From Armatimonadota bacterium (GTDB lineage: Bacteria > Armatimonadota > Chthonomonadetes > Chthonomonadales > CAJBBX01), in assembly GCA_026392115.1 (NCBI GenBank), contig JAPLCQ010000155.1, positions 1 through 64,000 of the forward strand: a DNA stretch of 64,000 nucleotides. Reading direction: 5' to 3'. Both the position numbers and the translations under genes were made by a program. A model generated the notes under the pieces. The model ran no database searches. It saw nothing but the letters and a program-made list of their open reading frames with translations, and was not told where the DNA came from. Below, piece after piece: positions 1 through 64,000 of the stretch. The first letter of the stretch is position 1; each line of letters starts with the position of its first letter.

Positions 1-1110
1 GTCTTCCCGATGCCGAACATCCTTCACCGCATGGGCATGTTCGGCGACGCCACCAACAACGGATGGACGCGGGGGATGGATGCCATCAACACCCGCATGG
101 TAACGGACATCAAGTTCTGGACCTCCATCGGTATCGGCCTGCAGTTGGCCGTGGCGTTCATGGGCATCGTGCAGGTGGTCCGAGCGCTGATGGCCTTTAG
201 GCGGACGCTCTCCGGCAAGGGCATGTTCGCGGATGTGCCCAAGGGCCGCGGCGACGTGCCGATCTGGATCCCGCTGGTGACGTGGTTCTCGATCACCTGC
301 TTCTACATCATCCTGGCCCAGTACCTTCTGAAGGTCGACGGGCATGGCGGCCAGTTCCCGATCTGGATCATGATCTTCTTCGGCTTGGTCTGGACGCCCA
401 TCAACTCCTTTATCAGCGCCCGAATGATGGGCCTCACCGGCAGCGGCGTATCGTTCCCGTTCCTGCGTGAAGCGTCGATCATGAAGAGCGGCTATCCGCA
501 CGCCGACATCTGGTATGCGCCCATTCCACTCGCCGACTACGGTCCGCTGGCTCAGCGCTTCCGCGAGGTGGAGCTGACCGGCACCAAGTTCACCAGCGTG
601 ATCAAGGTTGAGTTCGCGGTCTTGCCGATCTTCCTGATCTCGTCGTTCATCTTCTGGGCGTTCTTCTGGCACACGAGTTCCATCCCGTCGTCGCAGCATC
701 CGTACGCGCAGCGGTTCTGGCCCATCTCAGCCACATTCTCGGCCATGTTCATGACGATCAACAAGCCGGACGGGCCGAAGTGGGTGCTTGAGGGCATCAA
801 CGGCGTGCGCATCGCCTGGGGTATGGGGATCGGCTTGGTTGTCTACGGCATCATGTCCGTGCTGAAGCTGCCGATGCTCTTCTTCTACGGCATGGTGGGC
901 GGTGTCGGGGCCTGGCCGTCGGACATTGTTCCGACGTTCTTCGGGGCCTGGCTCAGCCGGCGCTACTTCCAGAAGCGGTTCGGCGTGGACCAGTGGCGGC
1001 AGTATGCCCCGGTCCTGCTGGCGGGCTTCTCCTGCGGTACGGGCCTCATCGCCATGGCGTCGATCGCGCTCTCCCTCATCGCCAAGTCGGTGAACTACCT
1101 GCCGTTCTAG
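1..1110 (+). CDS. C-terminal part of a DUF6785-type polytopic membrane protein (5' partial)
   Basis: The reading frame is open from the first base of the window (Val-Phe-Pro precede the first Met at 10), so the true start is probably upstream and about 369 residues are visible. Several hydrophobic segments are separated by short polar loops, one containing the string ARMMGLTGSGVSFPF. The overall look matches the large membrane proteins named DUF6785/DUF6784, often labelled peptide transporters in Armatimonadota and Planctomycetes, which are usually around 600 residues. That family call comes from memory of the sequence pattern. Transport activity and substrate are unknown. The next gene starts 4 bases after the stop, so the two are probably co-transcribed. 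Confidence 0.6.
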   Translation, partial: VFPMPNILHRMGMFGDATNNGWTRGMDAINTRMVTDIKFWTSIGIGLQLAVAFMGIVQVVRALMAFRRTLSGKGMFADVPKGRGDVPIWIPLVTWFSITCFYIILAQYLLKVDGHGGQFPIWIMIFFGLVWTPINSFISARMMGLTGSGVSFPFLREASIMKSGYPHADIWYAPIPLADYGPLAQRFREVELTGTKFTSVIKVEFAVLPIFLISSFIFWAFFWHTSSIPSSQHPYAQRFWPISATFSAMFMTINKPDGPKWVLEGINGVRIAWGMGIGLVVYGIMSVLKLPMLFFYGMVGGVGAWPSDIVPTFFGAWLSRRYFQKRFGVDQWRQYAPVLLAGFSCGTGLIAMASIALSLIAKSVNYLPF

Positions 1111-1114
1111 GTGC

Positions 1115-1945
1115 ATGACGATGGCGACTGGAGCACCCGAACAACCGATTGACCGTCCTGCGCGCGGTGGTGGCCTTGCCGGCCGCGCCGCGCTGCTGGT
1201 GGCGCTGTCGCTTCTGCTCGGGTGGTTGCCGGTGGTAGGTCAGGCGGTTGCGGGCGCCGTCAGCGCACGGGGAGCCGCGCCGAGGGTTCGGGCCATGCTG
1301 GCTGCTGTCGCCGCGGGACTCTGGATCGCCGTACTGGTCCTTCTTTCGGGGCAGACGGCCAAGCTGAACGGTACCGATGTGGCCCTCCGGCCTTTGCTCG
1401 AGTTGGCGCCTGCCCTGGTGGGCGCTGCCGCACTGGGATGCTTGGCAGGAGCCGCCGGTACTCGTCTGGCGGGCGTGGCGCTGCTTGTGGTGGGTTTGGT
1501 TGCCACCACTGCGCGGCTACAGCCGCTGTTGGCGTTTGCGAGGGTGCTGGCGCCGTCGGAGTCGTACAAGGCGGATATGAACAAGACTTGCCCGGAGAAC
1601 CTGAAGCAACTGCACGCCGCCCTGATGCTCTATGCGGATAGTTGGGACGGCAAGTTGCCGCCTGCCGAAACGTGGATGACGGCGATCCGTGACAACGTGC
1701 CGCAGGACGCCTGGCTACACTGCCCGGACGTGACCAAGCAGGACGGATACGGCTATGCCTTCAACAAGGCCCTGGGTGGCGCAAGCGTCACTTCGGTGAA
1801 GGGCGCGTCGACCATGCCGTTGCTGTACGACAGTTTGGGCCTCGGGCAGGACGTGACTGACCGTCTCGCCTCGCTGCCCAGGCCTGGTAGGCATACGGGT
1901 CGCAACAACATCATCTACCTTGATGGGCACGTCGAACAGAAGTAG
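1115..1945 (+). CDS. Membrane protein with a C-terminal H-X9-DG (DUF1559-like) domain
   Basis: 276 residues. The first ~150 residues hold about four hydrophobic helices. The remainder resembles the extracellular half of prepilin-like DUF1559 proteins: a CPENLKQLHAALMLYADSW segment, a CPD motif after an aromatic stretch, a YGYAFN segment, and at the C-terminus His260 followed by nine residues and Asp270-Gly271, the H-X9-DG signature. The usual type IV prepilin N-terminus (G-F/M-T-L-x-E plus one helix) is absent and is replaced by the multi-helix region. It starts 4 bases after the upstream stop with a weak ribosome site. Function unknown; the C-terminal domain presumably faces outward. The motif is clear, the role is not. 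Confidence 0.6.
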   Translation: MTMATGAPEQPIDRPARGGGLAGRAALLVALSLLLGWLPVVGQAVAGAVSARGAAPRVRAMLAAVAAGLWIAVLVLLSGQTAKLNGTDVALRPLLELAPALVGAAALGCLAGAAGTRLAGVALLVVGLVATTARLQPLLAFARVLAPSESYKADMNKTCPENLKQLHAALMLYADSWDGKLPPAETWMTAIRDNVPQDAWLHCPDVTKQDGYGYAFNKALGGASVTSVKGASTMPLLYDSLGLGQDVTDRLASLPRPGRHTGRNNIIYLDGHVEQK

Positions 1946-1977
1946 GCCTGCGGAGCGCGGGTTGTGACAGGAGAGCT

Positions 1978-3009
1978 ATGCCGGTTCGTTCTAGTGAAGA
2001 TGGGATCGTGGAGCAAGATGCGCCGCAGACGCTGATCGGCTGGCAGGGGGTTCGTTTTCTCCTGCCGCCGGAATGGAACCTAACAGGGTTCTCGTTGGAT
2101 CGGTCCAACGGGTATCTGAAGGTGGATTCCCCGGGCAGCATGTTCGCCCAGGTGAAGTGGACGGACCCGAAGTACACGCAGTCCCGATCGGTTGCCGAGT
2201 GGGCGTGGCGCTCATGGAAGTCGTATCGGGGCGGCGGTGCCGTGGCATCCGGTGACCCGGACCTGAAGCAGACGCTCGATGCGTTCCTGAAGGACACGGC
2301 CAAGGCCGCGAAGAAGAGCCGGACGGAGTTTGACTGCAAGGTTAGGCCGGAGGCCGACGAGTTGGGCGGGCAGCGCATGGCCCACAACTTCTCGTGGACG
2401 GGAAACGGGCAGGGCCAGGGCAAGATCTGGTACTGCCGCGAGTGCAAGCGGGTTGTGATCGCCCAGGTGGTGGGCGCCGCACGCGACCCGGTGCAGTCGG
2501 TGGCGTCGGTGATGTTCAGCGAGATGCGCGACCACGGCGACGATGGTTGGGAGACCTGGGCCCTGTTCGATCTGGTGATCGGCGTGCCCGCCAACTTCTC
2601 ACTGAAGGCGCAAAAGCTGATGTCCGGCTACCTGCGCCTGGAGTTCCAGCGCATTGGCGGCGAGAAGCTGGTCGTTGAGCGCTGGGGCCTGGCCGATGTG
2701 GCGCTCCGTCGCTTCTCACTGGGCGAGTGGTTCGAGAAGACGTGTCCGGTTCGGCAGCATGGCGGTCGCGTGGCCGAGAGCGAGGTGAACGGGCACAAGG
2801 CGGTCATGACCTCGGGTTCGGTGAAGTCGCCGTCGGCGTGGGCGCGTGCGCTGGCCGAAGGCGCGGCCACCAAGAACCCGGCGCTGCACTATGAGGCGGC
2901 GGCGTGGTCGTGCCCGGAGGCGAACAGGATATACGCGGTCCAGGTCTGGCGAGGGAAGCAGACCGTCGGCCTGATCGACGAGGTGGTCGCCCGGTGCGAG
3001 TGCCACTAG
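1978..3009 (+). CDS. Two-repeat protein of unknown family, first gene of the PqqD/ABC module
   Basis: 343 residues, with ribosome site AGGAGAG five to six bases before the ATG. I do not recognise the family. The protein looks internally duplicated. Residues ~22-165 and ~194-325 each begin with a Trp and a Pro-x2/3-aromatic-x-Leu turn followed by a Gly-Tyr-Leu-basic strand (45-48 and 217-220). Each ends with an aromatic-Cys-Arg/Asn strand: WYCRECKRVVIAQV at 151-164, and WSCPEANRIYAVQV at 310-323. There is no signal peptide or membrane helix, so it is probably cytoplasmic. The C-terminus is Cys-Glu-Cys-His. The PqqD-like gene starts 14 bases downstream and the permease and ATPase follow, suggesting one operon. 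A substrate-binding or adaptor role is only inference. Confidence 0.5.
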   Translation: MPVRSSEDGIVEQDAPQTLIGWQGVRFLLPPEWNLTGFSLDRSNGYLKVDSPGSMFAQVKWTDPKYTQSRSVAEWAWRSWKSYRGGGAVASGDPDLKQTLDAFLKDTAKAAKKSRTEFDCKVRPEADELGGQRMAHNFSWTGNGQGQGKIWYCRECKRVVIAQVVGAARDPVQSVASVMFSEMRDHGDDGWETWALFDLVIGVPANFSLKAQKLMSGYLRLEFQRIGGEKLVVERWGLADVALRRFSLGEWFEKTCPVRQHGGRVAESEVNGHKAVMTSGSVKSPSAWARALAEGAATKNPALHYEAAAWSCPEANRIYAVQVWRGKQTVGLIDEVVARCECH

Positions 3010-3023
3010 GCCTTCGGGCGCGG

Positions 3024-3425
3024 ATGCTGGCAGGCAAGTACCTGCCGTTCCTGAAGCTCGGACCGCCGACCGATCGGATGGTTGCTTTCCGGTTGCGGCC
3101 TGTGCGCAACTCGGCGATTGAGTGGGAGTGTGACGAGCAGGGCGAGGCGTTACTGAAGGTGCCCTACAGGAAAGACAAGCTGGGCAGGGCGCTCAGTTTT
3201 CTCGTCCATCTGCCGGAGGCGAAGGCCGTTCAGCTTGACGAGGTCGGCACATTCGTCTGGCATCTCTGTGACGGCGAGCATACGCTTGAGGCCATCGTCA
3301 AGGATATGAGCAGCAAGTACAAGATGAACCGTCGCGAGGCCGAAATGTCGGTGACGACGTTCCTGCAGATGCTGTCCGAGCGTCGGTTTGTCGGGTTCTA
3401 CGAGCGAGGGGGGAAGCAAAGATGA
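3024..3425 (+). CDS. PqqD-like protein (RiPP recognition element fold)
   Basis: About 133 residues from the ATG at 3024. The frame is open further upstream, but similarity and spacing favour this start although its ribosome site is weak. Residues ~30-130 follow the PqqD pattern: two strands around a basic segment, then LDEVGTFVWHLCDGEHTLEA, a helix-turn-helix (IVKDMSSKYKMNRREAEMS) and a final helix ending LSERRFVGF. PqqD domains bind leader peptides of ribosomally made peptides and hand them to radical-SAM enzymes. Here no radical-SAM gene or precursor is adjacent; the partner genes are an ABC permease and ATPase. Its stop overlaps the permease start (ATGA, 3422-3425), so translation is coupled. 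Confidence 0.75.
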   Translation: MLAGKYLPFLKLGPPTDRMVAFRLRPVRNSAIEWECDEQGEALLKVPYRKDKLGRALSFLVHLPEAKAVQLDEVGTFVWHLCDGEHTLEAIVKDMSSKYKMNRREAEMSVTTFLQMLSERRFVGFYERGGKQR

Positions 3426-4135
3426 GTGAGCCGGTGAGCGCTTCCGGCACCGTGATTCGGCGCCAGATCAAGCTGCCGTTCACCAAGGCCGTGGAGATCA
3501 GCCTGAAGAGCATCCGCATCCGCTTCTGGCGATCGATGATCACGGCCGCGGGCATCCTGCTGGGTATCGCCTTCTTCGCTTCGGTGCGCATGTCGGCCGT
3601 CTTCAGCCACGCGCAGCAGACCCGCGTGGAGGAGAAGCGGGCAACCTTGGCGCGCGGCGGAAAGCTCTCCGCGGAGGACGTGATCCTGATCAACTCCGCC
3701 TCCGCGAACGCCAAGGAAGAGGCCGCCGCCGGAACGCGGCTCCAGTGGCTGTCGATCATGGCGCTCCTGGTCTGCACGGTGGGCATCACCAATTCCATGC
3801 TGATGTCCGTCACCGAGCGGTTCAAGGAGATCGGCACGATGAAGTGCCTTGGGGCCCTGGACGGCTTCATCGTGAAGCTCTTCTTCATCGAATCCTGCTT
3901 CCTGGGCTTCATCGCCTCCGTGCTGGGCTTCGTCGTCGGATGGCTCGTCATCTCGCTCATCCGGTTGGCCATGGACGGCATCGAGGTTTTCGGCCCCTAC
4001 TTCTGGGCGCAGTCGCTGCGGCTTTGCGGGCAGTCCGCGGCCATCGGCACGGTCCTCACGTTCCTTGCCACCATATTCCCGGCGTACCGGGCGGCCAAGA
4101 TGCCGCCTGTGGCGGCGTTGCGTGCTGAGGTATAG
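3422..4135 (+). CDS. FtsX/MacB-type ABC permease with a nearly absent extracytoplasmic domain
   Basis: 237 residues. A first membrane helix (~residues 38-56, MITAAGILLGIAFFASV) follows an amphipathic N-terminus. After only ~55 mostly charged residues come three further helices with the FtsX-domain hallmarks: VTERFKEIGTMKCLGA coupling helix, then hydrophobic runs and a C-terminal FPAYRAAKMPPVAALRAEV, the standard ending of MacB/LolC permeases. Family members normally have a 200-250 residue periplasmic domain between helix 1 and helix 2; here it is essentially missing. It therefore keeps the four-helix core but not the part that handles periplasmic substrates. It probably dimerises and pairs with the ATPase at 4200. 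Substrate unknown. Confidence 0.8.
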   Translation: MSEPVSASGTVIRRQIKLPFTKAVEISLKSIRIRFWRSMITAAGILLGIAFFASVRMSAVFSHAQQTRVEEKRATLARGGKLSAEDVILINSASANAKEEAAAGTRLQWLSIMALLVCTVGITNSMLMSVTERFKEIGTMKCLGALDGFIVKLFFIESCFLGFIASVLGFVVGWLVISLIRLAMDGIEVFGPYFWAQSLRLCGQSAAIGTVLTFLATIFPAYRAAKMPPVAALRAEV

Positions 4136-4199
4136 GTTTCTGGTATGACTCAGGGTGTGGTGCGCCGTTCGGCGCGCCCCTTGCGAAAGGATGTCGCGC

Positions 4200-4943
<744 letters not shown>

Positions 4944-5104
4944 GCGCCGCGGCGCCGGATCGACAGCCGGACCAGCCGGGCGTTGCGCATGGGCGCCGCC
5001 CGGTTCCGGCCAAGGAGTTGCGAACACAGGCAGGATGTGGAAGGCATCATCTAGAACCTGAAGTAGTCGGAGCCTCTCTGTCGCGCGGAAATCCTGCCGG
5101 GCGC

Positions 5105-5134
5105 TTGACCTATGTCGCGTCTACGCGGTATCCT
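5105..5134 (+). promoter_or_regulatory. Predicted sigma-70 promoter of rpoB
   Basis: TTGACC (5105-5110), an 18-base spacer, and TATCCT (5129-5134), about 25 bases before the rpoB ribosome site AGGAGGG (5153-5159). Upstream, GGCAGGAT (5029-5036) and ATCCTGCC (5091-5098) form an 8-base inverted repeat of unknown meaning. The 223-base gap 4944-5166 otherwise holds only a GGCGCCGCGGCGCC palindrome right after the ATPase stop and no recognisable gene. Confidence 0.6.
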
Positions 5135-5166
5135 TTCGCTTCGCGTGTCATTAGGAGGGCCCCGAC

Positions 5167-8100
5167 TTGGACATCCAACATGCCTCGAAGCGCATCCCTC
5201 ACGTCGTAGACATCCCGAATCTCATCGAGATTCAGCTTGACTCCTACCGCTGGTTCCTCGAAGAAGGCATGCCGGAGCTCTTTGAGAGCTTCTCGCCTAT
5301 CACTGACTTCACTGGCAGCACCTCGATCTCCCTCAAGGATTTCGTGCTGGGTGAGCCCAAGTACGCCATTGAGGACTGCCGCGACCGGGATATGACGTTT
5401 GAGGCCTCGATCAAGGCCAAAGTAGAACTGACGCAGGCTAACAAGGACGTAATCGAGTCCGAGGTCTATCTGGGCGACCTGCCCCTGATGACCGACAAGG
5501 GCACCTTCATCGTCAACGGCGCCGAGCGCGTGGTCGTCAGCCAGCTGGCTCGTTCGCCCGGCGTCTACTTCGAAGAGAACCTCAGTTTCTCTGGCCGAGT
5601 GCTCTACCAGGCCCGCATTATCCCCAACGAGGGCGCCTGGGTCGAGGTCGATACCGACACCCAGCGCGAGGACGTGCTCAACGTCCAGATCGGACAGGCC
5701 AAGAAGTTCGCGCTGACCACGCTGCTGCGCGCCCTGAGCGCGTTCCAGTCGGCCTGCGTGCCCATCGAGGTCACCATCCGCGCCGCCCGCCAGAACCTCT
5801 GGATTCGCCGCGCCCTTCCGGGCGGCGAGGCTGAGCCCGTTCGCGACTTCCTGCTGCGGATGACTCTGGATGTACCCGTGGCGGACCCCGACACCGGCGA
5901 AATCCTCGCCGATGCGGGCTCCCGCATCATCGACAGCATCGCCGAGCGCGACGCCGAAACGGCCAGACCCAATGGGGATGACCTCGTCTGGGTCGCCCTT
6001 GAGGAACTGGAGCAGAAGCTGGGTCCCGACGCCATCATTCGTCTGGCCTCGCCCTGCAACACGACGCCCGAGATCGTTCTGCTGTACGCCAAGCGGCAGA
6101 CCCTCGGTGAGGAAGCCGACGGCCTTGACGGGGCCGATGTTGAGGTCGACCCGGCCACGGGCGAAGTGCTCAATGCCTCCGCCGATGCTGCCCCGTTTGA
6201 TGAGGCCGAGGCGGCCGCGCAGGTGAGCGCCGGCGCCCTGACTGTGGAGAACCTGATCGGCAAGCGCTCCTCCATCGATGTCCTCGATGCGAAGAGCGGC
6301 AAGACGATCGTCCATGCCTACCAGAAGATGGACCGCGCCTCCGCCCTCGCCATCCTGAAGCAGGGCCTCACGGAGCTGACGGTCTACTCGCTCCACCGCT
6401 ACATCGAAGCCACCCTGGATCAGGAGACGGGCGTCGCAGACTCTCGCGACGCGCTGATCGACATCTACAAGAAGCTGCGGCCCGGCGATCCGGTGACCGA
6501 CGAGTCCGCCCGCAACCTCTTCCAGAATAACCTGTACGACCCGCGCCGGTACGATCTCGGCAAGGTCGGCCGGTTCAAGATGAACAAGAAACTCGAGCTC
6601 CCGGCGCATGAAGGCCATCTGGCCAGCAATGCCCGGACGCTGACGCGCGAGGACGTGGTCCACATCCTCCGGTATATCGTGAACCTCGATCAGGGGCACG
6701 GTACCACGGACGACATCGACCACCTGGAGAACAAGCGCATCCGCTCGGTGGGTGAGCTTCTGTACAGCCAGCTGCGCATGGGCTTCCTCCGCATGGAGAA
6801 GGTCGCCAAGGAGCGCATGACCTCGCTGCAGCCCGATCAGGATGCCCTGCCGCAGCTCGTGCTCTCCGTGAAGCCGATCTCCGCCGCCATCAAGAGCTTC
6901 TTCGGTTCGAGCCAGTTGAGCCAGTTCATGGACCAGACGAACCCGCTGGCCGAGCTCACCTCCAAGCGGCGCCTCTCGGCCCTTGGGCCCGGCGGTCTGT
7001 CGCGCCAGAGCGCCAAGCTCGAAGTCCGCGACGTCCACCATAGCCACTACGGCCGTATCTGTCCCATCGAGACGCCTGAAGGCCCGAACATCGGCCTGAT
7101 CGGCTCCATGGCGGTACATGCCCGCGTGGATAGCTACGGCTTCCTGGAGACGCCCTACCGCAAGGTCAAGGACGGCTGCGTCAGCAACGACATCATCTGG
7201 ATGACGGCCGACGAGGACCACCGCTATCGGATCGCTCCGGGCAACGAGCGGCTCGATGCCGACGGCCGGTTCGTTGACCGCCTCGGCGCGTCGCGTGTCG
7301 AGGTGCAGGTTCGGCACGAGGACCAGTACCCCGTGGTGCCCACGGACCAGGTCCAGTTCATGGACGTTTCGCCCATGCAGTTGGTCTCCGTCGCCACGGC
7401 CATGATCCCGTTCCTTGAGAATGACGACGCCAACCGCGCCCTCATGGGTTCGAACATGCAGCGCCAGGCGGTTCCGACGCTACGGCCTTCTGCGCCGCTG
7501 GTGAAGACGGGTGTGGAGCGCCGCGCCGCCAAGGACTCGGGCGCCGTTATCGTCGCACGACGCGGCGGCACGGTGAAGCTCGTCACGTCCCGCATGATCC
7601 AGGTGCAGAGCCGCACAGGCGAGGTCGATACATATCGGCTCGTCAACATGCTCCGGTCCAACCAGTCCACATGCATCACCCAGCGTCCGCTGGTCAACGC
7701 GGGCCAGCGTGTGCGGATGGGGCAGGTGTTGGCCGATGGGCCATGCACCGACCGCGGCGAACTGGCTCTGGGCCAGAACGTGCTGGTGGCCTTTATGCCG
7801 TGGGGCGGCTACAACTACGAGGACGCCATCCTCATATCGGAGCGCCTGGTGAAGGACGACGTCTTTACCAGCGTACACATCGAGAAGTACGAGAAGGAAG
7901 CTCGCGATACGAAGCTGGGCCCCGAAGAGATCACCCGGGACATCCCCAACGTCGGCGAGGACATGTTGAAGGACCTCGACGAGAACGGCATCATCCGGAT
8001 CGGCGCCGAAGTCCGCCCGGACGATATCCTCGTGGGCGAAGTGGCGCCCAAAGGCCAGGGCGAACTGACCGCTGAGGAGCGCCTCATCATCGCCATCTTC

Positions 8101-9543
8101 GGCAAGAAGGCCGAGGAGACACGCGACGTCTCGCTGCGCGTCCCGCACGGCGAGAAGGGCAAGGTCGTCGACGTCAAGGTCTTCAGCCGCTACAAGTACT
8201 CCTGCGTGCGCTGCAAGACCGAGTTCAACTTCAGCAAGCGGCCGGATCGCGCCCTTTGCGAGAAGTGCGACGGCGAGCTGGTCCGCGAGACGCCCGATGA
8301 GCTGAATGCCGGCGTGAACCAGATGGTACGCGTCCACATCGCCCAGAAGCGCAAGATCATGGAAGGCGACAAGATGGCCGGCCGGCACGGAAACAAGGGG
8401 GTCATCTCCAAGATCCTGCCGGAAGAGGACATGCCCTTCCTGCCGAACGGCACCCCGGTTGACATCGTGTTGAACCCGCTGGGCGTTCCGTCGCGTATGA
8501 ACATCGGCCAGATTCTGGAGACGCACCTCGGGCTGGCAGGGCGGTATCTTGGCTGCTCGTTCGTCAACCCGGCTTTTGAGGGCGCTACGGACTCCGACAT
8601 CCTCGGTGAGCTGGAGTTCGTCGCATCCGACATGCGGGCGAAGAGCCTCGACAGCTACGTGAACATCGAACTGGGCTTGGGGATCGACCTGGAAGAGGAG
8701 CCGTCTCCGAACGAGATCCGGGATGGCTACGCGACCATGGCGCCCAAGGAACGGCTCAAGGCCATCCAGGCGGACCTGCGGGCGGTCGCCGGCCGTCGGT
8801 TGGACCAGGTTCGCGAGGCCCTAATGTTGCGCGACGCCGCGCAGCTCGAGGTGCTCTCCCAGGCGGTGTGCGGCCCGGTCGTTCTTGAGGGCGAGCCGGC
8901 TGAGGACGCGGTCGTGCCTGAGGGCTACGACTACGATGGCCTCGTGGACCGGATTCGGGCCAACGCCTATCGGCGCGCCGGCCTGCAGCCGGACACGGGT
9001 AAGTGCAAGCTCCGCGACGGTCGCACCGGCGACGAGTTCGATCAGCCCGTCACCATCGGCCAGATATACATGCTGAAACTGGCCCACCTGGTGGACGACA
9101 AGATTCATGCACGGTCAACGGGTCCCTACTCGCTGGTCACGCAGCAGCCGCTTGGCGGTAAGGCCCAGTTTGGCGGCCAGCGTTTCGGCGAGATGGAGGT
9201 CTGGGCGCTGGAGGCCTACGGCGCGGCATACACGCTGCAGGAGATCCTGACGATCAAGTCGGACGACGTGCAGGGCCGCGTCAAGACCTATGAGGCCATC
9301 GTCAAGGGCGATACGATGTTGGAGCCGGGCGTGCCGGAGTCGTTCAAGATTCTGGTGAACGAGCTCCAGAGCCTCTGCCTCAAGGTCAGTGTCGAGGATG
9401 ACCGGGATCGCGAGATCGACCTGAAGGATCGCGACGACGACATCAACCCGAACGAGGACCCCATGGCCGCGGCGGCCAGACGGCGCGACCGCACTCTCAA
9501 TCGTATCGGTGCGGCGTTCGGTAGCGAGCCGGACGAGCTCTAG
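5167..9543 (+). CDS. rpoB: DNA-directed RNA polymerase subunit beta
   Basis: 1458 residues from a TTG start placed 7 bases after AGGAGGG. All core regions are present: [12 protein letters not shown] (rifampicin cluster I), [40 protein letters not shown], and the C-terminal clamp segment ending [13 protein letters not shown]. It is ~265 residues longer than the compact Firmicute form. Two reasons are visible. First, a lobe insertion at roughly residues 235-345 includes two DP-x-TGE-I/V-L strands at 240-246 and 328-335. Second, a four-cysteine zinc ribbon (Cys1013, 1016, 1031, 1034) lies between KVFSRYK and the [16 protein letters not shown] strand. The rifampicin-pocket His (E. coli 526) is Ser599. 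rplJ/rplL are not upstream. Confidence 0.98.
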
Positions 9544-9730
9544 GGCGGCGTACACCCCGCGAGGGGCATGACAGCAACGTTGCGACGCTGCCGGGTTCCA
9601 GGGCTGCAAGGCCCCGGATCCGGCGGCGCGCGCCTGTTTCATTAGCAAGTTCGCGTCGGCTTCCGGGCAGTTCGACGTCCGGCGCCCCGGCGCGGTATGT
9701 TCGCGTGCAGAGCGGACGGGAGGGTCGTAA

Positions 9731-14179
<4,449 letters not shown>

Positions 14180-14202
14180 CCGGGCCGGTCTGCTGCAACC
14201 AA

Positions 14203-14241
14203 GGACCCGGCAGGGCGCTCAGCACGCGCAATGCCGGGTCC
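14203..14241 (+). terminator. Hairpin after rpoC, terminator-like
   Basis: GGACCCGGCA (14203-14212) and TGCCGGGTCC (14232-14241) are a perfect 10-base inverted repeat, and the 19-base loop holds a further short GCG/CGC stem. No clear T-run follows, so termination strength is uncertain. The ATG at 14231 lies inside this hairpin, which argues against it as the next gene's start. Confidence 0.6.
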
Positions 14242-14293
14242 TAGCTGCATCTTTGGGTCTCCCGGACCTCGGGCGGCCCTGGAGGAGGCGCCA

Positions 14294-17170
14294 GTGACCA
14301 GCAGAGACCGCAGTGCCGAGCCCGCCGCCGCCCGTCGATTGGTCTCGCTACCGGCACGGGCTGCCCAGTGGCTCAATACTTCATGCGCCGCGCCCGGCTG
14401 GTTCGCCGCTGGTGACCCTCCCGGCACGCCCTTGGGTTCCGGGGGCGGCCTGGCATCGCTCCTGGCGACCGCCCGCGCCCACGAGGGTGGAGCGGCAACG
14501 TGGGAGGAATGGCTCGCCGCGAAGGCCTCCGTCGTGGTCCTCGGCGGCGCTCCCAGCCATGCTCTGCCACCCTACGACCCGTGGGGAGTGCCACTGACGC
14601 CGATGCCCGTACTGCGGGGTTCGTTCGGCCAGCGGCTCGATCAGACGCTGCTTGACCTGCAGACACCATGGCTTGATCGGATACTGGCGGCGGCGCACCC
14701 GGTCAGCTCCGTGCTGGTCTCCAGCGGAGACACGCTGCTCCGCTTCTCGGGCGTGCTCGGACGGTTGCCCGAGGCCGACGTCGTCATTGTCGGCGTTCGG
14801 CTGGAGCCCGAACTGGCCCGGAGCTTCGGCCTTCTCTTCATGGAGCCCCAGGGCGGGCGTCTGGCCTTCGTTGAGCAGAAGCCGGAGCCCCGCCGCATCC
14901 GCCGCCTCGCCTCCGAGCGCAAGTACCTCGCGGACACAGGCGTCTGGTTGCTCAGCGCCCGCGCCGTGACGAGGCTGCTGCGTCGGACCGGATGCCTTGA
15001 CGGCTTCAACAGCGCGGAGCCTCTCGACCTCTACCGCGTTCTGGGCGAGTCCCTCGGGTCGCAGCCGCTCAGGCGGGATGATCATTTCTCGGACCTGACC
15101 TGCGCCGTGGCCGAGGCCCCGAACGCCGAGTTCCTGCACCTCAACTCGGCCCGCAACCTCATTCAGGCGGTCAGCGTCCTCCAGACCTCCCGGCTGGGTC
15201 GGCGGGGCGCCGCGGTGTTGCGGAGCCATCCCGACCAGATCGCCCAAAACGCCCGGTTCGACCCTTCCACGCGGCTCGAGCGGAGCCACACGCTCTGGAT
15301 CGAGAACGCCGACGTACCGGCTTCGTGGCAGCTCCAGCATGAGCACATGATCACGGGGGCGCCCGCCAACGAGTGGCGGCTGGCGTTGACCGCCGGAGCG
15401 TGCCTCGACTTCCCCGCCGTCGGCGACGGCCTTGTTTGCCTGCGACCGTTCGGGCTTGATGATCGTCTCGATGGCCTTGCCTCCGAGTCGACGATGATGG
15501 GCCGGTCGATCGCGCAGTGGCTTGCTGATCGTGGTCTTGATGCGGCGGTCGCCGGCATCGACCTCGCCATGTCCGCGCGGCAGGCGCCCCTCTTCCCCGT
15601 GTCGGCTGTGTCTGAGATCGATCCTGACTTCGTGGCATGGCTGACCTCGCCCGGTTCCGATGCGGCACATTGGGCCGGCCGCTGGCTCGCCGGGCCGCGC
15701 CTGTCGGCCGAAGAGATCGGCGAACGTTACGGTTTTGCCGCGGTCGCCGGGGAACGCCGAAGCCGAAGCGCGGACGCGTTGGCCGCCATCTACGGGCATC
15801 GCGGCACCAGTGTCTTCTACCGCCTTGACCTCGAAGCGGCGGCGCGTCTGTCGGGTGACGCGGCGACCCGCACGGGCGGCCCGCTCGATATCGCGGAGCC
15901 GATGGACATCGTCCACGAGCACATGTGGCGAGCCGAAGTGGCCAGGGTGGCCGGCGGCGATCCCGAGCCGGAGGAGCGGCTGGCTTTCGGTTGCCTGCGC
16001 GAGGCAGTGCTCAACGGCCTGCCCGACGCGCGCGTTACGCCCGTCTGTAGTGTCCTGCGCGACCAGATCGTCTGGGCGCGCGCGCCGTTGCGCCTCGACC
16101 TCGCCGGTGGGTGGACCGACACGCCGCCCTACTGCCTCCAGCACGGCGGCCGCGTCGTCAATGTGGCGGTCGACCTGAACGGGCAACCGCCGATCCAGGT
16201 CTTCGTGAAGCCGTCACAGCGGCACGGCATCCTGATCCGATCCATCGATGCCGGCACCGAGGAACTGCTGACCACCTATGACCAGATCGCCGCCTACGAC
16301 CAGCCCGGTTGTGAGTTCACGCTCGCGAGGGCTGCGCTTGCCCTGGCCGGCTTCCTGCCTCGCTTCAGTGCGCAGGACGGGCACGGTTCGCTCGCCGACC
16401 AGTTGGGCGCTTTCGGATGCGGCCTTGAGGTGTCGCTCCTCGCCGCCGTGCCGCAGGGCTCCGGTCTGGGCACCAGCAGCATCCTCTCGGCCGCGCTGTT
16501 GGCGGCCCTCAGCCGCCTCTGCGGGTTGGGCTGGGATGATCGGGCCGTGGTTTCGCGTGTGATGGCGCTGGAGCAGATGCTTACCACGGGAGGCGGATGG
16601 CAGGACCAGATAGGAGGAGCGCTGCGAGGCGTCAAGCTGGTCGAGACGGCGCCCGGAATGGACCAGAACGCGGTCGTGGCGTGGCTACCCGACTACCTGC
16701 TGACCGATGCCCCGTCCCGCAGGCGCATCATGCTCTACTACACCGGCTTGACGCGCATGGCAAAGAACATCCTGAAGGAGATCGTGCGAGGCATGTTCCT
16801 GAACCACGGACCTCGCCTGGCGATCCTCAGCGACATCGGGGCCAACGCGCTGGCAACGGCCGACGCGATGCAGCGCAACGACTGGGCGGGCCTTTGCGAG
16901 GGCCTCCGGTGTACATGGAGCCTGAAGCAGCGGTTGGACGGCGGCACCAATCCGCCCAGCGTACAGGCCGTTCTCGAACCCGTGGACGACCTGCTGGATG
17001 CCTGCGCGCTCATGGGGGCAGGCGGAGGCGGCTACCTCCTGATGCTCGCCAAGGACGACGAAGCCGCAGCGCGCGTTCGCCACGTCCTAACGGAGTCGCC
17101 CCCGAACGACCGCGCCCGCTTCGTGGAGCCCACCGTCTCCGGCACCGGGCTTGAGGTGACGACCAGCTAG
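14294..17170 (+). CDS. Bifunctional fucokinase / fucose-1-phosphate guanylyltransferase-like protein
   Basis: 958 residues from the GTG at 14294, chosen because GGAGGAGG lies five bases upstream; an in-frame ATG at 14231 falls in the preceding hairpin. The C-terminal ~370 residues are a GHMP sugar kinase: substrate strand PLRLDLAGGWTDTPP (598-612), ATP loop PQGSGLGTSS (720-729) and a late MGAGGGGYLLML glycine loop. The N-terminal ~550 residues fit the L-fucokinase/guanylyltransferase domain (PF07959) of bacterial FKP (about 950 residues), including an 'all lengths agree' match. FKP converts L-fucose to fucose-1-phosphate and GDP-fucose. Exact sugar specificity cannot be read from the sequence; a heptose or related sugar is possible. 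It converges on the lipoprotein gene with shared stop bases CTAG. Confidence 0.8.
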   Translation: MTSRDRSAEPAAARRLVSLPARAAQWLNTSCAAPGWFAAGDPPGTPLGSGGGLASLLATARAHEGGAATWEEWLAAKASVVVLGGAPSHALPPYDPWGVPLTPMPVLRGSFGQRLDQTLLDLQTPWLDRILAAAHPVSSVLVSSGDTLLRFSGVLGRLPEADVVIVGVRLEPELARSFGLLFMEPQGGRLAFVEQKPEPRRIRRLASERKYLADTGVWLLSARAVTRLLRRTGCLDGFNSAEPLDLYRVLGESLGSQPLRRDDHFSDLTCAVAEAPNAEFLHLNSARNLIQAVSVLQTSRLGRRGAAVLRSHPDQIAQNARFDPSTRLERSHTLWIENADVPASWQLQHEHMITGAPANEWRLALTAGACLDFPAVGDGLVCLRPFGLDDRLDGLASESTMMGRSIAQWLADRGLDAAVAGIDLAMSARQAPLFPVSAVSEIDPDFVAWLTSPGSDAAHWAGRWLAGPRLSAEEIGERYGFAAVAGERRSRSADALAAIYGHRGTSVFYRLDLEAAARLSGDAATRTGGPLDIAEPMDIVHEHMWRAEVARVAGGDPEPEERLAFGCLREAVLNGLPDARVTPVCSVLRDQIVWARAPLRLDLAGGWTDTPPYCLQHGGRVVNVAVDLNGQPPIQVFVKPSQRHGILIRSIDAGTEELLTTYDQIAAYDQPGCEFTLARAALALAGFLPRFSAQDGHGSLADQLGAFGCGLEVSLLAAVPQGSGLGTSSILSAALLAALSRLCGLGWDDRAVVSRVMALEQMLTTGGGWQDQIGGALRGVKLVETAPGMDQNAVVAWLPDYLLTDAPSRRRIMLYYTGLTRMAKNILKEIVRGMFLNHGPRLAILSDIGANALATADAMQRNDWAGLCEGLRCTWSLKQRLDGGTNPPSVQAVLEPVDDLLDACALMGAGGGGYLLMLAKDDEAAARVRHVLTESPPNDRARFVEPTVSGTGLEVTTS

Positions 17171-17934
17171 GCGCCGTCAGGCGGTGAGATGCGTCGCGCC
17201 GCGGCCGTGTCGCGCCGAACGACGTACCAGTGGCTGCTGTTGGCGATCACGTCGCCGTCGGCGCCGGTGGCCTCGTAGGCGTGGATGACGTAGAGGTCGG
17301 GTTCCTCGGCCGCGATGTCCATCCGCGCCTCGGTGGTAGTGCCGATGGCCGAGAGCCACTGAGCCACGTCTGGTAGGGACTTCACGGCGCTGATCGCGGC
17401 CTCATCGGTGCTGACGCGGGGGTTGGCCGTCGGCCGGGCCGCGCGTCCCGTCTTGCACGCAACCACCACGTCCGGTTCCGTGTCCTTCGGGAGCAGCACA
17501 ACCACGAGCGTCGCCCCCTCTGCGCCAAGGTCGGCTTGGGCGGCATAGGTCTGGTCGTCCACGGTGCAGGTGCCCTCGAGCCGTCGCGGGGCGGTTCGCC
17601 GCAGGTCCAGTGAGGCGCCGGTTCCCGTCACCTGACCCAGAATCTGGCCGCCGGAGACCTCCAGGTCGATGACCGGCCTCTCGCCCCGATCGTCGGCCTC
17701 GAGTATCTGCCACGTTCCCGCGAAGTCCTCCAACGGCACTGAAGCCACTGCCCGCGGGTCGGCGCCCGGCCGCCCGACATCGGTGTCGCGACGGCATCCG
17801 GGAAGCCATAGGGTTGCGGCCACCGCAAGCGCCAAGAGCGGCGCCGGGCCGCAAAGGCCGGGCGGAACCGCCGTGCGAGTGCGGCGTGGCCCGCGTTGAC
17901 CCCCACAGAAGCCGGGTGCTAGAATGAGCGCCAT
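17167..17934 (-). CDS. Putative lipoprotein, unknown function
   Basis: 255 residues from the ATG at 17934 (the frame is open to 18003, which would overlap the divergent gene). A hydrophobic stretch LLALAVAATLWLPGC gives a lipobox LPGC, with lipidated Cys near residue 47; the n-region before it is unusually long, so an undetected later start is possible. Residues after it form a small beta-rich segment (FAGTWQILEADDRGERP to ADLGAEGATLVVVLLPKD). The C-terminal ~70 residues end with HWYVVRRDTAAARRI, resembling 'SxWYVVDRxTG' endings of secreted proteins. No assigned function. It runs toward the fucokinase-like gene and is divergent from the phosphohexomutase gene across 53 bases. Confidence 0.6.
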   Translation of the reverse strand: MALILAPGFCGGQRGPRRTRTAVPPGLCGPAPLLALAVAATLWLPGCRRDTDVGRPGADPRAVASVPLEDFAGTWQILEADDRGERPVIDLEVSGGQILGQVTGTGASLDLRRTAPRRLEGTCTVDDQTYAAQADLGAEGATLVVVLLPKDTEPDVVVACKTGRAARPTANPRVSTDEAAISAVKSLPDVAQWLSAIGTTTEARMDIAAEEPDLYVIHAYEATGADGDVIANSSHWYVVRRDTAAARRISPPDGA

Positions 17935-17987
17935 ACCTGCTCGTTGCCGGATCACACCACAACTCCCTTCACCTATGAGGTCCCACC

Positions 17988-19898
17988 ATGGCCTACGACG
18001 CACTCAGCCTTCGCCAGGCGGCAGGCGAGGTCGAGTTGAATGACGAGACCCTCGCGAACCTCGTGCTCTGGTTGACAGACCCGGAGTACTCGGCCTATGT
18101 TCCCGAGATCGAGAAGGAGATGGCCGCAGGCCGCTGGCCCGGGCTCCGCGACGCGTTCTACCAGTCGATCCCGTTTGGTACGGGTGGCCGGCGCGGCCCG
18201 AGGGGAGTGGGTCCGAACCGTATCAATGCGAGGACGATAGGGGAGAGCGCCGCGGGCCTGGGGCAGTGGGCGCTGGCGCGCTGGGTGGCCGAAGGGCGGC
18301 GGGGGCAGCCCTCAGCCGTGATCGCCCGCGACACGCGGGTGGCATCAGACGAGTATGCGATCTGTGCGGCGCAGATCCTGGCGGCGCTGGGTTTTCGCGT
18401 CTACCTCTTCCCGGAGCCGAGATCGACGCCCGAGCTCTCGTACGCCGTGCTGCATCTGAAGGCGGCGACGGGCATCATGATCAGCGCCTCGCACAATCTT
18501 CCGGCAGACAATGGCTTCAAAGCCTACAGCTCCGACGGCGGGCAGTTGGTGCCGCCGTTCGACCGCGAGGTGATGGAGTCCGTCAGGGCGGTGGGCAAGG
18601 AGCCGCTGCCCGTGTTCGATCCCGATGAGCACGGCAGCCGCATAGAGGCGGCTCCCGAATCCGTCGATGCCGGCTACATATCCGCCGTTACCCGGTGCAG
18701 CCTGCGCCCGGAGCGCGATATCACGCTCGTATACACGCCGCTGCACGGAGTGGGCGATACGGCCGTACTGCCCGCCCTGAGCGCCCTGGGCTACCCGCGC
18801 GTTCATCCGGTCGAGGCCCAGATGACCCATGACGGCGAGTTTCCCAACGTCCACAAGCATACGCCGAACCCCGAGTTCCCCGGCGCCTTGAACTGGGCGC
18901 AGGCGCTGGCCATGGAGCTGGATGCCGACCTGGCTATTGCTACGGATCCCGATGCCGATCGCGTGGGTTGCGCCGCTCGCCGCATGACTGCGGGCGGACC
19001 CGTCTGGGAGACCCTCACCGGCAACCAGATCGGGGCCCTGCTCTGCTGGTATGTGCTCGACTCGCGACGCGAACTCGGCTTGCTCCGCCCCGATCACCTC
19101 GTGCTGACCACCGCGGTGACATCGCCGCTCATCGGGGCGATCGCCCGGGACTACGGCGTGGGCGTCATCGACGACCTGCTGGTGGGCTTCAAGTACGTCG
19201 CGGCGGTGCTGAACAGCATCGACGACCCCACGCGTATCGCCTTCGCCGCAGAGGAGAGCCACGGCTACCTGAGCGGCGCGCATGCCCGCGACAAGGACGG
19301 CGCCAACGCCGCCGTGCTGCTGGCGGAGTGCGCCGCGTACCTGCGGTCAGTCGATCCTGATGCGGGCCTCCATGGCCTGCTGCGAGCCATCTATCGCCGC
19401 TATGGCTACCATCGCGAGCGCCTGGAGAGCCCCATGGCGAAGGGCAAGGCGGGCGCCGACAAGGTGGCGAGCCTGATGTCCCGGCTCCGCAGTCGACCAC
19501 CGGCCGAGATAGCCGGCATGCGGGTCCGGCGCATAACGGATCGCAAGTCCGGCCGCACTATTGACCTGCACGGCCGCCCGCTCCTGCCGACGTCGCCGAT
19601 CCTCGATCCCCTCACGGGACGGGCCCTGCAGCCGCTTCGGTGCGCCAACGACGACCTGCTGATCTTCGATCTTGCGGGCGACGGCGATCACCTCGACGGG
19701 GCTACGCTGGCCGTACGCCCGTCCGGCACTGAGCCGAAGTGCAAGTTCTACTTGATGGGTGTGAAGCATATGTCGGAGGTGGTGGACGACAAGCAGTTCG
19801 ACGCCCTCCAACAGGAGGCGGACCGGGCCGTAGACTCCCTCTGGGAGGCCCTGAACGAGCTGCCCGAGGTGCGCGACTTCGCCGAGGAGGCCAACTGA
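17988..19898 (+). CDS. Phosphoglucomutase/phosphomannomutase family protein
   Basis: 636 residues, ATG preceded by GAGG eight bases upstream. The alpha-D-phosphohexomutase landmarks are all present: substrate entry PFGTGGRRG, active-site serine loop TGIMISASHN, metal loop ATDPDADRVG, sugar-binding AAEESHGYL, and phosphate-binding VRPSGTEPKCKFYL near the C-terminus. It interconverts hexose 6- and 1-phosphates, supplying sugar-1-phosphates for nucleotide sugars. Its length (~630) and the N-terminal ~60-residue extension match the longer phosphoglucomutase subgroup rather than ~450-residue ManB/GlmM. The neighbouring fucokinase-like gene suggests a sugar-nucleotide context. Glucose versus mannose preference is not decided by what I can see. 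Confidence 0.92.
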   Translation: MAYDALSLRQAAGEVELNDETLANLVLWLTDPEYSAYVPEIEKEMAAGRWPGLRDAFYQSIPFGTGGRRGPRGVGPNRINARTIGESAAGLGQWALARWVAEGRRGQPSAVIARDTRVASDEYAICAAQILAALGFRVYLFPEPRSTPELSYAVLHLKAATGIMISASHNLPADNGFKAYSSDGGQLVPPFDREVMESVRAVGKEPLPVFDPDEHGSRIEAAPESVDAGYISAVTRCSLRPERDITLVYTPLHGVGDTAVLPALSALGYPRVHPVEAQMTHDGEFPNVHKHTPNPEFPGALNWAQALAMELDADLAIATDPDADRVGCAARRMTAGGPVWETLTGNQIGALLCWYVLDSRRELGLLRPDHLVLTTAVTSPLIGAIARDYGVGVIDDLLVGFKYVAAVLNSIDDPTRIAFAAEESHGYLSGAHARDKDGANAAVLLAECAAYLRSVDPDAGLHGLLRAIYRRYGYHRERLESPMAKGKAGADKVASLMSRLRSRPPAEIAGMRVRRITDRKSGRTIDLHGRPLLPTSPILDPLTGRALQPLRCANDDLLIFDLAGDGDHLDGATLAVRPSGTEPKCKFYLMGVKHMSEVVDDKQFDALQQEADRAVDSLWEALNELPEVRDFAEEAN

Positions 19899-20986
19899 TG
19901 TCCGGTGCGACGCTCATGACCGAGGCCATGGAGTTCAAGCCCGACCTCGCCGACGCCCAACGCCGTTGGCTCGCGTTCTGGAACCACGAGATGCTCGATA
20001 GGCCCTGCTGCTGTATCAGGGCGCCCAAGGATGGCGCCGTACAGCCGCCGTGGCCCAAATACATGGCCGGCGCGCGCGAGGACCCGGCGGCCGTGGCGGC
20101 GCAGGTCGTCGAGGCCGCCGCAGGCGTCTTCTGGGGTGGAGAGGCGGTTCCCGCCTACACTCCCAGCTTCGGGCCCGACATGTTCTCGGCCTGGCTCGGC
20201 GCCGAGCTGAAGTTCCCGGAGTTCGAGACTGGAACCAGCTGGGCGGAGGCCTGTATCGAGGAGTGGGACGAGTGGCTTCCGCTGCGGGTCCAGGCTGAGA
20301 ACGCCTGGTGGCAGCGCATGCTCGCATTCTGCCGGGAGATGCGAAGCCAGTTCGCCGGTAAGCTTGCCGTGGCGCACCTGGACATCCACAGCAATATGGA
20401 TGCCCTGCTGGCCATGCGGGGCGGCGAGCGACTCTGCATGGACATGATCGACTGCCCCGAGACCATCGACCGCGCCATGGCCGATGTCCGAGCCCAGTTC
20501 GTCCCGGTCTACGATGCCGTCTACGAGGCGGCCGGCATGTCGGCCACGGGCACGGCTGGTTGGGTTCCGGCCTACCATCCGGTCCGGACCAATACCATCC
20601 AGTGCGACTTCGCGGCGCTTATCGGCCCTCGCCAGTTCCGGCGGTGGGTCATGCCCGCCCTGGAAGAGGAGGCCGCGCACATCGGCCACTGCGTCTACCA
20701 TCTGGATGGCCCAGAGTGCCTGGTTCACGTGCCGGACCTCTGCTCGATCCCGGGCCTCGACTGCATCCAGTGGACGACCGGGGCGCGCAACGCGGCGTTC
20801 GGCGAGTGGATGGAACTGCTGCATGACATCCAGTCGCGCGGCGTGGCCGTCTGGGTGCCCTGTTCAGTTGATGAGATTCCGCACTACCATAGGCAGCTCA
20901 AGCCCGACCTGGTCTTCTACGATTGCTCGGCTCCAACGCAGAGGGCCGCTGAAGACGCCCTGGCATGGCTCGCCGCCAATACCTGA
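19898..20986 (+). CDS. Uroporphyrinogen decarboxylase-like (UroD/MtaA superfamily) protein
   Basis: 362 residues. The ATG at 19898 shares one base with the mutase stop (TGATG) and has GAGGAGG eight bases upstream; the longer frame to 19739 would lie inside the mutase gene. The sequence follows the UroD-like barrel pattern used by many Armatimonadota and Planctomycetes proteins: an N-terminal aromatic WLAFWNHEMLDRP, DIHSNMDALLAMRG in mid-protein, YHLDGPECLVHVPDLCSIPG in the C-terminal half, and VDEIPHYHRQLKPDLVFYD near the end. The canonical heme-pathway arginine-rich N-terminus (RQAGRY) is not present, so it is more likely a corrinoid methyltransferase-like or unassigned member than HemE. Probably co-transcribed with the mutase. 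Confidence 0.7.
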   Translation: MSGATLMTEAMEFKPDLADAQRRWLAFWNHEMLDRPCCCIRAPKDGAVQPPWPKYMAGAREDPAAVAAQVVEAAAGVFWGGEAVPAYTPSFGPDMFSAWLGAELKFPEFETGTSWAEACIEEWDEWLPLRVQAENAWWQRMLAFCREMRSQFAGKLAVAHLDIHSNMDALLAMRGGERLCMDMIDCPETIDRAMADVRAQFVPVYDAVYEAAGMSATGTAGWVPAYHPVRTNTIQCDFAALIGPRQFRRWVMPALEEEAAHIGHCVYHLDGPECLVHVPDLCSIPGLDCIQWTTGARNAAFGEWMELLHDIQSRGVAVWVPCSVDEIPHYHRQLKPDLVFYDCSAPTQRAAEDALAWLAANT

Positions 20987-21000
20987 CCCGGGCTGACGCG

Positions 21001-21035
21001 CCGTGGGGGCCGCCGATCAGAAGCGGCCCCCACGG
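21001..21035. terminator. Strong hairpin between convergent genes
   Basis: CCGTGGGGGCCGC (21001-21013) and GCGGCCCCCACGG (21023-21035) form a perfect 13-base stem with a 9-base loop, between the UroD-like gene (+) and the WD40 gene (-). There is no T-run on either side. It probably serves both transcripts. Confidence 0.75.
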
Positions 21036-21053
21036 CTGCAATGGCCTCCGTAA

Positions 21054-22052
21054 CTACTTAGGCGGCGCAGTCGCGGCTGCAGGTTTGAGCGGCTGGATTT
21101 TCAGGTCCTCGGCGTCGGCCGATACGACCCACTTGCCGTCAGGCGACAGACTGGCGGCCGACCCATCACCCTCGAACACGACCTTCTTCGTGGCCAGATC
21201 CAGCACTGTCACGCGCCCCACGGAAGTGGCGATCACCAGCTTGCCGTCGGCCGAGAGCTTCAGTTGGCGCACGTTGGTGGCGGTTTGGCCCAACTCGGTT
21301 GCCTGACCCGAGGCCACATCCCAGACGTAGAGCGCCTTCTTGCCGCTTCCGGAGACGATCTTCTTACCGTCCTGCGTGAAGACGACGGGGTAGATCCAGT
21401 CCTTGTCGCTCTTGATCTGACCGGCCTCTTTGGCCGCTTTGATGTCCCAGATCGGCGCGACCGTGTCGGGTACGCCGCCCACGAGCTTGGCGCCGTCAGG
21501 CGACCAGGCCAGCGAGAGCACGGGATTGCCGATGGGGGCCTCGAACGCCGCCGCCTCCTTGCCGGTGGCCAACGTCCAAACCTTGACGTCGCCCTTGATG
21601 CATCCGGCGGCGAGCGCCTTGCTGTCAGGCGAGAACGCAAGCGGTAGGTCCGGCGACTTGATGCCCATCGAGTAGGCAGCGATCTGGGCGCCGGTAAGCG
21701 GGTCCAGGAGGCGGACAGAGCCGTCGGCGGAGCCCACGGCAAGCGACTTGCCGTCAGCCGAAAGCGCCATCGATACGAACTGCGCCCCTTGGATCGTGGT
21801 TGCGCGGGTCTCTTTGCCGGTCTCGACGCTCCACGTGCGGATCGTGCCGTCGAGTGAGGCGGACAGGAACAGCTTTCCTCCGGGCAGGAAGGCGGTGGCG
21901 GTCACTGCGTCCTTGTGGCCCAGCAGGTACCGTGGCGCGTTGGGGTCCGGTGCGGTCGGCGGGTCGGCGGCTTCCTTGGGCTGCTGCGCCACGGCGGCAA
22001 CTGCCGCCAGCGAGGTCATCAACGCCAGGATCAGGAACGAATGTCTCTTCAT
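21054..22052 (-). CDS. Exported WD40-repeat beta-propeller protein
   Basis: 332 residues from the ATG at 22052, which has GGAGG eight bases upstream; the frame's first Met at 22067 lies before that site. A signal peptide (MKRHSFLILALMTSLAAV, then AAVAQQ) is followed by about seven WD40-type repeats with recurring LSADGKSLAVGSADGSVRL and LAWSPDGAKLVGG patterns and a YLLGHKDAVTATAFLPGG start typical of an outer blade. The protein likely folds as one seven-bladed propeller in the periplasm or outside. No partner is obvious; the gene is transcribed alone, away from the divergent histidine kinase. Confidence 0.8.
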   Translation of the reverse strand: MKRHSFLILALMTSLAAVAAVAQQPKEAADPPTAPDPNAPRYLLGHKDAVTATAFLPGGKLFLSASLDGTIRTWSVETGKETRATTIQGAQFVSMALSADGKSLAVGSADGSVRLLDPLTGAQIAAYSMGIKSPDLPLAFSPDSKALAAGCIKGDVKVWTLATGKEAAAFEAPIGNPVLSLAWSPDGAKLVGGVPDTVAPIWDIKAAKEAGQIKSDKDWIYPVVFTQDGKKIVSGSGKKALYVWDVASGQATELGQTATNVRQLKLSADGKLVIATSVGRVTVLDLATKKVVFEGDGSAASLSPDGKWVVSADAEDLKIQPLKPAAATAPPK

Positions 22053-22201
22053 CAGGGGCGCCTCCATGGGTGGTCACTCAGCTTCGCGCCGTTCGCGGGG
22101 CCAAGCGACGGCCTGCGGAACAGCTACCGGTATAGACTACGTCGAACAAGCGGTCGTTCCTCAGCGTCGGCATGGCATTGCCGCCAAAGGTGGCTGAGCG
22201 C

Positions 22202-22240
22202 GCCGTGCCGTTGACACCGGCACGGCATGAATGGTACCGT
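22202..22240 (+). promoter_or_regulatory. Palindrome enclosing the -35 box of the histidine kinase promoter
   Basis: GCCGTGCCG (22202-22210) and CGGCACGGC (22218-22226) are a perfect 9-base inverted repeat. The seven bases between begin with a consensus -35 hexamer TTGACA (22211-22216). Eighteen bases further lies a weak -10, TACCGT (22235-22240). A repressor or activator bound to the palindrome would cover the -35 box. The -10 lies past the first in-frame ATG (22231), favouring the kinase start at 22255. Confidence 0.5.
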
Positions 22241-22254
22241 TTTGGACAAGAGAG

Positions 22255-23433
22255 ATGCACCTCCCGTACCCAATGATCACGGCCGGCGTGTACTGGCTCC
22301 TCATCGTCTGCTGGTCGGTCATTCTGGCCTTCTACTGGCGGGAGCACCGCCGCCTCACACAACTCAGCCCCATGGTCGGCACGATGCTCGTCGTCGTCTT
22401 CTTGGACGGCGCGCGCACGCTGTTGGAGAGCGTCTACTTCGGCACTGTGGCCACTTCGCAGGCCGGAGTGATATCCCGCGACTTCTACGAGGTCCTCACT
22501 GAGCCGCAGCTCGTGCTGGCTCCGAAGCTGCTCAACGTCTGTTCGGCGCTGACCATCATCTTCGTCTTGCTCTACCGGTGGTTCCCCGCGCTGAAGGTGG
22601 AGATGGAGCAGCGTATTCTGCTGCAGCAGGCCCACGAAGAGCTGAGCGTCACCCACAGCGAGTTGCAGTCCACGCACGCCGAATTGCAGACCACGCATAC
22701 GGCCCTCAACGATACGCTGGTCCAACTGCAGCAGGCGCAGGAAGCGCAAGACGCCCTGACGCACATGATCGTCCACGACATGCGGACGCCCCTGACCAGC
22801 GTGATCACCGGCCTCCAGACCGTCCAGGTCGTAGGCCCGGATCCCGTTCTGACGCCCGAACTGGTCGGCAACGCGCTTTCCGGCGCTGATCGCCTGTTGC
22901 GGATGGTGAACGACCTGTTGGACATCAACAAGATGGAGGCCGGGGCGCTGTCGCTGGAGCAAGCCGACGTCGATCTTGCCGACGTGCTCTCGACTGCCAG
23001 CGCCATGATCGACGCGCTCATCGCCGAGAAGGGCCTGGAGGTCAGCCAGGAGCTGGACGGCGCCCCCACGGCCCGGGGTGACGCCGAGATTCTTCGCAGG
23101 GTGCTGATCAACCTCATGGGCAACGCGATCAAGTTCTCGCCGGACGGGGCCTGCATCACCGTGGGCCATAGCGTGTCCGATGGCCAGATCCGGGTGACTG
23201 TGACCGACACCGGTCCCGGCATTCCCGCCGATCACCTGGAGCGCGTCTTCGAGAAGTTCCACCAGGTGACGCCCAAGGGCGGCAACGGCGGACCCTCCAC
23301 CGGCCTGGGGCTCACCTTCTGCCGCATGGCGGTCGAGGCAATGGGGGGCTCCATCGGCGTCACCAGCGAACTGGGGCAGGGCAGCTGCTTCTGGTTCACC
23401 GTGCCGGTCGCCGCCGCCTCCGAGGCGCGGTAG
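22255..23433 (+). CDS. Membrane sensor histidine kinase
   Basis: 392 residues from the ATG at 22255; an in-frame ATG at 22231 lacks a ribosome site and overlaps the predicted -10. Three membrane helices occupy residues ~8-110. A ~50-residue coiled coil follows (repeats of THSELQSTHAELQTTHTALN), then the HisKA domain with phospho-accepting His174 in MIVHDMRTPLT. The ATPase domain has the N-box NLMGNAIKFSP, G1 DTGPGIP and G2 GLGLTFCRMAVEAMGG. It should autophosphorylate in response to a membrane or envelope signal; no response regulator is nearby, so its partner lies elsewhere. The coiled coil probably transmits the signal between membrane and kinase. Confidence 0.92.
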   Translation: MHLPYPMITAGVYWLLIVCWSVILAFYWREHRRLTQLSPMVGTMLVVVFLDGARTLLESVYFGTVATSQAGVISRDFYEVLTEPQLVLAPKLLNVCSALTIIFVLLYRWFPALKVEMEQRILLQQAHEELSVTHSELQSTHAELQTTHTALNDTLVQLQQAQEAQDALTHMIVHDMRTPLTSVITGLQTVQVVGPDPVLTPELVGNALSGADRLLRMVNDLLDINKMEAGALSLEQADVDLADVLSTASAMIDALIAEKGLEVSQELDGAPTARGDAEILRRVLINLMGNAIKFSPDGACITVGHSVSDGQIRVTVTDTGPGIPADHLERVFEKFHQVTPKGGNGGPSTGLGLTFCRMAVEAMGGSIGVTSELGQGSCFWFTVPVAAASEAR

Positions 23434-23441
23434 GCCGGCTC

Positions 23442-23471
23442 TGGGACTGCACGCGCTTCATGGGGTATATT
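23442..23471 (+). promoter_or_regulatory. Possible promoter of the small zinc-ribbon gene
   Basis: An AT island in very GC-rich DNA gives a good -10 box, TATATT (23466-23471). The best -35 at 18-base spacing is poor (TGGGAC, 23442-23447). It lies about 50 bases before the small gene's GTG and after the kinase stop. Confidence 0.35.
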
Positions 23472-23523
23472 AACCCGCGTTCAGCATGGGCAACGCATTC
23501 AGGTGCTTCAGGAGAGGACAGCC

Positions 23524-23688
23524 GTGGCCGACGTCAAGAAGTCTAAGACCAACGTCACCGCGCGTCAGGAAGCCAAGCAGGCTCAGCAGCTCTGCCGCCT
23601 CTGTGGTAACCCGATTCAGGTTGTGATGCAGCTCACCCCCTCGGGTCGCAAGCAGATGGTCCGCAAGTGCTGCGGCGCCAACGCTTAG
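23524..23688 (+). CDS. 54-residue zinc-ribbon-like protein, unknown function
   Basis: The start is taken as GTG at 23524, which has GGAGAGG six bases upstream; the frame also allows GTG at 23503. The first ~28 residues are basic and helical-looking (ADVKKSKTNVTARQEAKQAQ). The rest is one Cys pair C-R-L-C, a beta-hairpin-like stretch rich in Val/Gln/Met with a GRKQMVRK basic strand, and a final adjacent Cys-Cys, so four cysteines in all. This fits a small zinc ribbon such as those of ribosome- or RNA-associated proteins. I do not recognise a named family. It has its own predicted promoter and terminator and so is probably a single-gene transcript. Confidence 0.65.
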   Translation: MADVKKSKTNVTARQEAKQAQQLCRLCGNPIQVVMQLTPSGRKQMVRKCCGANA

Positions 23689-23712
23689 TTTACGGCGCTC
23701 GCGTAGATCAGG

Positions 23713-23759
23713 AGCCCCGGGCTCCGCTCACCCGCTTGTGGTGCGCGGAACCCGGGGCT
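23713..23759 (+). terminator. Terminator-like hairpin after the small zinc-ribbon gene
   Basis: AGCCCCGGGCTCCGC (23713-23727) pairs with GCGGAACCCGGGGCT (23745-23759), 15 positions with one mismatch, loop 17 bases, followed by only two T residues. It begins 24 bases after the stop codon and precedes the yifB gene. Confidence 0.65.
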
Positions 23760-23808
23760 TCGCCGTCTCTATCGGCCGGGTGAACGCGCAGATCATGGAG
23801 TAGTCGGA

Positions 23809-25341
23809 ATGCTGTCGCAGGTGATGTCCAGCGCCGTGCTCGGGATTGACGCCTACGCTGTTGCGGTCGAAGTCGATGTCTCGCCGGGCATGTTCTTCTG
23901 GGCCATTGTGGGCCTGCCCGATGCGGCGGTGCAGGAGAGCCGCGAGCGTGTGCGGGCGGCCATCAAGAACACCGGCTTCGAGTTCCCCAACAAACGCTGC
24001 ACCATCAACCTCGCACCTGCCGATATACGGAAAGAGGGCACGGGTTTCGACCTGCCCATCGCCGTGGGCCTGCTGGCCTCCACGGGTCAGGTGGAGCGCG
24101 ATCTCCTGCACGACACGCTGATGACCGGCCAGCTTTCGTTGGATGGTTCGGTCCGGCCTGTGAACGGCGTCCTTCCCATGGCGCTGAGCGCCCGGAATGC
24201 GGGCTACAGGCGTCTGCTGGTGCCTGCCGCCAACCTTGAAGAGGCCGCGGTCGTCGGCGATATCGACGTCTATCCCGTGGCGACGCTGGCGCAGGTCGTC
24301 GATCTGCTCTGCAACCCGGAACGGCACGAGCCCGTCCGCAGGGACCCCAACGAGATCCTGGCGGCAGGTCCGGAGTATGCCACCGACTTCGCCGACGTGA
24401 AGGGCCAGTCGCACGCCAAGCGGGCGCTGGAGGTGGCCGCGGCCGGCGGGCACAACATCATCATGATCGGACCGCCCGGTAGCGGCAAGACCATGCTCGC
24501 CCGGCGCCTCCCGACGATCCTGCCTCCGCTCTCCGTTGACGAGGCGCTGGACACCACGCGAATCTACAGCGTGGCGGGCCTGCTCCCATCCGACCTCGCG
24601 CTCATGCGCACGCGGCCGTTCCGCGCGCCGCACCATACGCTCTCCAACGCCGCGCTTGTGGGTGGCGGCACGGTACCCCGACCGGGCGAGGTGAGCCTCT
24701 CGCACCACGGCGTGCTCTTCCTCGACGAGTTGCCGGAGTTCAAGCGTGACGCCCTGGAGGTACTGCGCCAGCCGCTGGAGGATGGTGTCGTGACGATCGC
24801 GCGGGTGCAGGCCTCTCTGCAGTATCCCGCCAGCTTCATTCTCGCCGCTGCCATGAACCCCTGCGTCTGCGGCTACCAGGGCGACCTGTTCCGGCAGTGC
24901 ACCTGCTCGCAGACCATGGTGCGCAAGTACCAGCAACGCATCTCCGGGCCGCTGCTGGATCGCATCGACATCCACCTCGAGGTGCCGCGCCTCAGCGAAG
25001 ACGACATGGTCAACTATCCTCCCACGGAGAAGTCGGTGGAGATCCGCAAGCGCGTCGCGGTGGCGCGGGAGCGCCAGCGGGCCCGCCTGCAGGGCTCGCG
25101 CATCTACTGCAACGCGCAGATGGGCCAGCGCGAGATACGGGCCCAGTGCGTCGTGGACAGCGAGACGCGCAGCGTGCTCAAGGCGGCGATCCAGCAGTTG
25201 TCGCTCTCGGCGCGGGCCTATGACCGCATCCTGAAGGTGGCGCGGACCATCGCCGACCTCGCAGGCGTGGAAGAGATTCGTGCTCCGCACGTCGTCGAAG
25301 CGATCCAGTACCGATCGCTGGACAGGAAGATGTGGATATGA
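23809..25341 (+). CDS. YifB/ComM family AAA+ ATPase (Mg-chelatase-like)
   Basis: 510 residues, GGAG eight bases before the ATG. The N-terminal ~185 residues are the LonB-like subdomain typical of the family (VEVDVSPGMFFWAIVGLPDAA, FPNKRCTINLAPADIRKEG). The AAA+ core has Walker A GPPGSGKTMLARRLPTILPP, the family string RPFRAPHHTLSNAALVGGG, and Walker B VLFLDELPEF. A C-terminal segment has CXCG-like cysteines (NPCVCGYQGDLFRQCTC) and the SLSARAYDRILKVARTIADL helix. In Haemophilus and Vibrio, ComM is a branch-migration helicase that helps integrate DNA during natural transformation. Length and domain order are normal. The next gene overlaps by ATGA. Confidence 0.95.
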   Translation: MLSQVMSSAVLGIDAYAVAVEVDVSPGMFFWAIVGLPDAAVQESRERVRAAIKNTGFEFPNKRCTINLAPADIRKEGTGFDLPIAVGLLASTGQVERDLLHDTLMTGQLSLDGSVRPVNGVLPMALSARNAGYRRLLVPAANLEEAAVVGDIDVYPVATLAQVVDLLCNPERHEPVRRDPNEILAAGPEYATDFADVKGQSHAKRALEVAAAGGHNIIMIGPPGSGKTMLARRLPTILPPLSVDEALDTTRIYSVAGLLPSDLALMRTRPFRAPHHTLSNAALVGGGTVPRPGEVSLSHHGVLFLDELPEFKRDALEVLRQPLEDGVVTIARVQASLQYPASFILAAAMNPCVCGYQGDLFRQCTCSQTMVRKYQQRISGPLLDRIDIHLEVPRLSEDDMVNYPPTEKSVEIRKRVAVARERQRARLQGSRIYCNAQMGQREIRAQCVVDSETRSVLKAAIQQLSLSARAYDRILKVARTIADLAGVEEIRAPHVVEAIQYRSLDRKMWI

Positions 25342-25910
25342 ACACACCGTCGACCGCACCGGGTCAGGTTCCGGTGCTCTTCAGCATCGAGCGCCAGGGC
25401 GCGGCGGTCATCGTGCGCAGGCTGGGCTCGGCCTACAAGGGCGCCTACGTCTGGGGAGCGGCCTTTTGCGCCGTGCTGCTCATCCTGCTGGCGGTCTACA
25501 TCCGAGTGGCGCGCACGCATCCGGGCTTCTGGGGATTGGCGGGGTTGGTCTTCATCATCTTCCTCGCGCTAGCCGCCAGGGCGCAGACCATGGCCCGCTC
25601 CCTGCCTCAGGATGTGGTGACGGTAGATCCGGACCGTGGCGAGGTGGTTCGCAACGGCGAGGTCCGTGGCGAACCCCGGGACCTCGAGTCCGTGGTCATC
25701 TTGGAGGCCGTCGACGGCGCCGTGCGCACCGGTGAGATGGCGTTGCTGCTGCAGTTCAAGGACACCCGCCATCTGCTCGTTGGGCGCACGGTGGGTCTTC
25801 CCGGTGAGCAGGAGGCGATCACGGCCGCGGCGCGTGATCTCTCGGTGGCGCTGGCGCTGCCCGTCGCAAGAGCCGAACGTCTGACGTCGGAGTGGTGGCT
25901 GGATCAGTGA
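25338..25910 (+). CDS. Two-helix membrane protein, unknown function
   Basis: 190 residues. The ATG at 25338 overlaps the yifB stop (ATGA), with AGGAAG upstream; a GTG at 25332 is also in frame. Two adjacent hydrophobic helices lie at ~residues 37-55 and 62-84. A soluble C-terminal half follows, with alternating strands (VVTVDPDRGEVVRNGEVRG, then ESVVILEAV) and a final helix containing ISVALALPVARAERL-like residues ending WWLDQ. This looks like a bPH-like or DUF-type domain anchored at the membrane, but I cannot assign it. It may belong to the yifB transcript. Confidence 0.55.
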   Translation: MNTPSTAPGQVPVLFSIERQGAAVIVRRLGSAYKGAYVWGAAFCAVLLILLAVYIRVARTHPGFWGLAGLVFIIFLALAARAQTMARSLPQDVVTVDPDRGEVVRNGEVRGEPRDLESVVILEAVDGAVRTGEMALLLQFKDTRHLLVGRTVGLPGEQEAITAAARDLSVALALPVARAERLTSEWWLDQ

Positions 25911-25926
25911 TAAGGAGATAAATCCT

Positions 25927-27561
25927 TTGAGTGAACATTCGGTAAGCCCCGAAGGGCATGCCTATCCTCTGCCGGCGCCGGCGGACTATCCGGCTGAACT
26001 GGCGCGGCTGCAGCAGCGGAGCGCGGCAGCCCGCGAGCAGGGGCAGGAAGTCGTCGTCGTCATGGGCGTCGGCTTCGTCGGCGCCGTCATGGCCGCCATC
26101 GTGGCGGACACGGTGGACAAGGGGACCGGAGAGCCCAGCAAGTTCGTGATCGGATGCCAGCGGCCCAGCACGCGGAGCTACTGGAAGATTCCGCGCCTGA
26201 ACGAGGGCATATCGCCGGTAAAGGCCGAGGATCCCAAAGTCGAGCCCATGATCAGCCGGTGCGTCCTCGAGAAGAAGTCGCTGACCGCCACATTCAACAG
26301 CGACTGCCTCGGCCTGGCCGACTGCGTCGTCGTCGACGTCCAGTGCGACTACCGGAAGAAGAGCCTCGGCGACCTGAAGACGGGCGAAGTCGACATGGCG
26401 GCCCTGGAGGCGACCCTCCGCACCATCGGCGACCGGATCCAGCCGCACTGTCTGGTCCTGATCGAGACCACCGTGGCGCCCGGAACCACTGAGTTCGTGG
26501 CGATGCCGATCCTCAAGAGGGCCTTTGAGGCTCGCGGGATCGAGAGCACGCCGCTGCTGGCCCACAGCTTCGAGCGCGTCATGCCCGGACGTGAGTACGT
26601 GCGATCGATTCGCGACTTCTGGCGGGTCTGCTCCGGCTGCACGCCCGAGGCCCGCACGCGCGTGGTGAAGTTCCTGAGCGAGGTGTTGAACGTCGAGGAG
26701 TTTCCGCTGACCGTCATGGACCGGCCCATCGAGTCCGAGACGACCAAGATCGTCGAGAACTCCTACCGCGCCACGATCCTGGCCTTCCTCGATGAGTGGA
26801 GCCTCTTCAGCGAGCGCAACGGGGTTGACCTGACCAAGGTCATCAAGGCCATCAAGACGCGGCCCACGCACAGCAACATGATCTTCCCCGGTCCCGGCAT
26901 TGGCGGTTACTGCCTGCCGAAGGACGGCGGCCTTGGGCGCTGGGCCTACAAGCACATCCTCGGGTTCGAGGACGACATCTTCAACATCACGACCGCGGCC
27001 ATCAACATCAACGACACCCGCGGCATCCACGCGGCGGAGTTGGTGCGCGACGCGCTGCGGAACATGGGCAAGGCCGTGGCGCAGAGCACGGTGCTCCTCT
27101 GCGGAGCCAGCTACCGCGAGGACGTGGGCGACACGCGCTATAGCGGTAGCGAGCTGGTTGTCCGCAAGCTCGCGGAGATGGGCGCCGAGATCCGCGTCCA
27201 CGATCCGTACGTGGAGAAGTGGTTCGAGTTCCTGAACCAGGACTCGTCGCCGGACGGCCACTCGCTGGCCCGCTTCTTCCGCAACCAGGACGCACTGGCA
27301 ACGCTCGCGGTGGGCAAGGACATCGACCAGTCGCTGGCCGGCGCGAACGCGCTGGTTCTGGCCGTACGGCACGAGGCGTATACCAAGCTGAAGCCCGAGG
27401 ACGTGGTGGCTGCCGCCGGCGGCCCCATCGCCGTGATCGACTGCTTCGGCGTGCTCACGGACGAGGCCATCGAGCGGTACTTTGAGCTGGGTTGCGAGGT
27501 CAAGGGCCTTGGCCGCGGGCACATCCAGCGAATCAAGGAGACGGTTCGCTCCCGCAAGTAG
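25927..27561 (+). CDS. UDP-glucose/GDP-mannose dehydrogenase family protein
   Basis: 544 residues from a TTG start eight bases after AAGGAGAT. NAD-binding loop GVGFVG is at 47-52; the central domain contains LIETTVAPGTTE and SFERVMPGRE. The catalytic cysteine is Cys329 in GPGIGGYCLPKDGG, and the C-terminal NAD-binding-like domain has GASYREDVGDTRYS and HDPYVEKW. The family makes UDP-glucuronate, GDP-mannuronate or UDP-N-acetylhexosaminuronate for envelope polysaccharides. It is ~100 residues longer than typical members: a ~40-residue N-terminal extension and a longer loop after the first nucleotide-binding unit (ROUGHLY residues 65-110). The usual helix carrying the cofactor-binding Asp differs, so the sugar cannot be named. 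Confidence 0.88.
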   Translation: MSEHSVSPEGHAYPLPAPADYPAELARLQQRSAAAREQGQEVVVVMGVGFVGAVMAAIVADTVDKGTGEPSKFVIGCQRPSTRSYWKIPRLNEGISPVKAEDPKVEPMISRCVLEKKSLTATFNSDCLGLADCVVVDVQCDYRKKSLGDLKTGEVDMAALEATLRTIGDRIQPHCLVLIETTVAPGTTEFVAMPILKRAFEARGIESTPLLAHSFERVMPGREYVRSIRDFWRVCSGCTPEARTRVVKFLSEVLNVEEFPLTVMDRPIESETTKIVENSYRATILAFLDEWSLFSERNGVDLTKVIKAIKTRPTHSNMIFPGPGIGGYCLPKDGGLGRWAYKHILGFEDDIFNITTAAININDTRGIHAAELVRDALRNMGKAVAQSTVLLCGASYREDVGDTRYSGSELVVRKLAEMGAEIRVHDPYVEKWFEFLNQDSSPDGHSLARFFRNQDALATLAVGKDIDQSLAGANALVLAVRHEAYTKLKPEDVVAAAGGPIAVIDCFGVLTDEAIERYFELGCEVKGLGRGHIQRIKETVRSRK

Positions 27562-27570
27562 GCGCTGGAA

Positions 27571-27603
27571 CGGCAGGGGCATGGCACGGCCCCGCCCCTG
27601 CCG
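27571..27603. terminator. Hairpin between convergent genes
   Basis: CGGCAGGGGC (27571-27580) and GCCCCTGCCG (27594-27603) form a perfect 10-base stem with a 13-base loop, between the dehydrogenase (+) and the large membrane protein (-). It could act in both directions. No T-run. Confidence 0.65.
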
Positions 27604-27608
27604 ACCGG

Positions 27609-30600
27609 CTAGCGCCAGTTCTCCCACTCCCTGGCGAGTTTGTCTCGATATGCCTCCAGCCGCTCGCGATTGCGCGTGAGGTAGAGGATGGCCGCCAATA
27701 TCGTCAGGCCGACCACCAGCGCCATGAGGCCTGCCCAGAGCGCAGAGGCGGCCCCGACCCCGATGACAACCGCGAACGCCGTGGCATGCATCGCTCCGGC
27801 CAACACGAACGCCCGGATGCGGCGCGCGATACCCCACGCGGCTCCCACGGTGCACTCCACGAGGAGCAGCAGCGCATGGACCGGACTGCCGTCCGGCTGG
27901 TTGTTGGCCATGAACGCCACGAATGTCGGGGTCAGCACCATTAGCGCCCCGGCCCACCAGAGCGCGGCGCACCGGTCCTGCTTGCCTTCATGGGCGGCAA
28001 CATGGCCGAGGACCGCCAGATAGATGCCTACCGGGATCAGGTAGAAGTCCACCCAACCGGCGCCCACGCCCGTCCGATCATAGAGCATCAGCCAGTAGCC
28101 CAGGGCGAAGCATCCCACGGCCGCGTGCTGGAAGGCCTCCATGGCCAGCGTTACACGGATCCCGACGAACACGCTGCCAGCCATGGCGCAGGTGACCATC
28201 ATCCAGGGGCCTTCGTCGGCCGTGGCGGCCTGCATGCCGACGCCCAGCGCCGCGACCTCGGCGGCGACGCATCCTGCCAGTGCGGCAGGCAGGGCGAACT
28301 CCCATCTATCTCCCGAGTTCCTGCACGCGACCGCCGTCGCGGCGAAGATGCCGCCCGCTCCCGCCAGCAGCACGGCGCGCAGGCCCATCTGGTCGGCGCC
28401 GATCTGCACGGACTTCACGGCCAGCAGCAACCATGCGGCGGAGGTCAGCAACGCCCAGGCGGTCGTGCGTCGACGGGCCATCGCCCACGCGGCAAGGAGG
28501 GCGAACGCGCCTGCCGCGAGCAGGTGCGGCGCCCCGGCGGGGCCATCCAGGGCCGACACGCCGGTGCACGCCGCCGCCACGGCCACGCTGAGCGCAGGCG
28601 CCGTCTGGCATGTCGCGACAGAGCCCGTGCGCCACTCGGCCCATGCATATACCGCCGCGCAGGTCGCCACTACAGCGAGGTAGGCCCACGGCATTGCATC
28701 CGCCGACGATCGGGCGAGGAGCCAGGAGATGCCCGGCCAGAGCGCGGCCCAGCCCGCGTAGAGGGCGTCGGACGAGTGCCGCCGCGCCGCGCGCCAGAGC
28801 CCAAGGGCGGCAACCACCGCACCGGCCGCCGCTGCCGGCGCAGACCCCTGGCCGATCAGGCCGTAGGCCCCGAGAAGGCACGCAGCAAGCCCTGCGGCCA
28901 CCGCGACAGCGCCACCGGCCCACGGATTGCCGCGCGAGAACCCGGCCAGCAGACCGTACACCGCCGCCGTTGCAGCCAGCAAGAGCTCAGCCTGCCGTTC
29001 CCTTGGCCATGGCGCGTAGAAGTGGGGCTCCCACGCGACACCTCCGGCGACTGCGACTACCGCCACGAGCGCCGCCAGGCATGCCACCGCTGTCGCAGGC
29101 GTCGGCCACTGCCTCTCTGGTTTGGCTGCACTCGCGAGGTCCGATACCACCATCATGGCCGCCGCGGCCAGGGCGCCGCCTGCGAACGTCCCGATCCACG
29201 GGTCCAGTCGGAACGGGTATGCCGCGCCGCCCGCCATGGCGGACGCAATCAGCGCCGAACTGACGGCGACCGCTGACCCGACCGCGAACGAAACGGCGCT
29301 CCGCTGCAACAGCCAGGCCGTCATGCAGAGCACCGCCACGCCGCCGGCAACGTGCCCCCACGCCTCGGCGTGGCGCCCCCCCGCCGCCGGAGCCGCCAGC
29401 ATCACGCAGAGCCACGCGGCGCCGGCGCCGGCAGTCAGGTAGGCGTCCGCGGCCTCGCTGACCCGCGGGCGTCCACGGTTCACCATGGCCAGTACGACGC
29501 CCGCTACGCCCAGCAGCGCCGCGGGCGGCATGACCCATCGGCCGGGTATGAGCGGTTCCATCGGCGCGAGTCGCGCACCATACTGGTCGCCAAGAGACAG
29601 ACCTGCCAGCGTCAGCGCGGCGGCTGCCGCGTAGTGGATCCGTTGGCGCCCCGACACAGCCGCTATGGCGGCGTACCCGGCGGCTGCCCAGAGCAGGATC
29701 CATCCGCCATACGCCCTGCTGGTCGAGGAGACCTCGAAGTAGGGATGGAGGGTCGCCACGAGCGCCAGGGCGCCGGCCAGGCCCGCCGAGAAGCCGCAGA
29801 GGGCGCCGTAGGTGGACGCCAGCGGCCCACGCTCCTCCTCGTCGCCCGCCGCCCCATAGGCCAACGCGGCGACGCCGCACAGAGTTGCAAGGGCCGCCGC
29901 CACGAAGGCGCACCCGTGCCACGATGGCCCGGAGGCGGATGCCGCGGTGGTGTACCCGGCCAACGCTGCCGCCGCAGCCGCCATAGAGGCCAGGCTGGTC
30001 GAACTCGTGCTGTGTGCAGCCGCTCCGAAGACCGCCGCCATGGCAAGTACTACGATGGCGCCGGCCAGGTCGAACGAACCCTCGGCGAAGAGGGCGCGTC
30101 CGGGAGTCCAGAGCGCCGCGGCCACAGCGACGGCGCATGACCACGCCACCAGCATGGCCCGCGGGGCCGGTCCGGCCTCCTCTGGGTCCTGGCGAGCCGC
30201 CAGAGAAGCGTACACCGAAGCCAGAACAGCCAGTAGGACCACATGGCCGAGGGCTCGGGTCTCGGCCGGCCAGAAGGCCTGCACGAGCAACGCCGCCGAG
30301 GTGGGTATGCCGGCCAGGACGTAGTGCGAGAAGCGCTCGTCGCGGCTGTTGAGCCCCACCAGCGCGGCCGTGACCGTGCTGCAGGCGGCGCCCAGCCCAT
30401 ATGCCGCGAAGGGCTCCAGCGCGCCGCCCAGCCAGTTCTTGTTCACCGATCCGACGACGAAGAAGGCCAGCACGATGCCGATGGAGGGGAAGGCGAAGGC
30501 GCCGATCTCCTGGTCGTTGGAAGTGCGCCCGACCCAAAGCGCCGCCGCCATCAGGCCCGTGGGAAGCAGCGGCAGGAAGGTGATCGCGATCTGGCTGGCC

Positions 30601-31013
30601 CACGCGGAGCCCAGCACCTGGCGTAGCCCTGCGAAGACCAGGAGCGCCGCCACGAGGGCGCTCAGCTTCAGCCAGTGCGCCTCCAGAAACTCGGTGACCC
30701 AGGCGCCCTCTGGAGCCGCCGGCTGGGGAGCGGCCGGCCTCACGATGACCGTCGCCGAACCGCGCTGGGACGGGTGTGGCACGGCGGGCGGTGGTGCGGA
30801 TGGGGCTTGCCGGGGGGCGGTCATGCCGACGTAGCGTGATCGGATGCGCGTTGCCGTATCGGCATCGATGAGCCCCTCATAGGCCCAACGCTCCACCTCA
30901 TGCACGATGACCTGCACGGTCTCGGGGCTAGGAAGTGCGACGGGAAAGCCGCAGTTGGTGCAGAACGTGGCCCAGTCCGGCGGCAGTGCGCCGCAACGGT
31001 CGCAGATAGGCAT
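27609..31013 (-). CDS. Very large polytopic membrane protein with N-terminal zinc ribbon (DUF2339/DUF2157-like)
   Basis: 1134 residues from the ATG at 31013, with GGAGGAG four to five bases upstream; the frame's earlier start at 31070 has no such site. It opens with a zinc ribbon (C-D-R-C ... C-T-N-C, residues 4-21), then a short helical segment VERWAYEGLIDADTATRIRS like that of DUF2157 proteins, a Pro/Ala-rich linker, and roughly thirty hydrophobic helices to the end, closing with a charged helix (RNRERLEAYRDKLAREWENW). DUF2339-type proteins of this shape are widespread but have no firmly known function. No catalytic motif stands out. The gene has its own predicted promoter. Confidence 0.7.
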   Translation of the reverse strand: MPICDRCGALPPDWATFCTNCGFPVALPSPETVQVIVHEVERWAYEGLIDADTATRIRSRYVGMTAPRQAPSAPPPAVPHPSQRGSATVIVRPAAPQPAAPEGAWVTEFLEAHWLKLSALVAALLVFAGLRQVLGSAWASQIAITFLPLLPTGLMAAALWVGRTSNDQEIGAFAFPSIGIVLAFFVVGSVNKNWLGGALEPFAAYGLGAACSTVTAALVGLNSRDERFSHYVLAGIPTSAALLVQAFWPAETRALGHVVLLAVLASVYASLAARQDPEEAGPAPRAMLVAWSCAVAVAAALWTPGRALFAEGSFDLAGAIVVLAMAAVFGAAAHSTSSTSLASMAAAAAALAGYTTAASASGPSWHGCAFVAAALATLCGVAALAYGAAGDEEERGPLASTYGALCGFSAGLAGALALVATLHPYFEVSSTSRAYGGWILLWAAAGYAAIAAVSGRQRIHYAAAAALTLAGLSLGDQYGARLAPMEPLIPGRWVMPPAALLGVAGVVLAMVNRGRPRVSEAADAYLTAGAGAAWLCVMLAAPAAGGRHAEAWGHVAGGVAVLCMTAWLLQRSAVSFAVGSAVAVSSALIASAMAGGAAYPFRLDPWIGTFAGGALAAAAMMVVSDLASAAKPERQWPTPATAVACLAALVAVVAVAGGVAWEPHFYAPWPRERQAELLLAATAAVYGLLAGFSRGNPWAGGAVAVAAGLAACLLGAYGLIGQGSAPAAAAGAVVAALGLWRAARRHSSDALYAGWAALWPGISWLLARSSADAMPWAYLAVVATCAAVYAWAEWRTGSVATCQTAPALSVAVAAACTGVSALDGPAGAPHLLAAGAFALLAAWAMARRRTTAWALLTSAAWLLLAVKSVQIGADQMGLRAVLLAGAGGIFAATAVACRNSGDRWEFALPAALAGCVAAEVAALGVGMQAATADEGPWMMVTCAMAGSVFVGIRVTLAMEAFQHAAVGCFALGYWLMLYDRTGVGAGWVDFYLIPVGIYLAVLGHVAAHEGKQDRCAALWWAGALMVLTPTFVAFMANNQPDGSPVHALLLLVECTVGAAWGIARRIRAFVLAGAMHATAFAVVIGVGAASALWAGLMALVVGLTILAAILYLTRNRERLEAYRDKLAREWENWR

Positions 31014-31074
31014 CGTCTCCTCCGGCAGGTTCGGCTCAGGCTTCGCCGCGCGAAGACGGCCGATCCACACTCAG

Positions 31075-31103
31075 GTTATACAGGAAATACCCGTCCGAGG
31101 GTC
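31075..31103 (-). promoter_or_regulatory. Possible promoter of the large membrane protein gene
   Basis: On the minus strand a -10 TATAAC (31075-31080 on the plus numbering) stands ~60 bases before the start. The -35 position at 17-base spacing (GACCCT) is a poor match. The 133-base gap 31014-31146 contains nothing else I recognise. Confidence 0.35.
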
Positions 31104-31146
31104 GGGACCTTGGGCCTATTCGGCGGCAGACTGGGCCGTCGCGCGA

Positions 31147-31971
31147 CTATCGCACGCCGGTCACGGCGTCGAGCCGGCGGAGGAGGGGATGGCGCTCGAT
31201 CAGAGCCGAGAGCGACCAGCGCTCGGCGGCCACGTGGAACGCGAGAAGGCATAGAAGGGCCGCCAGTCGCGCGGGTGCGCTGGGTGTGCTTGAGAGCCAG
31301 AGGGCGGCGAGCATGGCGCCGAGGCCGTTGGAGCCGGTGTCGCCCATCATGGCCTGGCCCCGCCTATCCCGGATCGCCATGACAGCCACCGGCAACGCAA
31401 GAAGCGCAGAACTGCCGGGGGGCGCCCCGCCGCCGGCGTGAACGGCATAGAGCGTCGCGAAGAGAGCCAGCCAGACCGCGCATGCCCGGCCGGGCCGCAG
31501 GTCCAGGAGGTTCATGGCGTTGGCGCCAAGCGCCAGGATGAGACCGTCGACCATGCCCATGGGCCAAGTCGGTTGTCTGGCGGCGTGGGCGATCATCTGG
31601 CCCGCCAGCACGCCGCCCACGAGCTTCCCCAGGCCGGTGGTCACCCTTCGTTCGGAGACCAGGGCCCGCAGGTGGCCGCGCAGACCCTTTGGGCCGGTAT
31701 GGCCCCGAGCGTCGTCCAGCAGGCCCAGCCCCGCGAAGGCCGCCAGCGCCGACGCCACGGGCCATGCACGGGCCGCTCCCATCGCCCAGCTGGTGCCCAG
31801 CATCACCAATCCGCTCAGGACGGGCAGGAGGCCATAGGCCAGAGGCACGGTCTGCCCCCGGAAGTTGGTCCGCGCAAGGCGTGCGCGGAGGAGGAGGCCC
31901 GGCAGCGCGGCATGGAGGAGGATGGCGCAGAGCAGTCCGGCCAGACCCGCGCGCCCATCTACAGCAGGCAC
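31147..31971 (-). CDS. MraY/WecA-like family 4 glycosyltransferase (phospho-sugar transferase)
   Basis: 274 residues from the GTG at 31971, preceded by GGAGGAGG five bases away; the longer open frame to 32826 is antisense noise from other genes. About eight to nine membrane helices are separated by cytoplasmic loops carrying the family's marks: GLGLLDDARGH (Asp-Asp), NAMNLLDLRPGRA (an NLxDxxxG variant) and MMGDTGSNGLGA (GDTGS). Such enzymes transfer a phospho-sugar from a UDP-sugar onto a lipid carrier. The protein is shorter than MraY (~320-360) and lacks MraY's HHHP-like histidine loop. Gene order steA-steB-GT2-GT4 occurs in Firmicutes and Actinobacteria. It overlaps the GT2 gene by 13 bases. 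Confidence 0.82.
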   Translation of the reverse strand: MPAVDGRAGLAGLLCAILLHAALPGLLLRARLARTNFRGQTVPLAYGLLPVLSGLVMLGTSWAMGAARAWPVASALAAFAGLGLLDDARGHTGPKGLRGHLRALVSERRVTTGLGKLVGGVLAGQMIAHAARQPTWPMGMVDGLILALGANAMNLLDLRPGRACAVWLALFATLYAVHAGGGAPPGSSALLALPVAVMAIRDRRGQAMMGDTGSNGLGAMLAALWLSSTPSAPARLAALLCLLAFHVAAERWSLSALIERHPLLRRLDAVTGVR

Positions 31972-32627
31972 CGACGCCTCCTCCAGAGCTCGCGGGCCAC
32001 GGCGACGAACTGCCTGCCCCGGTGCCGGAAACCCGCCAGGTCGCGCCCGGTGGCCCGGTGCGTCATCGTGACGGGCACCTCCAGCACCCTGTGCCCGGCA
32101 CGGGCGGCGTCGATGGTGAGCGCCACCTCCACGCCGAACCCGTCCGCAGTCTGGAGGGCGTCCCAGACCGGACGCCTCATGGCGCGTTGCCCCGACAGGG
32201 GACTGGTCATGGTGATGCCGGTGGCGCGCTGGATGCCCCACCGGGCCAACCGCACCACGAGCCCGAAGCCCGCTCCGGCGCCACGCTGACCTGCGAACGC
32301 GGCGATGGTCATGTCCGCCTCTCCGCGCGTCACGGGGGCGATCAGAAGGCCGGCCTGGGCCGCGGTGGCGCCCAGGTCGGCGTCCACCATGGCGATGATC
32401 TCGCCCCGGCAGGCGCGGATGCCCTCGGCCAGCGCCGCGGCCTTGCCCAGGTTGCGGGGCATGTCGAGTACGCGCGCGCCTGAGCGGGCGGCTACGGCGG
32501 AGGTGTCGTCGGAGGAGCCGTCGTTCACGACCAGCACCTCGTCCACGCCGTCCAGGGCCACGAGCGCGGCCACGGTCTCGGAGATGCGCACCTCCTCGTT
32601 GTAGGCGGGCACAATAATCGAGGTCAT
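31959..32627 (-). CDS. Family 2 glycosyltransferase
   Basis: 222 residues, ATG overlapping the steB stop (ATGA, 32624-32627). GT-A fold marks are clear: TSIIVPAYNEEVRISETV at the N-terminus, VLVVNDGSSDDTS, and the metal-binding AMVDADLGA. The remainder (SPLSGQRAMRRPVW, then LEVPVTMTHRATGRDLAGFR) matches dolichyl-phosphate-mannose-synthase-like soluble GT2 enzymes without a membrane domain. It would transfer a sugar from a nucleotide donor, perhaps to polyprenyl phosphate or an envelope glycan, in partnership with the membrane transferase encoded next. The sugar cannot be deduced. Confidence 0.88.
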   Translation of the reverse strand: MTSIIVPAYNEEVRISETVAALVALDGVDEVLVVNDGSSDDTSAVAARSGARVLDMPRNLGKAAALAEGIRACRGEIIAMVDADLGATAAQAGLLIAPVTRGEADMTIAAFAGQRGAGAGFGLVVRLARWGIQRATGITMTSPLSGQRAMRRPVWDALQTADGFGVEVALTIDAARAGHRVLEVPVTMTHRATGRDLAGFRHRGRQFVAVARELWRRRRCLL

Positions 32628-33481
32628 CGCTCCGTCGGGAGCGCCGGCAGGAGGCCGCTGGTGGCCGTGCGGCGCACCCCGTAGTTGCCGCGGCCCTCGC
32701 GCAGCGCCAGGGCAAGCGCCATTGCGCCGATCTCGGTCTCGACGTTGTCAACGGTTGTGATCGGTACGCCGGCGAAGCGGTCCATGTAGGAGATGGCCGC
32801 CGTGGAGGGTTCCACAAGGGCGACATCGACCGGGAAGGTCCGGAGCTGGGTTACAAGCGGCAGGTCCAGCGTGTCTGCGCGGCTACCCGCATCCAGCGAG
32901 GCGCCCGCCACCACCACCACGGCATCCACGCGACCATCGAAGGCGCCGGAGTGTTCCGTTAGCCCGGCATCCCGGAGGACGGATAGGTCCATATCCTGGG
33001 CTCCAATGGCCAGCGATGCCGCCAGGATGCGGAAGACGCCCGCATTGCCATCGGGGAGGCTGGGGTGCCCTGCGCGTAGTGACGCGAGCACATTGCCGTG
33101 AACCAGCTCGAGCTTGCGGCTGAAGCCGGCATCAGTCACCATGGTGCGCACCACGACGGCGCCCGCGTCGAGCAGCGCCGTCTCGACGCGCTGGGTGGCT
33201 TCGTCGTAGTCGCCGGTCTGCACAATCGCCACGCGGCGCCCGGCCAGGGCGTGGCGCAGCACGCGGGGGCGCACCGCCGCTATGGCTGCCGAGTAGCGCT
33301 GGTTGTCCTGCCGGAGCGGCGCGACCTCCTCGGTGAACCGGCTGTTGAGGTTTCGAAGCTGGCCGTTGAGGCCCGCCACGATGGCGCTGGGCAGGAACGA
33401 TCCGCCGATGATCATCCCCACGCCAAGGCTGAGGAAGATGGCGACGACGGTGATGAAATGGTACCGGAAGCCGGGTGACAC
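32624..33481 (-). CDS. SteB/MctB-like protein ('copper transporter' family)
   Basis: 285 residues from a GTG at 33481 with GGAGGG seven bases upstream. It opens with the family N-terminus: FRYHFITVVAIFLSLGVGMI as a membrane helix, followed by a heptad-rich helix (NGQLRNLNSRFTEEVAPLRQ) and a Rossmann-like domain that begins LAGRRVAIVQTG. The family (PF11382) was named after mycobacterial MctB, a copper-related outer-envelope protein. In Corynebacterium the same protein (SteB) works with SteA at the division site. Position directly after steA supports SteB as the better label here. Copper binding is not evident in the sequence. Confidence 0.82.
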   Translation of the reverse strand: MSPGFRYHFITVVAIFLSLGVGMIIGGSFLPSAIVAGLNGQLRNLNSRFTEEVAPLRQDNQRYSAAIAAVRPRVLRHALAGRRVAIVQTGDYDEATQRVETALLDAGAVVVRTMVTDAGFSRKLELVHGNVLASLRAGHPSLPDGNAGVFRILAASLAIGAQDMDLSVLRDAGLTEHSGAFDGRVDAVVVVAGASLDAGSRADTLDLPLVTQLRTFPVDVALVEPSTAAISYMDRFAGVPITTVDNVETEIGAMALALALREGRGNYGVRRTATSGLLPALPTER

Positions 33482-33495
33482 GGTATGGCCCTCCG

Positions 33496-34647
33496 TCAGG
33501 GCAGGCCCAGGCTGGATCGCAGCTGGAGCCGGGTCGCGCTGAGCACCGTTCGGATCAGCGGGGATTGGAGCGCCAGGACGCAGAGCGGGAAGAGCGCCGC
33601 GGCTACCAAGAGCAGGATTTCCAGGGTTGCGGGGCGTGACCGGGCCGACCAGAGCCTCCCTAGTCCCTTGGCGTCTACGAGCTTGGATCCGATGCGCAGG
33701 CGCACCAAGAACGTGCTGGCCATGCCCCCCCGGCCCTTGTCGAGGAAGTCCTCCAGCGAAAAATGGGTGCCCACGGCCACGATCAGCGACGCTCCCCGTT
33801 GGTCGGCGATCAACATGGCGGCGTCCTCGCTGGTGCCCGGTACCGGGAAGACCTTTGCTGAGAGACCCAGCTTTTCGATACGGGCCAGTCCCGGCGCCTC
33901 ACGACCGCCCTTGGCGTAGGCGTGCACGACCAACTCGGCTCCGCTGCGCAAGGACGCGTCGGAGACGCTGTCCATGTCGCCCACGATGATGTGGGGCCTC
34001 AGCCCGACCTCGGCCAGCGCGTCTGCGCCGCCGTCTACTCAGATGAGGACGGGCCGAACCTCCAGGAGGTAGTCCTCGATGGCGCGCAGGTCATCTTTGA
34101 AGCCCGGGCCCCGGGTGACTACCAGGACATGCCGCCCGGCGATCTTCGTGTCGATGGCCGGCGCCGATACCGGGTCAAGCAGCAGGCCGCGCTCCTCGGA
34201 GATGTACTGCAGCGTGTTGCGCGCGAAGGCGTCTAGTTCGGCCCCTATGTTGCGGCGGGCGGCCTCCATGCTCTCGCCGATGGACTCAAGGCTCAGCGGG
34301 GTGCCGGTGGCCTCAAGCTCGCCGACCCGAATCCGGTCGCCGTCCAGTGTGGCCATCTGGCCGCGGTGCTGCAGGGCGGCCTCGAAGAAGGCATCGCCAA
34401 CGTGGTCCAGAATAGGTACTTGCGCCTCTGCGAGAAGGCTGGGGCCGACGTTGGGGTATCTGCCGGAGATCGATGGAGCGGCGTTGACAACCGCCGCCAC
34501 GCCGGCATCCAGGAGCGACTGAGCGGCCACGGCGTCCAGGTCGGTATGGTGGATGAGCGCGATGTCGCCCGCCGCCAGCGAACCGACCAGACGCTTGGTC
34601 CGGCGATCAGCCCATATGCGGCCCCTAATGGGATGTGTGTTGCCCAC
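33496..34647 (-). pseudogene. steA: steA-like gene interrupted by one in-frame TGA
   Basis: Both halves are in one reading frame: codons 1-202 from a GTG at 34647, a TGA at 34041-34039, then codons 204-383 to the stop at 33496. The protein matches SteA along its whole length: RRTKRLVGSLAAGDIALI, NAAPSISGRYPN, GRHVLVVTRGPGF, then after the stop VDGGADAL, GDMDSVSD, GTSEDAAMLIADQRGASLIV, and two helices at the C-terminus. Related proteins have Gly where the TGA stands, so one base change (GGA to TGA) explains it. It may be a real nonsense mutation, an assembly error, or readthrough. SteA is a thiamine-pyrophosphokinase-like division-site protein in Corynebacterium. Internal restart from GTG 33984 would give only the C-terminal half. 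Confidence 0.8.
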
Positions 34648-34655
34648 AACAAGCC

Positions 34656-34684
34656 ATTATGCCGGAACCGACCGGCTATGTCAA
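34656..34684 (-). promoter_or_regulatory. Strong sigma-70 promoter immediately before steA
   Basis: On the minus strand, TTGACA (34684-34679), a 17-base spacer, and CATAAT (34661-34656). Transcription should start near 34649, only two or three bases before the GTG at 34647, so the mRNA may be leaderless; no ribosome site is visible. The promoter sits just past the pyrF stop. Confidence 0.7.
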
Positions 34685-34690
34685 CGCGGC

Positions 34691-35413
34691 TTAGCCTTGC
34701 GCGATCTCGTCGGCGATCCGGGCGGCGGCTTCCGCCGGGTTGGTGGCGCCGGTGATGGGCCGGCCGATGACCAGGTAGTCGGCCCCCGTCCGTACCGCCT
34801 CCGCGGGGGTCGCGGTGCGGCGCTGGTCGCCGGCGTCCGCCCAAGCGGGCCGAACGCCCGGCGTGACGATGAGGATGTCGTGCCCGCAGGCCCAGCGGAT
34901 CGCCTCGATCTCCTTGGGAGAAGCCACGACGCCCTGTGCTCCCGCGTCGCGCGCCAGGCGGGCCATGGCCGGCACGTAGTCGGCGGGAGGTAGATTGAGC
35001 AGCAACTCCTCGGTCGCCTCCTGTGGCGATAGGCTCGTGAGCAGCGTGACGGCCACCAGGAGCGGCGCTTCGCAGCCTGCGTCTGAAGCTCCCTCGGCCA
35101 AGGCGCTCGCCGCTGCTTTGATCATCCGGGAGCCGCCGCAAGCGTGCACGTTGGTCATCCAGAGGCCGCGCCGACCGATGGGTCTGCAGGCCCCGGCCAC
35201 GGTGTTCGGGATATCGTGCAGCTTGGCGTCGTAGAAGATGCGCCCGCAGCCGGCCGCGCGGAGGTCGTCGAGGACGCCGATGCCTGCGGCGTTCACGAGC
35301 TCCAGGCCGACCTTCACGGCTCCCACGGAGCCGGCCAACTGCTCGGCCCACCGTAGCGCCGTGCCGCGATCGCTGGTGTCCAGCGCCACGATGATCCTGT
35401 CCTTGGGCTCCAT
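34691..35413 (-). CDS. pyrF: Orotidine 5'-phosphate decarboxylase
   Basis: 240 residues, GGGAGAG three to five bases before the ATG. It catalyses the last step of UMP synthesis, in the cytoplasm. The active-site loop is present as IFYDAKLHDIPNTV (Asp-x-Lys-x-x-Asp), with phosphate-binding YLVIGRPITGATNPAEAA and TPGVRPAW near the C-terminus, and an N-terminal IIVALDTSDRG strand. Length is normal for the bacterial single-domain enzyme. It precedes steA, which has its own promoter between them, and no other pyrimidine gene is nearby. Confidence 0.95.
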   Translation of the reverse strand: MEPKDRIIVALDTSDRGTALRWAEQLAGSVGAVKVGLELVNAAGIGVLDDLRAAGCGRIFYDAKLHDIPNTVAGACRPIGRRGLWMTNVHACGGSRMIKAAASALAEGASDAGCEAPLLVAVTLLTSLSPQEATEELLLNLPPADYVPAMARLARDAGAQGVVASPKEIEAIRWACGHDILIVTPGVRPAWADAGDQRRTATPAEAVRTGADYLVIGRPITGATNPAEAAARIADEIAQG

Positions 35414-35514
35414 GCTTCTCTCCCGCTTCCCGCATTACTCACGAAAGAGGGCGCCCTGCGCCATGCAGGCCACCCCCCTCGCGCCTCGTCTCGGTAATCG
35501 ACGCCTACGGTAAC

Positions 35515-35871
35515 CTAGCCGCAGCCTCCGGTGCCGCAGGAGCAGCCGCCGCAGTTGGAGGAGACGTTGGGGTTGTCGATCTTGAACCCGCTGTTCCCGT
35601 CGGCTTCCACGTAGTCGACCGTGCTGCCGTCCATCTGGCCCAGGCTGTCGGCGTCCACCACCACGCGAACGCCGAAGTGGACGAACTCGGTGTCGTCCGG
35701 ATTCACCGTGTCCTCTACGGCCAGGCCGTACTTCAGGCCCGAGCACGACTGCCCTGCCACGAAGACGCGAAGCGCGGAGCCCTCGGCTCCCTGCTCCTTG
35801 AAGAACGACGTGACCATCTGCGCGGCGCGCTCACTCATTGCGATGCCGACGCCTGCGGCTGTTGCTTCCAT
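35515..35871 (-). CDS. A-type iron-sulfur carrier protein (ErpA/IscA/HesB family)
   Basis: 118 residues from the ATG at 35871 with GGAGAG seven bases upstream; the open frame to 36084 has no supporting signal. Three conserved cysteines are recognisable: one in AGQSCSGLKYGLAVED and the C-terminal pair in CGGCSCGTGGCG, a longer Cys/Gly-rich tail than the simple CGCG ending. The protein delivers Fe-S or [2Fe-2S] clusters to apo-enzymes. It begins with SERAAQMVTSFFKEQG, typical of the family. The gene stands alone between lysS and pyrF; no isc or suf genes are next to it. Confidence 0.93.
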   Translation of the reverse strand: MEATAAGVGIAMSERAAQMVTSFFKEQGAEGSALRVFVAGQSCSGLKYGLAVEDTVNPDDTEFVHFGVRVVVDADSLGQMDGSTVDYVEADGNSGFKIDNPNVSSNCGGCSCGTGGCG

Positions 35872-35966
35872 TGGTTGGCTCTCCGGTCGGCAGGGCCGAC
35901 GTAGTTTCGTTGGTGGGTCATACGCAGAGAGAGCAGCGTTAGTCCCACTTCCCGCCGCGCCTGTGG

Positions 35967-37478
35967 CTACTCGGGCCGAAGCAACGGGAATAGCAGCACG
36001 TCGCGGATCGATTTGGCTCCGGCCAGCACCATGGCGAGGCGGTCCATACCCACACCCAGGCCGCCGGTCGGAGGCATGCCGCACTCCAGGGCGCGGATGA
36101 AATCCTCGTCCATGGGGTGTGCTTCCTGCTCGCCCGCCTTGGTCTGCTCCAGCTGATCGGCGAAGCGCTCGCGCTGGTCGAAGGGGTCGTTTATCTCCGA
36201 GAAGGCGTTGCCCAACTCCTGACCCGCGATGAAGACCTCGAACCGCCGCGTGAGCGTCGGGTCATCGGGGTGCTTCTTCGCCAGCGGCGAGGTCTCGATG
36301 GGGTAGTCGATGACGAACGTCGGCTGCACGAGCTTGGGCTGCGTGACTTTCTCATGAATCTTCTCGATGATCTTGCCGATCGTGGGCATTTTCTCTGGAT
36401 CCAGACCCACCGACCGCGCGGCCTCGCGGGCCGAATCCATGTCGCGGAACGCGGACCGGTCCAGCCCCGCGTTCTCCTGGATGCCTTGCAGCATGGGCAA
36501 CCGGCGCCACGGGCGCTGGGCCAGATCGACCGCCACCGTCTCCAGGGCCTTGTCGCCGACCTTCACCACGGGATGCACGATGGTCGTACCGATGACCCGC
36601 TGCGCCACATCGACGTACATATCCTCGACCAGGTCCATCATGCCCTCAAGGTCGGTGTAGGCCTCGTAGAGCTCCATGAGCGTGAACTCGGGGTTGTGAT
36701 CCGTATCCGCGGCCTCGTTGCGGAAGACGCGGCCGACCTCGTAAACCTTGGGGATACCACCCACGATGAGCCGCTTCAGGTAGAGCTCGAGCGAAATCCG
36801 CAGCTTGAGGTCCAGCTTGAGGTCGTTGTGAAACGTCATGAACGGGCGTGCCGAGGCGCCGCCTGCCACCGACTGCAGCACAGGCGTTTCGACCTCAAGG
36901 AAGTCCCGCGCGTTGAGGAACTCGCGCACGGCCTGGACCACGCGGCACCGCATGATCAGGGCCTCGCGCGATTCGGGGTTTGCCAGCATGTCCACGTAGC
37001 GCATGCGCTGGCGCGCCTCGTCGTCCTTCAGCGTCTCGTGGGCCACGCCGTCGCGCTTCTTGCCAAGAGGCACGTGGCGGACGGCCTTGGCCAGCAGCGT
37101 GAACCCGGTGACGCGCACGGTGTCCTCGCCCATTTCGGTGCGGAAGATTTCGCCCTCGACCCCGACGATGTCCGCGATGTCGAGGGACTTGAAGTCGGCG
37201 TAGGCGTCGCCCAACAGGTCGCGTCGCACATGCAGCTGCATGCGGCCCGTCTCATCCTCGATGTCCGAGAAGAGAGCTTTGCCCATTTTGCGGACCGAGA
37301 AGACGCGCCCAGCCAGGGTCACCTTGCTGCCGGCCAGTTGCTCAAAGCCCTCATGCACCTGGGCGGCCGTGTGTGTCCGGTCGAAGCGCTCGATCGCGAA
37401 GGGGTCGATGCCCCGCTCGCGCAGCGCGTTGAGCTTGTCGATCCGTATGCGGCGTTGCTCGTTCTCGTCCAACATCAT
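35967..37478 (-). CDS. lysS: Lysyl-tRNA synthetase, class II
   Basis: 503 residues. Two in-frame ATGs stand at 37478 and 37475; the first gives MMLDENEQRRIR and overlaps the greA stop. The OB-fold anticodon domain occupies roughly residues 55-155 (VTLAGRVFSVRKMGKALFSD). The class II catalytic domain shows motif 2 (YEVGRVFRNEAADTDHNPEF, with MELYEAYTD following) and motif 3 (GLGVGMDRLAMVLAGAKSIR, ending VLLFPLLRPE). It charges tRNA-Lys. Expression should be coupled to greA, whose stop overlaps its start; both follow the strong promoter at 38054-38082. No unusual feature was seen. Confidence 0.96.
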   Translation of the reverse strand: MMLDENEQRRIRIDKLNALRERGIDPFAIERFDRTHTAAQVHEGFEQLAGSKVTLAGRVFSVRKMGKALFSDIEDETGRMQLHVRRDLLGDAYADFKSLDIADIVGVEGEIFRTEMGEDTVRVTGFTLLAKAVRHVPLGKKRDGVAHETLKDDEARQRMRYVDMLANPESREALIMRCRVVQAVREFLNARDFLEVETPVLQSVAGGASARPFMTFHNDLKLDLKLRISLELYLKRLIVGGIPKVYEVGRVFRNEAADTDHNPEFTLMELYEAYTDLEGMMDLVEDMYVDVAQRVIGTTIVHPVVKVGDKALETVAVDLAQRPWRRLPMLQGIQENAGLDRSAFRDMDSAREAARSVGLDPEKMPTIGKIIEKIHEKVTQPKLVQPTFVIDYPIETSPLAKKHPDDPTLTRRFEVFIAGQELGNAFSEINDPFDQRERFADQLEQTKAGEQEAHPMDEDFIRALECGMPPTGGLGVGMDRLAMVLAGAKSIRDVLLFPLLRPE

Positions 37479-37954
37479 CGGCGAATGCCCTCGATTCGGT
37501 ACCGCAGGCGGCCGTCCGGCACCGCCACAATGATCTCGTTACCCGCTTTGCGGCCCAGAAGCGCGCGCCCGATGGGCGACTCGTCGGAGATGCGATCATG
37601 GTCGGGGTCGCTCTCCACTGAGCCCACGAGTCTCACTTCCCACGTGTCGCGATGCTCCAGATCGTGCAGGCGCACGTAGGAGCCGAGCCCAACGTAGTCG
37701 GTGGGCACCTCCTCCGGCTGCAGGACCTGCGAATGCTGTAGGATGCGGCGCAGATCGCGGATGCGTCCTTCCACGAACGCCTGCTCGATCTTGGCGTCCT
37801 CGTACTCCGCATTCTCCGCGAACTCACCGCTCTGTTGGGAGTCCCTGATCCGGTCGGTGACCTCGCGACGCTCGACGGTCCGTAGCCTCTCAAGCTCACG
37901 TTCGATGCGTGCGTAGCCTTCGGGGGTCAGGGTGATGATGTCGTCTGTGGACAT
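37475..37954 (-). CDS. greA: Transcription elongation factor GreA
   Basis: 159 residues, GGAG six bases before the ATG. The N-terminal coiled coil (ARIERELERLRTVERREVT) carries the acidic tip in SGEFAENAEYEDAKIEQ; E. coli GreA has Asp41 and Glu44 at the tip, and here the first is Glu. The C-terminal FKBP-like domain has VGLGSYVRLHD and ISDESPIGRALLGRKAGNEI, both typical. GreA enters the polymerase secondary channel and stimulates cleavage of backtracked RNA. Long leader (~93 bases) with a strong hairpin precedes it. lysS follows by overlap. Confidence 0.96.
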   Translation of the reverse strand: MSTDDIITLTPEGYARIERELERLRTVERREVTDRIRDSQQSGEFAENAEYEDAKIEQAFVEGRIRDLRRILQHSQVLQPEEVPTDYVGLGSYVRLHDLEHRDTWEVRLVGSVESDPDHDRISDESPIGRALLGRKAGNEIIVAVPDGRLRYRIEGIRR

Positions 37955-37991
37955 AGGGCGCTCCAGTACGAACTACGAGATGAACGCAAAC

Positions 37992-38023
37992 GAGCACCGA
38001 CGTCATATGGGACGCCAGTGCTC
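37992..38023 (-). promoter_or_regulatory. Structured hairpin in the greA leader RNA
   Basis: In the minus-strand transcript GAGCACUGGCGUC (38023-38011), a six-base loop CCAUAU, and GACGUCGGUGCUC (38004-37992) pair over 13 positions, two of them G-U. The complementary strand would have C-A mismatches there, so the structure favours this RNA. GUUUG follows. It may be an attenuator or stabiliser. Confidence 0.55.
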
Positions 38024-38053
38024 TCGGATGTGCTCTGTACCGCTGTGGGGGCG

Positions 38054-38082
38054 ATTATATCACACGCTCGGCAGAACGTCAA
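38054..38082 (-). promoter_or_regulatory. Near-consensus sigma-70 promoter for greA-lysS
   Basis: On the minus strand TTGACG (38082-38077), a 17-base spacer, and a perfect TATAAT (38059-38054). Predicted start of transcription is near 38047, giving a leader of about 93 bases before greA. It lies 19 bases beyond the purQ stop. Confidence 0.85.
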
Positions 38083-38101
38083 ATCGCGCGCGCCCGCGGC
38101 G

Positions 38102-38797
38102 TCAGAGCCGTGCGATGCGTTTGATGACGGAGGCGAAGATTCCCCTGCCGTCGTCGGAGCCGAGCAGCCTCTCGGAGGCGCGCTCGGGGTGGGGCATCAT
38201 GCCCAGTACATTAAAGGATGCGTTCGCGATGCCGGCGATGTTGTCCACCGAGCCGTTGGGGTTGCTTTCGGGCGTCGGGTGGCCGCCGCTGTCGCAGTAG
38301 CGGAAGAGGATGCGGTTTCCCGCGTGCAGCTCGGCTAGCGTATCGCCGTCGGCCACGTAGCAACCCTCCCCATGCGCGATCGGGATGCGCAGCGGACGCT
38401 CGGTCCGGGCGTCCGTGGTCCATGGCGTGCCGGTGTTCTCGACTCGCAGGTGAACCTGACGACAGATGAACTTCAGGCCCACGTTGCGAACGAGCGCGCC
38501 CGGCAAGAGGTGGGCCTCACAGAGCACCTGGAAGCCGTTGCAGATCCCGATGAGGAACTTGCCGCGCTCGGCGTGAGCCCGAAGCGAATCCATCACCGGC
38601 GCGAACCGCGCGATGGCGCCTGTGCGCAGGTAGTCGCCGTACGAGAACCCGCCCGGAAGAACGATGCAGTCATACGACCGCACGTCCGTGTCGGCGTGCC
38701 AGATGTAATCGACCGGCACGTTCAGCACATCGCGCAGAACGTAGTAGGCGTCCTGGTCGCAGTTCGAGCCGGGAAACCGGACGACGCCGAACTTCAC
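38102..38797 (-). CDS. purQ: Phosphoribosylformylglycinamidine synthase glutaminase subunit
   Basis: 231 residues from a GTG that overlaps the purS stop (GTGA). Class I glutaminase: nucleophile Cys86 in LIGICNGFQ, and the His/Glu pair in [11 protein letters not shown]. The N-terminus ([15 protein letters not shown]) is specific to PurQ. It supplies ammonia to PurL in purine synthesis, with PurS as the bridging subunit. purL is not in the window after it, since purQ is the last gene of this operon. Length and motifs are normal. Confidence 0.96.
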
Positions 38798-39036
38798 TCT
38801 CCGACCTCGAAGCGGTAGTTCTCGATGACCGGGTTGGCCAGGAGCTTATCGCACATCTCTGTGACCTGCTTGCGCAACGCCTCGCCTTCGCCATCCACGT
38901 GCATCTCGAGGTACTTGCCGACCCGGACCTGCTTCACGGTGTCGTATCCCATGGAGGCCAGGGCGTTCTGGACCACGCGCCCTTGCGCGTCGAGCAGTGT
39001 CGGCTTGAGGGTGACGTAAACCTTAACTAGCGCCAT
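38794..39036 (-). CDS. purS: Phosphoribosylformylglycinamidine synthase subunit PurS
   Basis: 80 residues from the ATG at 39036 with GGGAG five bases upstream; the frame's upstream Met at 39078 lacks one. The family's pattern is clear: [40 protein letters not shown] and a C-terminal [16 protein letters not shown]. PurS bridges PurQ and PurL in the three-subunit enzyme used by Firmicutes, Cyanobacteria and relatives. It overlaps purQ by four bases. Confidence 0.95.
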
Positions 39037-39081
39037 GGTAGCTCCCCATGTGGTCGGGACGTTATCCGGACCGATCACTGC

Positions 39082-39447
39082 TCAACGAACTCGCAGCAGC
39101 AACCATGATAGCACAGCCACAACCAGCCCGACAAACGCCACGGCGCCCGCCAGCGAGGCGACGGGGCGGGCCTTGGGGCGTGCGCGCACGGGTCGGTCGG
39201 CGCCGCGGCGCAGCGCAGGCGTGGGCTTCTCGGGCGGCAGGACCTCCACTGCGGGAACCGCGGTCGCGCTCTGCTTGCGCCGCGGCGGAGGGGCCACGCC
39301 GACGTAGCGTTGAAGGAGCAGGCCGGTCACGATGCGGACCAGGGGCGGGATCAGCTTGGGGGCGAAGATCGCCACAACGATGGCGGCGAGCGCCGCCCAC
39401 TGCAACGGCGAACCCGTGAGCATGGCCAGCGGCCAGGCGCCGTCCAT
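39082..39447 (-). CDS. Small membrane protein with TatA-like N-terminus, unknown function
   Basis: 121 residues, GGAAGG nine bases before the ATG. A first helix with the short hinge AIFAPKLIPPLVR recalls the TatA pattern (hydrophobic helix, FGPKKLPEL hinge, amphipathic helix), but the Gly is replaced by Ala and the following helix is less charged. After a Pro/Arg-rich linker comes a second helix (residues ~96-118) ending LLLRVR, which TatA does not have. It might be a two-helix anchor rather than a translocase part. The gene is in the gat-pur operon, two bases after yggU and 45 bases before purS. Confidence 0.5.
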   Translation of the reverse strand: MDGAWPLAMLTGSPLQWAALAAIVVAIFAPKLIPPLVRIVTGLLLQRYVGVAPPPRRKQSATAVPAVEVLPPEKPTPALRRGADRPVRARPKARPVASLAGAVAFVGLVVAVLSWLLLRVR

Positions 39448-39449
39448 GG

Positions 39450-39719
39450 TTAGTCGCCTTCCCGGCAGAAGCGTGACGCCAGAGCCGCGTCATCGAGGCC
39501 GCTGACCTCCAGCACCTTGTGGCGTGAAGTCGCCCCCGTCGCGATGGAGACACTCGACTTCGGGACGTCCAGCCGTTCAGCGACGAGCTCGACGAGCGCT
39601 CGGTTGGCGGCGCCATCCACGGGGGGCGTGCTGACGCGGACGTGCAGCACGCCGTCGCGTAGGGCTTCGATGGCGTTGCGCCCTCCGCGCGGCGTCAGGC
39701 GGACCCGGAGCCTGCTCAC
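39450..39719 (-). CDS. YggU family protein (DUF167)
   Basis: 89 residues from a GTG at 39719 overlapping the CPBP protease stop (GTGA). The longer frame to 40661 is antisense noise. It has the DUF167 pattern: RLRVRLTPRGGRNAIEAL, HVRVSTPPVDGAANRALVEL and VSIATGATSRHKVLEVSG. The small alpha/beta protein is widespread but its role is unknown. It is often encoded beside yggT, as here two genes upstream. Confidence 0.9.
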   Translation of the reverse strand: MSRLRVRLTPRGGRNAIEALRDGVLHVRVSTPPVDGAANRALVELVAERLDVPKSSVSIATGATSRHKVLEVSGLDDAALASRFCREGD

Positions 39720-41167
39720 GTTCCGGCCACCAGTGCAAGGTACACGAAGACGCCGCCGTTGTTCAGCGCGTGGGCCAGGACGGAAGCCAGCAGGTTGCCC
39801 GACCGGAGGTAGAGCAGGCTGAAGCCACACGCCAGCACGAAGAGCACGGGGAAGCCGGCCGGAAGCTGGGGGTGCAGCCCGGCGAACACCGCCGCTGAAC
39901 CCAGCATCGCCCAGCGGGTCCGCATCTGCCCCTGCAGGCCGCGAAACAGCACCGCGCGAAACATGAACTCCTCGACGATCGGCGCCACCAGCACGGCCTG
40001 GCAGAGCAGCATCGCCCGAATGAAGGCATTGCCCGATCCCGCGAACGCCGTGATCGCCGGGTTCAGCGGCGTGGGATCGTCTCCAAGGAGCCTGGATGTG
40101 GCGAGGATCGTCACGGTCAGCACGGGGAAGACCGCCAGGTAGCCGGTCACCGCCAATCCCACATCGTGCCATGGGCGGGCGCCGGTGAGGCCGAAGTCCG
40201 CCAGACGCAGACCGGCACGGCGCCCCTGCCACAGGAGCGTCGCTACGGGCGGGGCGGCGCTCAGGGCCAGCAGGATCGTCGATAGCAGGCCCACGGTGAT
40301 GGGGTTGGCCTCGGAGCGGGAGCCGGCATGGGGCAGGGCCGACAAGGCAGGGGAAGCCAGCCGCATCAGCAGGATGCCGACTAGGTAGATGCAGAAAGCG
40401 TAGCGGCAAGCCAGCGCGGCATCGGGGCTCAGTCGTTCGGGCACACGGAAACCCGCCGCCGACCCCTCGGCGTCCGGTCGCCGCCACGACCTCATCACGA
40501 ACGCCAGCGCCAGGATTCCCAGTGTCAGGGCTACCAGCACGCCGGTGTCGAACAGGCTCATCAGTACGGCGGTGAAGCGGGCGCTGTTGGTCTCGGCGGC
40601 GGCTGCCTGGGCCATGCCCGCCCTCTGGTAGAGGCGGCTCAGGGCCACGTGTTCGAACCATCCCAACCCCATCGTCCGGATGAGCGATCTGGCCGCCGCC
40701 ACGCCCTCCGCGGGTATGGGCTCATCACCCAGGACTTGAGCCCAGAGCGCGATCTCGGCGTCAGTCTCCATCAGCGGGCGTTGGGCGTCGTGACGGCGTA
40801 GCCGCAATGCGGTTCCGCGCCAAGCTCTGTCGCCCGCCATGTGCTGCATCAGCATGAGCTTGCGAATGCTGTTCGCGGATGGGTTGAGGCGAGCCAGCTG
40901 CTCCAGAGAACTGACGGCATCGCCCAGGTATTGGGTCCTGATGGCGCCTGTTGGTCCGGGTCCGGGTTCGGCCAGGTATCCCCGTCGGGCGCGGTCCAGC
41001 GCCTCCAGTTGGAGGCGTGCGGCCTCGGTACGGTGCGGTGCGGTGCGCGTGTGCGACCAGCCGGTCCAGATCACAGCGGCGACTGCCACGGCGATGCCCA
41101 CGCTGCTCAGCGCCGAAATCCCACGGCGTGCGGCGCCTCCGGCCGACGCCTCGACGGACTCGCCCAT
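39716..41167 (-). CDS. CPBP (CAAX-like) intramembrane metalloprotease with long N-terminal domain
   Basis: 483 residues from the ATG at 41167. One helix (~17-33) precedes a ~190-residue soluble region with TPR-like helices, then about eight more helices. The C-terminal ~190 residues are the CPBP domain with all three motifs: EEFMFRAVLFRGL (metal/catalytic Glu-Glu and Arg), FAGLHPQLPAGF (His) and a final HALNNGGVF (His, Asn). The family includes CAAX-prenyl proteases and bacteriocin self-immunity proteins. The extra helical N-terminal domain is not usual. It lies 4 bases after yggT in the operon. Confidence 0.82.
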   Translation of the reverse strand: MGESVEASAGGAARRGISALSSVGIAVAVAAVIWTGWSHTRTAPHRTEAARLQLEALDRARRGYLAEPGPGPTGAIRTQYLGDAVSSLEQLARLNPSANSIRKLMLMQHMAGDRAWRGTALRLRRHDAQRPLMETDAEIALWAQVLGDEPIPAEGVAAARSLIRTMGLGWFEHVALSRLYQRAGMAQAAAAETNSARFTAVLMSLFDTGVLVALTLGILALAFVMRSWRRPDAEGSAAGFRVPERLSPDAALACRYAFCIYLVGILLMRLASPALSALPHAGSRSEANPITVGLLSTILLALSAAPPVATLLWQGRRAGLRLADFGLTGARPWHDVGLAVTGYLAVFPVLTVTILATSRLLGDDPTPLNPAITAFAGSGNAFIRAMLLCQAVLVAPIVEEFMFRAVLFRGLQGQMRTRWAMLGSAAVFAGLHPQLPAGFPVLFVLACGFSLLYLRSGNLLASVLAHALNNGGVFVYLALVAGT

Positions 41168-41171
41168 ATGG

Positions 41172-41450
41172 CTAGAGTGCCAGGCCGCTGAAGAAAGACT
41201 GAAGCAGTTGGATGCATATGAGGGCCAACATGGGCGACAGGTCGAGCCCATTTGTCCTCTGTGGCGGGATGAGGGCGCGGAAAGGCGCCAGCAGCGGGTT
41301 CGTGGCGTTGCGGAGCGTCTTCACCCAGGGATCCCACGGATGGATGGCCCGTGCCCCCAGATGAATCGACCAGGAGACGACGACGTCGGCAAGCACCAGC
41401 AGGGATGCCGCGTCCAGGATGAGCAGGATGATCAGGCGCGATAGGTTCAT
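41172..41450 (-). CDS. YggT family membrane protein
   Basis: 92 residues. Two hydrophobic helices flank the family hallmark: VVVSWSIHLG, then NPLLAPFRALIPPQ in the loop, and LSPMLALICIQLLQSF. YggT proteins are widely conserved, often near yggS/yggU or division genes, and have been linked to osmotic or envelope functions, but the mechanism is unknown. Start chosen at the ATG 41450, 18 bases past the preceding stop. Confidence 0.9.
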   Translation of the reverse strand: MNLSRLIILLILDAASLLVLADVVVSWSIHLGARAIHPWDPWVKTLRNATNPLLAPFRALIPPQRTNGLDLSPMLALICIQLLQSFFSGLAL

Positions 41451-41468
41451 GGGGTCACTCGTTGCGCG

Positions 41469-42050
41469 TCATCGGTTGATGAGGCGCTGCACGCGGTCGC
41501 GCTGTACGGCGGCGGTCGCACGGGCCTCGTTGCGCGGGTTGTCGGCGGCCTTCTGCCAAATCCGGAGGCAGTCCTGCAACTGGCCCGCGCGTTCGAGCGC
41601 GTGCGCCAACTGGTGCAGCGCGATGGGCGGGCAATCGGTCTGGGCGGCGGCGCGCTCCAGATGGGGTAGCGCCTTGGCCCAATCCTTCAGGAAAATGCCG
41701 TAGTGGTAGCCTAGCTCCCAATGGAGGCGGTACGTCTTGGGATTGTTCCGGGCGCCCAGTGCATACAGGGCCGCGGCCTCGGGGTTCCGGCCCAGGCTCT
41801 CCAGCAGCCAGCCCGCATCCGAGTAGGCCTCGATGTTCGCGGGGTCGCCCTCCACCTGCACGCGGCATAGGTTGACAATGTGGTTGTATTCACCCCAGTG
41901 CCAGTGGGCGTCTTCCAGCACCACGAGGTCGTCCAGGGTGTGCTGGACGATGGCGTCGCTCATCGAGTTGGGGGCAGCGCCGGCGCAGAGGGCCGGGACG
42001 GCCGCCAGCAGGGCTGCGACAGACCACGCCGCGTACCGAAGTCGGTTCAT
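41469..42050 (-). CDS. Exported TPR-like protein
   Basis: 193 residues; the ATG at 42050 overlaps the gatB stop (ATGA) and has GGGAGG six bases upstream, so the frame to 42311 is not the gene. A signal peptide ([18 protein letters not shown], then PALCAGAA) is followed by about four tetratricopeptide-like helix pairs with recurring Tyr/Leu/Ala spacing ([57 protein letters not shown]). It is presumably a periplasmic protein-interaction module. No partner can be named. Confidence 0.7.
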
Positions 42051-43507
42051 TGGGCGCCTCCCGCCATTCGTTCCCGCAGCAGGCGGTTGACCTCGCCCGG
42101 GTTCGCCTTGCCGCGTGTCTGCTTCATGATCTGGCCCACCATGAAGGTGAGCTTCTTCTCGTCGCCCGCGCAAAGGGCCTGCCAGACATCGGGCTGCGCG
42201 GCGATCACAGAATCCAGTACGGCTCCGAGGGCGTCTGCGTCGCTGATCTGCTCGCCCTGACGCGCCGCAATGGCGGCAGGGGCCTCGCCGGTCTCGAATG
42301 CCGCCTCCCACACACCCTTGGCCATTTTGCCGCTGATGCGGCCATTCTCCACCATGGCCAGCAGATCAGCCAGCGCCTCCGGACCGGCCTTGCACTGCTC
42401 GATCTCCAGGTTGGCGGCGTTGAGCAACCGGGCAAGCTCGCCCATCATCCAGTTCGCCGTTGCTCGCGCGTTGCCGCAGAGGCCGGCCGCCCGCTCGAAG
42501 TAGGCGGTCCATGCCGCGGTCTGCGTCAGCAGGTCGGCCTCGGCCGGAGAGAGTCCGTATTGGTCGACCAGCCTGACGCGTGCGGCGTCCGGCAACTCCG
42601 GCAACCGGGCGCGGATCAACCCGACCCGGGCGTCGTCGATGTGGACCGGCATCAGGTCGGGCTCGGGGAAGTATCGGTACTCCTGCTCGACCTCCTTCAC
42701 GCGCTGCAGGACGGTTTCGCCTCGGGCCTCGTTCCAACCTCGCGTCTCCTGCGCGACCCTATCGCCCCGCCGCAGCAAGGCCACCTGTCGAGCCAGCTCG
42801 TGCTGCACGCCACGATGGACGGCGCGGAAGGAGTTCAGGTTCTTGATCTCTGTCTTGGTGCCGAATGCCGCCGAGCCCTCCGGCCGGACCGATATGTTGG
42901 GTTCGCACCGCAGGCTGCCCTGCTCCATCTTGCCGTCGGAGACGCCGATGCAGGTGAGGATGGCCCGAAGCTTCACGAGGTAGGCCCGCGCCTCGTCGGC
43001 GCTGCTCATGTCAGGCGGAAACTCCGTGACGATCTCCATCAGCGGCACGCCGGACCGGTTGTAGTCCACCGCGCTGTCGCCGGTGGGGAGGTGCATGAGC
43101 TTGCCGGTGTCCTCCTCGAGGTGGACGCGCCGGATATGCACGCGCCGCGGCCCGGCCTCGCTCTCGATGTCGAGCCACCCTCCCGAGCCGATGGGTTGGT
43201 CGTACTGCGAGATCTGATAGCCCTTCGGCAGGTCAGGGTAGAAGTAGTTCTTCCGGTCGAACTTGGCGATGGGACTGATGGCGCAGTTCAGGGCGAGGGC
43301 GGCGCGAACCACCAGCTCCACAGCCAGCCGGTTCGCCACGGGCAGGGATCCCGGGAGGCCCAGGCAGACGGGGCAGCACCGCGTGTTGGGCTCGCCGCCG
43401 AAGGCGTTGCGGCACCCGCAGAACATCTTGCTCTCGGTGAGCAGCTCGGCATGAACCTCCATGCCGATGCTTCCCACATACCGGGTCTCCACCTGCGTAC
43501 CGGGCAT
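42047..43507 (-). CDS. gatB: Aspartyl/glutamyl-tRNA amidotransferase subunit B
   Basis: 486 residues, starting one base inside the gatA stop (TGATG). The kinase-like domain has [20 protein letters not shown], the zinc-type cysteines of [33 protein letters not shown] and [10 protein letters not shown]-like [16 protein letters not shown]. The C-terminal YqeY-like tail domain binds tRNA ([12 protein letters not shown], then [17 protein letters not shown]). GatB phosphorylates and amidates Glu-tRNA-Gln or Asp-tRNA-Asn, so the organism makes at least one of these by the indirect route. Length and motifs are normal. Confidence 0.97.
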
Positions 43508-44973
43508 CAGCAGGCTACCTCCGGTCGAAGCGTGTGCCAGTGCGTGGCCTGTTCATACGCGTGGGCCGCACGGAGCGTGGTCTCCTCGTCGAAGGAGCGC
43601 CCCATGATCTGCAGTCCGATGGGCAGGCCGCGATCCATGCCGCATGGGATCGACACGCCGGGGATGCCGGCCATGTTGGCAGGCAGCGTGCAGACATCGG
43701 CCAGCTTCATCGCCAGCGGGTCATCGCTCCTCTCGCCGATGCCGAACGCCACGGTGGGCGAGGTGGGAGTCACGAGCACGTCGAAGCGCTTGAAGGCAGC
43801 GTCGAAGTCGCGGCGGATGAGCGTCCGCACCTTCTGTGCCTGCAGGTAGTAGGCGTCGTAGTACCCAGCCGAAAGGGCGTACGTGCCAACCAGGATGCGC
43901 TGCTTGGTCTCGGCGCCGAAGCCCGCTTCGCGCGATGCCTCGGTCATGCCCGCATGGCCGAAGCCGCCCGCCGCCCGCACGCCGAAGCGCACTCCGTCGT
44001 AGCGTGCCAGGTTGCTGGACGCCTCCGCCGGCGCCAGGATGTAGTAGGTGGCCAGGCTGTGCCGTGCGGTAGGCAGGGAGCACTCTTCGGCTGTGGCGCC
44101 CAGGGCGCATAGGGCCTCTACCGCGGCTCGTACGGCGGAGGCCACGGGGCCGTCGACGCCATCGCCCATGAACTCCGTGGGCACGCCGATGCGGAGGCCC
44201 CGGATGTCACCGCGCATGGCCGACTCGGCGCGGAAAGGCGGCGCGTCGACCGAGGTGGCGTCGAGCGGATCCAGGCCGGCGATGGCATCGAGCAGCAGGG
44301 CCGCGTCCTCGACGGAGCGCGCCATGGGTCCGATCTGGTCCAGCGACGACGCATAGGCCACGAGGCCGAAGCGGCTGACCCGACCATAGGTCGGCTTGAG
44401 CCCCACAATCCCGCAGAGCGCGGCGGGCTGCCGGATGGAGCCGCCCGTATCGGAGCCCAACGAACCAGCGACCTCGCCGACCGCCACCGCCGCGGCGGAG
44501 CCGCCGGAGGAGCCGCCGGGCACGCAGGCCAGGTTCCAGGGGTTGCGCGTCGGGCCGTAGGCGCTGTTCTCGGTGGAGCTGCCCATGGCGAACTCGTCGC
44601 AGTTGGCCTTGCCCAGCATCACGGCGCCCGCCGCACGAAGCCGGGCGGTAACCGTGGCGTCGTACGGGGGCTTCCAGCCGGAGAGGATGCGGCTCCCGCA
44701 TGTGGTGGCAACGCCGCGCGTGCAGATGACGTCTTTGAGAGCGATGGGCACGCCGGCCAGGGCGCCGATCGCGTCGCCTCGCGAACGGGCGAGGTCCACG
44801 GCGTCGGCCTGGGTCAGGGCGTCGTCGGCGGTCACGGCCAGCAGGGCGGAGACGGAGGGCTCAGCCTCGGCGATGCGATTCAGGTGCGCCTGGGCGACCT
44901 CGCGGGCGCTGACCTCGCCGGAGCGCACGGCGTCGCGCAAGTCTCGCAATGAACGCTGTGTGAGGGGTTCCAT
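43507..44973 (-). CDS. gatA: Aspartyl/glutamyl-tRNA amidotransferase subunit A
   Basis: 488 residues. The amidase-signature catalytic triad is readable: Lys80 in [10 protein letters not shown], cis-Ser155 in [12 protein letters not shown], and nucleophile Ser179 in [15 protein letters not shown]. It releases ammonia from glutamine or asparagine for GatB. The stop shares a base with the gatB start, and gatC ends four bases before it. Length matches the family (~485). Confidence 0.97.
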
Positions 44974-44976
44974 GGC

Positions 44977-45270
44977 TCAGGAGGCCTCGAGGATGAGCGG
45001 AACGGCAAAGCAACCCTCGCGCGCATCCGGCGCACCGGAGAGCGCCTCGTCGCGTGGGAGGGACGGCCTTGCGGCATCCTCCCGGAGGACGTTGTGTAAC
45101 GGGGCGCTGTGGGCCGTGGGCTCGATGCCCTCGACGTCCAGTTCGCGGAGCGACTCGAAGCGCTCCATCAGCTCGTTGATGCGCCGAAGCTGCACGGCGG
45201 CCTCGTCGTCGGTGAGCTCCAGGCGGGCGAGATTGGCAACGCGGCGCACGTCGTCTAGCGTTAGCGGCAA
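44977..45270 (-). CDS. gatC: Aspartyl/glutamyl-tRNA amidotransferase subunit C
   Basis: 97 residues from a TTG start with GGAGGG nine bases upstream. The family pattern is present: LTLDDVRRVANLARLELTDD, then EDELADP-like LREDAARPSLPRDEAL and a C-terminal GCFAVPLILE, corresponding to the usual FRVPKVLE. GatC wraps around GatA and stabilises the complex. It is the first gene of a ten-gene minus-strand operon down to purQ. Confidence 0.93.
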   Translation of the reverse strand: MPLTLDDVRRVANLARLELTDDEAAVQLRRINELMERFESLRELDVEGIEPTAHSAPLHNVLREDAARPSLPRDEALSGAPDAREGCFAVPLILEAS

Positions 45271-45342
45271 AGCGGCGGACCCTCCATGGCGTCGGGGCTG
45301 AGCGGCGGAAGGCGGCCGGCCCCGACGGCGCTTGCAGTGTCA

Positions 45343-45351
45343 AGTATAGCA
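45343..45351 (-). promoter_or_regulatory. Possible extended -10 promoter of the gatC operon
   Basis: On the minus strand TGC followed by TATACT (-10 at 45348-45343), an extended -10 element. The -35 position is a poor match (CGGGCA). Transcription would start near 45336, about 65 bases before gatC. The 189-base gap 45271-45459 separates gatC from the divergent lptD-like gene. Confidence 0.4.
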
Positions 45352-45459
45352 TCGGGCGTCCCGCCTGCCCGGCTTCTCGCGTGCCCGCGGCGCATCGGGT
45401 ACTATCCGACCGTGGCGCGCGACTCCACGTGCGCGTTTCCGCGAAAGGGGCTGCCTGCA

Positions 45460-47148
45460 TTGAGACATCGGCTACCCAGTGGCATTGCGGCATGTTTGGC
45501 GCTGCTTGCCGCCAATCCGGGCGGCGTGATCTCCGGCGCCGACGCCCAACAGGCCCCGCCGCGTGTGGGCAACGTCACCATCACCAAGTTCAAGAGCCTT
45601 GAGTGGCGCCCCGAGGACAACTGGTTCAAGACGAACACGCCCGTCCAACTGGAACTGGTTGACCCAGTCTCCGGCGAGAAGGTGATCATCGAGGCCGATG
45701 ACGCCGAGGGCAGCCCCACGGGCGTGATCACCATCACCGGCCGCCTGAAGCTCCTCCGTCCCGAGGGCTCCATCACCGGCAAGGCGATGACCTATGATTC
45801 CGCCAAGGGCACGGGCCGCCTCTACGATGCGGCCGCGGAGGTCTCGTCGGTGCGCCTCGAGGGCAAGACCATCGAGATCCTGCCCGACCAGGTGATGCGC
45901 GCCAGGAGCGCATCCTTCTCCACGTGCGCTCACGGGAAGCCCGACTATCGCCTCACGGCGCGTGACATCAGCGTCTCGGCCAACGGGCGCGTGGAGGCGC
46001 ACGGCGTCACGTTCTGGCTGGGCGGCACACCCGTCATGGCCGTGCCCTACTTCGTCAAAACGTTCCGTCGGATGACCCAGAGCCCCTGGCCGCTACCCGG
46101 CTACAGCACGGAGACCGGTCCGGCGCTCCACATCCGGAACCAACTGCTGATGAACCCGCGGCAGGCCCTGTCGCTGGATACGAGCATCGCGGCCCGCAGG
46201 GCGCTGCAGGGCGGGCTGGAGTTCCGGCAACGGCTGGGCGCATTGCCCGGCGATGGCGAGCCGCCGCTCACGGTGGCCTCAGGCTTCACCCGCTCGCTGG
46301 CGTCTCCCCTGGAGATGCGTCCGGCGTTGATCCGTACCGGTTTCGCCGAGGACGCGGCGGAGCAGGGCCTAACCCTTGCGGCGTCGCTGACTGCCGGATC
46401 GGCCATGTCCAAACGGGATCGCACGAACATCCGCGTGGACCGAGTGCCCGAAGTGAGCGCCGAATGGGTCGTCACGCCGGCCAAAGACGTGAGATCTGAT
46501 GCGTCTCGCGCCCCCGGCGACCGAACCGGCACGCGGCTTGGACCCCTGCAGATCAGTCCGCGCTACTGGTGGTTCTCGGCGCAGGCGTCAGCCGGGCGCT
46601 ACGCGGAGCTGCCGTCGCGGATCGTCTCGAACCGGGCCTCGATGCGGGCCTCGCTCGTGGGGCCCAGCGTGCTGCTGTCGAACCGGGTCTACTTGCGCGC
46701 CGGCGGAGCCATGATCGGGAGCGTCTACTCCGAGGGGAAGGCCTACTCGATCCTCGCACCGGAGATCGAGGCGAACTGGATGGCCGGGTCGCGGACGCTG
46801 CTGGGCGCGGCCTACCGCTGGGCGCAGCCGTTCGGCGAGACGCCATTCCTCTTCGACCGGTGCGACGTGCGCCACGAGTTGCGGCTCCGCACCGCGTACA
46901 GCCAGAGCGGCTTCGCCACCGACCTCACCGTCAAGTACGACATGGAGCGTAACCGCGCCTACGACACAGCATTCAGCATCCGCCGCGTGATGGACTGCGC
47001 GGAGGTGGGCCTGCGATACGAAACGCGCGGCCAGTCGCTGGGTGTGGTGCTGAACCTGAGCCCCATCAAGATAGATCACAAGGATGAGCCCGGGTCCAAG
47101 GCCGCCGGTCCGGCCACCGGAGCCCCTTCGAAACGGAGCAAGCCATGA
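45460..47148 (+). CDS. LptD/OstA-like outer-membrane protein
   Basis: 562 residues from a TTG at 45460, nine bases after AAAGGGG; the frame is open to 45286 but without signals. A signal peptide (GIAACLALLAANPGGV, cut near ADAQQ) is followed by an OstA-like N-terminal beta domain (GNVTITKFKSLEWR, AMTYDSAKGTGRLYDAAAEV, FSTCAHGKPDYRLTARDISV, a Cys like that of LptD) and the string GTPVMAVPYFVKTFR that leads into the barrel. About 330 further residues alternate aromatic strands (SPRYWWFSAQASAGRYAEL, VLLSNRVYLRAGG). LptD inserts lipopolysaccharide in the outer membrane; here the lipid cargo is not certain. Evidence of a diderm envelope. Confidence 0.78.
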   Translation: MRHRLPSGIAACLALLAANPGGVISGADAQQAPPRVGNVTITKFKSLEWRPEDNWFKTNTPVQLELVDPVSGEKVIIEADDAEGSPTGVITITGRLKLLRPEGSITGKAMTYDSAKGTGRLYDAAAEVSSVRLEGKTIEILPDQVMRARSASFSTCAHGKPDYRLTARDISVSANGRVEAHGVTFWLGGTPVMAVPYFVKTFRRMTQSPWPLPGYSTETGPALHIRNQLLMNPRQALSLDTSIAARRALQGGLEFRQRLGALPGDGEPPLTVASGFTRSLASPLEMRPALIRTGFAEDAAEQGLTLAASLTAGSAMSKRDRTNIRVDRVPEVSAEWVVTPAKDVRSDASRAPGDRTGTRLGPLQISPRYWWFSAQASAGRYAELPSRIVSNRASMRASLVGPSVLLSNRVYLRAGGAMIGSVYSEGKAYSILAPEIEANWMAGSRTLLGAAYRWAQPFGETPFLFDRCDVRHELRLRTAYSQSGFATDLTVKYDMERNRAYDTAFSIRRVMDCAEVGLRYETRGQSLGVVLNLSPIKIDHKDEPGSKAAGPATGAPSKRSKP

Positions 47149-48299
47149 GCCCAGCCGCACTCCTCTGTCTCTGCCTTTTGGGCGTCGGGACGCCCGCCGC
47201 GCCCAAGGCGCCGACGTTCACCAAGACGGTGCTCGATACCGTCTTCCGGTCGGAGGGCGTGGCCGTGGCGGACGTGAACCGCGACGGCAAGAAGGACGTC
47301 CTGGCGGGGAACCTCTGGTATGAGGCGCCGTCGTGGACCCCGCACGAGATCGCGCCGCCCGGCAAGTTCGACGGGGCCACCGGCTACAGCAACAGCTTCA
47401 TCAACTTCTCGCAGGACGTGAACCACGATGGCTACCCGGACCAGATTCTGATCGGTATGCCCGCCGAGAAGGCCGTCTGGCGCGAGAACCCCGGCAAGGG
47501 GAGCGGACCCTGGGTCGAGCACACGATCTGGCGTAGCGCCTGTAACGAGAGCCCGATCTACGGGCGCCTGCTACCCGGCAAGTCTCCCGTGCTGGTCTTT
47601 CCGTACGACGAGGCCTTCATGGCTTGGTACGAGCCGGCTGACGGTTCCGAGTGGACGGCCCATACCGTCTCCGAGAAGGGCCAGCCCGGTTGCCAGCGCT
47701 TCTCGCACGGCCTTGGCATCGGCGACGCCAACGGCGACGGCCGCCCGGACATCCTAACCTCGGGTGGCTGGTATCAGGCGCCGGAGGACCCGCGCCAGGG
47801 GCCATGGGCCTTCGTGCCGGCCTCGCTCGGCCCCGACTGTGCGACCATGTACGTGATGGACGTGAACGGCGACCGCTTGCCGGACATCATCAGCAGTAGC
47901 GCCCACAACAAGGGCGTCTGGTGGCATGAGCGCAAGCCCGGCGACGGCGCACCGCAGTTCGAGCGGCACACCATCGACGAGAGCTTCACCGAGGCCCACG
48001 CCGTAGAGATCGCCGACCTGGACCGCGACGGGGCACTGGAGCTGGTCACAGGCAAGCGCTTCTGGGCGCACGGCCCCAGCGGCGACCCCGACGCCAACGG
48101 AGCCGCCGTCATCTACTGGTACAAGCTGCGCCGCACCAATGGCCAGGTGACCTGGGAGCGCCACGAGGTTGATCGCGACTCAGGCGTCGGCACGCAGTTC
48201 ACGGTGACGGACGTGAACGGCGACGGACTACTGGACATCGTGACGTCGAACAAGAAGGGCGTCTTCTGCTTCCTTCAGGACAAGGCGGGGAAGCGCTAG
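47145..48299 (+). CDS. Exported FG-GAP/VCBS repeat protein
   Basis: 384 residues, ATG overlapping the lptD-like stop (ATGA). The N-terminus is a signal peptide (SPAALLCLCLLGVGTPAA). Several Asp-rich calcium-type loops repeat: VADVNRDGKKDVLAGN, DVNHDGYPDQILIG, DANGDGRPDILTSGG, DVNGDRLPDIISSS, DLDRDGALELVTGK and DVNGDGLLDIVTSN. Each lies in an FG-GAP/VCBS blade, so a beta-propeller is expected. Proteins of this kind are common secreted or surface proteins in Planctomycetes and Armatimonadota. Function unknown. Confidence 0.82.
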   Translation: MSPAALLCLCLLGVGTPAAPKAPTFTKTVLDTVFRSEGVAVADVNRDGKKDVLAGNLWYEAPSWTPHEIAPPGKFDGATGYSNSFINFSQDVNHDGYPDQILIGMPAEKAVWRENPGKGSGPWVEHTIWRSACNESPIYGRLLPGKSPVLVFPYDEAFMAWYEPADGSEWTAHTVSEKGQPGCQRFSHGLGIGDANGDGRPDILTSGGWYQAPEDPRQGPWAFVPASLGPDCATMYVMDVNGDRLPDIISSSAHNKGVWWHERKPGDGAPQFERHTIDESFTEAHAVEIADLDRDGALELVTGKRFWAHGPSGDPDANGAAVIYWYKLRRTNGQVTWERHEVDRDSGVGTQFTVTDVNGDGLLDIVTSNKKGVFCFLQDKAGKR

Positions 48300-48301
48300 T
48301 C

Positions 48302-48898
48302 ATGCCGGTACGGATCGGTGTGCTGAGCTTGCAGGGCGACTACCTGGCCCATGCCGCCATGCTGCGGCAGTTGCCGGGCATCGATGCCTGCCTTGTGCGC
48401 GACGCCGGCGAACTCGGTCGGGCGCAGGGGCTCATCATTCCGGGAGGCGAGAGCACCACCATCGGGAAGTTGCTGGATCGCGCGGGTCTCATGGAGCCGA
48501 TCCAGCAGCGCGCGCGAGGCGGCATGCCCGTCTACGGGACCTGCGCCGGCCTCATCCTGATGGCGCAGCGAATCGAGGGTACCGAGCAGCATCGGTTGGG
48601 GCTCATGGACATGCTGGTTGCCAGGAACGCCTTCGGTCGGCAGATCGACAGTTTCGAGGCGGCGATCACCGTTCCGTTGCTGGGTGGCGAGCCGGTGCGC
48701 GGCGTCTTCATACGAGCTCCGTACGTTGTGGAGGCGGGCCTGGGCGTTGAGGTGCTGGCGCGGTACGATGATCGCATCGTGGCGGTGCGTCAGGGCGTCT
48801 TCATGGCCAGCGCATTCCATCCCGAACTGACCAACGACGTCCGGATGCACCGGCTGTTCGCCGATACGGTCCGCTCAGCGCCGTCGGACGGGCGCTGA
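48302..48898 (+). CDS. pdxT: Pyridoxal 5'-phosphate synthase glutaminase subunit
   Basis: 198 residues, starting 2 bases after the previous stop. PdxT family marks: GVLSLQGDYLAHAAML, PGGESTTIGKLL, nucleophile Cys81 in YGTCAGLILMA, FGRQIDSFEA and the catalytic pair in SAFHPELTND. It supplies ammonia to PdxS, which makes vitamin B6. pdxS, normally directly upstream, is absent from the window. Length is normal. Confidence 0.95.
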   Translation: MPVRIGVLSLQGDYLAHAAMLRQLPGIDACLVRDAGELGRAQGLIIPGGESTTIGKLLDRAGLMEPIQQRARGGMPVYGTCAGLILMAQRIEGTEQHRLGLMDMLVARNAFGRQIDSFEAAITVPLLGGEPVRGVFIRAPYVVEAGLGVEVLARYDDRIVAVRQGVFMASAFHPELTNDVRMHRLFADTVRSAPSDGR

Positions 48899-48919
48899 CA
48901 ACCGGAGCCCCGGTCGCCC

Positions 48920-49741
48920 ATGGCATCCAACGACGCAGGAGGAGAGGGAGCGGCGGCCCGCCGGGCTCCTGAGGGGCCCGGTTGGCTGGTGGTCGCCGCG
49001 ACGTTCGTCGGGGAGACATCGATCCTCGCAGGGCAGGCGGCCTGGTTGGCGATGCGCGGCAAGTTCAGCCTGCGCGAGACCATCCGGCAGATGGCCGCCA
49101 TGGGCGTCGACTCGATCCCCATCATCATGCTCACGTGCGCCGCCACGGGCTCGGTGCTGGCCTTCTACGTGGCCGACGTGCTGGTGCGGTTCGGTGGCGC
49201 CGGCTTCGTGGGCGGGATGATCGCCCTCTCGTTCCTGCTTGAGTTGGGACCCGTCCTCGCCGGCGTCATGGTGGCGGCCCGTAGCGGCGCCGCCGTGGCT
49301 GCCGAGATCGGCTCCATGGTTGTGACCGAGCAGATCGACGCCCTGCGCATGATGTCGGTGCCGCCGGTGCGCTATCTGGTTGCGCCCCGCGTGCTGGCCT
49401 GCATTCTCATGATGCCGATCTGCGGTCTCTTCGCCGATATGGCGGGTATCTTCGGTGGGCTCGTCATGGCCTCGACCCACGGCGTGACCCAGAGCGCCTT
49501 CATGGAGTCGATCCGCACCATGGCCACGCACGCGGACCTGATGAAAGGCCTTGCCAAGACGCTCTGGTTCGGCCTAACCATCGCCGTGGTGGCGTGCCAC
49601 CAGGGCCTCAATACGCAGCGCGGCGCCACCGGCGTAGGAGCCGCGACGACGCGGTCGGTGGTCCTCTGCGTGGTTTTCATCTTCGTGTCGGACTTCTTCC
49701 TGGCGCAGGTGCTGTCCGGCGCCTCGGCGTCCATGCGATGA
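48920..49741 (+). CDS. mlaE: MlaE-type ABC permease (YrbE family)
   Basis: 273 residues from the ATG at 48920; GGAG lies ~12 bases upstream, so the start is tentative. The MlaE fold is visible: an amphipathic N-terminus, GSVLAFYVADVLVRFGG, then FLLELGPVLAGVMVAARSGA and AAEIGSMVVTEQIDALRMM, the coupling segment conserved in the family. Five to six helices. It is the membrane part of the phospholipid transporter between the inner membrane and the outer membrane. mlaF overlaps by ATGA. Confidence 0.92.
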   Translation: MASNDAGGEGAAARRAPEGPGWLVVAATFVGETSILAGQAAWLAMRGKFSLRETIRQMAAMGVDSIPIIMLTCAATGSVLAFYVADVLVRFGGAGFVGGMIALSFLLELGPVLAGVMVAARSGAAVAAEIGSMVVTEQIDALRMMSVPPVRYLVAPRVLACILMMPICGLFADMAGIFGGLVMASTHGVTQSAFMESIRTMATHADLMKGLAKTLWFGLTIAVVACHQGLNTQRGATGVGAATTRSVVLCVVFIFVSDFFLAQVLSGASASMR

Positions 49742-50463
49742 GTGAACTGCGTGTGGCGGGCCTCTCATACTCCGTTGTGGACAGGCTGATCCTCAAAGGG
49801 GTCGATCTGGAGGTGCGGCAGGGCGAGATCCTCGCAGTCATGGGGATGTCGGGTAGCGGCAAGACCACATTGTTGAGGTGCATCGCCGGGCTCATCAAGC
49901 CCTCGCAGGGGAGCATTACGGTGGACGGCGAGGACATCGTACCCATGACCGAGACCCAACTCAACCGGGTACGGCTTCGCATCGGCCTGGTGTTCCAGTA
50001 CGCCGCGCTGTTCGACTCGCTGACGGTGCGGGAGAACGTGGGATTTGGGCCGCTGCAGCACCGGACGAAGACGCCTGCGGCCGTGGCGGAACTCGTGACC
50101 TCGCTCCTGGCCGACGTGGGGATGCCGGGGACGGAGGGCATGCTGCCCGCCGAGTTGTCCGGCGGTATGCGTAAGCGGGTAGGCTTAGCTCGCGCGCTCG
50201 CAAACGAACCGGGGTTGCTGCTGTACGACGAGCCGACGAGTGGGCTGGATCCGGTGATCGCCAGGACGATCGACGACCTGATCGTTGAGACGCGGGACCA
50301 GCGCGGCGTCACATCGGTGGTGGTATCGCACGATATCCCGTCCATTTTCCGTATAGCGGACCGTGTGGCGATGATAGATCAGGGCGTCATCGTCGAAACC
50401 GGAACCCCGACCGAACTTCGGCGTTCATCAGATAGCCGTGTGCGTGCGTTTGTCGATGCGTGA
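49738..50463 (+). CDS. mlaF: MlaF-type ABC ATPase
   Basis: 241 residues from the ATG overlapping the mlaE stop; the frame is open to 49594 but that is inside mlaE. Walker A GMSGSGKTTLLRCIAGL, Q-loop FQYAALFDSLTVRENV (typical of MlaF/TtgA), signature ELSGGMRKRVGLARAL, Walker B LLLYDEPTSGLDPV and H-loop VSHDI are all present. It hydrolyses ATP to drive MlaE. MlaB is not encoded here, consistent with a minimal MlaEFD system. Confidence 0.95.
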   Translation: MSELRVAGLSYSVVDRLILKGVDLEVRQGEILAVMGMSGSGKTTLLRCIAGLIKPSQGSITVDGEDIVPMTETQLNRVRLRIGLVFQYAALFDSLTVRENVGFGPLQHRTKTPAAVAELVTSLLADVGMPGTEGMLPAELSGGMRKRVGLARALANEPGLLLYDEPTSGLDPVIARTIDDLIVETRDQRGVTSVVVSHDIPSIFRIADRVAMIDQGVIVETGTPTELRRSSDSRVRAFVDA

Positions 50464-50498
50464 GCCGGTGTTGACCGGCTGGATCAGGTGGTAGGGCG

Positions 50499-51947
50499 AT
50501 GCGATCGAACAGTGCAGCCAAGGTTGGCGTGGTCATCATCATGGCGGCCGTCGTGCTCGTGGGCTCCTGGGCCTACCTGTCGCGCATGGAGTTCGGCACC
50601 TACACGATCCATGTCCTCTTCACCAATGCGCAGGGCATCTACGCCGGCACTCCGGCCCGCATGAGCGGCGTGGTCGTCGGAAGCGTGGCGAACGTGGACC
50701 TGAAACCGGGCTCTCTGCAGCCTATCATCGACTTGCGCATACAGGGCCGCCGCAGCGTGCCCGAGGACTCGCTGATCAGGATATCGTCGGGCTTGCTTGT
50801 CGCAAACCCGGTCGTTGAGATCGTGCCCGGCCGCTCCAAGGTGATGCTGAAGCCCAATGCAGTCTGCAAGGGTGACGAGACCGGCTCCGTGCTGGCCCAG
50901 TTCTCGCCGGACCTGGACCGCGGCATGAAGGCGATGGCCGACTCCATGGAGGCCGTAAAGGGGCTGATGCCCCGCGTTGCCCAGACCATGGATCGAGTAG
51001 ATGGTATACTCTCTCCCGCCGCCGGGACCATGCGCAACTTTGAGCGCGTGTCTGCCCGCGCGGTGCAGCTTGCGGACAACCGGAGGATCGACAAGACCCT
51101 GAATTCCGTCTTGCAGGACATGGAGGCGATCACCCATTCGGCACGTAGCGCGACCTCTACGCTGGGAACCGAACTGACGGCGATGGCCAAGCGGAACGGC
51201 GGCCGGGTCGATGACCTGATGAGCGAGGCGTTCGATCTTCTGCAGAAGCTGACCGAGACCATGGACGCGGCAAAGAACGTGGTGACGCGGTTGGCCGATC
51301 AGTTGGGCGACCCGCGCTTGCAGCAGTCCCTGCAGGAGACGGTTGAGTTGGCCCGGACGACGCTGGCGCGGTTCCACCAGATCGCCAGCGATATCCACCA
51401 GTTGTCGGGCGATCCCGCGGTGCAGTCCGATCTGCGCAGCACGCTGTCGAATCTGGAGCAGGCGAGCGCGACCGGCCAGAAGCTGGCCGACGACGTATCG
51501 CGTATGGTCTCGAGGCTGAACCTGCCGACCGGCGCGCCGAAGTTCGGTATCGGCCAGCCGTCGCTGTCGATAGATTTCGCGTCGCGGGGCGACCCGCCGC
51601 ACTTCCGGTCAGATGTGGGCGTTCGCTTCCCGCTTGGAAAGCAGAACGCCCTGCATCTTGGCTTCTATGACTTTGCCGAGAAGAACCGGCTGACCGCGCA
51701 GTACGAGACGACGGTGCAGGGCTTCGGCGCGTTGCGCTACGGCCTCTACGCCGGGAAGCTGGGGAACGGCGCGGACATCAAGTTGGGCCAAACAACGACG
51801 CTGTCGCTGGATGCTTTTGACCCGAACAGGCTGCAGGTGGATGCTCGAGCGCTGGTGCGCATGAACGAGGATTTCTCGCTGTGGCTGGGCGCAGACAACA
51901 TATTCAAGCGCACCACCCCCCTGGTTGGGGTCCGGCTGCGACGATAA
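50499..51947 (+). CDS. mlaD: MlaD-like MCE protein with long helix and C-terminal beta-barrel-like domain
   Basis: 482 residues. One membrane helix (~8-27) precedes the MCE domain (~33-112: VLFTNAQGIYAGTPARMSGV, VGSVANVDL, VPEDSLIRISSGLL). Residues ~120-345 are helical and Asp/Leu/Gln-rich, as a coiled tunnel would be. From ~354 to the end the sequence alternates polar and hydrophobic strands (LSIDFASRGD, VGVRFPLGKQNALHLGFYDF, LDAFDPNRLQVDARALVRM, SLWLGADNIF), as in an outer-membrane beta-barrel. E. coli MlaD is 183 residues and lacks both additions. The same layout was reported for Veillonella MlaD, thought to bridge inner and outer membrane. It likely carries phospholipid across the envelope. 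Confidence 0.85.
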   Translation: MRSNSAAKVGVVIIMAAVVLVGSWAYLSRMEFGTYTIHVLFTNAQGIYAGTPARMSGVVVGSVANVDLKPGSLQPIIDLRIQGRRSVPEDSLIRISSGLLVANPVVEIVPGRSKVMLKPNAVCKGDETGSVLAQFSPDLDRGMKAMADSMEAVKGLMPRVAQTMDRVDGILSPAAGTMRNFERVSARAVQLADNRRIDKTLNSVLQDMEAITHSARSATSTLGTELTAMAKRNGGRVDDLMSEAFDLLQKLTETMDAAKNVVTRLADQLGDPRLQQSLQETVELARTTLARFHQIASDIHQLSGDPAVQSDLRSTLSNLEQASATGQKLADDVSRMVSRLNLPTGAPKFGIGQPSLSIDFASRGDPPHFRSDVGVRFPLGKQNALHLGFYDFAEKNRLTAQYETTVQGFGALRYGLYAGKLGNGADIKLGQTTTLSLDAFDPNRLQVDARALVRMNEDFSLWLGADNIFKRTTPLVGVRLRR

Positions 51948-51960
51948 GGGAGCTAACTGG

Positions 51961-52500
51961 ATGAAGATCATCTTGCAGCGGGACATCCCCAAGGTGGGCA
52001 AGAACGGCGAGATCGTGAACGTGGCCGACGGCTATGCGCGCAACTACCTCTTCCCCCGCCAGTACGCCGTGGCCGCGGCCGGCGGAGCGCTTCGCGCCCT
52101 CCAGACCCGTCTGGCGCTTGAGAAAACCCGCGACGACCGTCAGCTCGACGCCGCCAAGGCCGGCGCCTCCAAGCTCGAGGGCAAGAGCCTGACGATCATC
52201 GCCAAGGCCGGGGCCGGCACCAAGCTGTACGGCTCCATCACGGCGCAGGACATCACCGACCGCGTGAAGTCCGATCTGGGCGTCACCGTGTACAAGCGCC
52301 GCGTGGGCCTGGCCGATCCGATTCGCTCGCTCGGCGCCTACAGCGTCCCCGTGCGCCTGCACTCCGACGTGACCGTCTCTATCAAGGTGGACGTGGTCAC
52401 TGAGGAGGAACTTGCCCGCCGCAAGGTCGCGGAGGCAAAGGCGCAGGCAGAGGCCGCCGCCGCGGCAGCAGCAGCGGCCGCCGCAGCAGTCGCCGAGTAG
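51961..52500 (+). CDS. rplI: 50S ribosomal protein bL9 with Ala-rich tail
   Basis: 179 residues from the ATG at 51961 with GGGAG eight bases upstream. N-terminal RNA-binding domain: IILQRDIPKVGKNGEIVNVA and GYARNYLFPRQYAV. Long central helix, then C-terminal domain KLYGSITAQDITDRV, LADPIRSLGAYSVPVRLHSD. The family is usually ~150 residues; the last ~28 residues here (EELARRKVAEAKAQAEAA then a run of alanines ending VAE) are an added helix. It binds 23S rRNA and helps keep the frame. The gene is five bases or so from mlaD's stop and unlike usual rpsF-ssb-rpsR context. Confidence 0.95.
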   Translation: MKIILQRDIPKVGKNGEIVNVADGYARNYLFPRQYAVAAAGGALRALQTRLALEKTRDDRQLDAAKAGASKLEGKSLTIIAKAGAGTKLYGSITAQDITDRVKSDLGVTVYKRRVGLADPIRSLGAYSVPVRLHSDVTVSIKVDVVTEEELARRKVAEAKAQAEAAAAAAAAAAAAVAE

Positions 52501-52509
52501 GAGAGCGCT

Positions 52510-52540
52510 CCGGCGCCCCTTCCGCGTGGAGGGGCGCCGG
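52510..52540 (+). terminator. Hairpin after rplI
   Basis: CCGGCGCCCCT (52510-52520) and AGGGGCGCCGG (52530-52540) are a perfect 11-base stem with a 9-base loop, followed by TTCTGCGTTC. A likely terminator or attenuator between rplI and dnaB, which starts 23 bases later. Confidence 0.7.
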
Positions 52541-52563
52541 TTCTGCGTTCACCGGTCCAACCG

Positions 52564-53970
52564 ATGGCAGATCGCCCCCTGTACGACCGCATCCCACCTC
52601 AAAGCCTTGAGATGGAGCAGGCGTTGCTCTGCTCCATGCTGGTGGAGCGGCCTGCCATCGAGAAGGCGGTCGATTCCGTACAACCGGACGATTTCTACCG
52701 CGACGCGCACCGCGTTATCTACGAGGCCATCACGGCCCTCTACAGCCGCGACGAGCCCGTCGACCTCCTGACCCTCCAAGAGCAGCTCCGATCCGTCAGC
52801 AGCCTGGAGCGTATCGGCGGCGCGCCCTACCTGATAGAGCTCACCGACGCGGTGCCTACCGCGGCCAACGTGGAGCACTACGCCCGCGTCGTACAGGAGA
52901 AAGCCCTCCTTCGCCGGCTCATTGATGCGGCCAATCAGGTCAACGGCCTGGCCCACAGCGAGTACGACACCATCGACGAGGTGGTGGATCAGGCCGAACG
53001 TGCCGTGTTCGCCGTGGCCCAGAGGCGCTCCACCAGCTACTTCACGCCGATGAAGGACCTGGTGTGGACCGTGTTCGACCAGGTCGAGGCGCGCTCCAAC
53101 AGCACCGAGCCCGTCATCGGTGTGGCAACCCCTTTCGACAAGCTGAACTACATGACCGCCGGGCTGCAGCCGTCGGACCTGATCATCATCGCCGCCAGAC
53201 CTTCCATGGGCAAGACCTCTCTGGCCCTGGGCATGGCCCAGGAGGCGGCCATCCGTTCGGGCCTTCCCGTGGCCATTTTCAGCCTCGAGATGGCCAAGGA
53301 GCAGCTCTGCCTTCGCGTGCTCTGTTCCGAGGCCGAGGTCGATGCCCACCGCCTCCGGACGGGTTCCATCGACACCTCGGGATGGCAGCGAGTGGGCGAG
53401 ACCTGCAATGTGCTCTCGTCCGCGCCGATCTTTATCGATGACTCCACCGACTGCTCGGTGCTGGAGATGCGCTCCCGTTGCCGCCGCCTCAAGGCAGAGC
53501 AGCGCGGTCTGGGTTTGGTGTTGGTGGACTACCTCCAGCTGATGCGCGGTCACCGCAACAACGACAACCGGGTGCAGGAGATCACCGACATCGCCCGCGG
53601 ACTGAAGAGCCTTGCCCGCGAGCTCCAGGTGCCGGTCGTAGCCCTCTCCCAGCTCTCCCGGGCCGTTGAGAGCCGCCCGGACAAGCATCCCATGCTCTCG
53701 GACTTGCGCGAATCGGGAAGTATCGAGGCCGAGGCCGACGTGGTGATCTTCATCTATCGCGAGGCCTACTACCAGCGTAAGGAGTTGGGCGCCTCGGGCG
53801 GGCCGCCTGACGCCAACGCGGACTCCGGCGCCTCCGGCGATCAGATGGAAGAGACCGAACTGATCATCGCCAAGCACCGAAATGGCCCCACGGGCGTCGT
53901 GAAGGTCGGTTTCCTCCCGCGGTTCGCCCAGTTCAGGAACCTCGATCGCGGCTACGACGACCAGGTGTAG
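52564..53970 (+). CDS. dnaB: Replicative DNA helicase DnaB
   Basis: 468 residues. N-terminal primase-interacting domain: PPQSLEMEQALLCSMLV, DDFYRDAHRVIYEAI. RecA-like core: Walker A AARPSMGKTSLAL, then SLEMAKEQL and LVLVDYLQLMRG (Walker B), motif VALSQLSRAVESRPDKHPML and DLRESGSIEAEADVVIFIYR, and the C-terminal IIAKHRNGPTGVV. No intein. A ring helicase for chromosome replication. The gene order rplI-dnaB is ancient and common. Confidence 0.97.
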   Translation: MADRPLYDRIPPQSLEMEQALLCSMLVERPAIEKAVDSVQPDDFYRDAHRVIYEAITALYSRDEPVDLLTLQEQLRSVSSLERIGGAPYLIELTDAVPTAANVEHYARVVQEKALLRRLIDAANQVNGLAHSEYDTIDEVVDQAERAVFAVAQRRSTSYFTPMKDLVWTVFDQVEARSNSTEPVIGVATPFDKLNYMTAGLQPSDLIIIAARPSMGKTSLALGMAQEAAIRSGLPVAIFSLEMAKEQLCLRVLCSEAEVDAHRLRTGSIDTSGWQRVGETCNVLSSAPIFIDDSTDCSVLEMRSRCRRLKAEQRGLGLVLVDYLQLMRGHRNNDNRVQEITDIARGLKSLARELQVPVVALSQLSRAVESRPDKHPMLSDLRESGSIEAEADVVIFIYREAYYQRKELGASGGPPDANADSGASGDQMEETELIIAKHRNGPTGVVKVGFLPRFAQFRNLDRGYDDQV

Positions 53971-54030
53971 CTTCGTGCGCGCGGCGCTGCCTCTGCGCCC
54001 GGTAGCTGAAGCCGCGGAAAGGACAAGGCT

Positions 54031-55323
54031 GTGCAGATTCTGATCGTAGGCGGTGGCGGCCGTGAGCACGCCCTGGCTTGGAAGCTCTCCCAGAGCCCGC
54101 GGGCCAAGAAGATCTACTGCGCACCCGGCAACGCCGGCATTTCGCGCATCGCCGAGTGCATCAACCTGAAGCCTTCAGATCTCTCCGGCCTGGCCAACTT
54201 TGCCGAGAGCCAGCGCATCGACCTCACCGTGGTCGGCCCCGAGGCGCCCCTGGCGGCAGGCATTGCGGACAGGTTCGAGGCGCGCGGCCTGCCGATTTTT
54301 GGGCCGTCGACTGATCCCGCCCGGATCGAAGGCAGCAAGGCCTTCGCCAAGGAGATCATGGTTCGATACGGCATCCCCACCGGGGAGTTCCGTGTGGCGA
54401 CAGGCATTGACGAGGCCCACGCCCATGTGCGCGACCATTTTGCCTCGGAGCTAGGCCAGGCGGGCGCCGTCATCAAGGCCGACGGACTCGCCGCGGGCAA
54501 GGGCGTGATCGTGGTGGACACCCAGGAGGAGGCGCACGCCGCAGTGGACCAGATTATGCGTGACCGCGAGTTCGGCACTGCCGGCGACACGCTGCTGGTC
54601 GAGGAGCGGCTGACGGGCCAAGAGGTGAGCATCATGGCCTTCACGGACGGCGAGCATCTGGTGGCGATGCCGCCGTCGCAGGATCACAAGCGCGCACTGG
54701 ACGGCGATCAGGGCCCCAACACGGGCGGCATGGGCGCCTACTCGCCCGTGCCCGTGGCGCCGCCCGAGCTTGTCGACGAGGTCGTGCACCAGGTTCTGGC
54801 GCCGGCCGTCCGCGCCATCCGCGATCTCGGCATTCCGTATAAGGGAGTGCTCTACGCGGGCATGATGCTCACGCCTGCGGGCTTGCGTACGCTGGAGTTC
54901 AACAGCCGCTTCGTCGACCCCGAGACCCAGGTCGTGCTGCCCTTGCTGGAGACGGACCTGCTCGACCTGCTGGAGAGCGCGGTCAATTGCTGCCTGGATG
55001 AAGCGCCCGTGCGCTGGTCCAGCCAGTCTGCCGTGAATGTCGTGGCCGCCAGCGGTGGCTATCCCGGCGCCTACCAGTCCGGCAAGCCGATCTCCGGGCT
55101 CGACCGTGCGGCGCAGGCGCCGGGCAGCATCGTCCTCCACGCCGGGACGCGAGATGAGGGTGGCCAGGTCCTGACGGACGGCGGGCGGGTCCTCAGTGTT
55201 ACGGCTCTGGGCCGTGACTTCGCCGAGGCCCAGAAGCGCGCCTACGAGGCCATGGGCTGTATCTCGTTCGAGGGCATGCACGTCCGGTCGGACATCGGCG
55301 CGCGGGCCATCGCCGGAGGCTAG
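54031..55323 (+). CDS. purD: Phosphoribosylamine-glycine ligase
   Basis: 430 residues from the GTG at 54031. ATP-grasp enzyme: ILIVGGGGREHALAWKL at the N-terminus, VVGPEAPLAAGIADRF, KADGLAAGKGVIVVDTQEEA, EERLTGQEVSIMAFTDGEH and LEFNSRFVDPETQVVLPLL (metal-binding Glu/Asn). It forms GAR in purine synthesis. The typical FNxRFGDPE motif is here FNSRFVDPE. Its stop TAG overlaps that of addA on the opposite strand via CTAG (55320-55323). Confidence 0.96.
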   Translation: MQILIVGGGGREHALAWKLSQSPRAKKIYCAPGNAGISRIAECINLKPSDLSGLANFAESQRIDLTVVGPEAPLAAGIADRFEARGLPIFGPSTDPARIEGSKAFAKEIMVRYGIPTGEFRVATGIDEAHAHVRDHFASELGQAGAVIKADGLAAGKGVIVVDTQEEAHAAVDQIMRDREFGTAGDTLLVEERLTGQEVSIMAFTDGEHLVAMPPSQDHKRALDGDQGPNTGGMGAYSPVPVAPPELVDEVVHQVLAPAVRAIRDLGIPYKGVLYAGMMLTPAGLRTLEFNSRFVDPETQVVLPLLETDLLDLLESAVNCCLDEAPVRWSSQSAVNVVAASGGYPGAYQSGKPISGLDRAAQAPGSIVLHAGTRDEGGQVLTDGGRVLSVTALGRDFAEAQKRAYEAMGCISFEGMHVRSDIGARAIAGG

Positions 55324-58300
55324 CCCGGGCCGTCTGCCGCCACATCCACCACGTCGCCGGTCCCGATGTAAAGAAGCGCGCCGCTGATGGACGTCCGAGG
55401 CAGTGCGAGCATGGCCGCCAGCGCGGCCATGTACGTGCGCACCTGCGCCCGCTCATCCTCGGCGGCGGTCCCGCCCGGGCCCTCGCCCGTCTTGTAATCC
55501 ACCACACGCGCCCGCACGGCCCGTCCAGCCTCGGTGAGCAGAGCCACATGGTCGAACCGGCCCCGTACCGTGCCCCCCGGGGTAACCGCCACGAAGTCGC
55601 GCTCGGACCAGGTCTCCACCATCTGGCCGGGGCCGCACTCGTAGGGCCAGAGGGCCGCGCCCAGCTTCGGTTGCGCCAGGGCGCGGACCGCCTGTTGAGC
55701 CGCTGCGGCGATCAGCGCGTGCGGCAGTGTGGGCTCCATCAGCATCGCCCGTGCTTCAACATTCCCGGGGGAGGAGCCCGACGCGCCGAGCCGCGTTGCC
55801 GCGGCGAAGCATGCGTGGAGCGCTAGTCCCTGCCGCTGCGCCTCGCCCGACGGCTTGAACGCGCCCGAGGCGCTGATCCAGTGCCCATCGCGTCGGGAGG
55901 GAGGGGCTTGGCGGCTTGGTTCCACGGAGCCGGAGGGACGCATCTGGATGCGTTCGGGGCACTCCCAGCCCGCTGGAGCGGCCGACGATGGGTCTGCGCG
56001 GAGGCTTTGCCACCATACCGGGTCGCCGCGCTCGTACGCCCGGCCAGGTCCGGCGCCGTCGGAGCCCAGTTGGGCAGCAACGATGCCCGTGAAGGTCGCC
56101 TTGCCCAGCGCCGCCTCGCCGCAGAACATGTGCAGCGCGTGTCGGGCCCGCGTCATCGCCACGTATAGCACCGCGAGGTTCTCGAGCATCTCCTGCCTCT
56201 GGGCCCGACCGGCTGCTTCGTCGAGGTCTGGATCGACCGATCGAAGCCCCGGGCTCGGGTGCATGAAGACGGCCTGTACAGGGTCCGTTGGGCTTTGCCG
56301 AACGGTCAGCACGCGCTGACTGCGGCCGCGCACGCTGCCGTCCAGGTCAGGCAGGGCGACCGCGTCAAACTCAAGGCCCTTGGCTCGATGGATCGTCATG
56401 ACCCGGACCTGGGCGGCGACCGTCTCCTCGGCTCGGGCGCCATCGATGTAGGTGACGAAAGCCCCGGGCCGCGGCCTGAAGGCTCGATCTAAGGCGTCGG
56501 CGGCGATGAGGAGCTGCGATAGTCTCCGACAACCTCGCGGTCCGGCGTAGGGCGCAAGCAGGGCCGCCATGGGCCGCAGGGAGCGCCCGTAGCCGTTGTC
56601 GAGGATCTGCCTGCGCAGACGCGTTGCCGCTGCCGCCACCTTGCCGCGCTGGACCTGCGGGTCGGGCGGCAAGCCCAGGTACTCGCCCAGAGGCGAGCGG
56701 GCCACATGGAAGGACGCCGCGGTGTGCCCCGGGTGGTCCGCCATGGTCAGCGCCGAGAGGATCAGCTCAACAGCGGGATCGTCCGTCAGCGCCGCGGCGC
56801 CTTCGGCTCCGGCTCCGACGCCGGCCGCCCGCAACGCATCGAGTACCTGCAACGCGGCTGCATTGGTCCGCGTGAGGACGCCGATCGAGGCATCGGGGCG
56901 CTTCAGGTGCAGGTGTCGCACCCAGTCCACGCATGCTTCCACGCGCGAGTTGCACTCTCCCTCGTCCTTTGGGCTCACCGTCAGCGCCACGTATCCGGGG
57001 ATATCCGTCTTGACGGCCTCGTGCCGCCCGAACTTCCGCGCCCACATCCCCAGATCTGTGCTGAACTCCGCCAGGGGGGCGGCGGTGTCGATCGTGCCGA
57101 AGACGGCGTTGACTGCGTCCAGCACCACCTGCGACGACCGGTAGCTGGTGTTGCGGGCCGCCACTTCGACGCCCGGGATCTGCTCCTCCAGTGTGTCGAA
57201 TATCTCGGCGCTGCCGCCCCGCCATCCGTAGACGGCCTGCTTCACGTCGCCGACGCAGAAGAGCGAGCCACCCGCGTCCGCGTCGAGGCAACGGTGGATG
57301 AACGGACTCAAGACGGCCCACTGAGCTGGGTCCGTGTCCTGGAACTCATCCAGCAGCATGTGTCGAATCCCGCGACCGGTGCGATGTTCGAGCAAATCGG
57401 GCCGCAGTTCGCCGGCGTTCTCCGACAGCAGCCGGGGCGCGTCGGTGAAGAGCATCACGCGCGCACGGGCCGCAAGGAGGGCGTACACCTCGTCGTAGCG
57501 GCGCAGAAGGTTGTACGTGGAACGCGTCTGCTCGATCCACTCGGCCCGTAGCGCACTGTGCGCGGCGTTGTCGATGACTGCGCAGGCGTCGAGCACATTT
57601 GGTGGTATGGGCTTCCGGCAATAGGCGCCGTTTGCGCGAGCATTCTGCAGCAACTTGTGTGATGTCGTTGCGGCCCAGTCCTTCGCATCGACATGGTCGG
57701 CCAACCTGGCCGTGCCATCCGCAACCTGCCTGCCCATGGGAGCCCTGTCGGCCGAGTCGCGCAACACGGCCACCGCGGTCGCCACGTCCTCGGGCGCCGG
57801 CGGTCGAGGCCCGGGGGCGGGCGTCCAGAGGCTCTCCGCCCGGCTATCCAGGAACACTTGGTGAAGCTCACTGACCACGGGCTCGATGGCGCCGACGACG
57901 TTCGCGCTCGCAGCGCCGCGCAGGATCGCACGGACGACCCCGTCGGTGTGGTCGTCGGGCGTGGTGAGGAGCCCGTCCAGCGCCATTCGCCGGACCGTCT
58001 GAACGCGTACGTCATCAGCGGCGGCCGGCGCGATCTCGTCGGGCAGGTCCAGTACGTCGCTCAACGACCGGCAGAGGCCGATCATGAAGCTGTCTATGGT
58101 GCTGATGTTCACGCGGTGTAGAGATCGGCAGAAGCCGGCCAGCCGCTGCAAGTCCTCCGGCGTATCCGCGGTCGCCAGCATGGAGAGCACACGATGCAGA
58201 ATCTCACCGGCGGCCTTGCGGGTGAACGTCGTGGCCAGGACGGCCTCCGGATCGGCGCCCTGCGCGAGCAGCTCGAGGTAGCGCGTGGTCAGGGCATAGG

Positions 58301-58340
58301 TCTTGCCGGATCCCGCTGATGCGCGGATAAGCGTCTTCAT
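55320..58340 (-). CDS. addA: AddA-like helicase-nuclease (UvrD family with PD-(D/E)XK domain)
   Basis: 1006 residues from the ATG at 58340 with GGAGG seven bases upstream and overlapping the addB stop (ATGA); the frame to 58541 is not supported. SF1 helicase motifs: Walker A ASAGSGKTYAL (7-17), LLDEFQDTDPAQW (motif II), DVKQAVYGWRGGS (motif III) and RVMTIHRAKGLEFDAVALPD (motif V). The C-terminal nuclease has RGRFDHVALL and VDYKTGEG with Asp948 and Lys950. AddA with AddB unwinds and resects broken DNA to start recombination. Shorter than B. subtilis AddA (~1230) but complete in domains. Confidence 0.88.
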   Translation of the reverse strand: MKTLIRASAGSGKTYALTTRYLELLAQGADPEAVLATTFTRKAAGEILHRVLSMLATADTPEDLQRLAGFCRSLHRVNISTIDSFMIGLCRSLSDVLDLPDEIAPAAADDVRVQTVRRMALDGLLTTPDDHTDGVVRAILRGAASANVVGAIEPVVSELHQVFLDSRAESLWTPAPGPRPPAPEDVATAVAVLRDSADRAPMGRQVADGTARLADHVDAKDWAATTSHKLLQNARANGAYCRKPIPPNVLDACAVIDNAAHSALRAEWIEQTRSTYNLLRRYDEVYALLAARARVMLFTDAPRLLSENAGELRPDLLEHRTGRGIRHMLLDEFQDTDPAQWAVLSPFIHRCLDADAGGSLFCVGDVKQAVYGWRGGSAEIFDTLEEQIPGVEVAARNTSYRSSQVVLDAVNAVFGTIDTAAPLAEFSTDLGMWARKFGRHEAVKTDIPGYVALTVSPKDEGECNSRVEACVDWVRHLHLKRPDASIGVLTRTNAAALQVLDALRAAGVGAGAEGAAALTDDPAVELILSALTMADHPGHTAASFHVARSPLGEYLGLPPDPQVQRGKVAAAATRLRRQILDNGYGRSLRPMAALLAPYAGPRGCRRLSQLLIAADALDRAFRPRPGAFVTYIDGARAEETVAAQVRVMTIHRAKGLEFDAVALPDLDGSVRGRSQRVLTVRQSPTDPVQAVFMHPSPGLRSVDPDLDEAAGRAQRQEMLENLAVLYVAMTRARHALHMFCGEAALGKATFTGIVAAQLGSDGAGPGRAYERGDPVWWQSLRADPSSAAPAGWECPERIQMRPSGSVEPSRQAPPSRRDGHWISASGAFKPSGEAQRQGLALHACFAAATRLGASGSSPGNVEARAMLMEPTLPHALIAAAAQQAVRALAQPKLGAALWPYECGPGQMVETWSERDFVAVTPGGTVRGRFDHVALLTEAGRAVRARVVDYKTGEGPGGTAAEDERAQVRTYMAALAAMLALPRTSISGALLYIGTGDVVDVAADGPG

Positions 58341-61156
58341 GCCGGCGCCTCCTGGCCCGTTGCCGGGGCGATGGCCTCTTGAATGGCCGCTCCCCGCTGC
58401 GGGATGCGGTCCCAGCAGAGGCGCTGCAGCCCGTCGTCGAACGACGGCGGTTCGGATGGCGGCCAGAACTCCCCGCGCCGGATGCGTCGCACCACATCGT
58501 CGGCGCACTCCATTGCGGAGGCGTAGTCGGCATCGACCCATGGCGCCATGGTAAAGGCGGTGGCGTCGGGGTCATCCGGCAGCGCCACGTAGCCGACGCC
58601 GATGGGCTCAGCGGCGCCGACGGTCGACTGCACCAGGAAACGGTAGATCGGCAGCTGCAGGTTGGTCCATGCGAGGGCTCCGTCGCGCTTGGTCCGGTGG
58701 GCCTTGTCGGGTTCCAGCGCCTTGCCCGTCTTGTAGTCCAGGACCGCGTAGCCAAGCTCGGGGTGGTGGTCCAGGCGGTCGATGCGACCTGCGATGGTGA
58801 CCGGCGCTCCGTCCACATCCAAGGTCGCGCTCAGGTCGGCCTCGGTATGCTCGGGCAGGATCCGCCAGCCCCGCGCATTGCGCTCCGCCTGCTTCGTTGC
58901 GAACGCGTCGAGCCTGCGCTCCAGTTGGGCCACCTGAAGGCGCACGCTGCCCATCGGCCGCCGGCCATACTGGTCGGCTGCGTGGGTAGCCAGCCGCTCA
59001 CGGAGGAAACTGCGGATGGACGCGGCTTGCGTGGTCTCTCGGACGTCGGGTTCAGACCGCGCGAGGTCGGAAAGGACGGCATGGGCGAGGTCGCCGAACA
59101 TGGCGGGGCTAAGCTCCTGCCAGTCGTCCCGGGCGTCCGTGAGGCCGATGACGGAGCGCAGGTAGTACCGGTACCGGCAGTTCAGGTACCGCCGGAAAGA
59201 CGAGGGGTCGAGCTTCGTCAACGGCGGCGCGAGTTCGGGCGTCGGCATCCGCAGGCGCCTCGGACCCGACGAGGCCGGGGGCGCGTGGGCCAACCGGAAG
59301 GCATCGCCACTCACGAAGCGCTTGACGCGTACGCCCGTCTCCTCGTCCGACGCGGCGAACAGGAACCGGCTCGGCATCAGTGGGTCGCCCTGGTCGGTCT
59401 TTCTGGCGCAGATGAGGGCCGCGTGGGTCCGACCGGCCAGTGCGGAGGTGAGGCCGTGGGCGTCTCGGGCATAGCGGTGGTCGCTGTCGGGCAGCCCGAG
59501 CGCGCTCCGAAGCGACTCGGTGAGGAACGGATCGCGGCGCATGGAGGAGGGGATCCGCCCCTCGTGGAGGCCCAGTAGGATCAGCCCATTTGCGTCGTCG
59601 GCAGGCACCTCGAGCCAGCCCACGATTTCCACTGCGGCCTCAGCGCTTTCCACGGTGAGGGCCTCGACGGCCATGCGGTCGATCACAAGCTGCAAGGCGT
59701 CTGCGCCGCCGATCCGGAGCCCCGTAGGACCGGTGGCGGGCACGGAGGCCAGGTCGTCCAGGGCGCCGCCGGTCACTTTCAGGGCGCGCAGCAGGTAGGC
59801 GTCGTCGGGCCGGTCGGGCTGCAGGGAGACATCCCGGTAGATGCCCGCCAGCAGGGCCTGGAACCGGGCCGCCCACGTCGCGGGCGCGGCATCGCCGCTG
59901 AGCCGGTGAAGCAGAGCACGGACCCTCCGCAGGTCACTTGCGAGGCGCCTGAACCGCTGGGCATCGGGCTCAACCGCCGTGGCCGCCGGTCCGGGCAGGT
60001 GCCTCGTGCGGTAGCGGTCCATCAGGTCCGGTAGGTCGCCCGGCGCGTCGTGGTCACGGCGAAGGCGGCGGGCAAGGTCCGGATGCCTCACCAGTTCGGC
60101 CAGCGCCTCCGCCGAACCAGTGTGGAGCCAGTCGGCAACGCCTGACAGGAGGGCGCCCGGCCGCGAGCGCGTGGCTGGACCTCCCAGCGGCGTCCGCACG
60201 GGCACGCCCGCAAAGGCCAGCATCCGCTCGACCAGGGGCTCACCGGCCTCATCGCCGAGGCCCACGGTCACCTGGTCGGCGCTCAAATCGCCGCCCCAGG
60301 CTTGGAGACGCTCGAGCACGGCTCCGGCGGCGTCCGTCTCGGTCTCGGCGTAGATGATCTGGTCGCCGGCGATATCGGTGCGCCGCTTCAGCCAGTACTC
60401 GGTGACCACGCAGCCGAGATCGTCAAACCCGGCGGCATCATCCGCGTCGGCCGCGACCAGAGCCGTCACGGGCAGGCAGCAACGGTCGAGCAGCTTCCGG
60501 TGTACGGGCCTCAAGTCGGCGGTCCCCGCCAGCACGACATGCTGGAACACCGGGTCGGTAGGTCCAAGGTCAGCTTCGCGTCGGGCCATCTCGGCATCGC
60601 GCATGCGGGCCGTCCGAAGAGCCCGCTCGTACGCGTCCTCGATCTCGGCCAGGGCGGCCCACCGGTCGGCATCGGGTCCGGCCATGGCGGCGCTGGACCG
60701 CGCCACGTCCTCGCACGAAAACAGGTCCGCCCCGAGCTCGGAGCGCAACGCGCAGAGGCGCTTGGCGAGGGGCCAAAGGTCGCGCTCGCCGTCTGGGTGC
60801 GCGCGGCTGACACGGTTCAGCGTTTCGCCGGGCAGGTCGCGCAGGCAGGCCCGCATGGCGATGAGGGCCGCCATGGGCGAAAGGGCCGGCGCGAGGGCGG
60901 GGCAGAGCGTTTCCGGCAGGGCGCCAACGGTGACGATGCGCGGCGGGAATACAGTAAGCCCGCCGGTGGGTGCGAGGCGCGCCGAACGGTCGGCGATCAG
61001 CTGCCCCAGGCGGCGCACGGCGCGCCGGCCGCTGACCACCACGAGGACCGTGCTCATGTCCCAGACCGGTCCGAGCAGGTAACGGCCTTCAAGCCAGTCT
61101 GTTACCGCCTGCAGCTGTGGGCGCCGGCGTCCGAGCATGATGATCTGGGGCGACAA
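58337..61156 (-). CDS. addB: AddB-like nuclease (PD-(D/E)XK family)
   Basis: 939 residues from a TTG start at 61156 with GGAG six bases upstream. The N-terminal ~700 residues are an inactivated-helicase-like fold with few motifs. The C-terminal nuclease has FGDLAHAVLSDLARSEPD, IAGRIDRLDHHPELGY and VLDYKTGKALEP with catalytic Asp807 and Lys809. Unlike B. subtilis AddB, the four-Cys Fe-S staple around the nuclease is not seen: only single cysteines such as RYLNCRYRYYLRS and LQRLCWDRI. It would be the partner of AddA; gene order addB-addA is the usual one. Confidence 0.78.
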   Translation of the reverse strand: MSPQIIMLGRRRPQLQAVTDWLEGRYLLGPVWDMSTVLVVVSGRRAVRRLGQLIADRSARLAPTGGLTVFPPRIVTVGALPETLCPALAPALSPMAALIAMRACLRDLPGETLNRVSRAHPDGERDLWPLAKRLCALRSELGADLFSCEDVARSSAAMAGPDADRWAALAEIEDAYERALRTARMRDAEMARREADLGPTDPVFQHVVLAGTADLRPVHRKLLDRCCLPVTALVAADADDAAGFDDLGCVVTEYWLKRRTDIAGDQIIYAETETDAAGAVLERLQAWGGDLSADQVTVGLGDEAGEPLVERMLAFAGVPVRTPLGGPATRSRPGALLSGVADWLHTGSAEALAELVRHPDLARRLRRDHDAPGDLPDLMDRYRTRHLPGPAATAVEPDAQRFRRLASDLRRVRALLHRLSGDAAPATWAARFQALLAGIYRDVSLQPDRPDDAYLLRALKVTGGALDDLASVPATGPTGLRIGGADALQLVIDRMAVEALTVESAEAAVEIVGWLEVPADDANGLILLGLHEGRIPSSMRRDPFLTESLRSALGLPDSDHRYARDAHGLTSALAGRTHAALICARKTDQGDPLMPSRFLFAASDEETGVRVKRFVSGDAFRLAHAPPASSGPRRLRMPTPELAPPLTKLDPSSFRRYLNCRYRYYLRSVIGLTDARDDWQELSPAMFGDLAHAVLSDLARSEPDVRETTQAASIRSFLRERLATHAADQYGRRPMGSVRLQVAQLERRLDAFATKQAERNARGWRILPEHTEADLSATLDVDGAPVTIAGRIDRLDHHPELGYAVLDYKTGKALEPDKAHRTKRDGALAWTNLQLPIYRFLVQSTVGAAEPIGVGYVALPDDPDATAFTMAPWVDADYASAMECADDVVRRIRRGEFWPPSEPPSFDDGLQRLCWDRIPQRGAAIQEAIAPATGQEAPA

Positions 61157-61373
61157 GATGGCTCCGCCTTTCAGCCGGTTCCGACGACCGGCGTGGCTCT
61201 ACGATACTCCACTCTCAATGCGAACCCGAAACCGGAAAGCCCGGAGGCGGGATGCGCCAGTTCGCCCGATGCGCCCGTGCAGGAGTTTCAGGCATTGGCA
61301 GTATATAGAGCAGTGACGCGGTTGCGGACGACCAACAGGGGCCGTCCGCCTGCCGCGATGGAAGGCGTATGCC

Positions 61374-62843
61374 ATGTCCAGGAACAGCCGTCGCATCGAC
61401 CTCGCGGAGCTTGCCGCCCAGATCATGACGGATCGCGGTCTGGAACCCGACTTCAGTCCGGCCGCCCTGGCTCAAGCGGCAGGCCTCGGCGCACCGGAGC
61501 GCGGCGCGGAGCCCGACGCCCGCGACCTGACCGCCCTGGATTGGGCTTCGATCGACAACGACGACTCTCGAGACCTCGACCAGCTTACCGTCTCCGAGGC
61601 TCTGGCGGACGGCAAGGTGCGTGTCTATGTGGCGGTCTCCGATGTCGATGCCAGCGTCGACCGCGGCACTCCCATCGACGACCACGCGCGTACGAACACG
61701 ACCTCGATCTACACGCCGGGCAAGGTCTTCCCGATGCTGCCTGAGCGATGCAGCTACGATCTCACGTCGCTCAACGAGGATGAGGAGCGCCCGGCGGTCG
61801 TCACCACCTTCGAGGTGGACTCGGACGGCGGGCTGGGCGCAACCCAGGTCTTCAGGGCATGGGTCCGAAGCAAGGCCAAGTTGGCCTACAACAGCGTGGG
61901 CGCCTGGCTGTCCGGCAACGGGCCGACGCCTGCGCCCATGGCTCGGCGCCCGGCGGTAGCGGACCAGATCCGGGTCCAGGACGGCGTCGCATCGATCCTG
62001 TTCGAGCAGCGTCACGAGCGCGGCGCCCTGGACCTGCGCACCATCGAGCCCAAGGCCGTCATGGCCGATGGCGCCGTGGTCGACCTCGTAGAGGACGAGC
62101 GTTGTCGTGCGCACGAGATCATCGAGGACTTCATGGTCGCCGCGAACGGCGTCACGGCCCAGTTCCTCACCTCGGCGGGCTACCCGTCGTTCCGCCGCGT
62201 TGTGGTCGAGCCGCGTAGGTGGGACCGCATCCGCCGTCTGGCCGATGACCTGGGCGAACGCCTGCCCGCCGACCCCGACCCCAGGGCGCTGAACCGGTTC
62301 CTGGGGCGCAGGCGCCGTGCCGACCCCGTGGAGTACCCCGACCTCTCGCTGTCCGTCGTCAAGCTGCTCGGGAAGGGCGAGTACGCGGTCCAGATGCCGG
62401 GCGACGAGCCCATCGGCCACTTCGGGCTCGCCGTCCGCGACTACGGGCACTCAACCGCTCCCAACCGCCGCTTCCCGGATCTCATCACGCAGAGGTTGCT
62501 GAAGGCCGCCATTGCAGGCGATCCCGTGCCATACTCCCGGGATGATCTGATCGCACTCGCCGAGCACTGCACGCGTCAGGAGGATGCCGCCAAGAAGGTC
62601 GAGCGCCAGATGCGCAAGGCCGTGGCCGCCATGGTGCTTGCGCCGCGCATCGGGCAGACCTTCTCGGGCATCGTCACAGGGGCCGCCGACAAGGGGACCT
62701 GGGTGCGTCTTTTCCGGCCGCCGGTGGAAGGCAGGCTGATCGAGGGGGCCCGCGGCCTCGATGTGGGAGACCGTGTGACGGTCAAGCTTGTGGATGCAGA
62801 CCCGTACCGAGGGTACATCGACTTCGTCAGGTCCAGCCGCTGA
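61374..62843 (+). CDS. RNB-family exoribonuclease (RNase II/R-like, short form)
   Basis: 489 residues. The RNB catalytic strand is WASIDNDDSRDLDQL, with Asp61, Asp67 and Asp69 corresponding to the first three metal-binding aspartates of RNase II; Gln70 stands where E. coli has the fourth (Asp210), as I recall for this short subfamily. Other family marks: AVSDVDASVDRGTPIDDHAR, SIYTPGKVFPMLPERCSYDL, and FGLAVRDYGHSTAPNRRFPD with LITQRLL. No cold-shock domains precede it; a ~80-residue S1-like domain ends it (QTFSGIVTGAADKGTWVRLF). It degrades RNA 3' to 5'. It starts 217 bases after the divergent addB, where a TATATA (61302-61307) may be a -10. Confidence 0.88.
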   Translation: MSRNSRRIDLAELAAQIMTDRGLEPDFSPAALAQAAGLGAPERGAEPDARDLTALDWASIDNDDSRDLDQLTVSEALADGKVRVYVAVSDVDASVDRGTPIDDHARTNTTSIYTPGKVFPMLPERCSYDLTSLNEDEERPAVVTTFEVDSDGGLGATQVFRAWVRSKAKLAYNSVGAWLSGNGPTPAPMARRPAVADQIRVQDGVASILFEQRHERGALDLRTIEPKAVMADGAVVDLVEDERCRAHEIIEDFMVAANGVTAQFLTSAGYPSFRRVVVEPRRWDRIRRLADDLGERLPADPDPRALNRFLGRRRRADPVEYPDLSLSVVKLLGKGEYAVQMPGDEPIGHFGLAVRDYGHSTAPNRRFPDLITQRLLKAAIAGDPVPYSRDDLIALAEHCTRQEDAAKKVERQMRKAVAAMVLAPRIGQTFSGIVTGAADKGTWVRLFRPPVEGRLIEGARGLDVGDRVTVKLVDADPYRGYIDFVRSSR

Positions 62844-62870
62844 GGACGACCGCCTCGAGGAGGAGCCGCT

Positions 62871-64000
62871 GTGAACGAACCCCTACCCGTCTCCAGGGTT
62901 GCCGATGAGGTGATCCGCGCCGTGCTTCAGACCCCGGTTATTGATATGCACACGCATATCTACTCCACTTCGTTCGGCACGCCCGTGGCCAATGCGGCGG
63001 GTCCCGCCGACCCGGGCGGCCTCCTGCTCTGGGGCATCGACGAGATGCTGACGTACCACTACCTGGTCGCCGAGGCCTTCCGGGTCCGGCCTGCGGACGA
63101 GATGCCTTACGAGACCTTCTGGCGCCTCTCCAAGCAGGATCAGGCCGACCACGTCTGGCGCTGCCTCTTCGTGGAGAGGACGCCGGTCTCCGAGGCCGCC
63201 AAGGGCCTCCTGACCACGCTGCAGGCGCTGGGCCTTGAGTTGCCAGTTTCGGGCTTGAGCGGGCTGCGGCGCTGGTTCGCCGAGCAGGACCCCGACGACT
63301 ACATCGACCGCGTCATGGAGGTCGCGAACATCGACAAGATGACCATGACGAACGCGGTGTTCGACGACGCCGAGCGTGCGCGCTGGGACGCCGGCATCAC
63401 GCCGGACAGCAGGTTCGACGCCGTGCTGCGCATCGATCCGGTGCTCCGGGATTGGCCCGCCGCCGCCGCGGCTATGCGCGGCATGGGCTACGGCGTGGCG
63501 GACGACCTCTCCGGCGGCTCGGTATCGGAGGGACGTCGCTTCCTTCTGGACTGGGCGGGGCGCATGAAGGCGGTCTACCTGGCCGCGAGCCTGCCGCCCA
63601 GCTTCGCATTCACCGACGGCGGCCCCGGTCGTCCCCTGGGTGAGCAGGCGTTCGCCAGGATCGTCCTGCCCGCGTGCCGCGACCTCGGTGTGCCCTTCGC
63701 CATGATGATCGGAGCCCGGCGGGCGGCCAACCCGGCCCTGGGCGACGCCGGCGACATGACCGGTCGGGCCGACATCGAGGCGGTCACCAACATCTGCGCC
63801 GCCTTCCCCGGCAACCGCTTCTTCGTCACCATGCTCTCACGGGAGAACCAGCACGAGCTCTGTGTCGCTGCTCGCAAGTTCGGCAACCTCATGATCTTCG
63901 GATGCTGGTGGTTTCTCAATAACCCCTCGCTGGTCGAGGAGATCACCCGTATGCGTGTGGAGCTGCTCGGCACGACCTTCATCCCGCAGCACGCCGACGC
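62871..64000 (+). CDS. Uronate isomerase-like amidohydrolase-superfamily protein (3' partial)
   Basis: The GTG at 62871 stands five bases after GAGGAGGAG. The frame then stays open to the window end, about 376 codons. Near the N-terminus PVIDMHTHIY gives the amidohydrolase His-x-His metal motif, and LLWGIDEMLTYHYLVAEAFR matches the uronate isomerase (UxaC) helix that follows. Further on are WRCLFVERTPVSEAA and DDYIDRVMEVANIDKMTMTN. Later segments ACRDLGVPFAMMIGARR and FFVTMLSRENQHELCVAARK also follow the UxaC pattern. Such proteins act on glucuronate/galacturonate or, in Planctomycetes and Armatimonadota, on unknown sugars. It lies 27 bases after the RNB gene. Confidence 0.8.
   Translation, partial: MNEPLPVSRVADEVIRAVLQTPVIDMHTHIYSTSFGTPVANAAGPADPGGLLLWGIDEMLTYHYLVAEAFRVRPADEMPYETFWRLSKQDQADHVWRCLFVERTPVSEAAKGLLTTLQALGLELPVSGLSGLRRWFAEQDPDDYIDRVMEVANIDKMTMTNAVFDDAERARWDAGITPDSRFDAVLRIDPVLRDWPAAAAAMRGMGYGVADDLSGGSVSEGRRFLLDWAGRMKAVYLAASLPPSFAFTDGGPGRPLGEQAFARIVLPACRDLGVPFAMMIGARRAANPALGDAGDMTGRADIEAVTNICAAFPGNRFFVTMLSRENQHELCVAARKFGNLMIFGCWWFLNNPSLVEEITRMRVELLGTTFIPQHAD

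Follow-up and report, generated by a model that had tools for sequence, protein, structure and literature searches.

The steA locus and its internal TGA

The window, a 64-kb stretch of DNA, carries on its minus strand a steA reading frame (33496 to 34647) that runs in one frame from a GTG start codon (34647) to a terminal TGA (33498–33496). Translation yields exactly one internal stop, a TGA at 34041–34039, which is codon 203 of the 383-codon gene. The 202 amino acids encoded before this stop (34042 to 34647, minus strand) constitute the predicted truncated product and encompass the N-terminal domain, the linker, and the beginning of the TPK-like domain. The 180 amino acids encoded after it (33499 to 34038, minus strand) are conserved without decay, and include the VDGGADAL and GDMDSV motifs, the remaining TPK-like domain, and the C-terminal membrane helix region. 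The partner gene steB/mctB (32624 to 33481, minus strand; Pfam PF11382, MctB, E 3.3e-36) lies 14 bases past steA and is intact, with no lesion.

The profile NF040608 (putative cytokinetic ring protein SteA; cut-off 150 bits) matches residues 7 to 202 of the pre-stop part over profile positions 1 to 195 (198.3 bits), and matches the post-stop 180 residues over profile positions 197 to 367 (225.6 bits). Each half passes the cut-off on its own. Because the halves are in register, the sole profile column that is missing is the one occupied by the TGA codon. The Pfam models SteA-like_C and TPK_catalytic gave weak matches, slightly below their cut-offs, to the post-stop part. Thus, the proposal of a first-pass annotation that a single in-frame TGA interrupts an otherwise intact steA is borne out. 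The gene resembles SteA as represented by NF040608 and the SteA-like crystal structures 9hmy and 9hmz in the register of its halves, its operon with steB/mctB, and its C-terminal membrane helix region. It differs from this family in that the expected full-length, uninterrupted frame is absent, the TGA standing at codon 203.

The frame is also supported by comparison with two members of the same genus. The entire 64 kb is collinear, in one piece, with congener G001 (86.8% identity), and 39.9 kb is covered by congener G002 (85.0% identity). Over the whole steA frame, substitutions at codon positions 1, 2, and 3 number 18, 8, and 115 relative to G001 and 22, 6, and 127 relative to G002. This concentration at third positions reflects more than a chance agreement of frames.

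Among 40 window genes that were checked, for which one listed coordinate ended at a non-stop codon, steA alone contains an internal stop. Further stops were flagged in the comparison with the congeners, and by inspection these lie within ORF calls that overlap opposite-strand genes, within extensions near gene starts, or within intergenic DNA that aligns poorly. The source genome, assembled in 181 contigs with 98.64% completeness and 1.53% contamination, contains no second copy of steA that would excuse the loss of this one. Two more private changes, both Arg to Leu, affect steA codons 195 and 342; at each of these positions Arg is encoded in the two congeners and in the outgroup (G004).

Codon 203 among relatives and the age of the stop

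A survey of 65 loci produced 60 that align across codon 203 and five without alignment there. One of the 60 is the window itself and seven duplicate other entries, leaving 52 distinct relatives. The residue at this position is Gly in 34 of these and Ala in the other 18, and none has a stop at this codon. The family residue had been given as Gly, which is right in substance, with Ala accounting for the rest. The companion suggestion, that a single change from GGA to TGA created the stop, requires an ancestral GGA; of the two congeners, only one carries GGA, the other having GGG.

Within the order, a steA match is present in 29 of 31 genomes, and in all 24 that are near-complete. The other 27 genomes whose match spans the codon, a count that leaves out the window's own genome and one fragment that falls short of the codon, also lack the stop. 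The question of whether relatives share the TGA, raised by the first-pass annotation, is answered in the negative for the relatives surveyed. No other genome of this species turned up; the genus comprises three genomes, including the window's own, and the catalogue scan used may omit the record of the window itself. In a wider set of relatives from across the phylum, which includes 61 near-complete genomes, steA is matched in 45 of these and unmatched in 16, so the gene can disappear over longer evolutionary times.

Private changes were counted at codons where the window departs from a sequence common to both congeners. These comprise 17 synonymous and three nonsynonymous codons before the stop, and 31 synonymous and two nonsynonymous codons after it. 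When residues are compared as amino acids, so that the DNA of the congeners may differ, four private residues precede the stop and three follow it. Two of the latter three, residues 231 and 263, are shared with the outgroup (G004) and could represent ancestral states. Given the third-position mutation spectrum, about 75 nonsynonymous changes would accompany 31 synonymous ones after the stop if the whole branch had been neutral. The share of the window's branch that was neutral is at most 2.5% (95%, two changes, constrained rate from the congeners) or, in the loosest setting, at most 13.4% (99%, three changes, no constrained changes). Judged from these substitutions, the post-stop part, if it is untranslated, would have been so for at most about 2.5 to 13.4% of the branch.

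An old pseudogene was rejected, given the 31 versus two private codons and the lack of any frameshift, further lesion, or relaxed constraint after the stop. The lack of decay implies instead one of three things: a young stop, a stop that is not real, or one past which translation continues. Together with the lack of the stop in relatives, it supports the three-way choice originally offered between a recent event, an error, and functional readthrough.

The same genome contains another gene with an internal TGA, which we take to be phage-terminase-like (L207, contig C73, about 5182–6635, minus strand). A by-eye reading of the ORF listing indicates that its frame also shifts upstream, whereas steA carries a single lesion; L207 seems to be a decayed mobile-element remnant. 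A presumably reverse-transcriptase-like remnant (L184, contig C50, about 8855–9501, minus strand) is cut at 9066 by a TAG, with short GC-rich repeats nearby.

A proposed recent nonsense allele

The best reading, to which we assign a probability of about 0.5, is that steA carries a young, private, and isolated nonsense change. It is favored by the conservation and collinearity of the gene apart from this one lesion, by the absence of the stop from every relative in which the codon could be read, by the ratio of private codons after the stop, and by the presence of RF2 (495.8 bits versus a cut-off of 370). That steA is dispensable in some lineages, as the near-complete genomes of the phylum-wide set without a match indicate, is also consistent with this reading. 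The change would have arisen very recently in the source strain or population of the assembly. The TGA would be taken as a normal stop by RF2, giving a 202-residue piece that ends early in the dimerization/nucleotide-pocket domain and has no membrane anchor.

Related proteins suggest what such a truncation would do. In the structural description of Mycobacterium tuberculosis SteA (PMC12977500), an N-terminal domain and a linker helix are followed by a C-terminal domain (161–342) and then a membrane helix, and the 161–342 domain forms a dimer and carries a putative phosphonucleotide (ligand) pocket. In the experiments described for Corynebacterium glutamicum (PMC6705760), function was restored by full-length SteA only, and a membrane-less version was diffuse and inactive. 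By analogy with Corynebacterium, the truncated SteA should be nonfunctional; having neither most of the C-terminal domain nor the anchor, the 202-residue product should be inactive. Within this reading, the stop, its absence from relatives, its status as the sole lesion, the lack of decay behind it, and the presence of RF2 are observed, whereas a genuine base in the cells, efficient termination at it, and loss of function are inferred.

Some observations weigh against a recent nonsense allele. The presence of steA in every near-complete genome of the order suggests that its loss should be costly here, which favors residual readthrough, a rare variant among strains, or an error. The fragmented state of the assembly and the fact that its nearest kin are metagenome assemblies also count against the nonsense allele.

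Alternative readings and the meaning of the stop

The main rival to a recent nonsense allele is a wrong consensus base, wherein the cells keep a sense codon and an intact steA, and the TGA derives from an error of metagenome assembly caused by low coverage, a strain mixture, or base calling. We regard this explanation as a distinct possibility. In its favor, the change is single and private and is followed by no decay, the gene is kept by 24 of 24 near-complete genomes of its order, and the assembly is fragmented into 181 contigs. Against it, there is no general sign of errors across the window, although the test used would miss a handful. Specifically, private changes at codon positions 1 and 2 make up 713 of 2110 in the window (34%), compared with 684 of 2072 in G001 (33%) and 869 of 2437 in G002 (36%), with slight noise in all three taxa from three of 31 gene coordinates that are not multiples of three. 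Well-supported window genes also show no net frameshift by inspection. An oxidation-type artifact in particular was rejected, as C>A/G>T changes at positions 1 and 2 are not in excess (90 of 301 in the window versus 82 of 281 and 121 of 338 in the congeners).

Functional readthrough is possible but unsupported, and we consider it unlikely. Here UGA 203 would be partly decoded by near-cognate misreading, for example by tRNA-Trp, such that a little full-length SteA is made and the stop lowers its level. The strong constraint that persists past the stop would fit this proposal, but it is explained equally well by recency. A precedent exists in the conserved in-frame stops under purifying selection reported in bacteria by Belinky et al. 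(2021; PMC7918605). Like the cases described there, the steA stop lies in frame in a gene with low dN/dS. The large-scale set described in that report, however, includes only stops common to at least two species, and a substantial share of its raw cases is expected to be artifactual (PMC7918605), whereas the steA stop is private to one assembly: sharing between species, the mark of a conserved readthrough stop, was seen with none of the 52 distinct relatives. In addition, no suppressor tRNA was found, and the region after the TGA lacks unusual structure (z −0.15, compared with +0.20 and −0.50 for the congeners). This position, where the VDGG motif begins, is occupied only by Gly or Ala across the 52 relatives, which further suggests that a bulky residue would fit poorly. 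A more specific version, in which the TGA is real and fixed and low UGA readthrough supplies full-length SteA, the stop serving as a dial that lowers the cell-separation activity of the lineage, is in our view improbable.

A split gene, in which the ribosome restarts past the TGA and the two pieces together form SteA, is very improbable. In-frame start codons do exist past the stop (GTG at 33984 and ATG at 33975), but neither is preceded by a Shine-Dalgarno-like site at the usual distance, the nearest core lying 16 bases before the GTG and none before the ATG. Moreover, a restart there would lose the VDGGADAL motif that the family keeps, and the frame is free of internal stops in every relative examined for this.

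Recoding of the UGA, either as selenocysteine or as Gly, is hardly credible: RF2 is present, no UCA anticodon exists among the 46 tRNAs, SelB falls below its cut-off, and TGA ends other genes, all of which disfavor both forms. In Gracilibacteria/SR1, UGA encodes Gly (genetic code 25), and the site is indeed Gly in most relatives. Code 25 was nonetheless rejected, as RF2 is kept, no tRNA-Gly(UCA) was found (the Gly anticodons identified are CCC, GCC, and TCC), and TGA terminates 17 of 40 window genes, steA included (TAG, 18; TAA, 4). The earlier judgment that reassignment is not suggested is upheld by the same evidence. For selenocysteine, one match to the tRNA-Sec model was obtained (48.1 bits versus a cut-off of 47), but ARAGORN calls this locus tRNA-Ser(CGA) and the model fires in 14 of 14 control genomes. 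The best SelB match (161.5 bits) is below the cut-off of 242.25, which is exceeded in two of 14 control genomes. The first-pass annotation had also proposed looking for a SECIS-like element just downstream, and none was evident: the predicted fold of the 70 nt that begin at the TGA is not better than that of shuffled sequences (z −0.15). A selenoprotein was rejected on these grounds and because no tRNA with a UCA anticodon was found.

The tRNA search identified 43 tRNAs with Rfam and, with ARAGORN on the extracted loci, 46 tRNA sequences and a tmRNA. tRNA-Ile(GAU) and tRNA-Ala(UGC) are absent among the 46; the genes for these are often located within rRNA operons, which metagenome bins often miss. 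A survey by codon statistics of 1,610,109 of the 5,720,518 bases reduced 5077 raw candidates to 68 and then to eight, and these interruption candidates (four TGA and four TAG in 1.61 Mb) reveal no excess of in-frame TGA. By eye, one of the eight, triosephosphate-isomerase-like, looks like the normal end of a gene, and two more lie in mobile-element remnants. This survey is a rough guide only, because its filter also discards real interruptions that have a start codon near the stop.

A single in-frame stop with intact flanks in one metagenome-type assembly has the look of either an erroneous base or a mutation of recent date and, alone, is no evidence of recoding. If the allele is real and fixed, it would represent a natural loss of steA in an order where all 24 near-complete genomes checked have the gene.
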